DNA of 35,594 nucleotides, from positions 1-35,594 of IMG/VR virus record IMGVR_UViG_3300027631_000062. One strand, written 5' to 3'. Position numbers and translations under genes: made by a program. Shown here piece by piece: positions 1 through 35,594 of this stretch. Every line of letters begins with the position of its first letter. The stretch's first letter is position 1. The notes below the pieces were generated by a model. That model did no database searches. It saw only the letters and a program-made list of their open reading frames with translations, and had not been told where the DNA came from. The stretch comes from a virus.

Positions 1-19
1 GGGCTAATCATATACAAAT

Positions 20-30
20 GTTAGTATGTA
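20..30 (+). promoter_or_regulatory. Repeated phage promoter, copy 1 (GTTAGTATGTA)
   Basis: The core GTTAGTATGTA sits in a longer block shared with copy 2 (CTAATC, TAT, then AATGTTAGTATGTATTC). Read as an extended -10 it is TG-T-TAGTAT at 19-27, which puts the start of transcription near 34, exactly where the 5' arm of the RNA stem at 34-45 begins. The -35 region and any upstream inverted repeat lie outside the window. Promoter function is inferred from repetition and position. Confidence 0.6.
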
Positions 31-33
31 TTC

Positions 34-214
34 GTAAGGCAAGTGACTAGAGCATAGAGAGAACCTATGACGACGAGTGTGGTGACTTGTTCATTGAACA
101 CACTTGCCTTACACCCCCCCCAAGCATAAGTGCGCCTAGAGTGTTTATGCGAGTGAGAATGGCATAGTCGGACTTGCGGAGAATAAGGAGTGCTTCGGCA
201 CTCCTTATTTTTTT
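34..214 (+). ncRNA. Structured non-coding RNA candidate, unit 1
   Basis: Between promoter copy 1 and a strong terminator there is no usable ORF, but the sequence is highly foldable. A perfect 12-bp stem joins GTAAGGCAAGTG (34-45) to CACTTGCCTTAC (101-112). Inside it CATAG (54-58) can pair with CTATG (65-69). After the stem come eight consecutive C residues (114-121), a GCATAA/TTATGC hairpin, and the terminator hairpin. TAGTCGGA in its 3' part recurs in the leader of the unit 4 mRNA. An unpaired C-run could pair with G-rich ribosome-binding sites, but that is a guess. I do not recognise the RNA family. It lacks the hallmarks of tmRNA. Confidence 0.6.
182..214 (+). terminator. Intrinsic terminator of unit 1
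   Basis: Perfect 12-bp stem AATAAGGAGTGC (182-193), UUCG tetraloop, GCACTCCTTATT (198-209), running into a tract of T to 214. Confidence 0.92.
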
Positions 215-230
215 GCCTATATTTCGTTAT

Positions 231-272
231 CGTTGGTGTGAACGAGGGGTTTAGCTCTCTTACACACGAACG
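231..272 (+). repeat. Inverted repeat upstream of promoter copy 2
   Basis: CGTTGGTGTG (231-240) and CACACGAACG (263-272) pair except for one position. An alternative outer pairing is ATTTCGTT (221-228) with AACGAAAT (269-276). The interior carries GGGTTTAGCT (247-256), flanked by GAG and CTC. It ends 27 nt before the TAGTAT of promoter copy 2, nearly the same spacing as in units 3 and 4, so an activator site or other DNA-level element is plausible. Confidence 0.65.
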
Positions 273-297
273 AAATTGTGTCTAATCGTATGGCAAT

Positions 298-308
298 GTT
301 AGTATGTA
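298..308 (+). promoter_or_regulatory. Repeated phage promoter, copy 2 (GTTAGTATGTA)
   Basis: Identical core to copy 1, with an extended -10 of the form TGnTAGTAT. About 17 nt upstream lies TGTGTC, whose last three bases (GTC) match the -35 positions of copies 3 and 4. The predicted transcript starts near 312 and leads into the gene at 347. Confidence 0.62.
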
Positions 309-346
309 TTCATAAGCGAGAAGGTATCTCACTTAGAAAGGTAACA

Positions 347-568
347 ATGGACAACAAAGACTTTGAGATAGTGAAAGAACTTATCGTACTGTTCACGGTA
401 TTGCGTAGCGAAGACTGTGTGCTAGTGGATAATGTTTCTGGTGCTAAAAAGACCAAAGAACTTGTCAAGGAAGCAATGAAGCAGACTGGTAATCCACGAA
501 AGTACAAGTACATTTGGTCGGGTAATGACCAAGCGAAACTCATCGTCTTTCTCGCCCCTAGTAAATAA
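347..568 (+). CDS. Hypothetical protein, 73 aa (unit 2)
   Basis: I do not recognise this family. The start chosen is ATG 347, with AGAAAGG five bases upstream. A longer reading from 278 would begin ahead of the promoter core, so it is less likely. The protein begins MDNKDFEIVKELIVLF, has a hydrophobic amphipathic N-terminal half, then a basic segment (KKTKELVKEAMK, PRKYKY) and ends with a beta-like LIVFLAPSK. There is no signal peptide and no cysteine pair. It is the only protein of unit 2, between promoter copy 2 and its own terminator, so it is presumably transcribed alone. Confidence 0.75.
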   Translation: MDNKDFEIVKELIVLFTVLRSEDCVLVDNVSGAKKTKELVKEAMKQTGNPRKYKYIWSGNDQAKLIVFLAPSK

Positions 569-584
569 CCTTTCCCCCCGATAG

Positions 585-619
585 AAAAAGAGCCGTACAT
601 CCAGTATGGCTCTTTTTTT
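585..619 (+). terminator. Intrinsic terminator of unit 2
   Basis: AAAAAGAGCCGTAC (585-598) pairs with GTATGGCTCTTTTT across a short loop, ending in a T tract. It lies 17 nt after the stop codon of the 73-aa gene. Confidence 0.88.
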
Positions 620-717
620 ATGTCCAAAATCAGACCACCACTCAGACAGGCAGGCATACCTATGAATATTGAACATATACGATACACGACTGATCACACA
701 ACGAAATATCCGGTCAA

Positions 718-757
718 GCTGGAGTGCAGGAAGGGTTTAGCTTTTTTGTGCTCCAGC
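718..757 (+). repeat. Inverted repeat upstream of promoter copy 3
   Basis: GCTGGAG (718-724) and CTCCAGC (751-757) are perfect arms around an interior containing GGGTTTAGCT (733-742), here flanked by AAG and CTT instead of GAG and CTC. The repeat ends 28 nt before TAGTAT of promoter copy 3. Confidence 0.7.
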
Positions 758-783
758 GAATAAGGGTCTATTTATGGGTAAGT

Positions 784-794
784 GTTAGTATGTA
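784..794 (+). promoter_or_regulatory. Repeated phage promoter, copy 3 (GTTAGTATGTA)
   Basis: Same core as copies 1 and 2. About 17 nt upstream is AGGGTC (763-768), matching GGGGTC of copy 4. The following leader contains the hairpin CGAAGC-AACAAC-GCTTCG and then AAAGGAG before the gene. Confidence 0.65.
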
Positions 795-838
795 GTTATC
801 GAAGCAACAACGCTTCGGTAGTCCGAAAGGAGATTCCA

Positions 839-1141
839 ATGGGAGTCAAGAAAGTAAACCTAAGCGAACTCAAAGGCTCGCTCAACAAGCGTGGTCGGGG
901 TCGCTTCGAAGACCCTGCGCTTCGTGAAGCGTTGGCACAGATGCTCGTAGACGGTGAGCCAATCGTCTATGACGAGTTGTTCACCGTTACTGGCAAGACC
1001 ACCGAGAAGCAGATTGACAACGAACACGCAAAGTGGCGCAATCGTGCCGTGAGCGTGTTTGAGTCGCTCGAATCAGGGCGCAAGGTGTCTGTCTCGTGGA
1101 CAGACGCACACGAGATGATTATCTCGCTTGCGAATGCCTGA
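839..1141 (+). CDS. Unknown phage protein, 100 aa, paralogue A (unit 3)
   Basis: Start ATG 839 follows AAAGGAG with a short spacer. The product is 100 aa and about 83 of 100 positions match the unit 4 protein by eye. The conserved core includes KVNLSELKGSLNKRGR, LREALAQML, YDELFTVT, KQIDNEHAKWRNRAVSVF and WTDAHEMIISL. The protein is basic near its N-terminus and appears helical, with no membrane segment and no cysteine motif. Function is unknown; a small nucleic-acid-binding or host-modulating protein is only a guess. Its codons end in G or C much more often than those of paralogue B or the minus-strand genes, suggesting separate acquisition or a different selection history. Confidence 0.85.
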   Translation: MGVKKVNLSELKGSLNKRGRGRFEDPALREALAQMLVDGEPIVYDELFTVTGKTTEKQIDNEHAKWRNRAVSVFESLESGRKVSVSWTDAHEMIISLANA

Positions 1142-1147
1142 CCAAGT

Positions 1148-1178
1148 TTGCCGTGAGTTCTGAATCATCTCACGGCAA
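1148..1178 (+). other. 3' UTR hairpin after paralogue A
   Basis: TTGCCGTGAG (1148-1157) and CTCACGGCAA (1169-1178) form a perfect 10-bp stem between the stop codon and the terminator. Units 2 and 4 have no equally strong equivalent. It could protect the mRNA 3' end. Confidence 0.6.
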
Positions 1179-1181
1179 GAG

Positions 1182-1212
1182 AAAAAGTACCCCTTCGGGG
1201 GTGCTTTTTTTT
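1182..1212 (+). terminator. Intrinsic terminator of unit 3
   Basis: Stem AAAAAGTACCCC (1182-1193) / GGGGTGCTTTTT (1198-1209) with a UUCG tetraloop, then T residues. Confidence 0.9.
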
Positions 1213-1233
1213 GCCCAAAATCAGGTCGCTGCG

Positions 1234-1269
1234 CTGGCGTTCCAGTTGCTGAAGCAACTTTCACGCCAG
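1234..1269 (+). repeat. Two-tier hairpin after terminator 3
   Basis: Outer arms CTGGCGT (1234-1240) and ACGCCAG (1263-1269) enclose inner arms AGTTGCT (1244-1250) and AGCAACT (1253-1259). AAAATCAGGTC precedes it at 1217-1227. A second copy of the same length follows unit 4 with a different but still paired inner stem. Confidence 0.75.
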
Positions 1270-1328
1270 TCTATACGGACAGTCTATACCTATAATTTTA
1301 ATGTAAATTCTTCATACGACCCAATAAA

Positions 1329-1367
1329 GCTGGTGTGAAGGATACTTCAGTGTTCTTTAGCACCAGC
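1329..1367 (+). repeat. Inverted repeat upstream of promoter copy 4
   Basis: GCTGGTG (1329-1335) and CACCAGC (1361-1367) are perfect arms. The repeat ends 28 nt before TAGTAT of promoter copy 4, as in unit 3. The interior holds GAAGGATACTTC and ends in TTTAGC. Confidence 0.7.
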
Positions 1368-1393
1368 GTTTTGGGGTCTATTCATAAGGGAAT

Positions 1394-1404
1394 GTTAGTA
1401 TATA
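1394..1404 (+). promoter_or_regulatory. Repeated phage promoter, copy 4 (GTTAGTATATA)
   Basis: One base differs from the other three copies. GGGGTC (1373-1378) lies 17 nt upstream of TAGTAT, and GGGTCTATT is shared with copy 3. The leader that follows has a GGC-AATAAC-GCC hairpin and then GGAGG. Confidence 0.63.
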
Positions 1405-1447
1405 AGGGTAAGGCAATAACGCCCTACCAAATAGTCGGAGGTATCCT

Positions 1448-1750
1448 ATGGCTGTTCGTAAAGTAAACCTAAGTGAGTTGAAAGGCTCATTGAATAAGCG
1501 AGGCAGAGAGCGTTTCAACGACCCTGAATTGCGTGAAGCATTGGCACAAATGCTTATTGACGGTGAAGCCGTACTGTATGACGAATTGTTCACAGTAACG
1601 GCTAAGACAACAAGTAAGCAAATTGACAACGAACACGCTAAATGGCGTAATCGTGCTGTTTCAGTATTCAATTCACTTGAAAGTGGTCACAAAGTTTCTG
1701 TGACTTGGACAGACGCTCACGAAATGATTATTTCGTTGGTTCAGCAATAA
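1448..1750 (+). CDS. Unknown phage protein, 100 aa, paralogue B (unit 4)
   Basis: Start ATG 1448 follows GGAGG in a TAGTCGGAGG leader. It is exactly the same length as paralogue A and aligns without gaps. Differences cluster at the N-terminus, around residues 37-56 and at the last three residues, while KQIDNEHAKWRNRAVSVF and TDAHEMIISL are unchanged. Codons are AT-rich like the rest of the phage (TTG, GCA, ATT, AAT), so many synonymous sites differ from paralogue A. Conservation of protein but not DNA implies old duplication or independent gain, with selection on the protein. Function unknown. Confidence 0.85.
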   Translation: MAVRKVNLSELKGSLNKRGRERFNDPELREALAQMLIDGEAVLYDELFTVTAKTTSKQIDNEHAKWRNRAVSVFNSLESGHKVSVTWTDAHEMIISLVQQ

Positions 1751-1775
1751 TTTATTCCGTAAGGAAACAATTAGG

Positions 1776-1807
1776 AAAAGGGAAGGCGAAAGCCTTCCCT
1801 TTTTTTT
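1776..1807 (+). terminator. Intrinsic terminator of unit 4
   Basis: AAAAGGGAAGGC (1776-1787), GAAA tetraloop, GCCTTCCCTTTT (1792-1803), with the T tract continuing to 1807. Confidence 0.92.
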
Positions 1808-1828
1808 GTCTAAAATCAGGTCATTACG

Positions 1829-1864
1829 CTGGCGTTCGCAAATGCTAAAGCATTTACACGCCAG
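1829..1864 (+). repeat. Two-tier hairpin after terminator 4
   Basis: Outer arms CTGGCGT (1829-1835) and ACGCCAG (1858-1864) match the copy at 1234-1269. The inner arms are AAATGCT (1840-1846) and AGCATTT (1849-1855), so pairing is kept by changes on both sides. AAAATCAGGTC precedes it (1812-1822). Confidence 0.75.
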
Positions 1865-2021
1865 TAAATTTAACTTTATTCTATTGTATAAGTTTAGTAC
1901 CTGTTTCTAATCATAGGTAAGGACTATGGAAACCCTCTCTTTATGTAATTGATTTAAGTTTAAGGCTGGTGTGTCATAGAAATTCATTTGTTTAACACAC
2001 CATTAAATTTAACTTTATTCT
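1865..2021 (+). repeat. 18-nt direct repeat, two copies
   Basis: TAAATTTAACTTTATTCT occurs at 1865-1882 and again at 2004-2021. ATAAGTTTA follows each copy at a similar distance. Each copy sits immediately after a hairpin element (1829-1864 and 1965-2001). Confidence 0.8.
1965..2001 (+). repeat. Orphan copy of the promoter-upstream inverted repeat
   Basis: GCTGGTGTGT (1965-1974) with ACACACC (1995-2001) resembles the repeats at 231, 718 and 1329 in arm sequence and overall size (37 versus 39-42 nt). At the expected distance downstream there is no TAGTAT promoter, so this looks like a decayed or promoterless fifth module. Confidence 0.5.
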
Positions 2022-2604
2022 TAACAATAAGTTTAATGTTTCCAAATACTATTGGGTTATACTTCGAGATCTTATCTCAAAATGTAATTGATTTCTATTA
2101 AATATATCCTATTCTATTCTATGATGTAAAGAGTTCGAGAACTGAATCAAATTCTGAACAGAATCATGAAGTGTTTGCTCGAGAAATCCCTTAACTGTTC
2201 CTTTAAGCAATAGTCATGCCTAATGCCTTACTAATTACAGCCGTGTAATGACTTCCTAATACTCTTGCTAATACCCTGAGTTAATCCCGCCTTTAATTAC
2301 TTCATTTCCTGCTTCCTCAAAGCCTTGTGAATTTTCGGGGTTGATTACTTAATAAGAATAAACTTATCTATAGGATATTACTAACGATAGGCCTCTCTTT
2401 TATAGTCTCTTTATATGACCGATCTTCTAAATATAGACTTTCCGTCTACTAAATCTTAAAAATGGGGTTATAAATGCCTATATAGATAACCCCTAGATAG
2501 AGAGTAGATAGAAATGATCTGTTTTTACCCGGTTTTCCCTCGAAATACTCTGTTTTTTACTATTTTCCTTATGATTATTAATAAACTTAACTGGTTTTGG
2601 GCAC

Positions 2605-2647
2605 AAAAAAAAGGCTTAAAAATAAGATTTCTCTTACTCTTAAGCCT
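2605..2647 (-). terminator. Terminator of the long minus-strand transcript
   Basis: On the minus strand AGGCTTAA pairs with TTAAGCCT, with an inner TAAGA/TCTTA extension, followed by eight T. It lies about 200 nt beyond the last minus-strand gene and would end the small-gene operon. Confidence 0.85.
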
Positions 2648-2652
2648 AATTA

Positions 2653-2664
2653 ATCGCCGGCGAT
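2653..2664. other. 12-bp perfect palindrome ATCGCCGGCGAT
   Basis: A fully symmetric GC-rich palindrome in an otherwise AT-rich stretch, between the terminator and the direct repeats at 2731. It could be a protein-binding or recombination site; nothing else identifies it. Confidence 0.5.
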
Positions 2665-2730
2665 ACTCTATGGAACTCCCTTAAGTATAGGGGAATATTT
2701 TCCACAGATTGAGCTCTTACCGTCTCTTCT

Positions 2731-2762
2731 TTATATACATGTACCATTTTATATACATGTAC
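2731..2762. promoter_or_regulatory. Tandem operator-like repeat TTATATACATGTAC
   Basis: The 14-mer TTATATACATGTAC occurs at 2731-2744 and 2749-2762, 18 bp centre to centre. Each copy contains the palindrome GTACATGTAC-like core TACATGTA. This arrangement is typical of a dimeric regulator binding twice. Confidence 0.55.
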
Positions 2763-2844
2763 TGTTTTCGTTTACCTATTTAGAATCTATTCCTTGGTAG
2801 CTTTCTATCTACCTTAAAAGAATCTATTCTCTATCTATCTCTAT

Positions 2845-3021
2845 CTAGGAGAAATACCTCTTATTGATCATTTCACCCATTTCTTTATCCTCATCATCCC
2901 GGACCATTTCGTGGACATTATTATAATGCTTTTGATATTGCCCTCTGGTATTCCATGAGTATTGCCATATGATCAGCTTCCATCTAATCCTTTTGATAAC
3001 CCTTTTGATACTCTTCTTCAT
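2845..3021 (-). CDS. Hypothetical basic protein, 58 aa
   Basis: ATG AAG AAG opens a 58-aa reading frame two bases after the stop of the preceding membrane-protein gene. The N-terminal third is strongly basic (MKKSIKRVIKRIRWK) with tryptophans, and the C-terminal half is acidic (VRDDEDKEMGEM). It is the last gene before the operon terminator. No family is recognised. Tight spacing to its neighbour supports it being real. Confidence 0.65.
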   Translation of the reverse strand: MKKSIKRVIKRIRWKLIIWQYSWNTRGQYQKHYNNVHEMVRDDEDKEMGEMINKRYFS

Positions 3022-3023
3022 AA

Positions 3024-3194
3024 CTAGAACAGCCCCAAAATCTTTTCAATCAGGTCTATTGTCAAGAATAAGAACCCAAATATGGCTAAGAATATGAACA
3101 GGATATCCCCAAGATTATCGTCTTGATTCAACGATTTAATAGCCCTACGGACTGCATAAAGGACAATCATTGCCAAAAAATCAATTAGTATCAT
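3024..3194 (-). CDS. Small membrane protein, 56 aa
   Basis: The start at 3194 (MILIDFLAMIVLY) overlaps the end of the upstream gene by a few codons; a 73-aa alternative from 3245 is less likely because it would overlap far more. Two hydrophobic segments, residues about 2-14 and 31-48 (ILFIFLAIFGFLFLTI), flank a polar loop, so it is probably a two-pass membrane protein. The role is unknown; small phage membrane proteins include holins and exclusion factors, but nothing here distinguishes them. Confidence 0.65.
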   Translation of the reverse strand: MILIDFLAMIVLYAVRRAIKSLNQDDNLGDILFIFLAIFGFLFLTIDLIEKILGLF

Positions 3195-3357
3195 TTTCGC
3201 CACCTTCTGCCTCGATCTTGGGCTTATGCTTATCAAAACCTTCATTCAAAGTCTTTGCTGTATCAAAGGCAGTTTGCATATCTTCAAAATCAAATACAAA
3301 CCTCCAAATTCCCCATTTTCCATCTTCTCCATAAAAGACTTCATATAGATTTTCCAT
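3181..3357 (-). CDS. Hypothetical protein, 58 aa
   Basis: Begins MENLYEVFYGEDGKWGIWRF and ends in an acidic tail. The aromatic-rich alternating pattern at the start suggests a small beta sheet. The ATG overlaps the stop of the preceding gene (TAATG), the most common junction in this operon, and AAAGGAG lies upstream. Function not recognised. Confidence 0.72.
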   Translation of the reverse strand: MENLYEVFYGEDGKWGIWRFVFDFEDMQTAFDTAKTLNEGFDKHKPKIEAEGGENDTN

Positions 3358-3506
3358 TAATAACTCCTTTCATTCGGGTTAGTTATAACCCCATGTTCAT
3401 TCGGTTCACAATCATGACCGTAATACCATTCACTAGCTTGATCCTCATCCAATAGATTAAAGACTCTCTCACATTCTTCACAAATTGCTTTACTATTCAC
3501 TTTCAT
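3357..3506 (-). CDS. Small Cys-rich protein, 49 aa
   Basis: Contains CEEC at residues 9-12 and HDC at 31-33, enough ligands for a minimal zinc site. The gene is translationally coupled to the next one (TAATG). AAGGAGA stands ahead of the start. One of many tiny metal-binding candidates in this window; function unknown. Confidence 0.68.
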   Translation of the reverse strand: MKVNSKAICEECERVFNLLDEDQASEWYYGHDCEPNEHGVITNPNERSY

Positions 3507-3515
3507 AATATCTCC

Positions 3516-3788
3516 TTAAATATAGTCATTAATTTTACAACCCCAAAAATCAATACATTCAGTATAGTCATTTTGGTCAAAATCAACTGAGGTGCTCAAA
3601 ATAACACCATTTTTCGTTTCCATACCATTAATCAAGTCTTTAAGGGTTTCGATATAAGAATAGATATCGTCTTCCTCAAAGGCTCCCTGCTCTAGTCCAT
3701 ATTCAAAAGATTTATCATCTCTTGTCAAAGACATTAGAGCAATGGATAGAATTGAAAGTTGCTTTTTGTTAATGTAGATGTTTGACAT
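3516..3788 (-). CDS. Hypothetical protein, 90 aa
   Basis: Starts MSNIYINKKQLSILSIALMSL after AAAAAGGAAA. A helical, leucine/isoleucine-rich N-terminus is followed by an acidic middle (EEDDIYSYIETLKDLING) and a beta-like C-terminus. No motif identifies it. It follows a structured gap of about 190 nt, so it may have its own leader. Confidence 0.75.
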   Translation of the reverse strand: MSNIYINKKQLSILSIALMSLTRDDKSFEYGLEQGAFEEDDIYSYIETLKDLINGMETKNGVILSTSVDFDQNDYTECIDFWGCKINDYI

Positions 3789-3819
3789 TTTCCTTTTTTC
3801 TTAACCGGTTTATATGTTT

Positions 3820-3937
3820 TTAAAGAACATCTTTGAGGCTCCGATTAATAGCCTCAAGGATGCTCTTATACGCTGCTGTAACAGCTTGTGTTGATATTAA
3901 AATATGTATATCAACTGTTCGCTCAATGAATTTTCAT
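3820..3937 (-). pseudogene. Possible broken or non-AUG small gene
   Basis: In one minus-strand frame the sequence reads FIERTVDIHILIST then QAVTAAYKSILEAINRSLKDVL before a stop at 3820, which looks coding. The only ATG (3937) is out of frame by one base across an AAAA run and stops after four codons. Either a one-base shift broke a ~38-aa gene, or a non-standard ATT start is used, or this is chance. The DNA is also dyad-rich (TTGAGGCT/AGCCTCAA, GTTGATAT/ATATCAAC), which favours a structured leader instead. Confidence 0.25.
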
Positions 3938-3980
3938 TTTACAATTATTAGACTTACTGCCTATATAATCCTAATGACAA

Positions 3981-4166
3981 TTAATGGTTGACCCTAGGGG
4001 CATTATTTGTCTTATAATAATCATCAAGTGCTTCCATTGTTCCACAATCTGAACAAATCTCAGTCTTATTGTCAACCCTAGACAATGCTCCTGGATACTC
4101 TCCTGGATATACATTGTTTGGAATATAACTGCTTTCGCAGTTAGGGCAAATTTTATAATCTTTCAT
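3981..4166 (-). CDS. Zinc-ribbon protein, 61 aa
   Basis: Two CxxC knuckles, CPNC (residues 7-10) and CSDC (38-41), spaced as in a classical zinc ribbon. The start codon overlaps the end of the preceding gene. Likely a small nucleic-acid- or protein-binding factor; the exact role cannot be read from the sequence. Confidence 0.78.
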   Translation of the reverse strand: MKDYKICPNCESSYIPNNVYPGEYPGALSRVDNKTEICSDCGTMEALDDYYKTNNAPRVNH

Positions 4167-4438
4167 TACGCTTTCCTCCCTTCTTCAATCATTTCATCAG
4201 TCAAAGGAGAAATAATAATTGATTCACCCTTTGCAGTTAATCCAAAAAGGCATCCGGCATTATTTCCTTCAGGATCAGAAGAAGCGTAAATCTTACTTCC
4301 ATCCTCAAAGATAATAGCTACTGGATATCCACCATAATAATTCTCCCAACCTTCAGCCATAAGCTCAAGATTGTTCATCATCCTTACTTCTTGTACTCTC
4401 AAGCCTATTGGATAGGCTACTTCTTTTACTTTACTCAT
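4166..4438 (-). CDS. Hypothetical protein, 90 aa
   Basis: The start at 4438 (MSKVKEVAYPIGLRVQEV) is preferred over 4483 because AAGGAA precedes it and it abuts the previous stop. The middle reads AIIFEDGSKIYASSDPEGNNAG, a beta-rich pattern with a glycine/asparagine loop. It resembles small phage proteins that bind or bury a short sheet, but no family is recognised. Confidence 0.72.
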   Translation of the reverse strand: MSKVKEVAYPIGLRVQEVRMMNNLELMAEGWENYYGGYPVAIIFEDGSKIYASSDPEGNNAGCLFGLTAKGESIIISPLTDEMIEEGRKA

Positions 4439-4439
4439 T

Positions 4440-4958
4440 TTATTCCTTTTCTGTATTTGGTTCGTAATCTTTATATTTGTCAAAGTTTACATTTAATCTT
4501 GACAATTCTAATTCCCATTGTTCGGGGGGTCTGCCATCGTGAATGCTTTGTAATTCTTTTAACATTAGATAAGAATTATCTGTCAATTTCCAAGCAGGAT
4601 TTGATCTAATAACAGCATCCCAAACTAATTCATAGGGTTCAATTGTTTTACCCTCCATTTCAGTGTCATAGAAATTATCTAAAATTAGACAACCAACTGC
4701 GCATTTAGCATCATGTTCTGTATCAGTTAAAATATCATAGAATATATCATAATCATAATCATTGTCATAATGATTATTATTATTAAAATTCTCGTCTATA
4801 GATATAGCGATAGCCTGTTCCCTAACATTATCTAATGTTGAAGAAAGATATCCACGATATTGGCAATCTTCAGTATCGCTCCATGCCTTTTCTTTTTGTG
4901 CAAGTAAGTGTGCTGCGACAAACATAAATGCTTCATAATCATTTGTAATTAGTGACAT
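4440..4958 (-). CDS. Hypothetical acidic protein, 172 aa
   Basis: The start at 4958 (MSLITNDYEAFMFVAAHLL) follows AAAGGAGATAATA, a strong site, whereas 4985 has none. The protein is helical at both ends with a low-complexity Asn/Asp/Tyr segment in the middle (about residues 59-73). No catalytic motif or membrane segment seen. Overlaps the upstream gene by 20 nt. Confidence 0.75.
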   Translation of the reverse strand: MSLITNDYEAFMFVAAHLLAQKEKAWSDTEDCQYRGYLSSTLDNVREQAIAISIDENFNNNNHYDNDYDYDIFYDILTDTEHDAKCAVGCLILDNFYDTEMEGKTIEPYELVWDAVIRSNPAWKLTDNSYLMLKELQSIHDGRPPEQWELELSRLNVNFDKYKDYEPNTEKE

Positions 4959-5133
4959 TATTATCTCCTTTAAATGTGTCTTCAAATTTATAAATTAACT
5001 TTTCAATTGTAAATCTAGCTTTATTGTCAAAGCTAGACAAATAGTCTAATAGATCTTTATCAATGGCAAGATTATGCAATCCTGACAATAAGATCTTAAC
5101 TTCATTCTTATCTAGATCAACTACACTACTCAT
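4939..5133 (-). CDS. Hypothetical helical protein, 64 aa
   Basis: MSSVVDLDKNEVKILLSGL starts a compact all-helix pattern with regular leucines and a basic/acidic mix. Its start overlaps the stop of the zinc-finger gene upstream. No recognised family. Confidence 0.7.
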   Translation of the reverse strand: MSSVVDLDKNEVKILLSGLHNLAIDKDLLDYLSSFDNKARFTIEKLIYKFEDTFKGDNNVTNYK

Positions 5134-5342
5134 GAATCAACCTTTGGGATACAAGTTCTCGAGCAGTACATATTTGAGTTATCTTCAAACAAAATACCTT
5201 TAATCAAGCTTCTATTACATGTAGGACAGATAAAAGGATTTGCGTTCTTTGAACCGTGGTATTTAACTGCTTTACCCGGTAGAACCTTATCCTTTACTGT
5301 CATGGTTGTTATATTCTTTTTTGCTGGCTTCTTTGCGGCCAT
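5130..5342 (-). CDS. Zinc-finger protein with basic N-terminus, 70 aa
   Basis: An Ala/Lys-rich start (MAAKKPAKKN) precedes a four-cysteine site, CPTC at 39-42 and CSRTC at 59-63. AAAGGAATAAT precedes the ATG. The combination suggests a small nucleic-acid-binding protein; that is inference. Confidence 0.78.
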   Translation of the reverse strand: MAAKKPAKKNITTMTVKDKVLPGKAVKYHGSKNANPFICPTCNRSLIKGILFEDNSNMYCSRTCIPKVDS

Positions 5343-5343
5343 A

Positions 5344-5844
5344 TTATTCCTTTACTTCCTTATTGTAAAAAGAGTCTTCAAACTCCTGTTTTGCTTTCTT
5401 TAAGAATTTTTTGATTTCACTTTCTGAAATTAAACTATCTCTTTCGTGTCGAGCATGCTCTTGGATATAGGCTTTAGCTACTCTTTTAACCCAAACACTC
5501 TCTGATTCATCGCTTACATTGGTTCCAAGACCAAAATGTTTAACAATAATGTTCGGTGTTAGGTATGTTTTAATATCTTCAGTTCCTGTATAAACGCTAT
5601 AAAGATAAAACCCATCATGCTTTTCATAGAATTTCCATCTAGCATAAAATTCTGGTGCAGTCTTATAAGTAATGCTTCCAATACCTACAGCCATCGAGCC
5701 AAAGATTAATGATTTTGTTTCCACATTAACATCTTCTTGCTCTCTTTCACCACCACCTTCATACTTTACCGTTGTCTTTGTCCAAAGCTCATCCGGATTA
5801 TCTTTGAAATATTTTACGTTTTCTGTTGACCAATTTAAACTCAT
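5344..5844 (-). CDS. Hypothetical protein, 166 aa
   Basis: Starts MSLNWSTENVKYFKDNPDEL after AGGAACAAG and overlaps the preceding gene by an ATGA junction. The centre (residues 40-100) is beta-rich with aromatic residues; the last 40 residues are a charged helix (SEIKKFLKKAKQEFEDSF). Function unknown. Confidence 0.75.
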   Translation of the reverse strand: MSLNWSTENVKYFKDNPDELWTKTTVKYEGGGEREQEDVNVETKSLIFGSMAVGIGSITYKTAPEFYARWKFYEKHDGFYLYSVYTGTEDIKTYLTPNIIVKHFGLGTNVSDESESVWVKRVAKAYIQEHARHERDSLISESEIKKFLKKAKQEFEDSFYNKEVKE

Positions 5845-6008
5845 CTTGTTCCTACCTGATTTAATCTTTCTAGTTGACCTTTTTGGTCGCTATATTCTTT
5901 GCTAATAAAGTCTTGGTACTCTTCATCTGTCCAATGAAGAATATCCCAAGACTGCCCTGTATCTTTAAAATACAGGAGATCTTTTGTTCTGAACCATTTA
6001 TTTCTCAT
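5841..6008 (-). CDS. Hypothetical protein, 55 aa
   Basis: ATG 6008 (MRNKWFRTKDLLYFKDTG) is preceded by AAGGGAAAA and lies after the upstream stop; an in-frame ATG at 6044 would overlap more and lacks a site. It is rich in Trp, Tyr and charged residues. Not recognised. Confidence 0.65.
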   Translation of the reverse strand: MRNKWFRTKDLLYFKDTGQSWDILHWTDEEYQDFISKEYSDQKGQLERLNQVGTR

Positions 6009-6015
6009 TTTTCCC

Positions 6016-6351
6016 TTATCTTTTATATTTATGTAAGTCATCAATCAATTGCTGCGGATAATCTGTATCATTTCCTTCACCATCAGGATGACCAAAAAAG
6101 ATAACTGTTCCGGCAATGTAATCACCAATCATTATTACTTGTCCAGAGTCATACCATAAGTCTGTTGCAGTTTTATTTTGAGGCAATCTGATAAGCTTAC
6201 CCTCTTCATTGCAATAGCAAAAGTATGGCTTGTCACCAAATCTAACTACTTCAAAATAACCATCAACAATCTTTTGAAGATTGCTATAGTGTTGATCATA
6301 ATCAAACTCTTCAATTTCCCCATCTAGATGTAGTATTAATCCCTTAATCAT
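6016..6351 (-). CDS. DUF3846-like protein, 111 aa
   Basis: The order of motifs fits the DUF3846 family seen in phages and plasmids: an N-terminal strand, LQKIVDGYFEVV (about 25-36), CNEEGKLIRLPQN (about 48-60), then ATDLWY and GDYIAGTVIFFG (about 76-87). The biochemical function of the family is not known to me. GGAGAATATA precedes the ATG and it overlaps the next gene upstream. Confidence 0.65.
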   Translation of the reverse strand: MIKGLILHLDGEIEEFDYDQHYSNLQKIVDGYFEVVRFGDKPYFCYCNEEGKLIRLPQNKTATDLWYDSGQVIMIGDYIAGTVIFFGHPDGEGNDTDYPQQLIDDLHKYKR

Positions 6352-6748
6352 TATATTCTCCTTTTGTAATATATTCTTTTACTAACTTGATCATTTCATC
6401 AAGATTTCCTTCAATGATTCCTAAATCATCATAAGTCTCATGTCCTGCTACTTCATCATAATTATTTGTAATATCATAAGCTGCAAACCAAGGTTCATCA
6501 TCGTAATTATCATGATTTAACTTTTTCAAATCGGCATCTGTTTTGATACCATTACCTAATAAGCCCCAAAAATCTTTCAAGACACTATGTTTATACCTAA
6601 TTGTCATTTCACCATCACAAGATATCAATACCTTTCTTTTGTTCCCAGTTATAAAACAAACTGGGCTATGGTGATAACCTTCACAATAGAAAACATCTGT
6701 TCTTTGTTTTGGCTCATTCTCTGTAAGCCATTCAATATCAAATTTCAT
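6344..6748 (-). CDS. Hypothetical protein, 134 aa
   Basis: The start is placed at ATG 6748 (MKFDIEWLTENEP), eight bases after AAAGGG; a GTG six bases earlier is too close to that site. Overlaps the end of a 52-aa gene. It has a beta-rich first half and an acidic Asp/Tyr-rich second half. No family recognised. Confidence 0.72.
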   Translation of the reverse strand: MKFDIEWLTENEPKQRTDVFYCEGYHHSPVCFITGNKRKVLISCDGEMTIRYKHSVLKDFWGLLGNGIKTDADLKKLNHDNYDDEPWFAAYDITNNYDEVAGHETYDDLGIIEGNLDEMIKLVKEYITKGEYND

Positions 6749-6896
6749 TAGCACAACCCTTTCGATTTAGTTTCTCTCCTAAATTCCTACCTAAGTCGTA
6801 GTAATTTATAAGTGGTTCATTGAATGATGTAGTTATATCTGATTTACATTCTTTCACTCCCATGATGAACGCTCGTATTTTATTTATTACTTTCAT
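6738..6896 (-). CDS. Hypothetical protein, 52 aa
   Basis: A short frame coupled to its upstream neighbour by TAATG at 6896 and overlapping its downstream neighbour by 11 nt, which argues that it is translated. Begins MKVINKIRAFIMGVKECKSD: a short amphipathic helix and one cysteine. Function unknown. Confidence 0.65.
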   Translation of the reverse strand: MKVINKIRAFIMGVKECKSDITTSFNEPLINYYDLGRNLGEKLNRKGCANEI

Positions 6897-7306
6897 TAGT
6901 AAAGTCCTAACTCTTCTCTTTGTTCATCTGTAATCATTGTTACAACTGTATTACTACCCATTGAATCATGATGAGACAATGAGTATTCAATCCGGTCATT
7001 AAATACCTTACCCTTTATATTCCAATCACTCCTGACTGTCATAAGTTCCAATAAAGATTCTGCATCTTTTGCATATCCATATCCACTATGATTACCATCC
7101 CATAATCTTAGGTCTGATACTTTCCACCATAATGTTTCATTGATTTCAAATAAACCTGAAGTAATGTCTGTGAAATCTTCTAATGACATCATCCAACATA
7201 TACCATCACATTCTGTTTGCAATGCTTCAATCATAATGAAGTCATCACTCTCCATACAGCTACAAAGATTACCAAATTCAAATTCATATACTTGTTCTGT
7301 TTTCAT
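6896..7306 (-). CDS. Hypothetical protein, 136 aa
   Basis: Begins MKTEQVYEFEFGNLCSCMES. It has an acidic, aromatic-rich body with several Trp residues (WWKVSDLRLWDG) and a C-terminal TMITDEQREEL helix. Coupled on both sides. No recognised motif. Confidence 0.73.
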   Translation of the reverse strand: MKTEQVYEFEFGNLCSCMESDDFIMIEALQTECDGICWMMSLEDFTDITSGLFEINETLWWKVSDLRLWDGNHSGYGYAKDAESLLELMTVRSDWNIKGKVFNDRIEYSLSHHDSMGSNTVVTMITDEQREELGLY

Positions 7307-7307
7307 A

Positions 7308-7445
7308 TTATTTCTTTCTAATTATTGCATGTAATTGACTATAAGTAATTGACCATAAAGAATTATCATGATCATCATTTTCAATTGATTTCATTATCAA
7401 TTTTATTTGCTCAAAAGTGAGCGGTACATTGTATATTTTTTCCAT
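7308..7445 (-). CDS. Hypothetical protein, 45 aa
   Basis: MEKIYNVPLTFEQIKLIMKS opens a 45-aa frame that exactly fills the gap between two neighbours; its ATG overlaps the upstream stop. It looks like one or two amphipathic helices. Function unknown. Confidence 0.68.
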   Translation of the reverse strand: MEKIYNVPLTFEQIKLIMKSIENDDHDNSLWSITYSQLHAIIRKK

Positions 7446-7645
7446 TACTTATCCTTTTCAATTGTAGAGTGATATCCCTCTACAGATTTAATGCCATAGT
7501 GAACTTCTCCACTACCTAAAACAAATTCACTATTTCTACCTAGCAATGCTTCATAAACCATATCTTGAGCTTCTCCGTGACTCATTGCTTCAACAAAATA
7601 TGTACCTGTTGCTGTAACTGTAAACATTTGCATTTTTCTTTGCAT
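7445..7645 (-). CDS. Hypothetical protein, 66 aa
   Basis: Starts MQRKMQMFTVTATGTYFVEA at a TAATG junction; the second Met (residue 5) could also serve. Pattern is strand-helix-strand (EAMSHGEAQDMVYEALLG in the middle), reminiscent of small ferredoxin-like folds, but no family is assigned. Confidence 0.7.
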   Translation of the reverse strand: MQRKMQMFTVTATGTYFVEAMSHGEAQDMVYEALLGRNSEFVLGSGEVHYGIKSVEGYHSTIEKDK

Positions 7646-7896
7646 TAATATTCCTCTCCATTTTCATCCATAAAGATAAGATCATTCATATCTGCTTTGT
7701 GACCCCAGCCACAACTAAAATCATCATTTGCATAATGATGAATCATTTCAATAATGTCATCTAAGCCGACTTCAATATCATTACCAGTAGATCTATTGTC
7801 TTCTAGTATCTGATTGTAAATATGTTCTGTCTCGTATGTAATTGTTTTAATTACATTGATTCTCGTAGGCCATTCTCCATTAAAATCTTCACTCAT
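7645..7896 (-). CDS. Hypothetical acidic protein, 83 aa
   Basis: Strongly acidic (MSEDFNGEWPTR start, DMNDLIFMDENGEEY end) with a helical centre containing DIEVGLDDIIEMIHHY. Coupled by TAATG to both neighbours. No recognised function; acidic phage proteins can be DNA mimics, but nothing specific supports that here. Confidence 0.7.
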   Translation of the reverse strand: MSEDFNGEWPTRINVIKTITYETEHIYNQILEDNRSTGNDIEVGLDDIIEMIHHYANDDFSCGWGHKADMNDLIFMDENGEEY

Positions 7897-8183
7897 TATA
7901 ATTCCTTTGCTCTAAAAAAATAATCTATTTTTTCAATCCAAGACTGAATAAATTCTTGCTTGCTTTCTTCGGTTTTAAAAACTTGAAGATTGGCTAGATT
8001 ATTTACTTCAAGTTTTAGAATAGCAATATCATCAGCAGACCATTCTCTACTATTAGCAAAATGCTTTACTGCACTCATTGATGCTTCGCCTCTTTTCCAT
8101 ACTGAATAATCATCTGAGTAATTGTAATACCAATCTACTTTTCTAATCTTTCCAATAATCTCTTGTGCTTCTGTTGAATTCAT
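7896..8183 (-). CDS. Hypothetical protein, 95 aa
   Basis: Helical and charged, starting MNSTEAQEIIGKIRKVDWYY. The C-terminal half (LQVFKTEESKQEFIQSWIEK) looks like a helical hairpin. Four-base overlap with the preceding gene. Not recognised. Confidence 0.72.
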   Translation of the reverse strand: MNSTEAQEIIGKIRKVDWYYNYSDDYSVWKRGEASMSAVKHFANSREWSADDIAILKLEVNNLANLQVFKTEESKQEFIQSWIEKIDYFFRAKEL

Positions 8184-8362
8184 TTTTTCATCTCCTGTGC
8201 TTCATAAAAATCAAACTCTTGATAGATATCATCTGGCTCACCAAATTCACCACTCAAAAGTCCTTCATCTAATTTTTCAATTGCTTCTTTTTCTGTTTCA
8301 GCTTCAACATCATACATTTCTGCATAATGATAAAACTTAGTTACTATGAATAATTTCTTCAT
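8180..8362 (-). CDS. Hypothetical protein, 60 aa
   Basis: MKKLFIVTKFYHYAEMYDVEA followed by ETEKEAIEKLDEGLL: a strand-strand-helix pattern like the 66-aa protein at 7445-7645, so the two may share a fold. Acidic C-terminus. Function unknown. Confidence 0.7.
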   Translation of the reverse strand: MKKLFIVTKFYHYAEMYDVEAETEKEAIEKLDEGLLSGEFGEPDDIYQEFDFYEAQEMKK

Positions 8363-8375
8363 TACCTATTACTTT

Positions 8376-8516
8376 CTATAAACAGTATCCACTGCAATTA
8401 GGGAAACCACAGGCTGGACAATAGCCTTCTTCTTCTTCATCGTCTTCTGATTCATACTCATCATTTTCTTCTTCATAATCATCCATTGCTGCTTCGAAAT
8501 AAGCTTCATTACTCAT
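8376..8516 (-). CDS. Acidic Cys-rich mini-protein, 46 aa
   Basis: A long Asp/Glu run (residues about 12-30) is followed by CPAC (33-36) and two further cysteines (41 and 45) at the C-terminus, enough for one metal site. Its ATG follows the upstream stop immediately. Function unknown. Confidence 0.68.
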   Translation of the reverse strand: MSNEAYFEAAMDDYEEENDEYESEDDEEEEGYCPACGFPNCSGYCL

Positions 8517-8720
8517 TTAATCTCTCCTATATACTGATGCTGGCATTAATCTATAACCAGCATTCTTATCTTGTGATTTATGCCATTCATCCCATTTAAA
8601 GTCATAGCCAGCTTTCTCAATAATACGAACTACTTCATCCATACATTCTCCATCTGTATAATCTTCTCCTGGTCTTTGTATTGCTTCAATGATTAGCTTT
8701 ACCATTTTACTTTTTTTCAT
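8517..8720 (-). CDS. Hypothetical protein, 67 aa
   Basis: The start at 8720 (MKKSKMVKLIIEAIQRPGED) has GAGGAG nine bases upstream and overlaps its neighbour by only 14 nt; the longer frame from 8792 would overlap by 86 nt. It has a helical N-terminus and a Trp/Tyr-rich middle. Not recognised. Confidence 0.7.
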   Translation of the reverse strand: MKKSKMVKLIIEAIQRPGEDYTDGECMDEVVRIIEKAGYDFKWDEWHKSQDKNAGYRLMPASVYRRD

Positions 8721-8964
8721 GTTTTTCCACTCCTCTACTAATTGCAAGTGTTGCAAATGTTGTTGATAGTTGTGCATGAATTTGTGCTTCAATAAAAGGG
8801 AAAGGAGTTGTATTATAGAACACTCCCTTTTCAGGTTTCATTGAAAGCATTAACTGACTTGCACAATCTGCGTGAAAGATAGCCAATGCTTCATAATTTT
8901 CTGTTTCAATATATTGATCTTGTACTTCAATATCATCAATTGACCAACTCATATTTGTTCTCAT
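8707..8964 (-). CDS. Hypothetical protein, 85 aa
   Basis: Begins MRTNMSWSIDDIEVQDQYIE after AAAGGAAACAAC. The central segment (ALAIFHADCASQLMLSMK) and a second (AQIHAQLSTTFATLAISRG) are helical and alanine-rich. Phages often carry proteins of this helical type under names such as hypothetical or Gp-like; no function can be assigned. Confidence 0.73.
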   Translation of the reverse strand: MRTNMSWSIDDIEVQDQYIETENYEALAIFHADCASQLMLSMKPEKGVFYNTTPFPFIEAQIHAQLSTTFATLAISRGVEKHEKK

Positions 8965-8979
8965 GTTGTTTCCTTTTCT

Positions 8980-9396
8980 TTAAAACTGTCTGTTATCAAA
9001 ATTGTCTTTTGGGTTAAATGTAAGTGTAATATTTCCATTACCTTCATCTGGTAAATCTAGTGAATCAATGTTTAACCACCAATCACTTTTTTCATCTCTA
9101 ATAACTATGTGAGTGTCATCGTCTAACTTATCGAGAATAGCTTTCAAGTCTTTAACCATAATTGTTGGGTGGAAACCTTCTGTCTGTAAAGAAAACTTTT
9201 CATCTAATCTATTGAGCCATTCACTATAAGAATAAATCCATTCATCAAAAGATCCGCTAAACGGATAGCCAATTGATGTCTCTGTATTATCTTCAAATGA
9301 TAATTCATGCCAAGCAGTAGTTAATTCTACAAATGGCTTCCAAAGATTTCGGGCAGCTTCTATAAAGTTTTTTCTTATAATATAATTGCTTGTCAT
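8980..9396 (-). CDS. Hypothetical protein, 138 aa
   Basis: First gene after the tRNA-Arg terminator, with its own leader carrying a GGCGTAAGCC hairpin just ahead of AAAGGAAAG. It starts MTSNYIIRKNFIEAARNLWK. The C-terminal half has a clear pattern: LKAILDKLDDDTHIVIRD, then a strand, then LTFNPKD. Unknown family. Leader structure suggests separate regulation or mRNA protection. Confidence 0.75.
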   Translation of the reverse strand: MTSNYIIRKNFIEAARNLWKPFVELTTAWHELSFEDNTETSIGYPFSGSFDEWIYSYSEWLNRLDEKFSLQTEGFHPTIMVKDLKAILDKLDDDTHIVIRDEKSDWWLNIDSLDLPDEGNGNITLTFNPKDNFDNRQF

Positions 9397-9409
9397 TTTC
9401 TTTCCTTTT

Positions 9410-9419
9410 GGCTTACGCC
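9410..9419 (-). promoter_or_regulatory. Leader hairpin GGC-GTAA-GCC (copy 1)
   Basis: On the minus strand GGCGTAAGCC forms a 3-bp stem with a GNRA-type GUAA tetraloop directly before the ribosome-binding site. TTTTGGCTTACGCC (plus strand, 9406-9419) recurs at 14184-14197 ahead of the ATPase gene. Confidence 0.5.
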
Positions 9420-9448
9420 ATCTTGTTTATTGTTACTATTTAGGTAAA

Positions 9449-9464
9449 TTGAGTATGCGCTCAA
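9449..9464. promoter_or_regulatory. Inverted repeat TTGAG-N6-CTCAA
   Basis: A 16-nt dyad in the leader of the 138-aa gene, between the tRNA-Arg terminator and the leader hairpin. It could be an operator or an RNA hairpin. Confidence 0.45.
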
Positions 9465-9506
9465 ATCGGTTAACCTTTCCTTATTTGTTTTTGGGGATAC
9501 GAAAAG

Positions 9507-9555
9507 AGATTAAGCATAGGTAGGAATATCCAGTTACAAACCTATACTTAATCTC
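9507..9555 (-). terminator. Hairpin terminator downstream of tRNA-Arg
   Basis: On the minus strand GAGATTAAG-ATAGGT pairs with ACCTAT-CTTAATCTC with one unpaired base per arm, followed by TTTT. It lies just past the tRNA 3' end. The short T tract makes it weaker than others here. Confidence 0.6.
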
Positions 9556-9559
9556 TCAG

Positions 9560-9631
9560 TGCTTCCATTAGGATTCGAACCTAAAATAACGGATTAGAAG
9601 TCCGTAGTTATATCCTTTTAACTATAGAAGC
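9560..9631 (-). tRNA. tRNA-Arg (anticodon UCU)
   Basis: A full cloverleaf can be drawn: acceptor GCTTCTA/TGGAAGC (one G-U), D stem GTTA/TAAC, anticodon stem ACGGA/TCCGT with loop CTTCTAA, and T arm TTAGG-TTCGAAT-CCTAA, discriminator A. CCA is not encoded. It reads AGA, which should be common in this AT-rich phage and rare in a GC-richer actinobacterial host. Confidence 0.93.
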
Positions 9632-9713
9632 GGGTTGACATATTGATTGTTTTTATTCACACATATGTCAGGCATGAGGTTTTACGGTAACAATCAACCG
9701 TTCTTTTTGCTTA

Positions 9714-10376
9714 CTACTGAGTTTTATACTTTTCGTATTCAGCAATTAGATATTTTCTGTATTTGCTCATAAACTTATTGTAAACGGAATCTGTATATGG
9801 TCCGAAATAACCATCTACAAACTTAACGCCAATAATTTTCTGTATACCAAATACATACTTACTTCTTTCGCCAAGATGATATTCACGAAGAAGTGTTTTT
9901 GCAGGGAATTTTTTAAACAAAACTGGATTTCCAACATTTTTCTTACAACCCCAGCCGCCAAAGCCTACTGGTTCTCTAAAGAATGGTTTATTCTTTTGTC
10001 TGTCCTCAAATGTCCGGAATTCATTTTTTGTTTGATATCCCTGAGTTGAGATCCTATTTGCAATAATAATTTGTTCATCTATTGTTGCAAGTTCTGGTTT
10101 TGGTGCAAATTCTTTTCCACCATAACCTGACCAGGTTTGTTTATATATTCCTAAACCACCTGACCAAGTTCCCTTATCTTTCCAATCACCACCAGTTTCA
10201 CATTGTGCCATTCTATGCCAATATAAATCTAATGCTCTTGGTTTTCCATTTTCGCTAAAAGCGAGTGTTGGAATTACTTCAGTTTTATTCTGTTTTGCTG
10301 AGGCATTCGTTGCCGTAATTCCAATTAATAATGCTGTACATAACAGCATGTTTTTTATTTTATGATTAGTTTTCAT
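9714..10376 (-). CDS. Secreted Rpf-like muralytic enzyme, 220 aa
   Basis: Residues 1-27 form a signal peptide (basic start, LLCTALLIGI core, cleavage after ASA). Residues about 51-112 match the resuscitation-promoting factor domain, a lysozyme/transglycosylase-like fold that cuts peptidoglycan: WHRMAQCETGGDW with the catalytic Glu at 60, WSGGLGIYKQTW, then YGG...FAP...LAT..EQI..A.RI. A second cysteine (144) could pair with Cys59. Residues about 175-202 (GIQKIIG, DGYFGPYTDSV) resemble a PG_binding_1 repeat. Rpf proteins are an actinobacterial hallmark. In a phage it would act in the cell wall as a lysin or wall remodeller. The gene has a long structured leader and lies between two tRNA genes. 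Confidence 0.88.
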   Translation of the reverse strand: MKTNHKIKNMLLCTALLIGITATNASAKQNKTEVIPTLAFSENGKPRALDLYWHRMAQCETGGDWKDKGTWSGGLGIYKQTWSGYGGKEFAPKPELATIDEQIIIANRISTQGYQTKNEFRTFEDRQKNKPFFREPVGFGGWGCKKNVGNPVLFKKFPAKTLLREYHLGERSKYVFGIQKIIGVKFVDGYFGPYTDSVYNKFMSKYRKYLIAEYEKYKTQ

Positions 10377-10599
10377 TTTTGCTCCTTAAAACTTTTGTTT
10401 TCAACAAACCAATAATGTCTACAAACATCTTGATTAATTGTTTTAGCATACGCTAAGGTTGCAAAACAAGATTAACTGCATCATTTTTAATGCTACTTGT
10501 TTTACAAAGTTATATCAATAAGCATCACCTCCTAAGTGAAATATATAGTCTTACCATTGTATCAAATGATAGTTCTTATCCTTTATCTAAAAGGATTTG
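10377..10599 (-). promoter_or_regulatory. Long structured leader of the Rpf-like gene
   Basis: About 220 nt of non-coding sequence separates the tRNA-Ile 3' end from the rpf-like start. In minus-strand order it holds a 7-bp hairpin right after the tRNA (ATCCTTT/AAAGGAT, 10578-10596), an extended -10-like TGATACAAT, a perfect anti-16S complement AGGAGGTGAT (10524-10533), a nested AACAAG/CTTGTT and GCATT/AATG stem, and TTAGC-GTAT-GCTAA (10443-10456). AAGGAG precedes the ATG. Host rpf genes are often riboswitch-controlled, but I see no match to the ydaO c-di-AMP consensus. Confidence 0.5.
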
Positions 10600-10673
10600 T
10601 ACCGAATACAGGAATTGAACCTGTTCAGGAAACTTATAAGATTTCTTCCGTCAAACCGTTCGGACCATTCGGT
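10600..10673 (-). tRNA. tRNA-Ile (anticodon UAU)
   Basis: Acceptor ACCGAAT/ATTCGGT, D stem TCCG/CGGA, anticodon stem GAAAT/GTTTC with loop CTTATAA, T arm ACAGG-TTCAATT-CCTGT, discriminator A. CCA is not encoded. The anticodon UAU reads AUA directly; most bacteria use CAU modified to lysidine instead, so a UAU tRNA is unusual and would spare the phage host tilS dependence. The 5-bp anticodon stem ends in a T-G pair, so the exact loop boundary should be checked. Confidence 0.82.
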
Positions 10674-10685
10674 AAACTTTATTTA

Positions 10686-11048
10686 CTAAAAGTCTTCATC
10701 TATAGGGAAGTTGCTGATTATGTCTTTTGCATAATCCGGCCTGTTCCCTAACATTTTTGATAAATTAACTCTATTCGCTTGGTACATCTTAATATAAGAT
10801 GCAACTGATTGTTCCATTGGAATTTCCTTTTCAAGAGAAATTATTTGTGACATCATTAACATATGAACCATACAGCCAAATATAAGACCTGGCATAAACG
10901 CTTCATTAGTTGAAGCCTCTTCTTCAAGAGAATTGATTAGATATTTAATCATCTCTTGGCTATTGTCTGAGCAATGAGCATTAAATAATTGCAGCGCATA
11001 GTCAGTAAATAACTGATCTTTATGCTCTTCAAAAGGTTTAATTCTCAT
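10686..11048 (-). CDS. Hypothetical helical protein, 120 aa
   Basis: The start at 11048 (MRIKPFEEHKDQLFTDY) has GAGG seven bases upstream; 11066 lies within the putative promoter. Predicted all-helical with a hydrophobic stretch (FGCMVHMLMMSQIISL, about 60-75). No recognised family. It ends 13 nt before tRNA-Ile, so mRNA and tRNA are probably cotranscribed. Confidence 0.72.
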   Translation of the reverse strand: MRIKPFEEHKDQLFTDYALQLFNAHCSDNSQEMIKYLINSLEEEASTNEAFMPGLIFGCMVHMLMMSQIISLEKEIPMEQSVASYIKMYQANRVNLSKMLGNRPDYAKDIISNFPIDEDF

Positions 11049-11064
11049 AGTATTGCCTCTATAC

Positions 11065-11070
11065 ATTATA
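11065..11070 (-). promoter_or_regulatory. Promoter candidate, TATAAT -10
   Basis: A perfect TATAAT on the minus strand places the start of transcription near 11058, so the mRNA would begin at or next to the GAGG ribosome-binding site of the 120-aa gene. There is no clear -35. Confidence 0.5.
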
Positions 11071-11149
11071 CACTATTTCCAATTCCTCTTTGAAGTAAAA
11101 AGAATCATAGCTAAACTGGCAAACACATAAATCTTAAAGAAAACATCAA

Positions 11150-11719
11150 TCACGATTCTTTTTCCAATTCTTTTTTATTCCTAAGCTCTTCAAGCCATTT
11201 TTGTGTAGAAATATCGCTTTGGCTTGGTTTACAGAATTCATATACTTCAGTATATTCATCTGAGTAGGAAAAACTTACTATTGCTTTTTGAGCCAACATC
11301 TTTCCATCTTTAAAATAATACCTATAGTAATCGTCATTCTCTTCACCTTTCCATTGAATAAAACTTCCGTCTTTAATTAATCCGGCAAAGCAAGATAGGA
11401 AATAATCTTCAGATCCTGTCTTATCTCCGTAGTAAAGATTAATTAAATTACCATCTTCATCGTAATTGGTATCAAAACCCATTGTCTCAAGAATTGAATT
11501 CATATCGGGATAAATTTCTGGATAGTTATATTCCATCCAAGAGAACCATTTATTCCTATTCCACTTCTCTCCATCTACTGGATCTTCATTTGCTCCAAAT
11601 GAACCTCCACGCTTTAGCTCATCGTGATTATTTAACTCACACATTTTCTCATAAACAGCCTCAAAGTGCTTCTTATCGAGAAAGATGTTTGAATCCTCTA
11701 TGTTTACATAATATCCCAT
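11150..11719 (-). CDS. Hypothetical protein, 189 aa
   Basis: Begins MGYYVNIEDSNIFLDKKHFE, a pattern shared by many phage proteins that open with a short strand and a helix. It has EKWNRNKWFSWMEYNYPEIY in the middle and a beta-rich C-terminal half with aromatic residues (GSFIQWKGEENDDYYRYYF). AAAGGAATAAAATAAA precedes the ATG. Possibly an SMI1/YubB-like fold, but I cannot support that firmly. Confidence 0.72.
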   Translation of the reverse strand: MGYYVNIEDSNIFLDKKHFEAVYEKMCELNNHDELKRGGSFGANEDPVDGEKWNRNKWFSWMEYNYPEIYPDMNSILETMGFDTNYDEDGNLINLYYGDKTGSEDYFLSCFAGLIKDGSFIQWKGEENDDYYRYYFKDGKMLAQKAIVSFSYSDEYTEVYEFCKPSQSDISTQKWLEELRNKKELEKES

Positions 11720-11720
11720 T

Positions 11721-12149
11721 TTATTTTATTCCTTTTGTGTAATTGCTAAATTGTTTTGTATACTCTTGCCAACCATTTTGGTGAACAGTAGTATGACAAG
11801 ATGAGCATAACAAAATTAAATTTGCATGCTCATCATTGCCGTTTTTTGAAACAGGAACAATATGATGAACCTGTTTTTTATGTTCTTCGCAAACTATATT
11901 GCATAGTTTACATATTTGATTATCACGATCAATAATCAATTGTTTAATTGCAATTGGAACTCCGTGTCTATAAGTTCCATTTGCTATTTTCTTTTGCTGT
12001 TTTTTGTAGTTAAAGTGTGTTACCTTTTTATCAATAATATCAATGCAGCTTTGACTTCCGCAAAAAGTTTTTTTACGGTATTTCTTAGCTAAATTTTCTG
12101 GATATTGTCTTTGGCAACCTGCACAAATAACTTTACGATTGTTGCTCAT
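11721..12149 (-). CDS. HNH endonuclease, 142 aa
   Basis: Residues 80-123 carry a standard HNH nuclease: zinc knuckles CKLC-type (C80, C83) and CSSC (C115, C118) around HHIVPVSKNGNDEHAN, with His95/His96 as catalytic and metal residues and Asn110. The N-terminus adds a second zinc ribbon (C9, C12, C30, C35), which may bind DNA. It sits inside the small-gene operon and overlaps its neighbour; a free-standing homing-type nuclease is the usual explanation, a packaging role (as in HNH genes beside terminases) is less likely because terL is 14 kb away. Confidence 0.85.
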   Translation of the reverse strand: MSNNRKVICAGCQRQYPENLAKKYRKKTFCGSQSCIDIIDKKVTHFNYKKQQKKIANGTYRHGVPIAIKQLIIDRDNQICKLCNIVCEEHKKQVHHIVPVSKNGNDEHANLILLCSSCHTTVHQNGWQEYTKQFSNYTKGIK

Positions 12150-12510
12150 CTTTTTTTATAATTACTTTGATTTCATCATCAATAGCAATCTTGCTTATAT
12201 ACGATTCATAGTCAAATACATCATCAACAGAAATGTTCTTATCATCAAGCTCTTTAAAAAACTTAATGTTCTTACTTACTTCTCTGTATGTTGATGAATT
12301 TGGATTGTAAAAGTATTCCTTCGACATGCCGGGACTTTTATCCCTAGTCGAATACTCAAATATTCTTGCAAACCAATTTGTAGGTTTAAAACCATGTACT
12401 CTTTCGCATATCCTGTTGGCTTTAGAAATTGCTTCTGCAACGGTTGAGGTATCCTCAATCATTACTGGAAATCTAAACTCAACAATAAAATAGTTTTCGT
12501 ATCTTGGCAT
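12133..12510 (-). CDS. Hypothetical protein, 125 aa
   Basis: Starts MPRYENYFIVEFRFPVMIED after GGAGGTAAATAA. N-terminal strand then a helix (VAEAISKANRICERVHG), a loop rich in Ser/Asn/Tyr, and an acidic-to-basic C-terminus ending KVIIKKDEQQS. Overlaps the HNH gene by 17 nt. Not recognised. Confidence 0.72.
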   Translation of the reverse strand: MPRYENYFIVEFRFPVMIEDTSTVAEAISKANRICERVHGFKPTNWFARIFEYSTRDKSPGMSKEYFYNPNSSTYREVSKNIKFFKELDDKNISVDDVFDYESYISKIAIDDEIKVIIKKDEQQS

Positions 12511-12624
12511 TTATTTACCTCCAGCTGCCACCATAATCATTCCTATAAGTACAACCAACGCAAGCGCTGGGAATACTATTAGGAATGAAATAATTGCTGT
12601 CCATTTGAGATAACCGTAGTTCAT
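12511..12624 (-). CDS. Single-pass membrane mini-protein, 37 aa
   Basis: After MNYGYLKWTA a continuous hydrophobic segment (IISFLIVFPALALVVLIG and onward) spans the membrane once, ending AAGGK. Its stop is next to the following ATG. GAAAG lies upstream. The size and one-helix layout fit a small holin-like or regulatory membrane peptide, but there is no direct evidence of function. Confidence 0.62.
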   Translation of the reverse strand: MNYGYLKWTAIISFLIVFPALALVVLIGMIMVAAGGK

Positions 12625-12704
12625 GAAATATCTTTCGGTAGTAGTTGCCTACATCTTACCGTGATGTTTTCCAATCCACGCTCCTGATTGCTATAATTTC
12701 TGAA

Positions 12705-14168
12705 TTATTTTGCGATAGATTCTCCTGTTAACTCTTCCCATAACCTGCAAACAAGTTCACCTATTCTTTCATCAGCAAGGCTTCTAAAACTTCTTCCTTC
12801 ACTGTCCCCATCACTAATGCCTGTCCTGAAATGATCCCATTCATGAATTAGTGTTGAAACAATACTCTGAATGCTTGAACCCTCACAATGGCTTCTTTCT
12901 AAAAGAATAGCTTTCCTATCTTCTTGACCACTGTTTCTGATAACCAATGTAATACCGGAAGCTAAACTTTCATCTTCCCCGGCTTTTGCATTAAATATTC
13001 CAATATCATTACGCATACCAACAAAGTCAGGATGAACATCTTCAATAATGTTAATTGCTTTCACAAGCTTTCGAGATTGAGTAATATCAAATGTATATTC
13101 ATATTGAAAATCATTACCAAGTACATCCAAAAGTTTTGGAAATTGCGCAACACCAAAGAATGTCTCAAAGCCTTCGTGTTTAATAACAACAGGCTTAAAT
13201 CCTCTTGAATTGATAGTCTCTTGCATATTGAAATTAAATTGTTTTGCATTTACTAAAATACCTTTTGGATAAATATCTTCAAAACATTCTTTCCAAGTTT
13301 CTGAAATGTTAACTACAGGACTAAACAAATAACTTGGAATAGTAGTTGTTTCGTAGTATTCATTGAAGTTCTCTGATTTGTTAAAAGCAAAATCTAGAAC
13401 ATCATTAACCATATCTTTATCGTCAATCTTGGCAAGCAATGAGATAATTAAACGATTCATTTCCCATTCTGAAGATACAGTTCGTTCTTCATTAAGATTA
13501 ACATCGTTGAGTTCATAGTCATACAATGCCATAAGTTCTGGGCCGCCACTACGGTTAACTCTCATCTCAGATGAATACACAAGTACACCTTTACAGTAAA
13601 CTCGCAATGAACCATCATATGATTTGTAAATCTTTCCATAACTTGTTTCAAAAATAGGTTCTCTATTTACTGAAAAGTACTTATCAAAATTCTCATGAAT
13701 TTTGATCATCTCATCAGTAGCACCAAGATAAACTGAAAATTCACCTTCAACTGCAACAATTTCATCAGTATGAACTACACTAATAGTCCATTCTGTTTCT
13801 GACATTTTTGCTTCATCCATTGCATTGGCAACAACTTCACGATAAATTTGGAATTCACTTTCCCAAGAAAGAGTTCCAGCATCTGCTGTAAAAGATGAAG
13901 CTTTCTCATAATCTTGGTATTTATAAAAAACAGAAGGTACACCTTCATCGTCTTGAATAATGTATTCCAATGTGTATGAACCTTTTGAATCATTTCCTGC
14001 GAAGATGAAGTCAATACCTTTTCTAATTGCTGAAATTGGTGCAAATTTAATTCCGGAGCCGAATTGACCAATTGTTTGTGTATCGTCACGCTTAGTTGAA
14101 AAGCCAAGCTTTTCTAATTTAAGCCTGTTTACCTGATCGGCTTTGTTTGTTACTTTAATATATTTCAT
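12705..14168 (-). CDS. GHKL-like ATPase with C-terminal HExxH motif, 487 aa
   Basis: Start at 14168 (MKYIKVTNKADQ) because AAGGAAAACAA precedes it; a frame from 14201 would start inside the leader. Residues 34-43 (GQFGSGIKFA) resemble the glycine-rich G2 lid of Hsp90/MutL-type GHKL ATPases. Residues 111-118 (EVVANAMD) match the N-box E-x3-N-x2-D. In classical GHKL proteins the N-box precedes this glycine box, so the order is reversed here. Near the C-terminus TLIHEWDHFRTG provides an HExxH zinc-metallopeptidase signature (His442, Glu443, His446) with further acidic residues after it. A two-domain protein, ATP-binding plus metal-dependent hydrolase-like, is inferred. Substrate unknown. The leader carries the GGCGTAAGCC hairpin. 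Confidence 0.7.
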   Translation of the reverse strand: MKYIKVTNKADQVNRLKLEKLGFSTKRDDTQTIGQFGSGIKFAPISAIRKGIDFIFAGNDSKGSYTLEYIIQDDEGVPSVFYKYQDYEKASSFTADAGTLSWESEFQIYREVVANAMDEAKMSETEWTISVVHTDEIVAVEGEFSVYLGATDEMIKIHENFDKYFSVNREPIFETSYGKIYKSYDGSLRVYCKGVLVYSSEMRVNRSGGPELMALYDYELNDVNLNEERTVSSEWEMNRLIISLLAKIDDKDMVNDVLDFAFNKSENFNEYYETTTIPSYLFSPVVNISETWKECFEDIYPKGILVNAKQFNFNMQETINSRGFKPVVIKHEGFETFFGVAQFPKLLDVLGNDFQYEYTFDITQSRKLVKAINIIEDVHPDFVGMRNDIGIFNAKAGEDESLASGITLVIRNSGQEDRKAILLERSHCEGSSIQSIVSTLIHEWDHFRTGISDGDSEGRSFRSLADERIGELVCRLWEELTGESIAK

Positions 14169-14187
14169 TTGTTTTCCTTTTGTTTTT

Positions 14188-14197
14188 GGCTTACGCC
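14188..14197 (-). promoter_or_regulatory. Leader hairpin GGC-GTAA-GCC (copy 2)
   Basis: Same 10-mer as at 9410-9419, again a short distance before an A-rich ribosome-binding region. Upstream of it ATTCC-ATAA-GGAAT forms another small hairpin. Confidence 0.5.
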
Positions 14198-14242
14198 GCA
14201 TGATTTATCTTTATTCCTTATGGAATGTTTAGTGTGTAATTC

Positions 14243-14275
14243 TTGGGGAGTGTCTAGTTTATAGACACTCCCCAA
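14243..14275. other. Perfect 14-bp inverted repeat without T tract
   Basis: TTGGGGAGTGTCTA (14243-14256) and TAGACACTCCCCAA (14262-14275) are exact complements around a 5-nt loop, between the 200-aa gene and the ATPase gene. Neither strand has a run of T after it. It could be a Rho-independent terminator lacking U (seen in actinobacteria), an RNA processing site, or an operator. Confidence 0.7.
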
Positions 14276-14293
14276 TTCTGAATTAACTTTTAG

Positions 14294-14896
14294 TTATTGC
14301 TGCCAAGCATTGTATGTAAGGTTATTGATTGAAGGGTTATTCTCCAAAACCTTTTGTTTTGCAATTTCATCAGAGTATTCTTTCAACTCTCTCTTGAAAT
14401 CTTCAATGATGTATGGCTTAGCTGCATCAATTGCTCTGGTTTTCTCTTCATCAAGAATTTGAATCAATTCATGCTTCTTAATTGCTTTAGAAATGTCATT
14501 AACAAAGTCTTCATCTTTAAGCAAGAGATAGCGAATAGTCGATTGAATAATATCCATAGCAGATTTACTTGTACTACAAGCATTAATAGGACTAAAACTA
14601 TCCATCAAATTGCGAAGACTATTCTCAATATCGATACTGTCTGTATCTATATAATCAGCCAAATCCATATGTCTAATTACTTCCTTGATGTCACTTTCAA
14701 CATCTAAGTTGTAATCCATCCAGCTTTGAATCTTATCATCAAGGTCATAACTTTCAATTGCTGATTCAATTTTGTCATCCAAATCGCAATCATCAACTGC
14801 ACTCTGAACTTTTTCTTGAAAGTCTTCCATAATAGCTGCTGCAAGAGTTTCCAAACTTGCTTCGCTAATGTCCATTGTTACTTCTAATTTTTCCAT
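14294..14896 (-). CDS. Hypothetical acidic repeat protein, 200 aa
   Basis: Start 14896 (MEKLEVTMDISEASLETL) has AAGGATAAG ahead of it. Residues about 35-85 contain imperfect repeats of the form DLDDKIESAIESY, DLDDKIQSWMDY, NLDVESDIKEVI, DLADYIDTD, suggesting helical or coiled-coil repeats. The rest is helical (EEKTRAIDAAKPYIIEDFKR). It is directly upstream of the ATPase gene and may be its partner, though only position supports that. Highly acidic overall. Confidence 0.75.
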   Translation of the reverse strand: MEKLEVTMDISEASLETLAAAIMEDFQEKVQSAVDDCDLDDKIESAIESYDLDDKIQSWMDYNLDVESDIKEVIRHMDLADYIDTDSIDIENSLRNLMDSFSPINACSTSKSAMDIIQSTIRYLLLKDEDFVNDISKAIKKHELIQILDEEKTRAIDAAKPYIIEDFKRELKEYSDEIAKQKVLENNPSINNLTYNAWQQ

Positions 14897-14901
14897 TTTA
14901 C

Positions 14902-15261
14902 TTATCCTTCTGTATCTGTTATTTGCATTGCGAAATCCCAAAGATATGAATTCTCTGAGATTTTTCTTGCAGCGTGGTCAAACCAATCTGCATAATGGTA
15001 AGTCATTCCCATAACATAACCTACCTGATCAACTTTAACTTCAATCCAATCTGCTGGACCTCCTCCTGATAAAGTAATCTTAATTACTTTATAGGATTCA
15101 ATACCGGCAGGGAAATCATTAAGTTCCCTTAATGCTTCCTCAACCTTTTCGGTGTCGGATTCATTATCTCCAATAATGTCATTTAGTCCTTCTAAATATT
15201 CATTTCGGTCTTGCATTTGTGAATCAATTAATTGTTCACAATTTTTATTTTCTGTTTTCAT
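14902..15261 (-). CDS. Hypothetical protein, 119 aa
   Basis: Begins MKTENKNCEQLIDSQMQDRN. The second half (SYKVIKITLSGGGPADWIEV, then GMTYHYADWFDHAARKI) is a beta-hairpin followed by a helix with aromatic and His residues; this KITLSGGGPA...DW pattern recurs in phage proteins of unknown function. GAAAGG lies upstream. No firm family. Confidence 0.72.
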   Translation of the reverse strand: MKTENKNCEQLIDSQMQDRNEYLEGLNDIIGDNESDTEKVEEALRELNDFPAGIESYKVIKITLSGGGPADWIEVKVDQVGYVMGMTYHYADWFDHAARKISENSYLWDFAMQITDTEG

Positions 15262-15704
15262 AGTGACATATACCTTTCCATATTTGTCCTGAACTCATTT
15301 ATTGTTACTGAGTGCTTTAAGATTCGCTTCATGCTTGTAAATATATTTTCAATTTGAACAAACAATGAAGCCATTCTGTCTTCTAATATATATTCTTCAA
15401 ATGTCATATAGTCATCAAATACTGCTGGCATTGGCTTACCCTTATAGTGAGGCTTAAGCCAACCTTCAGATCTTCCTTCCATACTATAAGTGTCAAACCC
15501 ATAAAGATTACATACATCCATCATTTTACTGCGGAAATCTAATATTGCTTCATCATATGCTATTTCAAAATCTTCTTCTGGCATACTACTAATATAAGCA
15601 TAAGGATGTTTTGCATTAAATGCATAACTTCTTTCATGAACCATTAATCTATGCGGATTCTTATAATTTGATATAGATATAAATGCTAGGCTAGGCGCAT
15701 TCAT
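15258..15704 (-). CDS. Hypothetical protein, 148 aa
   Basis: Starts MNAPSLAFISISNYKNPHRL after GAGGTTACTAA. Contains a Glu/Asp-rich helix (PEEDFEIAYDEAILDFRSKM) and a helical C-terminus. Four-base overlap with the next gene. No recognised motif. Confidence 0.72.
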   Translation of the reverse strand: MNAPSLAFISISNYKNPHRLMVHERSYAFNAKHPYAYISSMPEEDFEIAYDEAILDFRSKMMDVCNLYGFDTYSMEGRSEGWLKPHYKGKPMPAVFDDYMTFEEYILEDRMASLFVQIENIFTSMKRILKHSVTINEFRTNMERYMSL

Positions 15705-15743
15705 TTAGTAACCTCAATCCAGCGGCATACCAATATTTTTTCA

Positions 15744-15878
15744 TTATTCAACATCCATTTCATTTTCATCCTCATTTCCTTCAATATCTTTCTTTATCAT
15801 AATTGGAATATGTAATTTCTTTCTGGCTTCTTTTGCTGTAATAGTTGCATCAAAAGATAGCCCCATATCTTCTTCCAT
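15744..15878 (-). CDS. Hypothetical protein, 44 aa
   Basis: The start is uncertain: 15878 (MEEDMGLSFDATITAKEARK) begins right at the WhiB stop with GGA upstream; ATG 15905 would give a 54-aa product beginning MLLKVSLEFN and is structurally attractive as a first strand. The C-terminus is acidic. Placed directly after the WhiB-like gene, so it may be translated with it. Confidence 0.55.
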   Translation of the reverse strand: MEEDMGLSFDATITAKEARKKLHIPIMIKKDIEGNEDENEMDVE

Positions 15879-15879
15879 A

Positions 15880-16206
15880 TTAAATTCCAAACTCACTTTT
15901 AATAACATTTGCTTTAATTGTTTTAATTTCTTTGTTAACAACCATTTTGCATAGGTCAATATCTATTCCATTTTCGGGAAATATATTCTTCAATGTATTT
16001 CTTTCTTTTGGAGCAAATGAACCCCAAATGCCAAAAACTTCATTATTGCTTATTGCAAACATTAAGCATTCCGCAGCAACTTCACATTTTCTACAAACAG
16101 CTTTTGCATAGCTCTCTCTATTTGCATTAATCTTGTTGTCTGTGCTGTCACAATAAAACATTTGAGAATTTTCACTCTTACAAGCTGCTTTTTCTGTCCA
16201 ATCCAA
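15880..16206 (-). CDS. WhiB-like Fe-S transcription factor, 108 aa
   Basis: Start taken as TTG 16206, giving the typical opening MDWTEKAACKS; an in-frame TTG at 16227 is possible but would read through the ribosome-binding site AGGAAGGA. Four cysteines at about 9, 38, 41 and 47 (C-x28-C-x2-C-x5-C) fit the WhiB [4Fe-4S] ligand set, and GIWGSFAPKERNTL matches the family's G[IV]WGG turn and C-terminal helix. WhiB proteins are restricted to actinobacteria and their phages. They bind sigma factor region 4 to alter promoter choice, so this gene may help redirect host transcription, possibly towards the unusual phage promoters seen at the left edge. Confidence 0.88.
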   Translation of the reverse strand: MDWTEKAACKSENSQMFYCDSTDNKINANRESYAKAVCRKCEVAAECLMFAISNNEVFGIWGSFAPKERNTLKNIFPENGIDIDLCKMVVNKEIKTIKANVIKSEFGI

Positions 16207-16207
16207 A

Positions 16208-16552
16208 TTATTTGTTTCCTTCCTCAATCAATGGGTAAATGACTACATTATCAAAATACTCAAAATACTTATCTCTCTCTTCATTAACAGCTAACATTGC
16301 TACTACATGAGACAATAAGCACATAATAACATTTAATGCACCTTCTTCTTCTTTTGTTCCGGTAAGTCCAGTCATATTGAAAAGTTTCATCATTACTTCA
16401 TGACCACCTCGAATACCATCTTTATGATCAATGTTTTTCAGCATGTTAGTTACTATCATTAATGAACTTGTAAAATCAGCTAAATCATTTGGGTCTGGAT
16501 TAATGTTGGAATAGAATTCCGGGCTTTTATTAAAATCATCAAAACTAAACAT
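16208..16552 (-). CDS. Hypothetical helical protein, 114 aa
   Basis: ATG 16552 at a TAATG junction (MFSFDDFNKSPEFYSNINPD) is preferred over a GTG nine bases earlier. The body is helical with a hydrophobic stretch (LNVIMCLLSHVVAMLAV, about 78-95) that may be buried or membrane-associated. Overlaps nothing downstream; the WhiB-like gene begins next to its stop. Not recognised. Confidence 0.72.
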   Translation of the reverse strand: MFSFDDFNKSPEFYSNINPDPNDLADFTSSLMIVTNMLKNIDHKDGIRGGHEVMMKLFNMTGLTGTKEEEGALNVIMCLLSHVVAMLAVNEERDKYFEYFDNVVIYPLIEEGNK

Positions 16553-17043
16553 TAGTACCACACTACCGAACCATCGCTTGTATTTCCAACAAACTTAAGC
16601 CACCACGCAGCGTAAATCCAATCTTTAATATAACTCTCTTTATTTTGCTCAGGCAATTCACCAGTCTTTACCATTTTGTTAACAACAAAAGACCATGCTT
16701 CCATATACTGAAACATAACATCAGACATTTCTATACATGTATCTGCATCAATTCCTTCTTTTGTATTGCCATAGAAATCAGAAGGCATTTCATTATCAAA
16801 ATCACTATTGTATTTCTTCATGTCAGCCAACATTGAATTTCCATATTTACCCCTATACCAACAATCAGTGCCAAACATTCCGTAAACTGGAGATGTATCT
16901 TTTAGCAATGGATCACTTTGATACTCATTCATATATGGACAATTTCCACATTCTTGAGTAGCTTTGCAATCAATTTGATTATCGGTATTCCTTACAGCCT
17001 TGCTTTCGCAAGGATAATTTTTTGGTATATTATCTAATCCCAT
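16552..17043 (-). CDS. Cys-rich hypothetical protein, 163 aa
   Basis: The N-terminal 61 residues hold five or six cysteines (C12, C26, C32, C35, C61), including CGNCPY, which suggests a metal or Fe-S site, then a helical C-terminal half with Trp-rich DWIYAAWWLKF. GAGGGAATA precedes the start. The gene is coupled to the next. Phage proteins with this layout exist but have no assigned function that I know of. Confidence 0.72.
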   Translation of the reverse strand: MGLDNIPKNYPCESKAVRNTDNQIDCKATQECGNCPYMNEYQSDPLLKDTSPVYGMFGTDCWYRGKYGNSMLADMKKYNSDFDNEMPSDFYGNTKEGIDADTCIEMSDVMFQYMEAWSFVVNKMVKTGELPEQNKESYIKDWIYAAWWLKFVGNTSDGSVVWY

Positions 17044-17052
17044 TATTCCCTC

Positions 17053-17481
17053 TTATTCTGCCAAACTTAGCATTGCAATATTTAATGAACCTGTTGCGCT
17101 TCCAAAGTCATAAACCATTTCCTCTTCATCATCAAATTTAAGAAGACTTGCCAATTCACTTTGTTTAATGTCAACAATTGACAATAAAGTAACTCTACGG
17201 CGATCTTTATGCTTACTCGGAGCTCCTTCAATTTCTCCATTTTTATCCAATGGGGCAGCCCAACCTGTTGTCATAACGGCAACAAAATCGTACATTGATT
17301 GCTTTTTGTCAAGATTAATCTCTTCAAGAAGTTCATAAATATCTTCTCCTTCTCCAATCATTGTTGCTGTAGTAAAAGCATTAAGATCAACACCAAATGC
17401 CTTTGCTGTACCATTATTATTGTTTTTTGAAACAATGTTATAAACATCTTCCAAAGCTTTTGTCATTACAATTTCATTCAT
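17053..17481 (-). CDS. Hypothetical protein, 142 aa
   Basis: Start 17481 (MNEIVMTKALEDVYNIVSKN) follows AAAGGAAAAG; 17547 would overlap the Api92-like gene. The middle has MYDFVAVMTTGWAAPLDKNG and the basic KHKDRRRVTLL, then an acidic tail. A pattern of this type (TGWAAP near RRRVTLL) is seen in actinophage proteins of unknown function. Confidence 0.73.
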   Translation of the reverse strand: MNEIVMTKALEDVYNIVSKNNNNGTAKAFGVDLNAFTTATMIGEGEDIYELLEEINLDKKQSMYDFVAVMTTGWAAPLDKNGEIEGAPSKHKDRRRVTLLSIVDIKQSELASLLKFDDEEEMVYDFGSATGSLNIAMLSLAE

Positions 17482-17497
17482 TTTTCTTTTCCTTTTT

Positions 17498-18046
17498 TTA
17501 TTTTTCTTTGTTTTCGATATAAGATTCGTAGTAGTAAGATTCATCAAAATACCTTGAAATCAACTCTGCTTGATACTCTTCTTGACATTTTCCATTTGCC
17601 CAAATATTTGAACCACAAAATCCCATTCCTGACTCTTCATAATAAAGGCAGAATACTAGATTTGGATAATCTTTGCAGATTTTATTAAACGCTTCTATTG
17701 GAGGCGACCAAGCTGATTCAAAATTAAAAGCAATTACGGATGTTTCTGTTCCGTCATTAATTTCAGTATAATCTTGACCTACATGTAAATCAGATTCATT
17801 CCATTTAGTTCCCCAATTATCAATTCTCCAGTCATACCAGCTTTTATATCCAAACTTTTCAAAGTTTGCAATTTGTTGCTCATCGGGAGTCATTGAAACA
17901 TTTCCAATGTTTAATTCTTCAGGGGTTGGATAAAGTTTTTCTAGTAATGAATACTCATCTTTACCGATAGTAATCACTTCCATTAACTTTTTCATATCTT
18001 CTCGCTTGCCATAAATTGACAAGTTATTGCTGCACCAGTTTGGCAT
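17498..18046 (-). CDS. Api92-like ferredoxin-fold protein (DUF1281 type), 182 aa
   Basis: Opens with MPNWCSNNLSIYG, the signature start of the Api92/YubB-like family, and contains YDWRIDNWGTKW (about 71-82) and FNFESAWSPPIEAF, both characteristic of it. Members occur in phages and plasmids and share a ferredoxin-like fold without Fe-S ligands. The function is not established. AAAGGATACAACTAAA precedes the ATG. Confidence 0.82.
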   Translation of the reverse strand: MPNWCSNNLSIYGKREDMKKLMEVITIGKDEYSLLEKLYPTPEELNIGNVSMTPDEQQIANFEKFGYKSWYDWRIDNWGTKWNESDLHVGQDYTEINDGTETSVIAFNFESAWSPPIEAFNKICKDYPNLVFCLYYEESGMGFCGSNIWANGKCQEEYQAELISRYFDESYYYESYIENKEK

Positions 18047-18047
18047 T

Positions 18048-18248
18048 TTAGTTGTATCCTTTTTCTTTGTTGTATTTTTCAGCAGCTAATTCAATAGCTG
18101 TATTTATATGCTCGTTTAATTCCTCTGCTTCAATCAAAACTGATGGGCTAAGTATTCCTTGTTTTATCAACTCATCAATAGCATCACCTACTCTTTCAGC
18201 GTATTCTTCATCCGGCAAATCTAAAAAATATATTTCTTCATTTTCCAT
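18048..18248 (-). CDS. Hypothetical acidic protein, 66 aa
   Basis: ATG 18248 (MENEEIYFLDLPDEEYAERV) at a TAATG junction; GGGAAAAAGAATA is upstream. All-helical and acidic. Not recognised. Confidence 0.68.
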   Translation of the reverse strand: MENEEIYFLDLPDEEYAERVGDAIDELIKQGILSPSVLIEAEELNEHINTAIELAAEKYNKEKGYN

Positions 18249-18433
18249 TATTCTTTTTCCCATTCTGGATTGTTAAGGATCACAAGCGCTTTGCTGTAAT
18301 CTTCTTCTGTTTCTTCTAATTCATCTGTTCGATTAAGCAATTGACAAATCATTGTATATTGCTCATCATCAATAAACTTAATTCCATTATTAATGTCTAC
18401 CCCAACTAAAAAGTAGATTATTTTCTTTTCCAT
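18248..18433 (-). CDS. Hypothetical protein, 61 aa
   Basis: ATG 18433 (MEKKIIYFLVGVDINNG) starts two bases after the upstream stop. A hydrophobic first strand then an acidic helix. Not recognised. Confidence 0.66.
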   Translation of the reverse strand: MEKKIIYFLVGVDINNGIKFIDDEQYTMICQLLNRTDELEETEEDYSKALVILNNPEWEKE

Positions 18434-18434
18434 A

Positions 18435-18746
18435 TTAAAACTCATCATCCTCATCTATATCCATAGGACCATCTCCCATTTCACATTTACCACAAAGAAT
18501 ATCTGGGCCCCACCAAGAACCTATAAAAGTTCCGTGTTCACAGTATTGACTTTTATCATTCCTGTCCCAATCATATTCATCACCTATTTCATAATCATCA
18601 CCCATAACTTCAATCCTTTCATTGACGCTTAGTGTCATTAATTCTACATACCTTTGAACTGAGACGCTTTTAAGATAAGCTTGATATTCAATATCTAATG
18701 CAGCATCTGCTTCCATTTCTGTTTGCTCTTGTGTTAACTTAGTCAT
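18435..18746 (-). CDS. Acidic protein with CEHG/CGKC site, 103 aa
   Basis: ATG 18746 (MTKLTQEQTEMEADAALD) is used; a TTG at 18764 lies in the AGGA region. The C-terminal third has CEHG (about 68-71) and CGKC (about 86-89), a likely zinc site, flanked by many acidic residues. Function unknown. Confidence 0.7.
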   Translation of the reverse strand: MTKLTQEQTEMEADAALDIEYQAYLKSVSVQRYVELMTLSVNERIEVMGDDYEIGDEYDWDRNDKSQYCEHGTFIGSWWGPDILCGKCEMGDGPMDIDEDDEF

Positions 18747-18999
18747 AATTGTATGATTCCTCAATTTTTCTTTCCCAATCCGTTGTTACACGGAACTTGA
18801 TTCTATTTTCGTTTATTCCTACTGGCTGTAATACTGTAATTATTCCTTCTTCAACATCTAATATTGACTCACACTCTTCACATTCCCATTGTTCCCATTT
18901 TGCACATTCTGCTTTAACTTCTTCAGAAGGGTATATAATGTTTTCGCTAGTGTCAATTAAATTAATATTTTCTGTTTTACAATTTGGACATTTGTTCAT
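18739..18999 (-). CDS. Zinc-ribbon protein, 86 aa
   Basis: MNKCPNCKTENINL with CPNC at 4-7 and CEEC at about 40-43 forms a zinc ribbon, followed by a beta-rich tail (GIITVLQPVG). GAGG precedes ATG 18999. Overlaps the next gene by eight nt. Role unknown. Confidence 0.74.
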   Translation of the reverse strand: MNKCPNCKTENINLIDTSENIIYPSEEVKAECAKWEQWECEECESILDVEEGIITVLQPVGINENRIKFRVTTDWERKIEESYNYD

Positions 19000-19000
19000 T

Positions 19001-19690
19001 TTAATCCTCAAATAACTTTAGTTGGTTAGGGTTTTCTTTTTCTGGAAATATTGGTCTATCAAAACCTTGTTCATCGCACCATTCATACCATTCACCCCAT
19101 CTTTCGGGGTTGCATAATCCTGATTTTAATATTGCTTCCAATATTTTATTATCATTTGGAAATTGATCATAATCCGGGTTGAATTCAAAGTTTAAGTCAA
19201 TGTCTAATGTATGCAGAATTTTTTCAGCCCATCCTTTTTCTTCTGTATTTGTCACAAGAAGTAAATAATCTGCCATATTTTCAATATAATCAACACACTC
19301 ATCGTGTAGATTATTTAGATAATCATTCTCATCAGCTATTGGATATTCATTTAATTCGTCATGCCATTTCAATACTGCTTTGAAAGATTCAGTAATATTG
19401 TTTTCATTGTAATTTCCTGGCTCTTTAAGAATTTGGCAAATTAAACGATCAATTGAACCACAAGCCCAATGAGAAAATGTTTCAATTTTAAAATCATTAG
19501 GGTATCTGTTTATTAAATCATCAGTGATTGTTTTAAAGTTTGATCTTTGCATAATGCTAGAATCTCTTTGTTTATCAATCCCAGTAAAACCCCAAGTTAT
19601 AAACATATCTTCTTCACCCCAATAACCAAAGTATTCAGGTCTTGTTAATGCTTGCAATGCAAGATTTACAATATCTTCTGTATCTATCAT
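19001..19690 (-). CDS. Hypothetical protein, 229 aa
   Basis: ATG 19690 (MIDTEDIVNLALQALTRPEY) sits next to the upstream stop, with GAGGA upstream. Acidic, Trp-rich, helical: it contains TFSHWACGSIDRLICQIL and, near the end, RWGEWYEWCDEQGFDR. Phage proteins beginning with this kind of helix and carrying ACGSIDRL have been seen as unknown conserved phage proteins. No catalytic site is apparent. Confidence 0.74.
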   Translation of the reverse strand: MIDTEDIVNLALQALTRPEYFGYWGEEDMFITWGFTGIDKQRDSSIMQRSNFKTITDDLINRYPNDFKIETFSHWACGSIDRLICQILKEPGNYNENNITESFKAVLKWHDELNEYPIADENDYLNNLHDECVDYIENMADYLLLVTNTEEKGWAEKILHTLDIDLNFEFNPDYDQFPNDNKILEAILKSGLCNPERWGEWYEWCDEQGFDRPIFPEKENPNQLKLFED

Positions 19691-19691
19691 T

Positions 19692-20249
19692 TTAATATTC
19701 ATCCTCTTCATAATGACCTAACTCTTTAAGAAATTCTTTTGCATCATCAAAACCGAATCCTCTATCAATATCAATAACTCCATTAGCAATATCTCTAAGA
19801 ACATGTGCCGCAGCTTTATTTGTTATATTTTTATAACAATCATCGTATTCATCAAGCTCAAAATCAAATATCTCAAAATATTCTGTCCAAACAGTATCAA
19901 TACCTACTAAAAACAAATTTCTTCCTTCATCTTCGGTTAAGTCTAACCATTCCAATGCTCTAACTTCAATTGTTTTTCCATCTTGAATAAGGGCAATGGG
20001 TTTAAAATTATCTTTCATTGCAGTTGCCCATCCAGCAATACAACAAGCAGTTCCACAATCTAAAGGTTCTAGTGTTTTAGTATTCTGTTGACTATTATGA
20101 ATAATAGGATAAGAATCAGTTGACCAATAAGGTTTACCATTCCACATACCTTGTTCTATTTTTGTAGAAAGCCAATATTGCATTTCAAATTTGTGCTCTG
20201 GAAGATTTTCAATATAATCTGCCAGCTTTAACATTCTTTTTCTGTTCAT
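19692..20249 (-). CDS. Hypothetical protein with CGTACCIAGWA motif, 185 aa
   Basis: Starts MNRKRMLKLADYIENLPEHK after AGGAG. Residues about 65-80 read CGTACCIAGWATAM, a motif that recurs in many phage and bacterial proteins of unknown function, followed by a helical segment (ALEWLDLTEDEGRNLF) and an acidic tail. The three cysteines might bind metal. Function not known. Confidence 0.76.
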   Translation of the reverse strand: MNRKRMLKLADYIENLPEHKFEMQYWLSTKIEQGMWNGKPYWSTDSYPIIHNSQQNTKTLEPLDCGTACCIAGWATAMKDNFKPIALIQDGKTIEVRALEWLDLTEDEGRNLFLVGIDTVWTEYFEIFDFELDEYDDCYKNITNKAAAHVLRDIANGVIDIDRGFGFDDAKEFLKELGHYEEDEY

Positions 20250-20356
20250 TTCATTCTCCTATTGTCTTTTGATTCACTAAACATCATTGCTAAACTAATA
20301 AATATAATTGGTATAAAAATTAGAAATACAATTGCAAAACTAAATATCTTAATCAT
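20246..20356 (-). CDS. Single-pass membrane mini-protein, 36 aa
   Basis: MIKIFSFAIVFLIFIPIIFI begins a hydrophobic helix of about 22 residues, then a short polar tail (SESKDNRRMK). It overlaps both neighbours by a few bases, which supports translation. It resembles the 37-aa membrane protein at 12511-12624 in layout, not sequence. Confidence 0.6.
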   Translation of the reverse strand: MIKIFSFAIVFLIFIPIIFISLAMMFSESKDNRRMK

Positions 20357-20672
20357 TTACTATCCCTAACTCTTTCATTGCTAGTTCATCCCAGCTTGCT
20401 GGTAATCTTTTTTCAATTTCATAAACATAACTATTGGCTTCTTCATTGTTTGTATTCCAATACATACAAACTTCACCATAAGCTCCAAAATCGTGGTTAA
20501 ACCATTTTTGCTTAAATGTAATACCTTTGCTTTCTGCATCAACAAATGTACGGCTTAGTTGATTAATATAAGCATCCATTTCTTTCAATGCATCTTTGCG
20601 ATAATTTTCATTACCAACTTGAGCACAATCTTCTTCAAAAGGTGATGGCCCAATTTCAATATATTCTTGCAT
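20349..20672 (-). CDS. Hypothetical protein, 107 aa
   Basis: Starts MQEYIEIGPSPFEEDCAQVG at a TAATG junction. The pattern GPSPFEEDCAQVG followed by a helix and ...FGAYGEVCMYW is that of small actinophage proteins of unknown function (about 100-110 aa). Ends in a helix (ASWDELAMKELGIV). Confidence 0.75.
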   Translation of the reverse strand: MQEYIEIGPSPFEEDCAQVGNENYRKDALKEMDAYINQLSRTFVDAESKGITFKQKWFNHDFGAYGEVCMYWNTNNEEANSYVYEIEKRLPASWDELAMKELGIVND

Positions 20673-20785
20673 TAGTTTATTCTTCCATTTCTATCTTTAA
20701 ATACTTTTTGTTCATAACAGACAATACAAATATTATCTTCTGGTTCTTCTTCATACATTTCTTCACAGTTGTAACATTTATACAT
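20672..20785 (-). CDS. Zinc-ribbon mini-protein, 37 aa
   Basis: MYKCYNCEEMYEEEPEDN carries CYNC (4-7) and CIVC (20-23), a minimal zinc ribbon. The ATG overlaps the upstream stop region and the stop overlaps the next ATG. Too short for confident family assignment. Confidence 0.66.
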   Translation of the reverse strand: MYKCYNCEEMYEEEPEDNICIVCYEQKVFKDRNGRIN

Positions 20786-21059
20786 ACATTATTTCAGTTT
20801 CCCATAAAAGCCAATCTGGATTAAATTCTAAATCTAGATCGCAAGTATAGTCTTCAACTAATTCTCTTTCTGGCATAAAGTCATCTACATCAAAGTTATT
20901 CCAACTATCAGTAATAGACTCAAATGAAGCCTCATCAACTTGAGATGCTTTTTTGATTTTTAAAAACAAATTCACTTCATCTCGTTTAGTGCAGCTTTCG
21001 CTTTCACATAAACAAAAAACTTCGTTTATATTGTTTTCTTTATTCTTACTGTTCTCCAT
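20778..21059 (-). CDS. Hypothetical protein, 93 aa
   Basis: ATG 21059 (MENSKNKENNINEVFCLCES) has the strong site AAGGAGAAGAGT; 21131 would overlap far into the previous gene. Contains CLCESESC near the start and an acidic C-terminal half. Function unknown. Confidence 0.7.
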   Translation of the reverse strand: MENSKNKENNINEVFCLCESESCTKRDEVNLFLKIKKASQVDEASFESITDSWNNFDVDDFMPERELVEDYTCDLDLEFNPDWLLWETEIMYV

Positions 21060-21339
21060 ACTCTTCTCCTTGTGTTTCGCTATCTCCATTGTCTTCTTCT
21101 TCATCTTCATCAAAGTCTTCAAACATTTCAATCCAGCATTTTGGGTGTATACCTGAAATCATAAGTTCTCTGTCTTCTTTTGGCATATTAGGAAAGACAT
21201 CTTGAACATGTTCTTGTTTAATAAACAATCTTTGATATTCTTCATAATTAATACCAAATTGACTTTCTTCTCCACAATGATGACATGTTCTTTTAAAACC
21301 ATAAATCTCATTAGTAATCATATAAACATTACCTCTCAT
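21046..21339 (-). CDS. Hypothetical protein with CxxC site, 97 aa
   Basis: CHHC at about 19-22 and a later HPKC could form a zinc site. The last 30 residues are almost entirely acidic (FEDFDEDEEEDNGDSE). Coupled by ATGA to the upstream gene. Not recognised. Confidence 0.72.
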   Translation of the reverse strand: MRGNVYMITNEIYGFKRTCHHCGEESQFGINYEEYQRLFIKQEHVQDVFPNMPKEDRELMISGIHPKCWIEMFEDFDEDEEEDNGDSETQGEEYGEQ

Positions 21340-21629
21340 TTTACTTCTACCTTTCTTTCTACTATAACTCTAGCTTCATATCTAACTCTTTTTGAAGGAT
21401 TATCGTAAGCTAATGAGCCAGGTTCTGCCTTAGACATAACTGGTAGCTCATCTCTATAAATATAGACAGTTGCACCATTAACTTCAATATCTAATCGATA
21501 CCCTTCGTAACCAATAAAATCAGCCATAGCTTCTTCTACTGTATCAAAAAATGTAACTACACCATTTTGATTTCTTGTTGCGTATGGAGTATCTTTCATA
21601 AGATATTCCTCTGGGATTCCGTCAATCAT
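21336..21629 (-). CDS. Hypothetical protein, 97 aa
   Basis: ATG 21629 (MIDGIPEEYLMKDTPYATRN) with GGAG seven bases upstream; 21635 is also possible. Beta-rich, ending in the basic RVRYEARVIVERKVEVK. Not recognised. Confidence 0.7.
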   Translation of the reverse strand: MIDGIPEEYLMKDTPYATRNQNGVVTFFDTVEEAMADFIGYEGYRLDIEVNGATVYIYRDELPVMSKAEPGSLAYDNPSKRVRYEARVIVERKVEVK

Positions 21630-21879
21630 TTTCATTCTCCATTGTGTAATCGTTTGTTATATCTTCATTGATCATAAAGACTCTTTCTTTCATTTTTTGT
21701 TCAATACATTCATCACAAATCCAAATAAGCATTTGAGAAAGATCAAATTTAGAACCATAACCACCTTCAACCAAAACTTCAATTGCGTCATTTATCTCCA
21801 TTAAAGAACTCTTTCCAAATGTTAAATAAGTAATTTGTTTTCCACAAGAAAAACAAGGGCACACTGTAATCATTTCCAT
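21622..21879 (-). CDS. Zinc-binding hypothetical protein, 85 aa
   Basis: CPCFSC (7-12) and CDEC (about 55-58) suggest a zinc site bracketing a helical insertion. TAATG-type junction on its upstream side. Function unknown. Confidence 0.72.
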   Translation of the reverse strand: MEMITVCPCFSCGKQITYLTFGKSSLMEINDAIEVLVEGGYGSKFDLSQMLIWICDECIEQKMKERVFMINEDITNDYTMENEND

Positions 21880-22250
21880 TATTTGACCTCCAAATACTCA
21901 GGGAATTTTTTAAAAAACAAAAATGTTCTAATTTGATACAACATCATTTGATGTACATAGTTAGAAGCAATGCCTATTTTTATTGCATTGCCTACTCTCT
22001 TGTTTTGACTAAGGTTTTTAATTGCAGAGTCTTTAACTCTTTGTGCATAAAAACATTCTCTATCTTTTTTGATATGAAAAGAATTAATTGTTTTAACAAT
22101 TTCTTTTCCAATTGTTTTGTTTCCAGATTTTGAATCAACTCCATAATCAGCAGAAAGGAAAACTTTAATTTCGTCTTCCTTCAATTGATATGAAACAAAA
22201 TCGGGGTGTATTGATAATTGATAATGTGTAAATTTTTCATATTCCATCAT
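21879..22250 (-). CDS. Hypothetical basic protein, 123 aa
   Basis: Starts MMEYEKFTHYQLSIHPDFVS after AAAGGATTTAAGTCA. Strands then a Lys-rich middle (GNKTIGKEIVKTINSFHIKK) and helical C-terminus. No motif recognised. Confidence 0.72.
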   Translation of the reverse strand: MMEYEKFTHYQLSIHPDFVSYQLKEDEIKVFLSADYGVDSKSGNKTIGKEIVKTINSFHIKKDRECFYAQRVKDSAIKNLSQNKRVGNAIKIGIASNYVHQMMLYQIRTFLFFKKFPEYLEVK

Positions 22251-22432
22251 TGACTTAAATCCTTTCCAGATTCAATTTGTTTTGTTTTTTGTTCACCACA
22301 ACCTTCGGGACAATCAGTAAGTTGTCCTTTTGCTAATCTAAAAGAATGCATTGCAGTACCAGTTTTAATTTTGTGTTCACAAGATAGAATTTGAATTGCT
22401 TCAAATCTACCGGGAGCTTTTGTTTGTTTCAT
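22247..22432 (-). CDS. Hypothetical protein with CPEGC, 61 aa
   Basis: MKQTKAPGRFEAIQILSCEH followed by CPEGC at about 41-45. With Cys18 and His20 this could bind zinc. AAGGATAAGAAA precedes the start. Function unknown. Confidence 0.68.
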   Translation of the reverse strand: MKQTKAPGRFEAIQILSCEHKIKTGTAMHSFRLAKGQLTDCPEGCGEQKTKQIESGKDLSQ

Positions 22433-22436
22433 TTTC

Positions 22437-22661
22437 TTATCCTTCTAATAAGTCACTTCTTACATTTAAAGAAGTTAGTTCTGATTTCTTTATCCAAAAA
22501 TAATTGCATTTATGAAGTAATGCCGGAGTATAAATCTTTCGGAATTCTCTTTCTCTTTTATCTAAGCCAATCCGATTACACTTTTCATCTAAGCAATAAT
22601 CGTAACCAGCCTCAAATCTTTCATCTATAAATTCTAAAGAACAATAAATACATTTAGCCAT
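22437..22661 (-). CDS. Zinc-binding protein, 74 aa
   Basis: Begins MAKCIYCSLEFIDERFEAGY with CIYC at 4-7 and CLDEKC at 23-28, a four-cysteine site. Small proteins with this start and site (CxxC...YDYCLDxxC) are frequent in actinophages; the function is not known to me. Confidence 0.75.
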   Translation of the reverse strand: MAKCIYCSLEFIDERFEAGYDYCLDEKCNRIGLDKREREFRKIYTPALLHKCNYFWIKKSELTSLNVRSDLLEG

Positions 22662-22884
22662 TGTGATTTGCTTTCTTTTCTAATAGGTCAATCAGCAGCT
22701 TTTGAGTTTTGATGTAGTTATCAGCAATCTCTTGTCTTTTCTTTGCTGTGTCAATTACATTACCTAAACCACTAATCAAATCTGATTGCTTCTTGATAAT
22801 CAACTCTTGTTCTTTTATTTTCTTCTCAAGACTAATGATCATCATTTCATAAATGACATCATCACCATTTGGATTTCTACTCAT
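22654..22884 (-). CDS. Coiled-coil protein, 76 aa
   Basis: Residues about 10-70 show heptad-like leucine/isoleucine spacing with charged residues (SLEKKIKEQELIIKKQSDLI onward), a long coiled coil. GAGG precedes the ATG. Could be a small structural, scaffolding-like or regulatory protein. Confidence 0.7.
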   Translation of the reverse strand: MSRNPNGDDVIYEMMIISLEKKIKEQELIIKKQSDLISGLGNVIDTAKKRQEIADNYIKTQKLLIDLLEKKANHNG

Positions 22885-22885
22885 C

Positions 22886-23149
22886 TTATACCTCTACTGA
22901 AATTGTAATTACTGATTTATCTTTTGACCATCGTTTAGTGATGTCAATATTGTTATACAAAGCTGATTTGTTAATTGCTTTAATAACAGCTTCTTTTTCT
23001 CGATTATTTTGAATAGTAACTGGAATTTTAATTTGTTCTCCATATCTAATGTTTGAAATAATCTTATGAAACATCTTATCTAAATCTGTTTCAAATTTGA
23101 TTTTTTCTTTTTGAAAAGAATAATGACCAATTTTGTTTAATACTTGCAT
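22886..23149 (-). CDS. Hypothetical protein, 87 aa
   Basis: MQVLNKIGHYSFQKEKIKFE starts a basic strand-helix-strand protein with a Lys/Arg-rich C-terminal half (NNIDITKRWSKDKSVITISV). AAGGAAAAAAAC precedes the ATG. It is the first gene after a strong terminator, so it must have its own promoter or depend on readthrough. Confidence 0.72.
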   Translation of the reverse strand: MQVLNKIGHYSFQKEKIKFETDLDKMFHKIISNIRYGEQIKIPVTIQNNREKEAVIKAINKSALYNNIDITKRWSKDKSVITISVEV

Positions 23150-23164
23150 GTTTTTTTCCTTATA

Positions 23165-23193
23165 TAAAAAGCCGGGGCATTTGCCCCGGCTTT
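23165..23193 (-). terminator. Strong intrinsic terminator
   Basis: GCCGGGGC/GCCCCGGC with an AAAT loop on the minus strand, extended by AAA/TTT and followed by T residues. Located after the 141-aa gene. Confidence 0.92.
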
Positions 23194-23216
23194 ACCTTTA
23201 CTTTATTTTGCTTGTT

Positions 23217-23642
23217 TTATTTTATGAATACAAATTCGTATTGATTAGTTTCACTATTAAAATCAACCATAACACTTCCGTCACCGTTGACATTTGTAAA
23301 AACATTACAATCATTGTCATCAGCAATCAATGTCATAAGATGAAGCTGATACTTCATTAATTCTGCAATGTTATCTTTACTCAAATGAGAAGCTGTACGG
23401 CAATACTTAATGTCGAGCATAACCCCTTTATTAAGAGAACGACTAATCTCAATTCTTGTCAAACCCATTTCTAAATCAGTTCCAGCATCATTACCCCAAT
23501 AATTACGGTCAAGCAAATCTGAATCGTATAGGCTAGGGGTTTTCTTAGCAGTACGATTTTTACGAAAATTCAACTTTGACATTTCTGCAGCTGAAATCTT
23601 ACGCACTTTTGGTTTTGCTTCTGTTTCTATTTCTTCACTCAT
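23217..23642 (-). CDS. Hypothetical protein, 141 aa
   Basis: Lys/Arg-rich N-terminus (KPKVRKISAAEMSKLNFRKN) and a beta-helix-beta body (ISRSLNKGVMLDIKYCRTAS, then NIAELMKYQLHLMTLIADD). The strong terminator behind it and GGACAGG ahead suggest high expression. No family recognised; the basic N-terminus suggests nucleic-acid contact. Confidence 0.75.
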   Translation of the reverse strand: MSEEIETEAKPKVRKISAAEMSKLNFRKNRTAKKTPSLYDSDLLDRNYWGNDAGTDLEMGLTRIEISRSLNKGVMLDIKYCRTASHLSKDNIAELMKYQLHLMTLIADDNDCNVFTNVNGDGSVMVDFNSETNQYEFVFIK

Positions 23643-23647
23643 TGTAT

Positions 23648-23938
23648 TTACCTGTCCTTATCTTTGTGTATTTTTGATTGGTTAATAACAAGATCAATAA
23701 GAATAATTAATCTTTGCCCATCGTAATCATTTTTGCTAATCATTCCTCTTTCTAATTGATTAGCAATTTTATCAAGATGATTCATTGCTATATCAAATAG
23801 ACTAGGCTTTTCATTTTCTGTTTCTATTGCTTCATTCATTTCTTCTCCAATATCCATTCTCATATACGCATCTCTTATGTTTTTTAAAGACTCAATTTTA
23901 TGATTCAAGAGTCTTTCTACTTCTTTTTTTCTTTCCAT
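23648..23938 (-). CDS. Hypothetical helical protein, 96 aa
   Basis: MERKKEVERLLNHKIESLKN begins an all-helical, charged protein (likely helical hairpin or coiled coil). AAGGAAGAGGA precedes the ATG. No recognised family. Confidence 0.7.
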   Translation of the reverse strand: MERKKEVERLLNHKIESLKNIRDAYMRMDIGEEMNEAIETENEKPSLFDIAMNHLDKIANQLERGMISKNDYDGQRLIILIDLVINQSKIHKDKDR

Positions 23939-23947
23939 TCCTCTTCC

Positions 23948-24412
23948 TTATTTCTTGTTTTCTTCGGCAAAATTTGTTCTAGGTGAAACATAAGAAGTAA
24001 TGTTTACTGTTTCTTCACCAATAACTGCTTTTGTATTTATAGAACCATTAGAACGCAATTGTTTAGAGTGTGCCATAGGTTTAGGTCTTGACATAACTTT
24101 ATTCGAAATTACAGCATTTTCAAAATAAGCAGGAGCTAAATGAGTAACATTTTCATTTACCTCATTCTCAGCTTTTTCGGCAGCTTTTTCGTAAAGATTT
24201 GCCAGTGCGACAAGATTTAGAATAAGACCTGCGTTAAAAGAATAGCCAAGATTTGTGTAAACCGTGAAGTAATCATTTGTCTGAGTAATACGGCAAATAA
24301 TACCGTAATCCTTATCTCCATCATTTATTTCTAAACCCATTAACTTTTCGTCAATGAGTTCAGATTTACTTTTTTGTATTTCTGATGTCATAAATTGCCC
24401 TAAGCCTTTCAT
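23948..24412 (-). CDS. Hypothetical protein, 154 aa
   Basis: Two starts are plausible: 24412 with AGGATAAG, or Met8 at 24391. It has a beta-rich first half (KDYGIICRITQTNDYFTVYT) then an alanine/glutamate helix (ALANLYEKAAEKAENEV) and a basic, Ser/Pro-rich tail. It is the first gene after the dyad-rich gap. Not recognised. Confidence 0.72.
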   Translation of the reverse strand: MKGLGQFMTSEIQKSKSELIDEKLMGLEINDGDKDYGIICRITQTNDYFTVYTNLGYSFNAGLILNLVALANLYEKAAEKAENEVNENVTHLAPAYFENAVISNKVMSRPKPMAHSKQLRSNGSINTKAVIGEETVNITSYVSPRTNFAEENKK

Positions 24413-24851
24413 TAAACTTATCCTGAACTTATTTATTACCTTAGAAAATCTATTACTAAGGATTGCTTTCAGTCTATCAGTAAGAAAACGGATATGCTAC
24501 ACAGGAAATGGATATGATTTGGATATGATATTGATCAGTAAACTGGCCAGAAAACTGTCGAGAGTTATTATAAAACTTAAGATCAGTATTATATGCAGAG
24601 TTCTGATCAGAGATCGAAGAAGCCTGACCAAATACAGCTGCTAAGACTTTGGAAATCTTTCGCAGAAGCATTTGACCAGGCTTGATCAAAGTCCCATTAA
24701 ACTTAATCGGAAATTTCTTGGTTAAATCATTAGCAAAATCAATTAATAAATTATTAACGCCCCGCTATTTTATTTAAACATACACGAAATTTTAGTATAT
24801 ATTTTTTGCACCCTGGACTCAGTAGGGATAAGTTGAGTTTTCAACTCACTT
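24413..24851. other. Dyad-rich intergenic region
   Basis: About 440 nt between the glycosyltransferase gene and the 154-aa gene. It holds CCTTAG/CTAAGG near 24440-24462, three GGATATG repeats, TGATCAG...CTGATCA arms, five GATC sites in about 160 nt, and a large imperfect stem: AAGCCTG/CAGGCTT with CAAAT/ATTTG (24620-24633 and 24670-24683) enclosing CTGC/GCAG and AGA/TCT stems. A minus-strand frame of about 80 codons crosses it (listed separately). No convincing gene. It could be an RNA gene, an origin or a regulatory region. Confidence 0.5.
24477..24689 (-). pseudogene. Doubtful or decayed ORF, 70 aa
   Basis: The frame from 24689 has no standard ribosome-binding site, and the same frame stays open upstream for about 15 more codons without a start. 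The reading (KPGQMLLRKISKVLAAVFGQ) looks partly protein-like, then becomes Ser/Gln/Tyr-rich with aromatic repeats. It may be a remnant of a gene, or chance coding across a structured RNA. Confidence 0.25.
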
Positions 24852-25670
24852 TCAATCTTTTGCGATAGCGTTTCTTTCAAGCCAATTCAACATGGTAGCC
24901 TGATATTTAAGCCTTCCTAAATGCAGCATTTCAATTGAAGGGTCAGTCCAAATTTTTCCACCAATTTCTTGCCAGTATCTACAGAAACCATAATCTTCAG
25001 ATAAGAATCTATGTTTCTCCGGGTCAACATAAGAATTAAAGAATGCGTATGTCCAATCTAATTCCTCTTCTTGTAATCCACCTGTATCGTCAATATATTT
25101 TAATTCGGGATAAGATTCGATAAGCTTCTCAAACACTTCTCTTTTTATAAGCATAAAACCAGTACCGGCATCATAAACACTTATAGCCCCATTATTAACT
25201 TCCACATTGTTGCTATCCTTATCCTTAACGGTATTGACAACAAATCGTAAAGAATTCTCAAGAAGTTTTCCATTATCCATTCCGGATCTAGCATTTTCCC
25301 CTACTTGTTCCCAATTAATATTCTTAATAGGATAGGCAGCTGTCATGATTTCCTTCTCATGCCATAGCATTTTAATAATGTCGTCACCCTTAAACCCAAG
25401 GTCACAGTCAATAAACATTAAATGTGTAAACTCCTTGTTAGCTAAAAATTTAGCAGCCATTTGGTTTCTTGCTCTTGAGATTAATGAATCACTCATTGTA
25501 CAAATTGAAAATTTCAATCCAATTTCTTTAAACTGCATTACTGTTCTAATTAAAGACATAACCGTAGGCTCAGAAATTAATTGATCATAACAAGGTAAAG
25601 CAATCATTGGATACCATGAATTTATTTGTTCTTGGTCTATTTCTATTGTCTGTTCTTGAAAAATTGTCAT
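24852..25670 (-). CDS. GT-A-type glycosyltransferase, 272 aa
   Basis: FIDCDLGF at 86-93 supplies the metal-binding DxD (Asp88, Asp90) after a hydrophobic strand. SEDYGFCRYW near residue 225 fits the acceptor-side catalytic region. ARNQMAAKFL and the opening strand (MIALPCYDQLI) match this phage glycosyltransferase type, also found in T4-like and cyanophages. It would transfer a sugar from an NDP-sugar to DNA, a virion protein or a host surface polymer; which one is unknown. No ribosome-binding site is needed if the predicted leaderless promoter (TATAAT at 25676-25681) is used. Confidence 0.78.
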   Translation of the reverse strand: MTIFQEQTIEIDQEQINSWYPMIALPCYDQLISEPTVMSLIRTVMQFKEIGLKFSICTMSDSLISRARNQMAAKFLANKEFTHLMFIDCDLGFKGDDIIKMLWHEKEIMTAAYPIKNINWEQVGENARSGMDNGKLLENSLRFVVNTVKDKDSNNVEVNNGAISVYDAGTGFMLIKREVFEKLIESYPELKYIDDTGGLQEEELDWTYAFFNSYVDPEKHRFLSEDYGFCRYWQEIGGKIWTDPSIEMLHLGRLKYQATMLNWLERNAIAKD

Positions 25671-25675
25671 GCCAT

Positions 25676-25681
25676 ATTATA
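25676..25681 (-). promoter_or_regulatory. Leaderless promoter candidate of the glycosyltransferase gene
   Basis: Perfect TATAAT on the minus strand, with only five bases between the hexamer and the ATG at 25670. Transcription would begin at or within a base or two of the A of the start codon. It lies immediately after a strong terminator, so a new promoter is expected here. No -35 is visible. Confidence 0.6.
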
Positions 25682-25684
25682 CAC

Positions 25685-25717
25685 AAAAAAGGGGCATGAT
25701 TTGCATCATGCCCCTTT
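25685..25717 (-). terminator. Intrinsic terminator of the 115-aa gene
   Basis: AAAGGGGCATGAT/ATCATGCCCCTTT stem with a 4-nt loop, followed by T residues on the minus strand. Confidence 0.92.
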
Positions 25718-25738
25718 CTTATTTAGTTTTTTTGCTGA

Positions 25739-26086
25739 TTAAGCGTTTGTCTTTGAAGGAGACTTTACTGATTTTACATCCTTAGCCTTAACAGTAGTAT
25801 TAACTGTTTCCTCTACTGCTTCAATCATTGGAGACATGTAGTAAAGGCTACTTGTATTCTTGTCAAAATGAATCTTGACACTAAGTTCCAATTTCTTTGC
25901 TTGAGCACGAATTCTTTGCTGAAGAGAATTGAATTTCTTTCCTTCTTCAACATTTTCAATCATGTATGTCTTTCCTGTCTTACTTGATTCAATTAAAGAA
26001 TTAATGATTTCCTGAAGCTCAGCCGATGTACGACCTGAGCGAGTAATTTGAGGGAAACTATCAACTGTTTTGATATTGAGTGTCAT
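25739..26086 (-). CDS. Hypothetical protein, 115 aa, own transcription unit
   Basis: ATG 26086 (MTLNIKTVDSFPQITRSGR) follows AAGGAATAGCAAA. Helical (TSAELQEIINSLIESSKTG) then mixed with basic residues (SLQQRIRAQAKKL), and a Lys-rich tail (VKAKDVKSVKSPSKTN). The gene has its own promoter, a leader hairpin and a strong terminator, which suggests independent and possibly high expression. No family identified; the basic, small design is compatible with DNA binding. Confidence 0.75.
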   Translation of the reverse strand: MTLNIKTVDSFPQITRSGRTSAELQEIINSLIESSKTGKTYMIENVEEGKKFNSLQQRIRAQAKKLELSVKIHFDKNTSSLYYMSPMIEAVEETVNTTVKAKDVKSVKSPSKTNA

Positions 26087-26138
26087 TTTGCTATTCCTTG
26101 TTTTTCTTGTTTTGAGGGCTTTTGCCCTTGTGATAGAC

Positions 26139-26167
26139 ACACTATCGGCATTACTTAGATAGCACAA
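26139..26167 (-). promoter_or_regulatory. Promoter candidate of the 115-aa gene
   Basis: TTGTGC (26162-26167) and TAGTGT (26139-26144) are separated by exactly 17 bp. The dyad GATAG-N5-CTATC (26132-26146) covers the -10 region and start site, so a repressor could bind there. The leader also holds AGGGC-AAAA-GCCCT. Confidence 0.55.
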
Positions 26168-26185
26168 CACCCAAAGCAAACTTTT

Positions 26186-26371
26186 TTAAAATTCTTTATT
26201 TACTTCGCCATGTTCGTGATCAAGTTCATGAACAATTGATTCAAGTTTTTGTATCATTATTTTCATAACCGTATTCTCCATAATAAGGTTGGAGATTGTT
26301 CCGGTCAATTCCTTGACGATTTCATCGTAAGAAGGATTTACATCTTCTCTTGTTATAGGCTTTCGAGCCAT
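26186..26371 (-). CDS. Hypothetical helical protein, 61 aa
   Basis: MARKPITREDVNPSYDEIVK then a coiled-coil-like stretch (ELTGTISNLIMENTVMKIMI). It overlaps the 3' end of the large terminase gene by 19 nt. Not recognised. Confidence 0.68.
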   Translation of the reverse strand: MARKPITREDVNPSYDEIVKELTGTISNLIMENTVMKIMIQKLESIVHELDHEHGEVNKEF

Positions 26372-28095
26372 TTTTCACCACTTTCTGTAGATAAGGTTTG
26401 CTTGTCATAGCCAGGAACAAACTGGCCAATATCATTATTATACACCCTAACCGTACCAAATTCTTCCATATCGTCAAGCTCTTCATATTGCTTGAAGTCA
26501 GAGCCAAGAATTTCAATATCGACTTCCATTTCCATTGACATATTCTCAACACATGTAAAAACTGAACCGGCTAATGCGTCAGCCAAATCTTTTGATCCAG
26601 AGTTCGGGTGATCAATTTTGTTATTGGCAAACAATCTTAATTTTAACAACTCTTCCTCAACCAATAACTCATTCCAATAACCACGCAATCTTGTATCATA
26701 TATTGTTGTCATTAAAGTATCGTAATCAGTTTTTTTAACGCTATGGAAATCAGCATTGATACCTTGCGCTTTAAGACTTTGGATCATCTCAATGGATTGC
26801 CAACGGTCAAAAGTTACTTTTGCTACATCAAATTTCCTACATAATTCAATAATCATTTGCCTAACTGAAGCAAAATTAATTTCAGCTCCGGGAGCTGCTT
26901 CCCAAGAATGAATTAAATCAACATTAATAACTGGAAGGTTTTCCACTCCCATAGATGTTTTAATTTCTTTAAAGCCAGCACAATGACTCATGCATAAAGC
27001 TGACCTGTCTCTTTTAAGTCCTAAGTCAATATGAATAAACCTTCTGTGCCCATCTGTATTATTAAACCAAGGCTTATAAATACCATCTTCATCAACAGGG
27101 CTTTCTGCATGCATAAAAGATTTCCTTACCAGATCAGGATCTCTAAAGTATGCGTCTTCCATTGCCGGAGGTTCACATTCAAATCTTGCCCTAGCCTCAA
27201 TTGGATTTCTAATATATTCTGATTCTAATTGATGTCTTTCAATCGTAGGATTACATTCCCATGTAGCAGCTTTAATTCTCCAAGTTTTTGGTTCTTCTCT
27301 TTCAGCAGAACCAAAATATCTCTGTTGAATAAAGTCTCCTTTATATCTAGGGAAAGACAAAAGAATAACCTTACCGACTTCCGGGAAACGAGACATAACA
27401 GATAGCTTACTCATGTTATAAATTGCAGAGGCAGAACCTTTTGATCTTAATTCTCCTCTTGTTTCCGCGTCTGTTTTAAAAGCTGAAATCTCATCCAAAA
27501 TTACAGTCATAACTTCATAACCTTCCCAACCTTCACTTTCAGAGTGACCTGAGAAGCATCGTACTGGTCTGCTAAAGAAAAAGATTTCAGATACTCTTGG
27601 TTCAAATCCTACGGAGTTAAAGTAAGGTGAACTTAGTAATAAGTTCTTTAAAGGTTCAAAGAAAACTCTTTGAGCCTGTTGAGCGTTTACGGCCAAGTTA
27701 AGAAGGTCAATATACACACCTTTTGCTTTTCCGTAATAACCTAATGGGTCTTTTAGACAATGAAGAATGTAAACGGTATAAGCCATTGATATTCTTGCAC
27801 AATGGTCTTTTCCAGAACCTTTGCCTAACATGCAGATCACTTCGTTGTCGGTATATTTTTTATAATATTCTGACCCTTTTTCCTCCCCCATCATCTTTTG
27901 TAGGGTATGCTCTTTCAAGATTTGCGTACTGTGCCTTACAATTTCTAATTGAATGGGGCTTAGGTTTGGTAAACCCAAAAATCTTTTATCAGTTACAAAC
28001 TCTTCAATAGACACCGGGACTTCTTCAAGTTCATCTTGATTTAATAACTTATCGAAATCTTCATATCGAAGATTCATTCCAAGATAATCACTCAT
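26353..28095 (-). CDS. terL: Terminase large subunit, 580 aa
   Basis: The packaging motor ATPase and nuclease. Walker A is LGKGSGKD (90-97), Walker B VMTVILDE (195-202) with catalytic Glu202. The RNase-H-like nuclease domain begins with FIHIDLGL (Asp357 the first metal ligand), and the C-terminal SKDLADALAGS fits the third acidic position. Length is typical for a phage terL. It lies directly downstream of terS with a repeat-rich gap, and GGAGATAAATAA precedes the start. Confidence 0.93.
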   Translation of the reverse strand: MSDYLGMNLRYEDFDKLLNQDELEEVPVSIEEFVTDKRFLGLPNLSPIQLEIVRHSTQILKEHTLQKMMGEEKGSEYYKKYTDNEVICMLGKGSGKDHCARISMAYTVYILHCLKDPLGYYGKAKGVYIDLLNLAVNAQQAQRVFFEPLKNLLLSSPYFNSVGFEPRVSEIFFFSRPVRCFSGHSESEGWEGYEVMTVILDEISAFKTDAETRGELRSKGSASAIYNMSKLSVMSRFPEVGKVILLSFPRYKGDFIQQRYFGSAEREEPKTWRIKAATWECNPTIERHQLESEYIRNPIEARARFECEPPAMEDAYFRDPDLVRKSFMHAESPVDEDGIYKPWFNNTDGHRRFIHIDLGLKRDRSALCMSHCAGFKEIKTSMGVENLPVINVDLIHSWEAAPGAEINFASVRQMIIELCRKFDVAKVTFDRWQSIEMIQSLKAQGINADFHSVKKTDYDTLMTTIYDTRLRGYWNELLVEEELLKLRLFANNKIDHPNSGSKDLADALAGSVFTCVENMSMEMEVDIEILGSDFKQYEELDDMEEFGTVRVYNNDIGQFVPGYDKQTLSTESGEKWLESL

Positions 28096-28102
28096 TTATT
28101 TA

Positions 28103-28220
28103 TCTCCTTTAAGGGGTAAGGCCGCTAAAAACAGTCTCTTTACATGATGGGTAAGGCTTGAAAAAAGAGTCTCTTTATATGAGGGATAGGCCTTATTTTT
28201 TCGTCTCTTCTTATGACTCA
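28103..28220. repeat. ~34-bp tandem repeats between terS and terL
   Basis: Reading the plus strand, TCTCCTTTA, TCTCTTTAC, TCTCTTTAT and TCTCTTCTTA start at 28103, 28135, 28170 and 28204, with spacings of 32, 35 and 34. Most units continue with a GGGTAAGGC-like segment. The last unit (minus strand) supplies the AAAGGAG ribosome-binding site of terL. Iterated sites beside terS suggest a packaging-recognition element. Confidence 0.7.
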
Positions 28221-28807
28221 ATAATTTCTGCATCGCTAATTTCCTCACTATCGGCATCAACGACCTCAACCTCAGCCATGATTTCAAAAGCTATTGCCAG
28301 TTCTCTTCTCACAGCATCAGCAATCTCTGGGTACTTAGAGATAACATCTCGCAAGACTCTTGAAAGTATTTGGTTAACATTCTCTGCCTTCTGCATTCGT
28401 GCAATGTATTCACCATCAGATGTGTTAATACCCAAAAGTTTATGCAACTGGGCTTTCTTTGTTGCCAGTTCACCAGCAAGTTTAATTGCAGAAATTCTTG
28501 CCGGAACCATTCCATGATCTGTCGCAATGTTGATTGTTTCCCAAGCCTCTTTGCTCAACTGGTCAAACTCTTGAAGTGCCTTTACAGTATTGAATTGCAC
28601 TCTTTCAAGAAAATAGGGGTCTTCCTCGGCTTGACGATTAAGTATCTTCTTATACTCATCAATGTAGGATTTTACATCATTAGTCTTTAATGCCATCAAT
28701 GAAGCAATTTCATGCATTGAATAGCCTTTTATGTGAAGAAGTCCAACTTCTTCAACATCTTTCAATTTTTCAATTAAGGTCTTTTCAGTTCTTTCGATAT
28801 CTGACAT
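28211..28807 (-). CDS. terS: Terminase small subunit, 198 aa
   Basis: The position next to terL and an N-terminal helix-turn-helix (YSMHEIASLMALKTNDVKSY, about 29-48) fit a TerS that binds the packaging site, followed by a helical oligomerisation region (about 60-150) and an acidic C-terminal tail (EVVDADSEEISDAEI) that may contact TerL. Overlaps the glycosyltransferase gene at its start. Sequence divergence of TerS means this rests largely on context. Confidence 0.78.
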   Translation of the reverse strand: MSDIERTEKTLIEKLKDVEEVGLLHIKGYSMHEIASLMALKTNDVKSYIDEYKKILNRQAEEDPYFLERVQFNTVKALQEFDQLSKEAWETINIATDHGMVPARISAIKLAGELATKKAQLHKLLGINTSDGEYIARMQKAENVNQILSRVLRDVISKYPEIADAVRRELAIAFEIMAEVEVVDADSEEISDAEIIES

Positions 28808-29847
28808 AATCTTTCGTAGTACCCTTCTGCAGCAGAATCCCAGCTCATAGTCTGTTCATTTAGTACGGCATTGTTAAATGTATAATCAGAAACTACATCG
28901 TAGTTATTATATACATATAACATTTTAGCACATAAATCATCAAATTTTGGCTTTGCCCAAGTACCGCAGTCACTATAAATTCCATTCATATTAATAGAGC
29001 TATCTTCAAACTCTAAAGGAACTGACAGCTCAGCATATTCTGTGCAGGCAGTTGCATTTGTGCAGATTGTTGGGATACCTTTTGCTATACCTTGATATGG
29101 CAACATTCCCCAACCCTCACCACTTGTCGGATAAACAACGCAATCGGTTAAGTCATAGATATCACTTAACTCTTGGATTGAAACATCTTTATCAATCACA
29201 TCTATTTGAGGGTGTTTTTCGATAGCGAGTGTCTCTCCAGATTTATACCATCGGGCATCAGGAGCGTCTATGCTCTTATAAAGAAGTCTTATACTCTCAT
29301 CGCCTGAAAATATCTTTATAAAAGCATCCACAGTCATCTGAGTGTTCTTGCGAGTCGATGGTGATCCAATACAAAGGAAAGTGAATTTATTATCTACAAA
29401 GGAAGCAAACCTTCTCTTGGGGCTGAACAGTTTATTAACTCCAAGTCTGAAATTGAAAACAGGAACTGTTACTCCGGATTCTTCAAAAACATTCTTTGCC
29501 CAAAGAGATGTTGTCCATATCTCATCCATTTGATTCATTCGAGAAACCCAATCACTTGGCAGTTTACTTGTTTCCCAATATGAAAAACCAATGTTGTACT
29601 TATTCGATACAGTATAGTCAAGAGGTAATCTATTATTTATGAATACATCTGCTTCAATGTTAATTGATGCACTAGATTGATATTCAATACCGAGTAATGA
29701 CAAGTCTTGAATGTCAGATGGTATAAGACATGTTCTTTCAATGTCCATTCCCTTCCCTACAAGACGACCATGAATCTCATCTTCGGCTACCTTGTAGCCC
29801 TCATTGCGCTCTTGAGAAACGCTAGTGCCATTCCAAATGATTTTCAC
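28774..29847 (-). CDS. GT4-family (GT-B) glycosyltransferase, 357 aa
   Basis: Start GTG 29847. FLCIGSPSTRKN (about 157-168) fits the GT-B linker loop, and TSGEGWGMLPYQGIAKGIPT (241-260) is the family 4 donor site with the E-x7-E-like region. It would use an NDP-sugar. The second glycosyltransferase in the window; the two flank the terminase genes, suggesting modification of virion proteins or DNA during late infection. AGAGTGATTC precedes the start. Confidence 0.85.
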   Translation of the reverse strand: MKIIWNGTSVSQERNEGYKVAEDEIHGRLVGKGMDIERTCLIPSDIQDLSLLGIEYQSSASINIEADVFINNRLPLDYTVSNKYNIGFSYWETSKLPSDWVSRMNQMDEIWTTSLWAKNVFEESGVTVPVFNFRLGVNKLFSPKRRFASFVDNKFTFLCIGSPSTRKNTQMTVDAFIKIFSGDESIRLLYKSIDAPDARWYKSGETLAIEKHPQIDVIDKDVSIQELSDIYDLTDCVVYPTSGEGWGMLPYQGIAKGIPTICTNATACTEYAELSVPLEFEDSSINMNGIYSDCGTWAKPKFDDLCAKMLYVYNNYDVVSDYTFNNAVLNEQTMSWDSAAEGYYERLCQISKELKRP

Positions 29848-29850
29848 GAA

Positions 29851-30606
29851 TCACTCTTCTGTTTCAAAAGCTAATTCTTTGCCTCTGTCTTTTGCAGCTT
29901 TTCTAAGCTCAACAACAGAATAGCCATGAAGTTTTGTGTACTGAACACGATAGTTGTACCAGCCAGATGTCCCAATCCAGAATTTCTCATCAGTAACCTC
30001 TGCGAGTTTCTGCAATTCTTCTGTTTCAAGTAGGAAACTGAGGACACCTAATGGCATATACAAACTCATATCATAGTTTTCATGCTTATCTTTTGCATAT
30101 TCATCAAGCAAGTCTTGGTACTGCTTAATAACTTTCTGAACAGGTTCTCCTACAAAGTGATCAATCTCGCCATTTGCATTCCTAATTCGTGGACAGAACT
30201 CATCAACACTTGTGATTGTTCCGAATGTCCGGCACACCAGTGGTCGATATCCATAAACGGTGCAACCGTTTTTATAAAAAGCACAATGTCTCTTCGTTTC
30301 TCCACCGTCTTTCCAAGTTTCATCGTACATGGCTTCTTTAAGTGATTCAATTACTTCTAGAATCCACGCATCAGCACTTTCTTGGCCAGTGCTTTCCATT
30401 TTCAAATAATACTCTTGAGTAATTCTAAATGCGATATTTGCACATTCAGTCATTGGTATTACAAGACCAATCTTGCAACATTCCCCGGAGCCAAGGCATT
30501 TGTACTTAGTAGCATTCTGCTTTGCCTCGATAACACGCACTTGGTTATATAACATATCTAGTTTTGCAAAAGTTATAATATCTTTTGCGACAACACTTCT
30601 TTTCAT
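29851..30606 (-). CDS. YkgJ-family Cys-cluster protein, 251 aa
   Basis: Cysteines CLGSGECC (C37, C43, C44) and CAFYKNGCTVYGYRPLVCRTFG (C108, C115, C125), plus C138, match the YkgJ family (zinc or iron-sulfur chelating). The RP-x2-C-R segment (121-126) is the best-conserved family feature. Function of the family is uncertain; a metal centre is likely. Gene overlaps the upstream HTH gene by ATGA. Confidence 0.82.
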   Translation of the reverse strand: MKRSVVAKDIITFAKLDMLYNQVRVIEAKQNATKYKCLGSGECCKIGLVIPMTECANIAFRITQEYYLKMESTGQESADAWILEVIESLKEAMYDETWKDGGETKRHCAFYKNGCTVYGYRPLVCRTFGTITSVDEFCPRIRNANGEIDHFVGEPVQKVIKQYQDLLDEYAKDKHENYDMSLYMPLGVLSFLLETEELQKLAEVTDEKFWIGTSGWYNYRVQYTKLHGYSVVELRKAAKDRGKELAFETEE

Positions 30607-30899
30607 CTTCCCATTCCTTTTTTTCTTGCTCTTGTTTGTTTTGCCTGATCACGCCTACGCTTCTCTACTTCAAGTTGCATAGGGGATTTGGGCCTTCTTA
30701 AAGCTGTTGCTGATAAGTTTCTTCCCTTACCTCTAAACTTTAAAAGATCATATTTTTTACACCAGTTATAAATAGCCTGCGGGGACACACTGATGCCATA
30801 ACTTTGCTGAAGAACCTTTACAATATCGGTGAGGTTCATGCGCTTCTTCACATAATGCTCATAAAGCCATGTCTGATCCTTGTACGGTTCATCAGCCAT
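30603..30899 (-). CDS. Helix-turn-helix protein, 98 aa
   Basis: Residues about 22-50 (NLTDIVKVLQQSYGISVSPQ, AIYNWCKKYDLLK) form a homeodomain-like or transposase/resolvase-type HTH. The C-terminus is very basic (KRRRDQAKQTRARKKG), suitable for DNA binding. It lies between the resolvase and YkgJ genes and may be a transcription regulator or a DNA-recombination accessory protein. Confidence 0.75.
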   Translation of the reverse strand: MADEPYKDQTWLYEHYVKKRMNLTDIVKVLQQSYGISVSPQAIYNWCKKYDLLKFRGKGRNLSATALRRPKSPMQLEVEKRRRDQAKQTRARKKGMGR

Positions 30900-31467
30900 T
30901 CTTCTTCACCTTCCAGTACCATAGAGAAATCCCAATTGCGTCAACAATGTCGTCATCATCAATTCCATCAGTGTCTTTGCCAAAAGCAACACCAACAATT
31001 TCTCTTACTCTATTTTTTCTTTCGTTCTTCATTTTAATTTGCATTGAACCTTTTGCGCCATTCTTATCCAAATCAAGTCCATCTTTCTTTGTAACATTTT
31101 TATAGCCAATAGCTGGCTTCCACGAAAGAGGGCTTACATCTTCAATTTTTCTGCACCTATCGGAGATAATTCCCCAAGTAAAACCTATTATATACGAAAT
31201 AATTCTACTTGTTTGAAAGTTTTGGATATAAACAGATTGCTCAATTACAGCAACATCTGGAGAATATTGATCAACAACTTCAATCAATTCTTTCTTAATC
31301 TTATTAAATTTCTCTGATTGCTGTTTTTCTTTTGATAAATCAATTTTACCAGTTGCAATCAGTTCTTTATCCCAAGACAAGATTGCCCAAGCTAAGGAAT
31401 GAGATGCCGGGTCAATAGCCAAGACTTTTTCCCATTTTTCTTTTTGTACAATATCTCTAAGACTCAC
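30892..31467 (-). CDS. RuvC-like Holliday junction resolvase, 191 aa
   Basis: RNase-H-fold resolvase: VLAIDPASHSLAWAIL with Asp19, VAVIEQS with Glu76, and DDDDIVDAIG with Asp173 and Asp176, in the spacing of RuvC. It would cut four-way junctions in replicating or packaged phage DNA. Start is GTG 31467; a TATAAT sits six bases upstream, so transcription may begin at the GTG itself. Confidence 0.87.
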   Translation of the reverse strand: MSLRDIVQKEKWEKVLAIDPASHSLAWAILSWDKELIATGKIDLSKEKQQSEKFNKIKKELIEVVDQYSPDVAVIEQSVYIQNFQTSRIISYIIGFTWGIISDRCRKIEDVSPLSWKPAIGYKNVTKKDGLDLDKNGAKGSMQIKMKNERKNRVREIVGVAFGKDTDGIDDDDIVDAIGISLWYWKVKKNG

Positions 31468-31473
31468 TTAGAT

Positions 31474-31479
31474 ATTATA
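31474..31479 (-). promoter_or_regulatory. Leaderless promoter candidate of the RuvC-like gene
   Basis: Perfect TATAAT overlapping the stop of the preceding gene, with six bases to GTG 31467, placing the start of transcription on the start codon. No -35 is evident. Confidence 0.5.
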
Positions 31480-31783
31480 CCTCTTTTCTAAGTTTTTCTT
31501 CGTCATATCCCCAAGAAACAAGTCTTTTTATATATCTTTCTTTTTTGCATTGTTCACAAATTGATTCTTTGTTATAAGAAGACAAAATGGTTGTGCACAA
31601 TTTAGTCTTGCAAACTCTTTTTTTGTGCTTGTTTTCTTTAGTTTCATAATACTTTTCTAATAATTTTTTATTAGTAACTAATCTTCTACATTCAACACTG
31701 CAATATAAAGCATTATAGACTTTTGCAACAAATACATTATTGCACTTGTCATTCCCGCATATTCTTGGTTCTTCTCTAAACAT
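31475..31783 (-). CDS. Cys-rich double zinc-finger protein, 102 aa
   Basis: Start 31783 (MFREEPRICGNDKC) overlaps the end of the Cas4-like gene. The first site is CGNDKC / CSVEC (about 9-14 and 28-32), the second CKTKLC / CEQC (about 58-63 and 76-79). Two four-cysteine sites with basic residues between (KHKKRVCKTKLC) suggest a DNA- or RNA-binding protein. No specific family assigned. Confidence 0.75.
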   Translation of the reverse strand: MFREEPRICGNDKCNNVFVAKVYNALYCSVECRRLVTNKKLLEKYYETKENKHKKRVCKTKLCTTILSSYNKESICEQCKKERYIKRLVSWGYDEEKLRKEV

Positions 31784-32495
31784 CCCCCGACCAGCATTTA
31801 TCAGCCAAATCACATTGAGCACATTTTGCAGATGTGCGCTTGTAAGGCTGCTTTGGCATATTACCTTCTAAGAAGTCGGTATATATACCATTATATTTTT
31901 TAAAGAGTTTGTCGATAAACTCGTCATCTCGCTCTATAAAGATAGGCAAAATTTCTTGATTGTTTTTATTTTCGTAAATTACATAACCACTTGGCAAGTC
32001 TAGGCATCTCATATAGATTTGCGCCTGCCTATAGTGATCGTCTTTGGGCTTGTTATAAATCTGTCTATAGTTAAAACCTTCTGCGCTGATTGACTTCAGC
32101 TCAATAAGTTTATGACCATACCAGTCAATTATACCATCAGCTGTGCCCTCAATTGGGGGATTTGAATAATTAACAGGGATTTCCTCTGCAACAAGGATAC
32201 CCATCTCTCTCAGATAACTATAAAGCCTTTCATGGACAGCATGTCCATTGTCAAATATTCTATAAGTTTGTGGTCTAAAAGAAGTAGTTACCTCTTGACC
32301 CTGAAACAGATAGTGCCAATATCTTGCACACTGGTTTGTATAGCTAGGGTGGAAACCACCGACTTTCTTCATTGCCGGCGCATTTCTCTTTTCCAAATTG
32401 TCGTCAATAGCAAGTAGCAACTCTGCCGTTACTTGCTCATGAGACTTGAGCACCTTCTCTACTTTGGGTGCTTTAAGTTTGTTTAGTGATTTCAA
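31776..32495 (-). CDS. Cas4/RecB-like Fe-S exonuclease, 239 aa
   Basis: PD-(D/E)xK nuclease core: HERL (88-91), IEGTADGIID with Asp120, LIELKS with Glu132 and Lys134, and YRQAQIY (Gln157/Gln159). Cys56 near the N-terminus plus Cys225, Cys228 and Cys234 (CAQCDLADKC) form the four-cysteine [4Fe-4S] set of Cas4 and AddB. Phage Cas4-like nucleases act in recombination or DNA end processing; no CRISPR array is present. Overlaps both neighbours by a few bases. Confidence 0.88.
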   Translation of the reverse strand: MKSLNKLKAPKVEKVLKSHEQVTAELLLAIDDNLEKRNAPAMKKVGGFHPSYTNQCARYWHYLFQGQEVTTSFRPQTYRIFDNGHAVHERLYSYLREMGILVAEEIPVNYSNPPIEGTADGIIDWYGHKLIELKSISAEGFNYRQIYNKPKDDHYRQAQIYMRCLDLPSGYVIYENKNNQEILPIFIERDDEFIDKLFKKYNGIYTDFLEGNMPKQPYKRTSAKCAQCDLADKCWSGDV

Positions 32496-32809
32496 TTATA
32501 AGTTCCTTTACCTGAAATTTTTAGTGCATTTATGTTTTCTGACAATGCTTCATACATCGTCTTCCAAATATCGTTAACAAGTTTATCTTGTTCATTCATA
32601 ATACTTGATTTTCTCTTGAATGCTTGAGATTTAATAATCATTTGTGTCCTATAAGCAGCTAAAACATTAGCATACTTAATTGCTTGCATTCCAACATAAT
32701 GATCCGGATTATCAATAATATCCTGAACAATCCTCATGCACTCAATGAATTCCTTTGCTTTATCACCCATCTGTGACGCAAGCCATTCTTCATTAACAAT
32801 TATATCCAT
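32492..32809 (-). CDS. Hypothetical helical protein, 105 aa
   Basis: MDIIVNEEWLASQMGDKAKE starts an all-helical protein with a Met/Ile-rich middle (LAAYRTQMIIKSQAFKRKSS). Located between the methyltransferase and the Cas4-like gene, with overlaps to both, so possibly a partner of one. Resembles accessory proteins of phage recombination modules, but the family is not identified. Confidence 0.68.
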   Translation of the reverse strand: MDIIVNEEWLASQMGDKAKEFIECMRIVQDIIDNPDHYVGMQAIKYANVLAAYRTQMIIKSQAFKRKSSIMNEQDKLVNDIWKTMYEALSENINALKISGKGTYN

Positions 32810-34101
32810 TTTTTAATTTCCTTTCCTATCCACTCTGCTACTGGTGATGCAATGGCGTTACCACACATCTTGTAGCGATTTGTGTCAGCAATTATATTAT
32901 CATCTGCGGTGAGCCTTGTATGGTCATCAGGGAACCCCATCAACCTTTCGCACTCTAACGGTGTCAATCTTCTTAAAACCAACTCCGGTGTGCAGACACC
33001 GTGTTGTGAAATTGTATCAAGGGTATAGGAAGGATCGCCAATTTCGCCAAAGCCCTTGCCTTGTGGACCAGAGGTATCTGCTCTTCCAATAATTGTGCCC
33101 TGAATGGGGATAGCAACCTGCTCACCAATAAGAGGGACTTGTCCACCACCTGTGCCCATTCTGTGCTTCAATGTTGGCATAATTCCATCTTCGTATATAC
33201 GAACATCATTAACTCTTGTTCCATCAACTATTATTACAGTTGAGCGGCTATCTCCTGTATTATCAAAAGCATTTAAAGTTGGCGCTACGGCATTCGTAAT
33301 CCAAGACTCGTCATCCTTTGTGCTTTGTGCTCTCTTGGATTTAACATAAGGCTCCAGTATGAAGTTCATATCTGGTCTTTTATAATCAGATGCTGAGAGG
33401 CTTACTCCGCCTTCTTCGTACTTACTGAATCCAGTTTTTCCGTACCAGATAGGTTCACTAACGCTTGTCTCAACGGCTCTGGAAGCCTGTTTCCTTTTCT
33501 TTCGGCTCTTCTTAATATCCCCCCTGCTGTCTTCGGGGACAGGTAGAATTTTTCCACCACTTCGCTCAAGGGCTGAAGAATCCCAACTAGCGATGACGAA
33601 TACTCGTCTTCTACGCTGGGGGACTCCGAACCACTGTGCATCCAAGATGTGCCATTCGATTCCCAATGCCCCGATGTTTGCCATTTGGTCAAGGACTTCT
33701 CCGAAGTCTTTTCCATTATTGCTTGTGAGGGCACCGGGTACATTTTCCCAGATTGCCCATTTTGGATATTGATTATTGGTTGCATTACGCATCTCCTTTA
33801 TTATTCTAATTGCTTCAAAAAATAGACCTGAACGATTGCCTTCAAGCCCTGAACGCTTACCTGCTACAGATAAGTCTTGGCATGGTGAACCAAATGATAT
33901 TAAATCAACTGGTGGTAAGTCTGCGCCATTGACATCTCTTACATCTTCAAACTTTGGCACATCCGGCCAGTGTTTCTTCAATACACTTTGACAATGTTTA
34001 TCCCATTCAACTTGGAACTTGCAATCCCAACCTGCTGAGTCAAATCCTAAATCAAATCCGCCTACTCCGGCAAATAGACTTCCATAAGTTAACTGTCCCA
34101 T
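32800..34101 (-). CDS. dcm: DNA C5-cytosine methyltransferase, 433 aa
   Basis: SLFAGVGGFDLGF (motif I, 8-20, AdoMet binding), PCQ with Cys74 (motif IV nucleophile), ENV at 119-121 (motif VI), QRRRRVF at 162-168 (motif VIII) and C-terminal YKMCGNAIASPVAEWIG (motif X). It transfers a methyl group to C5 of cytosine, most likely to protect phage DNA from host restriction, since no companion restriction enzyme is visible. The recognition sequence cannot be read from the gene. Confidence 0.93.
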   Translation of the reverse strand: MGQLTYGSLFAGVGGFDLGFDSAGWDCKFQVEWDKHCQSVLKKHWPDVPKFEDVRDVNGADLPPVDLISFGSPCQDLSVAGKRSGLEGNRSGLFFEAIRIIKEMRNATNNQYPKWAIWENVPGALTSNNGKDFGEVLDQMANIGALGIEWHILDAQWFGVPQRRRRVFVIASWDSSALERSGGKILPVPEDSRGDIKKSRKKRKQASRAVETSVSEPIWYGKTGFSKYEEGGVSLSASDYKRPDMNFILEPYVKSKRAQSTKDDESWITNAVAPTLNAFDNTGDSRSTVIIVDGTRVNDVRIYEDGIMPTLKHRMGTGGGQVPLIGEQVAIPIQGTIIGRADTSGPQGKGFGEIGDPSYTLDTISQHGVCTPELVLRRLTPLECERLMGFPDDHTRLTADDNIIADTNRYKMCGNAIASPVAEWIGKEIKKWI

Positions 34102-34253
34102 TTTTTTCCTGACATTAGTTTTGGTTCTTTATGACAGATTCCACATTTACCGAAATGTCCATTTCCGTAGTGCGTCTTCCACTCACGACAGCATAGCACC
34201 ACAACTTCCATTCCGTAGCGTTGCTCAAGTTTTTTTCGTTGCTCGGTACTCAT
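34089..34253 (-). CDS. Hypothetical Cys/His protein, 54 aa
   Basis: A 54-aa frame filling the gap between the methyltransferase and its upstream neighbour, overlapping both. MSTEQRKKLEQRYGMEVVVL then CCREWKTHYGNGHFGKCGIC and H: cysteines and histidines could bind zinc. Function unknown. Confidence 0.62.
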   Translation of the reverse strand: MSTEQRKKLEQRYGMEVVVLCCREWKTHYGNGHFGKCGICHKEPKLMSGKKWDS

Positions 34254-34440
34254 GCATCATCTCATCAGTCACTCCAGCATTTTGCTCATAGAGTTGTACG
34301 AACAATCTTTTCCACTTGTCCCTGTCCTGCTCTAGATTGGCGCAATGGTCAATCCAAAATTTTATAACTCTACGCTGCTCAACAAACTTGTCCTCAAGAG
34401 GTAGGTCTGGCATATCGCCAGTAATATTATTACTACTCAA
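34225..34440 (-). CDS. Hypothetical protein, 71 aa, TTG start
   Basis: The TTG at 34440 follows GGAGGAG with a six-base spacer, a very strong site, so the non-ATG start is well supported. Contains a helical, charged body (KFWIDHCANLEQDRDKWKRL). Overlaps neighbours at both ends. Not recognised. Confidence 0.7.
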   Translation of the reverse strand: MSSNNITGDMPDLPLEDKFVEQRRVIKFWIDHCANLEQDRDKWKRLFVQLYEQNAGVTDEMMHEYRATKKT

Positions 34441-35126
34441 TGGAATCTCCTCCAGTGACTGATTGGTTGAAGCCCAAGGTGTTTATCTGAAATATCAGAG
34501 TATGTGAGTATGACATCACAAGCTATGCATATTTTTTTTGCCTTAACATCTTCCAGACTCCTAACAGGAGGGTCTTCGGATATTATCCGATCTTTCCTGA
34601 TATTATAATGTAAAATGTTTGATGGGAACACATATACTTGCCCCTTATGCGTCTCAAAGTCCCAGCCTGCTGACCCATATGGATTTGAATCTTTTGAGTT
34701 AAATACAGATATCCCCCTATACGGTTCTCTATCGTAATTGGATGATATAAAAGTTAAAAACTGATCCTCATCTTCCGGAGTTGCTGCATAGTAGACAATC
34801 GATAAGTGAGAGTCCCCATGATGATGGATACCTATTGGATTTTTCGTATAAGAGTTTACCCAAGATTTTACAATATTTATATCAAAATTTTTGTGTTCAA
34901 CCCCTATTATTTCCAAATATTGCTGAACGCACTCAGTAATGAAGGTGAATAAACCAGCAAATTCTTTTTGATGATGAACAGCATTTTTGCCAGACGATTC
35001 ACCAGATATACCATTGCCAAAATGATTATCCCAATGTTGATAGAACAACTCAAGAAAATTATCACTATCTGGGTATACCGATTGCGTTACAGCAGTAGGG
35101 AATAGGGAATAGACATTGCTATTCAT
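34437..35126 (-). CDS. 2OG-Fe(II) oxygenase, 229 aa
   Basis: Fits the putative 2-oxoglutarate/Fe(II) oxygenase family common in environmental phages (the type with LFPT near the N-terminus). HHHGDSHLSIVYY (101-113) supplies iron-binding residues and the S-x2-YY strand, and FPSNILHYN (167-175) gives the distal His173. Substrate unknown: hydroxylation of DNA, protein or a small molecule. It is followed by methyltransferase and nuclease genes in one transcript. Confidence 0.82.
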   Translation of the reverse strand: MNSNVYSLFPTAVTQSVYPDSDNFLELFYQHWDNHFGNGISGESSGKNAVHHQKEFAGLFTFITECVQQYLEIIGVEHKNFDINIVKSWVNSYTKNPIGIHHHGDSHLSIVYYAATPEDEDQFLTFISSNYDREPYRGISVFNSKDSNPYGSAGWDFETHKGQVYVFPSNILHYNIRKDRIISEDPPVRSLEDVKAKKICIACDVILTYSDISDKHLGLQPISHWRRFH

Positions 35127-35418
35127 AGTTGCTATCTATAATTAATTCTTGAAACACATGCCATTCAATAATGGCGACTTTAACATCGGAATCTTCACCC
35201 AGAACTACTGATATACAAGGATACTTATGGTTTGATTTCCAAGCGTCTTTTCGCATCTTCATCCATGCAAGACGAGTTAGCGTAAACGATGAGCCGTTAT
35301 GTTTGTAATCTAAAAGGAATTCATGAAATTCTGCGTCTCCTTTACGGAAACCCCTACCGGAGTTCTTGACAGGCTTGGCATGATCTCTTTTGATTTCATC
35401 TTTTTCTGTTCTTTTCAT
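35119..35418 (-). CDS. PD-(D/E)xK nuclease, Holliday-resolvase-like, 99 aa
   Basis: Layout FRKGDAEFHEFLLDYKHNG, SSFTLTRLAW..., PCISVVLG matches phage Hjc-like resolvases: acidic residues near Asp28/Glu30, then DYK (Asp37, Lys39) as the (D/E)xK motif, a Ser/Thr-rich strand and a conserved Pro. Length about 100 aa is usual. It would cleave branched DNA. With the RuvC-like protein this makes two resolvase candidates in the window. Confidence 0.68.
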   Translation of the reverse strand: MKRTEKDEIKRDHAKPVKNSGRGFRKGDAEFHEFLLDYKHNGSSFTLTRLAWMKMRKDAWKSNHKYPCISVVLGEDSDVKVAIIEWHVFQELIIDSNYE

Positions 35419-35446
35419 ATTTTAACTTTCTATATTATTTTTCTAT

Positions 35447-35594
35447 TTATAACTCAATAAAAATACATTCGCCAGGGCATTCTTCTGCTGCCTCAATTAC
35501 ATCATCAACAAGACTATCAGGTACTCTGGCAACACCTTCCCCCATTGCCGGATTAGTTTTACCATCAAAAAGTTTTTCATTCCCATAATACTCT
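35447..35594 (-). CDS. Ferredoxin, C-terminal part (5' end beyond window)
   Basis: The last 48 residues of a protein continue past the right edge. The end (EAAEECPGECIFIEL) has the ECPxxCI-type C-terminal signature of a small bacterial [4Fe-4S] or [3Fe-4S] ferredoxin, with Cys in CPGEC as cluster ligand candidates. It would carry electrons, possibly to a phage or host oxygenase. Ferredoxins are typical auxiliary genes of environmental phages. The N-terminal cysteines cannot be seen. Confidence 0.78.
   Translation of the reverse strand, partial: EYYGNEKLFDGKTNPAMGEGVARVPDSLVDDVIEAAEECPGECIFIEL

Follow-up and report, generated by a model that had tools for sequence, protein, structure and literature searches.

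Candidate cassette arrays with phage-specific promoter motifs in freshwater relatives of Streptomyces cluster BE phages

The host-takeover module of the Bacillus phage SPO1 (genes 37–60) consists of small genes packed into a terminal redundancy of about 12 kb; their promoters and ribosome sites are of the kind that serves highly expressed genes, and most of their products are small and made early in infection (PMC6873191). Terminal repeats are also on record for cultivated phages that are related to the one examined here: the ends of the Coruscant repeat were mapped from 2-fold read coverage (PMC7650747), its higher GC content was reported and explained by block transfer (PMC8612146), and a published table gives a value of 10,778 for the repeat of Jay2Jay. 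The archaeal virus Halovirus HF2 carries repeated intergenic elements with promoters, a likeness to the present locus, and nine of these repeats are reported to have been examined in reporter tests (PMC8707807). Integron arrays are made up of promoterless cassettes served by one external promoter, an arrangement not encountered here, where a promoter-like site precedes every single cassette. No description of the cassette architecture reported below was found in searches of an open-access library.

The window, i.e., the whole stretch of DNA analysed (35,594 nt), is the 35.6 kb record of an IMG/VR virus contig. Its large terminase (26353–28095, minus strand), which served as the marker for finding related phages, exhibited 38–40% identity over 91–99% to that of Streptomyces cluster BE phages and 78–100% identity to that of many environmental IMG/VR viral contigs; of the Jay2Jay end regions, ThyX, WhiB and one 143-aa segment were the sole parts to give a match. 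The window thus appears to be a fragment of a phage that is a distant relative of cluster BE (Stanwilliamsviridae) rather than a member. The window further encodes a WhiB-like protein (15880–16227, minus strand; located in the convergent arm outside the array and given for context), a RuvC-like resolvase, a Cas4-type exonuclease, a DNA methyltransferase, a glycosyltransferase and two tRNAs. We assumed that the host belongs to the freshwater Actinobacteria, based on WhiB and the literature (PMC6802176). The GC content of positions 1–2000 is 0.43–0.45, compared with about 0.33 for the greater part of the window, and an Rfam search of the window and six related loci returned only tRNAs, with no known RNA in the array.

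A first-pass annotation of this DNA had placed four copies of one promoter motif, each with a terminator behind it, within positions 1–1870, and all eight elements were recovered by a motif search and a terminator scan. Exact copies of TGTTAGTATRTA are present at 19, 297, 783 and 1393, all on the plus strand and within 1.4 kb, and zero copies were detected in the rest of the 35.6 kb record; among first-order Markov sequences of window size, 299 of 300 contained no copy and one contained a single copy. GTC lies 17 nt ahead of TAGTAT in copies 2–4, and GGC takes its place in copy 1 at the contig edge. Behind each copy (4/4) comes a short transcription unit that ends in a strong terminator, with a 9–12 bp stem and a T-run, at 183–208, 587–615, 1185–1206 and 1776–1803. 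The annotation had the units pointing away from the other genes, which is wrong, as the plus-strand units converge on minus-strand genes.

The promoter of unit 1 (1–27; this and all promoters, leaders, ORFs and terminators of the four units are on the plus strand) is truncated by the contig start and carries the extended −10 sequence TGTTAGTAT at 19–27. Unit 1 itself (28–214) contains a 20-codon frame (67–129) at most and no convincing ORF; a 12 bp stem is formed by GTAAGGCAAGTG and CACTTGCCTTAC, the terminator at 183–208 plus its T-run closes the unit, and folding was much more stable than in shuffles (z −4.9). Unit 1 looks like a strongly structured RNA. Between terminator 1 and the promoter of unit 2 is an imperfect inverted repeat (231–272), which was read by eye and left unscored by the automatic scan. 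The unit 2 promoter (276–305) has TTGTGT at 276–281 and TAGTAT at 300–305, and is followed by a 5' leader hairpin (309–346, z −3.2) that abuts the Shine-Dalgarno site, by an ORF of 73 aa (347–568) for which no relatives were found, and by a terminator (587–619). The spacer scan detected the inverted repeat GCTGGAGTGC...GTGCTCCAGC (718–757) upstream of promoter 3 (761–791, TAGTAT at 786–791). Unit 3 continues with a leader hairpin (795–838, z −3.7), an ORF of 100 aa (839–1141) that belongs to the array-closing family A, and a terminator (1185–1214). Two inverted repeats follow, one centred on GCTGAAGC 3' of terminator 3 (1233–1269, read by eye), and the other, GCTGGTGTGAAGG...TTTAGCACCAGC (1329–1367, seen both by eye and in the spacer scan), upstream of promoter 4 (1371–1401; TTGGGG at 1371–1376, TAGTAT at 1396–1401). 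Unit 4 has a leader hairpin (1405–1447, z −2.4), a 100-aa family A ORF (1448–1750) whose product is a paralogue of the unit 3 protein with 83% identity, and the terminator that ends the array (1776–1808).

All relatives in which homologues of the unit 3 and unit 4 proteins were detected have them at the junction of a plus-strand and a minus-strand arm. Nine related metagenomic phages (G008, G010, G014, G018, G022, L145, L147, L150 and L153) have a plus-strand array at the same convergent boundary, with 7–11 units each; the 84 units of these relatives and the four in the window make 88. The plus-strand island of the relatives extends over several kb with a GC content of 0.43–0.57, compared with 0.3–0.4 outside, and the units are spaced at 333–744 nt. 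A unit is composed of a phage-specific promoter block, TAnnnT, usually a leader hairpin, an ORF of 31–134 aa (median over the 88 units 98.5 aa, with start codons chosen by rule and five corrected by hand) and mostly a terminator. The terminator/promoter scan placed a promoter-like site ahead of each gene and a terminator after most, a layout that would speak against an operon-type early region with several genes on one transcript, and a Shine-Dalgarno-like motif precedes nearly all array starts. The scan found just two terminators in G008 because its units mostly end in GC hairpins that lack a clear T-run. The same arrays were recovered from independent metagenomes at 98.6–100% identity, arguing that they are not assembly errors. 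These results support the proposal of the annotation that the window holds an array of independent mini-operons, and the 7–11 units of the relatives agree with its suggestion that the array continues to the left of position 1, although the segment missing from the window itself was not recovered. Positions 1–1870 are best explained as the right end of a cassette array of about 5–6 kb in a large freshwater actinobacteriophage. In the freshwater records, all of which are classed as linear and may be fragments, the array is present as a single copy, either internal or at a contig end.

The annotation had named recurrence of the window motif in related phages as support for its reading. No such recurrence was seen; the motif differs from one phage group to the next. 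The block consensus is TTGAATACACATTCTC or a close variant in six phages (G010, G014, G018, L147, L150 and L153), TTGAGTACACTTACTT in G022, TTGAGTGCGTTTCTGTG in G008, AGGTTTAGTACGGTTTCT in L145, and GTCTAnTCAT...TGTTAGTATGTA in the window. An equation of TTAGTATGTATTC in the window with TTGAGTACACATTC in the relatives was tried and rejected, because units 1, 3 and 4 have no −10-like hexamer 20 nt downstream of TTAGTATGTATTC and because the leader hairpins of units 2–4 begin directly after TAGTAT. A 17-mer of the window motif occurred in viral contigs as six lone stretches, in five other contigs and outside arrays, and these are chance matches; a search of IMG/VR with the long promoter pattern gave no match. 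The annotation had also named a motif common at random positions as a refutation of its reading, and the result was the opposite: the blocks of the ten phages scarcely occur outside the array or on the opposite strand, e.g., G022 has 11 copies in its 5.8 kb array as against 0 in 88 kb elsewhere and 0 on the other strand. All 88 units have TAnnnT at the distance expected, against a random rate of 5%; in this count the motif itself served to anchor several promoters, and the four window hexamers are not independent evidence, because they were chosen as part of the window motif. As TAnnnT is kept by every array promoter, ordinary host sigma-70-type recognition would suffice, and we adopted such recognition as a working assumption. 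The conserved block measures 14–17 nt, longer than a −35 hexamer, and the distance from TTGA to TA is about 20 nt, long for a plain sigma-70 promoter; an extra regulator is therefore possible. In G010, G014, G018 and L150, the block occurs a second time some 100 nt upstream, there lacking a −10 sequence. A sigma-70 region 4 domain was found in none of 13 records.

The uniformity within one array goes beyond the promoter. Segments of about 150–270 nt around unrelated genes are 76–84% identical within one array, and 108 nt across the promoter showed 68–80% identity within a phage versus 46–64% between phages. The typical leader forms a stem from a few nucleotides into the RNA to the Shine-Dalgarno site, and 77% of the leaders had a folding z score below −1 when compared with mononucleotide shuffles. 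One class of leader, with nine sequences from G010, G018 and L153, had 72 of 72 pair cells paired and four of the eight pairs altered on both sides, a covariation score reached by 0 of 500 shuffles. Imperfect inverted repeats occur in nearly all spacers, but the spacers fold only marginally more stably than coding controls do (mean z −1.35 vs −0.93).

Family A accounts for 28 of the 88 array genes and closes every array in 2–4 copies. There are 12 families with more than one member, 29 of the 88 genes are singletons, and the gene order is partly kept (the series F H C D E B A), with gain and loss of whole units. Profile searches of family A against Pfam, PHROGs, PADLOC and PDB gave nothing reliable; an assignment to HTH_15 was dropped, as the weak hits (E 0.005–0.1) were below the cut-off. 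The AlphaFold model of family A (pLDDT 74) had no significant fold match, a protein search of genome contigs returned none, and IMG/VR searches with the single proteins P0003 and P0001 gave no match, whereas family-alignment searches of IMG/VR did find matches. Third-position GC (GC3) was 0.44–0.79 in the array genes versus 0.24–0.30 in other long ORFs. This jump of 0.2–0.5 over the rest recurs in ten arrays that differ in genes and absolute GC, which argues against a single block transfer from a GC-rich source, as proposed for the Coruscant repeat (PMC8612146), and suggests that the GC3 of the array is a kept property. It may perhaps reflect translation by host tRNAs before the phage tRNAs are made.

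In the cultivated relatives, the equivalent row is a direct terminal repeat of 11–12 kb, again with phage-private motifs. The ends of the Jay2Jay record repeat exactly over 11,438 bp, with a GC content of 0.47–0.59 versus 0.45–0.50, and the repeat contains rows of small genes with recurring terminators and CCCTTCGGG hairpins, 12 copies of the palindrome GTC..CCGGAC, and TAGACT promoters, TAGA[CG]T being present 17 times on the gene strand compared with three times on the other. It converges with the WhiB and tRNA arm and has ThyX on the opposite side, a mirror image of the freshwater layout; G008 has a ThyX homologue at the place matching that of Jay2Jay. The Coruscant repeat contains 13 copies of CGCCCGGCGCC and seven of CTGTAAGCT, and since these motifs differ from those of Jay2Jay, private array-wide motifs are a feature of cultivated phages too. 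The freshwater arrays are like both repeats in converging with a WhiB and tRNA arm, in their small genes and higher GC content, in adjoining ThyX, and in having a terminator, a palindrome and a promoter between many genes. They differ in that the cultivated repeats hold about 20–25 genes, including Lsr2 and ParB-like genes, with several genes per unit and other motifs, and family A was undetected in the phage collection (no match with the window DNA or by tblastn of P0003). By analogy with these phages, the freshwater array is probably located in a direct terminal repeat.

In common with SPO1, the arrays comprise many small genes with predicted promoters and ribosome sites of their own. SPO1 groups its genes in operons, whereas most promoter-terminator units of the freshwater arrays hold one gene. 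The arrays are further set apart by regulatory segments that are uniform, by hairpins in the leaders and by a shift in GC, and the host and the phage family are different as well. On our best reading, the array resembles the SPO1 terminal redundancy as a putative early host-takeover region but is built of one-gene cassettes, which share a single regulatory part within each phage, and this part changes from phage to phage.

We propose, at a probability of roughly 0.6, that the array is an early host-takeover set that would enter first with the terminal repeat and be read by host polymerase, its cassettes being insulated from each other. Each cassette is self-contained: upstream of a sigma-70-type promoter lies a block particular to the phage, and the promoter is followed in most cases by a hairpin in the 5' leader, beside the Shine-Dalgarno site, then by a single short ORF or a structured RNA, and finally by a terminator; an inverted repeat separates the cassette from the next promoter. 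Upon DNA entry, host RNA polymerase could read all cassettes at once, strongly and independently, and the first products would be small ones that act in host takeover or anti-defence. Since all cassettes have a near-identical regulatory segment, they could be gained, lost or swapped without disturbing their neighbours, and one private promoter would be maintained across the whole array of each phage. We infer the early timing and takeover function of the arrays, and likewise that recombination is the force homogenising them. A pure host-polymerase model does not require that arrays differ in phages with probably similar hosts. As the main rival, the array would be the regulon of a phage DNA-binding factor, WhiB-like or other, which acts on the long block; the regulon would be switched on after the first genes, and factor and block would co-evolve, explaining why each phage has a private motif. 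The length of the block beyond a −35 element, its confinement to the array, the −10-less upstream copies in four phages and the different palindromes of Jay2Jay and Coruscant are all consistent with such a factor, as is the retention of WhiB in the relatives. Even so, we consider a regulon of this kind unlikely: all 88 promoters have a sigma-70-type TAnnnT, the 13 records have no sigma-70 region 4 domain, and the WhiB gene, which the annotation had put forward as a guess, lies in another arm with nothing linking it to the block and is kept in relatives with quite different array promoters.

Early promoters of one phage usually resemble each other, a point in favour of an ordinary early gene region with repeated promoters and no special organisation. 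Long terminal repeats with many-promoter early genes are known as well (SPO1; PMC6873191). Such a region would scarcely be expected to have mostly one gene per promoter-terminator unit throughout the arrays of ten phages, uniform regulatory segments of 150–270 nt, covarying leader hairpins and a GC3 jump of 0.2–0.5, and we regard this explanation as highly improbable. Whole-unit gain and loss in a partly kept order, the 29 singletons and the inverted repeats in nearly all spacers would fit a gene-capture platform, integron-like in effect, in which the terminator-promoter inverted repeat is a recombination site and one cassette is added per acquisition; however, the arms of the repeats are highly variable, typical integron cassettes lack the individual promoter that every cassette has here, and the folding signal of the spacers is slight, making a capture platform improbable. 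A broader reading is offered tentatively: in a wide group of actinobacteriophages, the terminal repeats may be standardised cassette arrays in which every small gene has the same phage-private promoter-operator-leader part, kept uniform by recombination within a phage, replaced as a set between phages, and matched by a cognate array-specific phage DNA-binding protein or hairpin-binding factor. If so, gene content and regulatory code would each change independently.

If the early host-takeover reading is correct, the arrays provide a recognisable address for the first-expressed takeover and anti-defence genes of abundant, mostly uncultured freshwater actinophages; the 88 candidate units have been listed, and those tested match no curated family. 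They would also offer an example from nature in which all promoters of a set change jointly from one phage to another, and this can be tested in Streptomyces phages that are in culture. The Rhodococcus phage Peregrin has a repeat of 2,937 bp. On the other side of the convergent boundary, the minus-strand arm of the window ends in a terminator at 2612–2647 (minus strand), and G008 has a similar element at about 23540.

Contigs of two species break close to the array: L152 starts (the end of G036) 433 nt to the left of the first promoter, and L148 ends (the end of G033) about 900 nt to the right of the last unit. Such flanking breaks are as expected if the edges of the direct terminal repeat, the array location inferred from the cultivated relatives Jay2Jay and Coruscant, are nearby.

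The left edge of the array carries a strongly conserved element, CTAACCTTAGGACCGTTATAGGTGCAGATGCC...GGGGCATGTGCATGTGTAGCGGTCTTTTTT, in the related phages G010 (57779), G018 (28070, reverse complement), L150 (4757), L153 (5621), L147 (6095) and G022 (18325). It gives the impression of a special terminator or else of an RNA that is small and structured, and an Rfam search with it returned no match. At the right edge, the conserved sequence ACAAAAAAAAGGCTTAAAAATAAGATTTCTCTTAC is present in the window (2591-2650), in G008 (about 23520-23590) and at the end of L148, and is probably the terminator of the convergent minus-strand arm. Beyond the last unit of the window, remnants of the spacer repeats that separate neighboring units continue without genes (1853-2100); 1853-1896 and 1992-2035, for example, are 82% alike.

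Most promoters in the G008 array (17600-22500) have a 16 nt palindrome, GTTAGGnnnnCCTAAC, just upstream, which resembles an operator. The array proteins of G022 unit 3 (19454-19759; basic C-terminal stretch RRAHRKRTRRNRIRKALRRAVRFGKK) and G014 unit 4 have a very basic C-terminal half, from which both are predicted as likely nucleic-acid-binding proteins.

Follow-up and report, generated by a model that had tools for sequence, protein, structure and literature searches.

A strongly folded unit without an ORF in a phage array of short tandem transcription units: a candidate non-coding RNA

What does a phage make from a transcription unit that folds strongly and has no conventional open reading frame? 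The question arises at the start of a 35,594-base linear IMG/VR virus record (the window, i.e. the whole stretch of DNA analysed here), which probably is a fragment of a phage genome. An earlier note had described positions 34 to about 214 (unit 1) as a folded RNA and a candidate regulator. The large terminase of the window (26353-28095, minus strand) is 38-40% identical to those of the large Streptomyces phages Jay2Jay, Tomas and Coruscant, and a WhiB gene and a transglycosylase-like gene are present as well; together with this likeness, they make an actinobacterium very probable as the host. Close terminases occur in many viral contigs (the best 80 of 388 relatives are 78-100% identical), and our interpretation of the sample collections is that the phage group is probably a freshwater one. 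Unit 1 was said to lie in AT-rich DNA: that description suits most of the remaining window (about 33% GC) but not the first 2 kb, with 43-45% GC. The unit sits at the contig start, the end being the least certain part of an assembly, and the sequence further upstream lies outside the record. Its features are:

19 to 27, plus strand: extended -10 promoter element of unit 1 (TG-T-TAGTAT, TGTTAGTAT); exact copies of TGTTAGTATRTA occur in all four units, one in each
34 to 45, plus strand: 5' arm of the 12-bp closing stem, from the predicted +1 (inverted repeat, fold)
53 to 69, plus strand: inner hairpin 1 (53-57/65-69), whose 3' arm contains the ATG of a 20-codon frame (fold)
67 to 129, plus strand: doubtful 20-codon ATG frame, MTTSVVTCSLNTLALHPPQA, with a weak GAGAGA upstream (sequence)
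72 to 91, plus strand: inner hairpin 2 (72-78/85-91; fold)
101 to 112, plus strand: 3' arm of the 12-bp closing stem (inverted repeat, fold)
114 to 121, plus strand: run of eight C, unpaired (sequence and ensemble)
124 to 150, plus strand: weaker hairpin (124-129/145-150; fold)
178 to 213, plus strand: intrinsic terminator, arms 182-193/198-209, TTCG loop and T run (inverted repeat, terminator search)

Direct sequence reading and an inverted-repeat search both confirmed the perfect repeat at 34-45/101-112 (GTAAGGCAAGTG/CACTTGCCTTAC), and the inner hairpins, the run of eight C and the UUCG terminator of the earlier note were likewise all recovered. The stem also begins where transcription is predicted to begin, as had been claimed: the +1, deduced solely from the extended -10 element at 19-27, falls near G34, and the transcript that we infer from it would carry a 5'-terminal stem-loop. 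This stem is not a product of chance. Only 3 of 20,000 dinucleotide shuffles of 34-177 reach a perfect stem of 12 bp, and each of its 12 pairs has an ensemble probability of 0.988 or higher when 34-213 is folded. The folding strength of the unit resides in its leader part: the fold z-score is -5.2 for 34-215, -2.1 for 34-176 (terminator excluded) and -5.4 for 34-113 alone, the most extreme value among all leaders folded. As to coding, the absence of an ORF stands for frames of at least 30 aa and for frames with a good ribosome-binding site (none of either inside unit 1) but not for the 20-codon frame listed above. With its own promoter and intrinsic terminator, and no ORF preceded by a Shine-Dalgarno (SD) sequence, unit 1 has the layout of a trans-acting small RNA.

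Unit 1 does not stand alone: it belongs to an array of short, tandem transcription units, the truncated end of which spans 1-1806. Four plus-strand units, each ending in its own terminator, fill this segment and face minus-strand genes. The promoter sequence TGTTAGTATRTA has exactly four copies in the window, one ahead of each tandem unit (with at most one mismatch there are 6 matches, against 0.54 expected). The remaining units and one of the palindromes between them are:

297 to 621, plus strand: unit 2, with promoter (297-308), leader hairpin, ORF 347-568 (73 aa), C6 run (574-579) and terminator (581-621)
718 to 757, no strand assigned: intergenic palindrome with core GGTTTAGC, upstream of the unit 3 promoter
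783 to 1212, plus strand: unit 3, with promoter (783-794), leader hairpin, ORF 839-1141 (100 aa) and terminator (1179-1212)
1393 to 1806, plus strand: unit 4, with promoter (1393-1404), leader hairpin, ORF 1448-1750 (100 aa) and terminator (1773-1806)

The leader hairpin of unit 4 opens with GTAAGGCAA, as does that of unit 1, and the first nine leader bases are common to both. Unit 2 lies directly downstream of the terminator that closes unit 1, an order in which unit 1 could act as the leader or attenuator of unit 2 and would not be a separate RNA. Unit 2, however, has a leader hairpin and a promoter copy (297-308) of its own, and the arrays of related phages show an equally independent layout; we give this explanation almost no chance. 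That unit 1 yields a discrete RNA we consider likely.

Units 3 and 4 encode paralogous proteins with 83% identity and no known family, neither Pfam nor PHROG giving one for 839-1141 or 1448-1750; a structure model of fair quality (pLDDT 74) gave only weak matches to IF3-C, R3H and KhpB (Z about 5) that were not used to argue for a function. A profile of these paralogues located similar arrays in seven related records (G010, G011, G012, G018, G019, G028, and G033), and three further near-copies were found later. Six arrays among the relatives are non-redundant (G010 and G011 are nearly identical), each with 8-11 units that usually run from promoter to leader hairpin, SD, ORF and terminator, and the family of about 100 aa occupies the end of all arrays with 2-3 copies each. 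Between the successive terminators found in the relatives, in a survey that could miss units with unusual or weak ones, there is always an ORF of at least 33 aa, and the ORF-less unit 1 is therefore an exception.

An exception of this kind might be only apparent if the frame at 67-129 were translated, from a start codon within an inner hairpin, so that the fold controls a small peptide. Its ATG is preceded by AGAGAGAACCT, a similar AGAGAGAACAACT stands ahead of a coding unit in the relative L144 (ORF 8812), and the arrays of L142 and L144 include a 33-aa gene. On the other hand, the core SD is absent, the start codon is paired in the predicted fold, the peptide has no recognisable features, and the frame shares bases with the 3' stem arm; such a tiny mRNA is distinctly unlikely.

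Several observations on the arrays and their surroundings are recorded here in their own right. Palindromes of 36-42 bp recur between array units, in the window (718-757, 1234-1269, 1329-1367, and 1829-1864) and in the relatives L139 and L141-L145, some of the listed matches being due to chance; their arms resemble CTGGYGT/ACRCCAG around a core GCTTYAGC or its complement, and possibly they are an operator for a phage regulator. The window promoters are preceded by GGGTCTAWTC and differ in this from the arrays of L141 and L143, where TTGAATACACATT forms the -35 region and is repeated upstream of palindromes. A few array genes probably are leaderless, with the start codon at or beside the predicted +1 (L139, 7894 and 8537; L145, 2208 and 3873). 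Five relatives (L141 4724-4891, and likewise L142-L145, in array orientation) carry an element GACCGTTATAG upstream of the array; a hairpin whose sequence varies comes after it, with a T-run as well in four of the five. The element's matches have nhmmer E-values of 1e-38 to 1e-23, and its position would fall to the left of the window. Between the array and the minus-strand genes, the terminator region 2580-2647 is 88% identical in G042 and G043 and is the best-conserved DNA within the first 3.5 kb.

The leader hairpins connect unit 1 to the coding units. We examined 59 coding units (3 in the window, 56 in relatives) and folded their leaders from the +1, as placed by the -10 element, to the start codon. 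A leader of at least 25 nt is present in 52 of them (units 2-4 and 49 in relatives); a few array units have short leaders or none, and the hairpin is thus not universal. These 52 leaders, which are not independent as related ones share history, have a mean z of -1.97, and 31 rank in the best 5% of their own shuffles. As a control, a fair but inexact match since they lack a predicted +1, the 40-nt stretches that precede 41 genes of this phage outside the array have a mean z of -0.11, with 5 of 41 in the best 5%. Two phages contribute seven different leaders to a subclass in which each of the 49 pair cells is canonical and both sides have changed at five of the seven pairs (counted by script from equal-length pieces, MAFFT having gapped the subclass wrongly); these compensatory changes belong to the subclass leaders and not to unit 1. 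Given the z-scores relative to the controls together with the compensatory changes, the array leader hairpins look like real RNA structures, and among related leaders, unit 1 itself being outside this set, structure is kept despite sequence change. It fits these data that the 12-bp stem is the longest form of an array-wide 5' leader hairpin and unit 1 its extreme member.

The loops of the subclass share A at position 1, C at 7, A at 10, and C at 12. By eye, a C/U-rich part of the loop is complementary to the unit's own SD in several of these leaders, a putative pseudoknot. One could envisage the array as a single regulon of structured leaders, some with this conserved A...CC..A.CC loop and putative SD pseudoknot, that are read by a phage RNA-binding protein, perhaps of the 100-aa family of units 3 and 4, with unit 1 as a free-standing decoy leader that titrates the protein. 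We mention this as a speculative, highly unlikely scheme.

Searches for unit 1 elsewhere gave no relative. A DNA search of 84 related records returned no match spanning 34-214, nhmmer over all 175 fetched loci matched only the window's own sequence, and the exact stem pattern was absent from the IMG/VR viral contigs; its one exact match, in a Herbinix genome, agrees in the arms only and was judged to be chance. Matches to 13-32 in three records proved to be one promoter-like stretch without unit 1. In the Rfam comparison proposed in the earlier note, neither unit 1 nor any array of the relatives matched a family at gathering score (the best sub-threshold match over 1-620 scored 21.1 bits where 56 were required, E 1.1). 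For the array, a search of bacterial genomes found no member of the family, single-protein searches with units 2 and 4 found no relatives, and BLAST of 1-2000 against named phages gave no match. Fetched contigs with 96-100% identical terminases, mostly short, showed no array match, and a search with the gene at 4440-4985 yielded one relative, whose sequence stops before the array. A promoter-pattern scan of IMG/VR produced 8 matches, all within unrelated sequence and judged to be chance.

The lack of an ORF and of any homologue found, in arrays whose content turns over fast and whose units differ among relatives, would also suit a decayed unit that lost its ORF by deletion and retains promoter, leader and terminator, its RNA being functionless. 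Decay, however, would not build a perfect 12 bp enclosing 55 nt; moreover, the leader fold of unit 1 is more stable than that of any intact unit, and its terminator is intact. We consider decay unlikely, while a functional non-coding RNA has, in our judgment, slightly better than even odds.

How such an RNA might act is a separate matter. The earlier note envisaged a trans-acting small RNA whose C8 run pairs with G-rich SD sequences. The run is indeed accessible (90-98% unpaired in the ensemble of 34-213), but it lacks the U required for pairing with GGAGG or AAGGAG, and pairs poorly with them. Across the 44 start regions of the window fragment, its mean duplex energy is -5.43, compared to -5.63 for random phage 50-mers, and the best target of the whole RNA (-27.6) is worse than that of its own shuffled copies (-30.7, sd 2.5). 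Runs of at least 6 C also occur elsewhere in the arrays, mostly inside terminators or right after stop codons; the remaining 33.6 kb of the window have two runs of at least 6 C or G. Since these phage start regions are not preferred and C runs recur in the arrays, C8 more likely is a compositional or termination-linked habit of the arrays than a seed, and the targeting model retains hardly any probability. What survives of the candidate regulatory RNA, then, is its anatomy: a discrete unit that folds strongly, has a promoter and a terminator, and apparently codes for nothing. The action of C8 on SD sequences is not supported.

The reading that we prefer, by a narrow balance of probability, is that of an ORF-less array unit yielding a discrete, stable, non-coding RNA. 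Unit 1 would be a member of the array with its promoter, 5'-terminal leader hairpin and terminator, the hairpin being drawn out to its longest form around two inner hairpins. Its product most likely would be a stable RNA of about 180 nt with both ends closed by helices. In the coding units and unit 1 alike, the leader hairpin most likely hinders 5'-end-dependent decay, because it would leave no single-stranded 5' end; any contact sites in trans would be the exposed parts, namely C8 and the inner loops. Should unit 1 prove real, it would add an undescribed small RNA to an uncultured group of phages related to large Streptomyces phages. The broader and better supported finding, compared to unit 1 alone, is the array with structured 5' leaders: small genes, each under its own promoter and ended by its own terminator, that usually have a 5' leader hairpin showing covariation. 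No description of tandem arrays of this kind was found in the searchable literature.

Known systems offer partial parallels. The small RNAs and riboswitches of Rfam, like unit 1, are short structured RNAs with a terminator, but neither unit 1 nor the arrays belong to any of their families at gathering score (tRNA genes elsewhere excepted). The ori RNAs of mycobacteriophages RedRock, Alma and LadyBird, which adjoin parABS and are required for replication of the extrachromosomal prophages (PMC7157519), resemble unit 1, by description, as ORF-less transcripts of actinobacteriophages; no comparable setting came to notice here. It is established that bacterial mRNA can gain stability from a 5'-terminal stem-loop (Emory 1992 and Bouvet and Belasco 1992, both listed in PMC3997798). 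The ompA, papA and aprE leaders, as the array units, place a helix at or beside the 5' end of the transcript, followed in coding units by a single-stranded SD; the array units differ from them in being tandem phage units, with one, unit 1, devoid of an ORF, and in that stabilisation here is putative.
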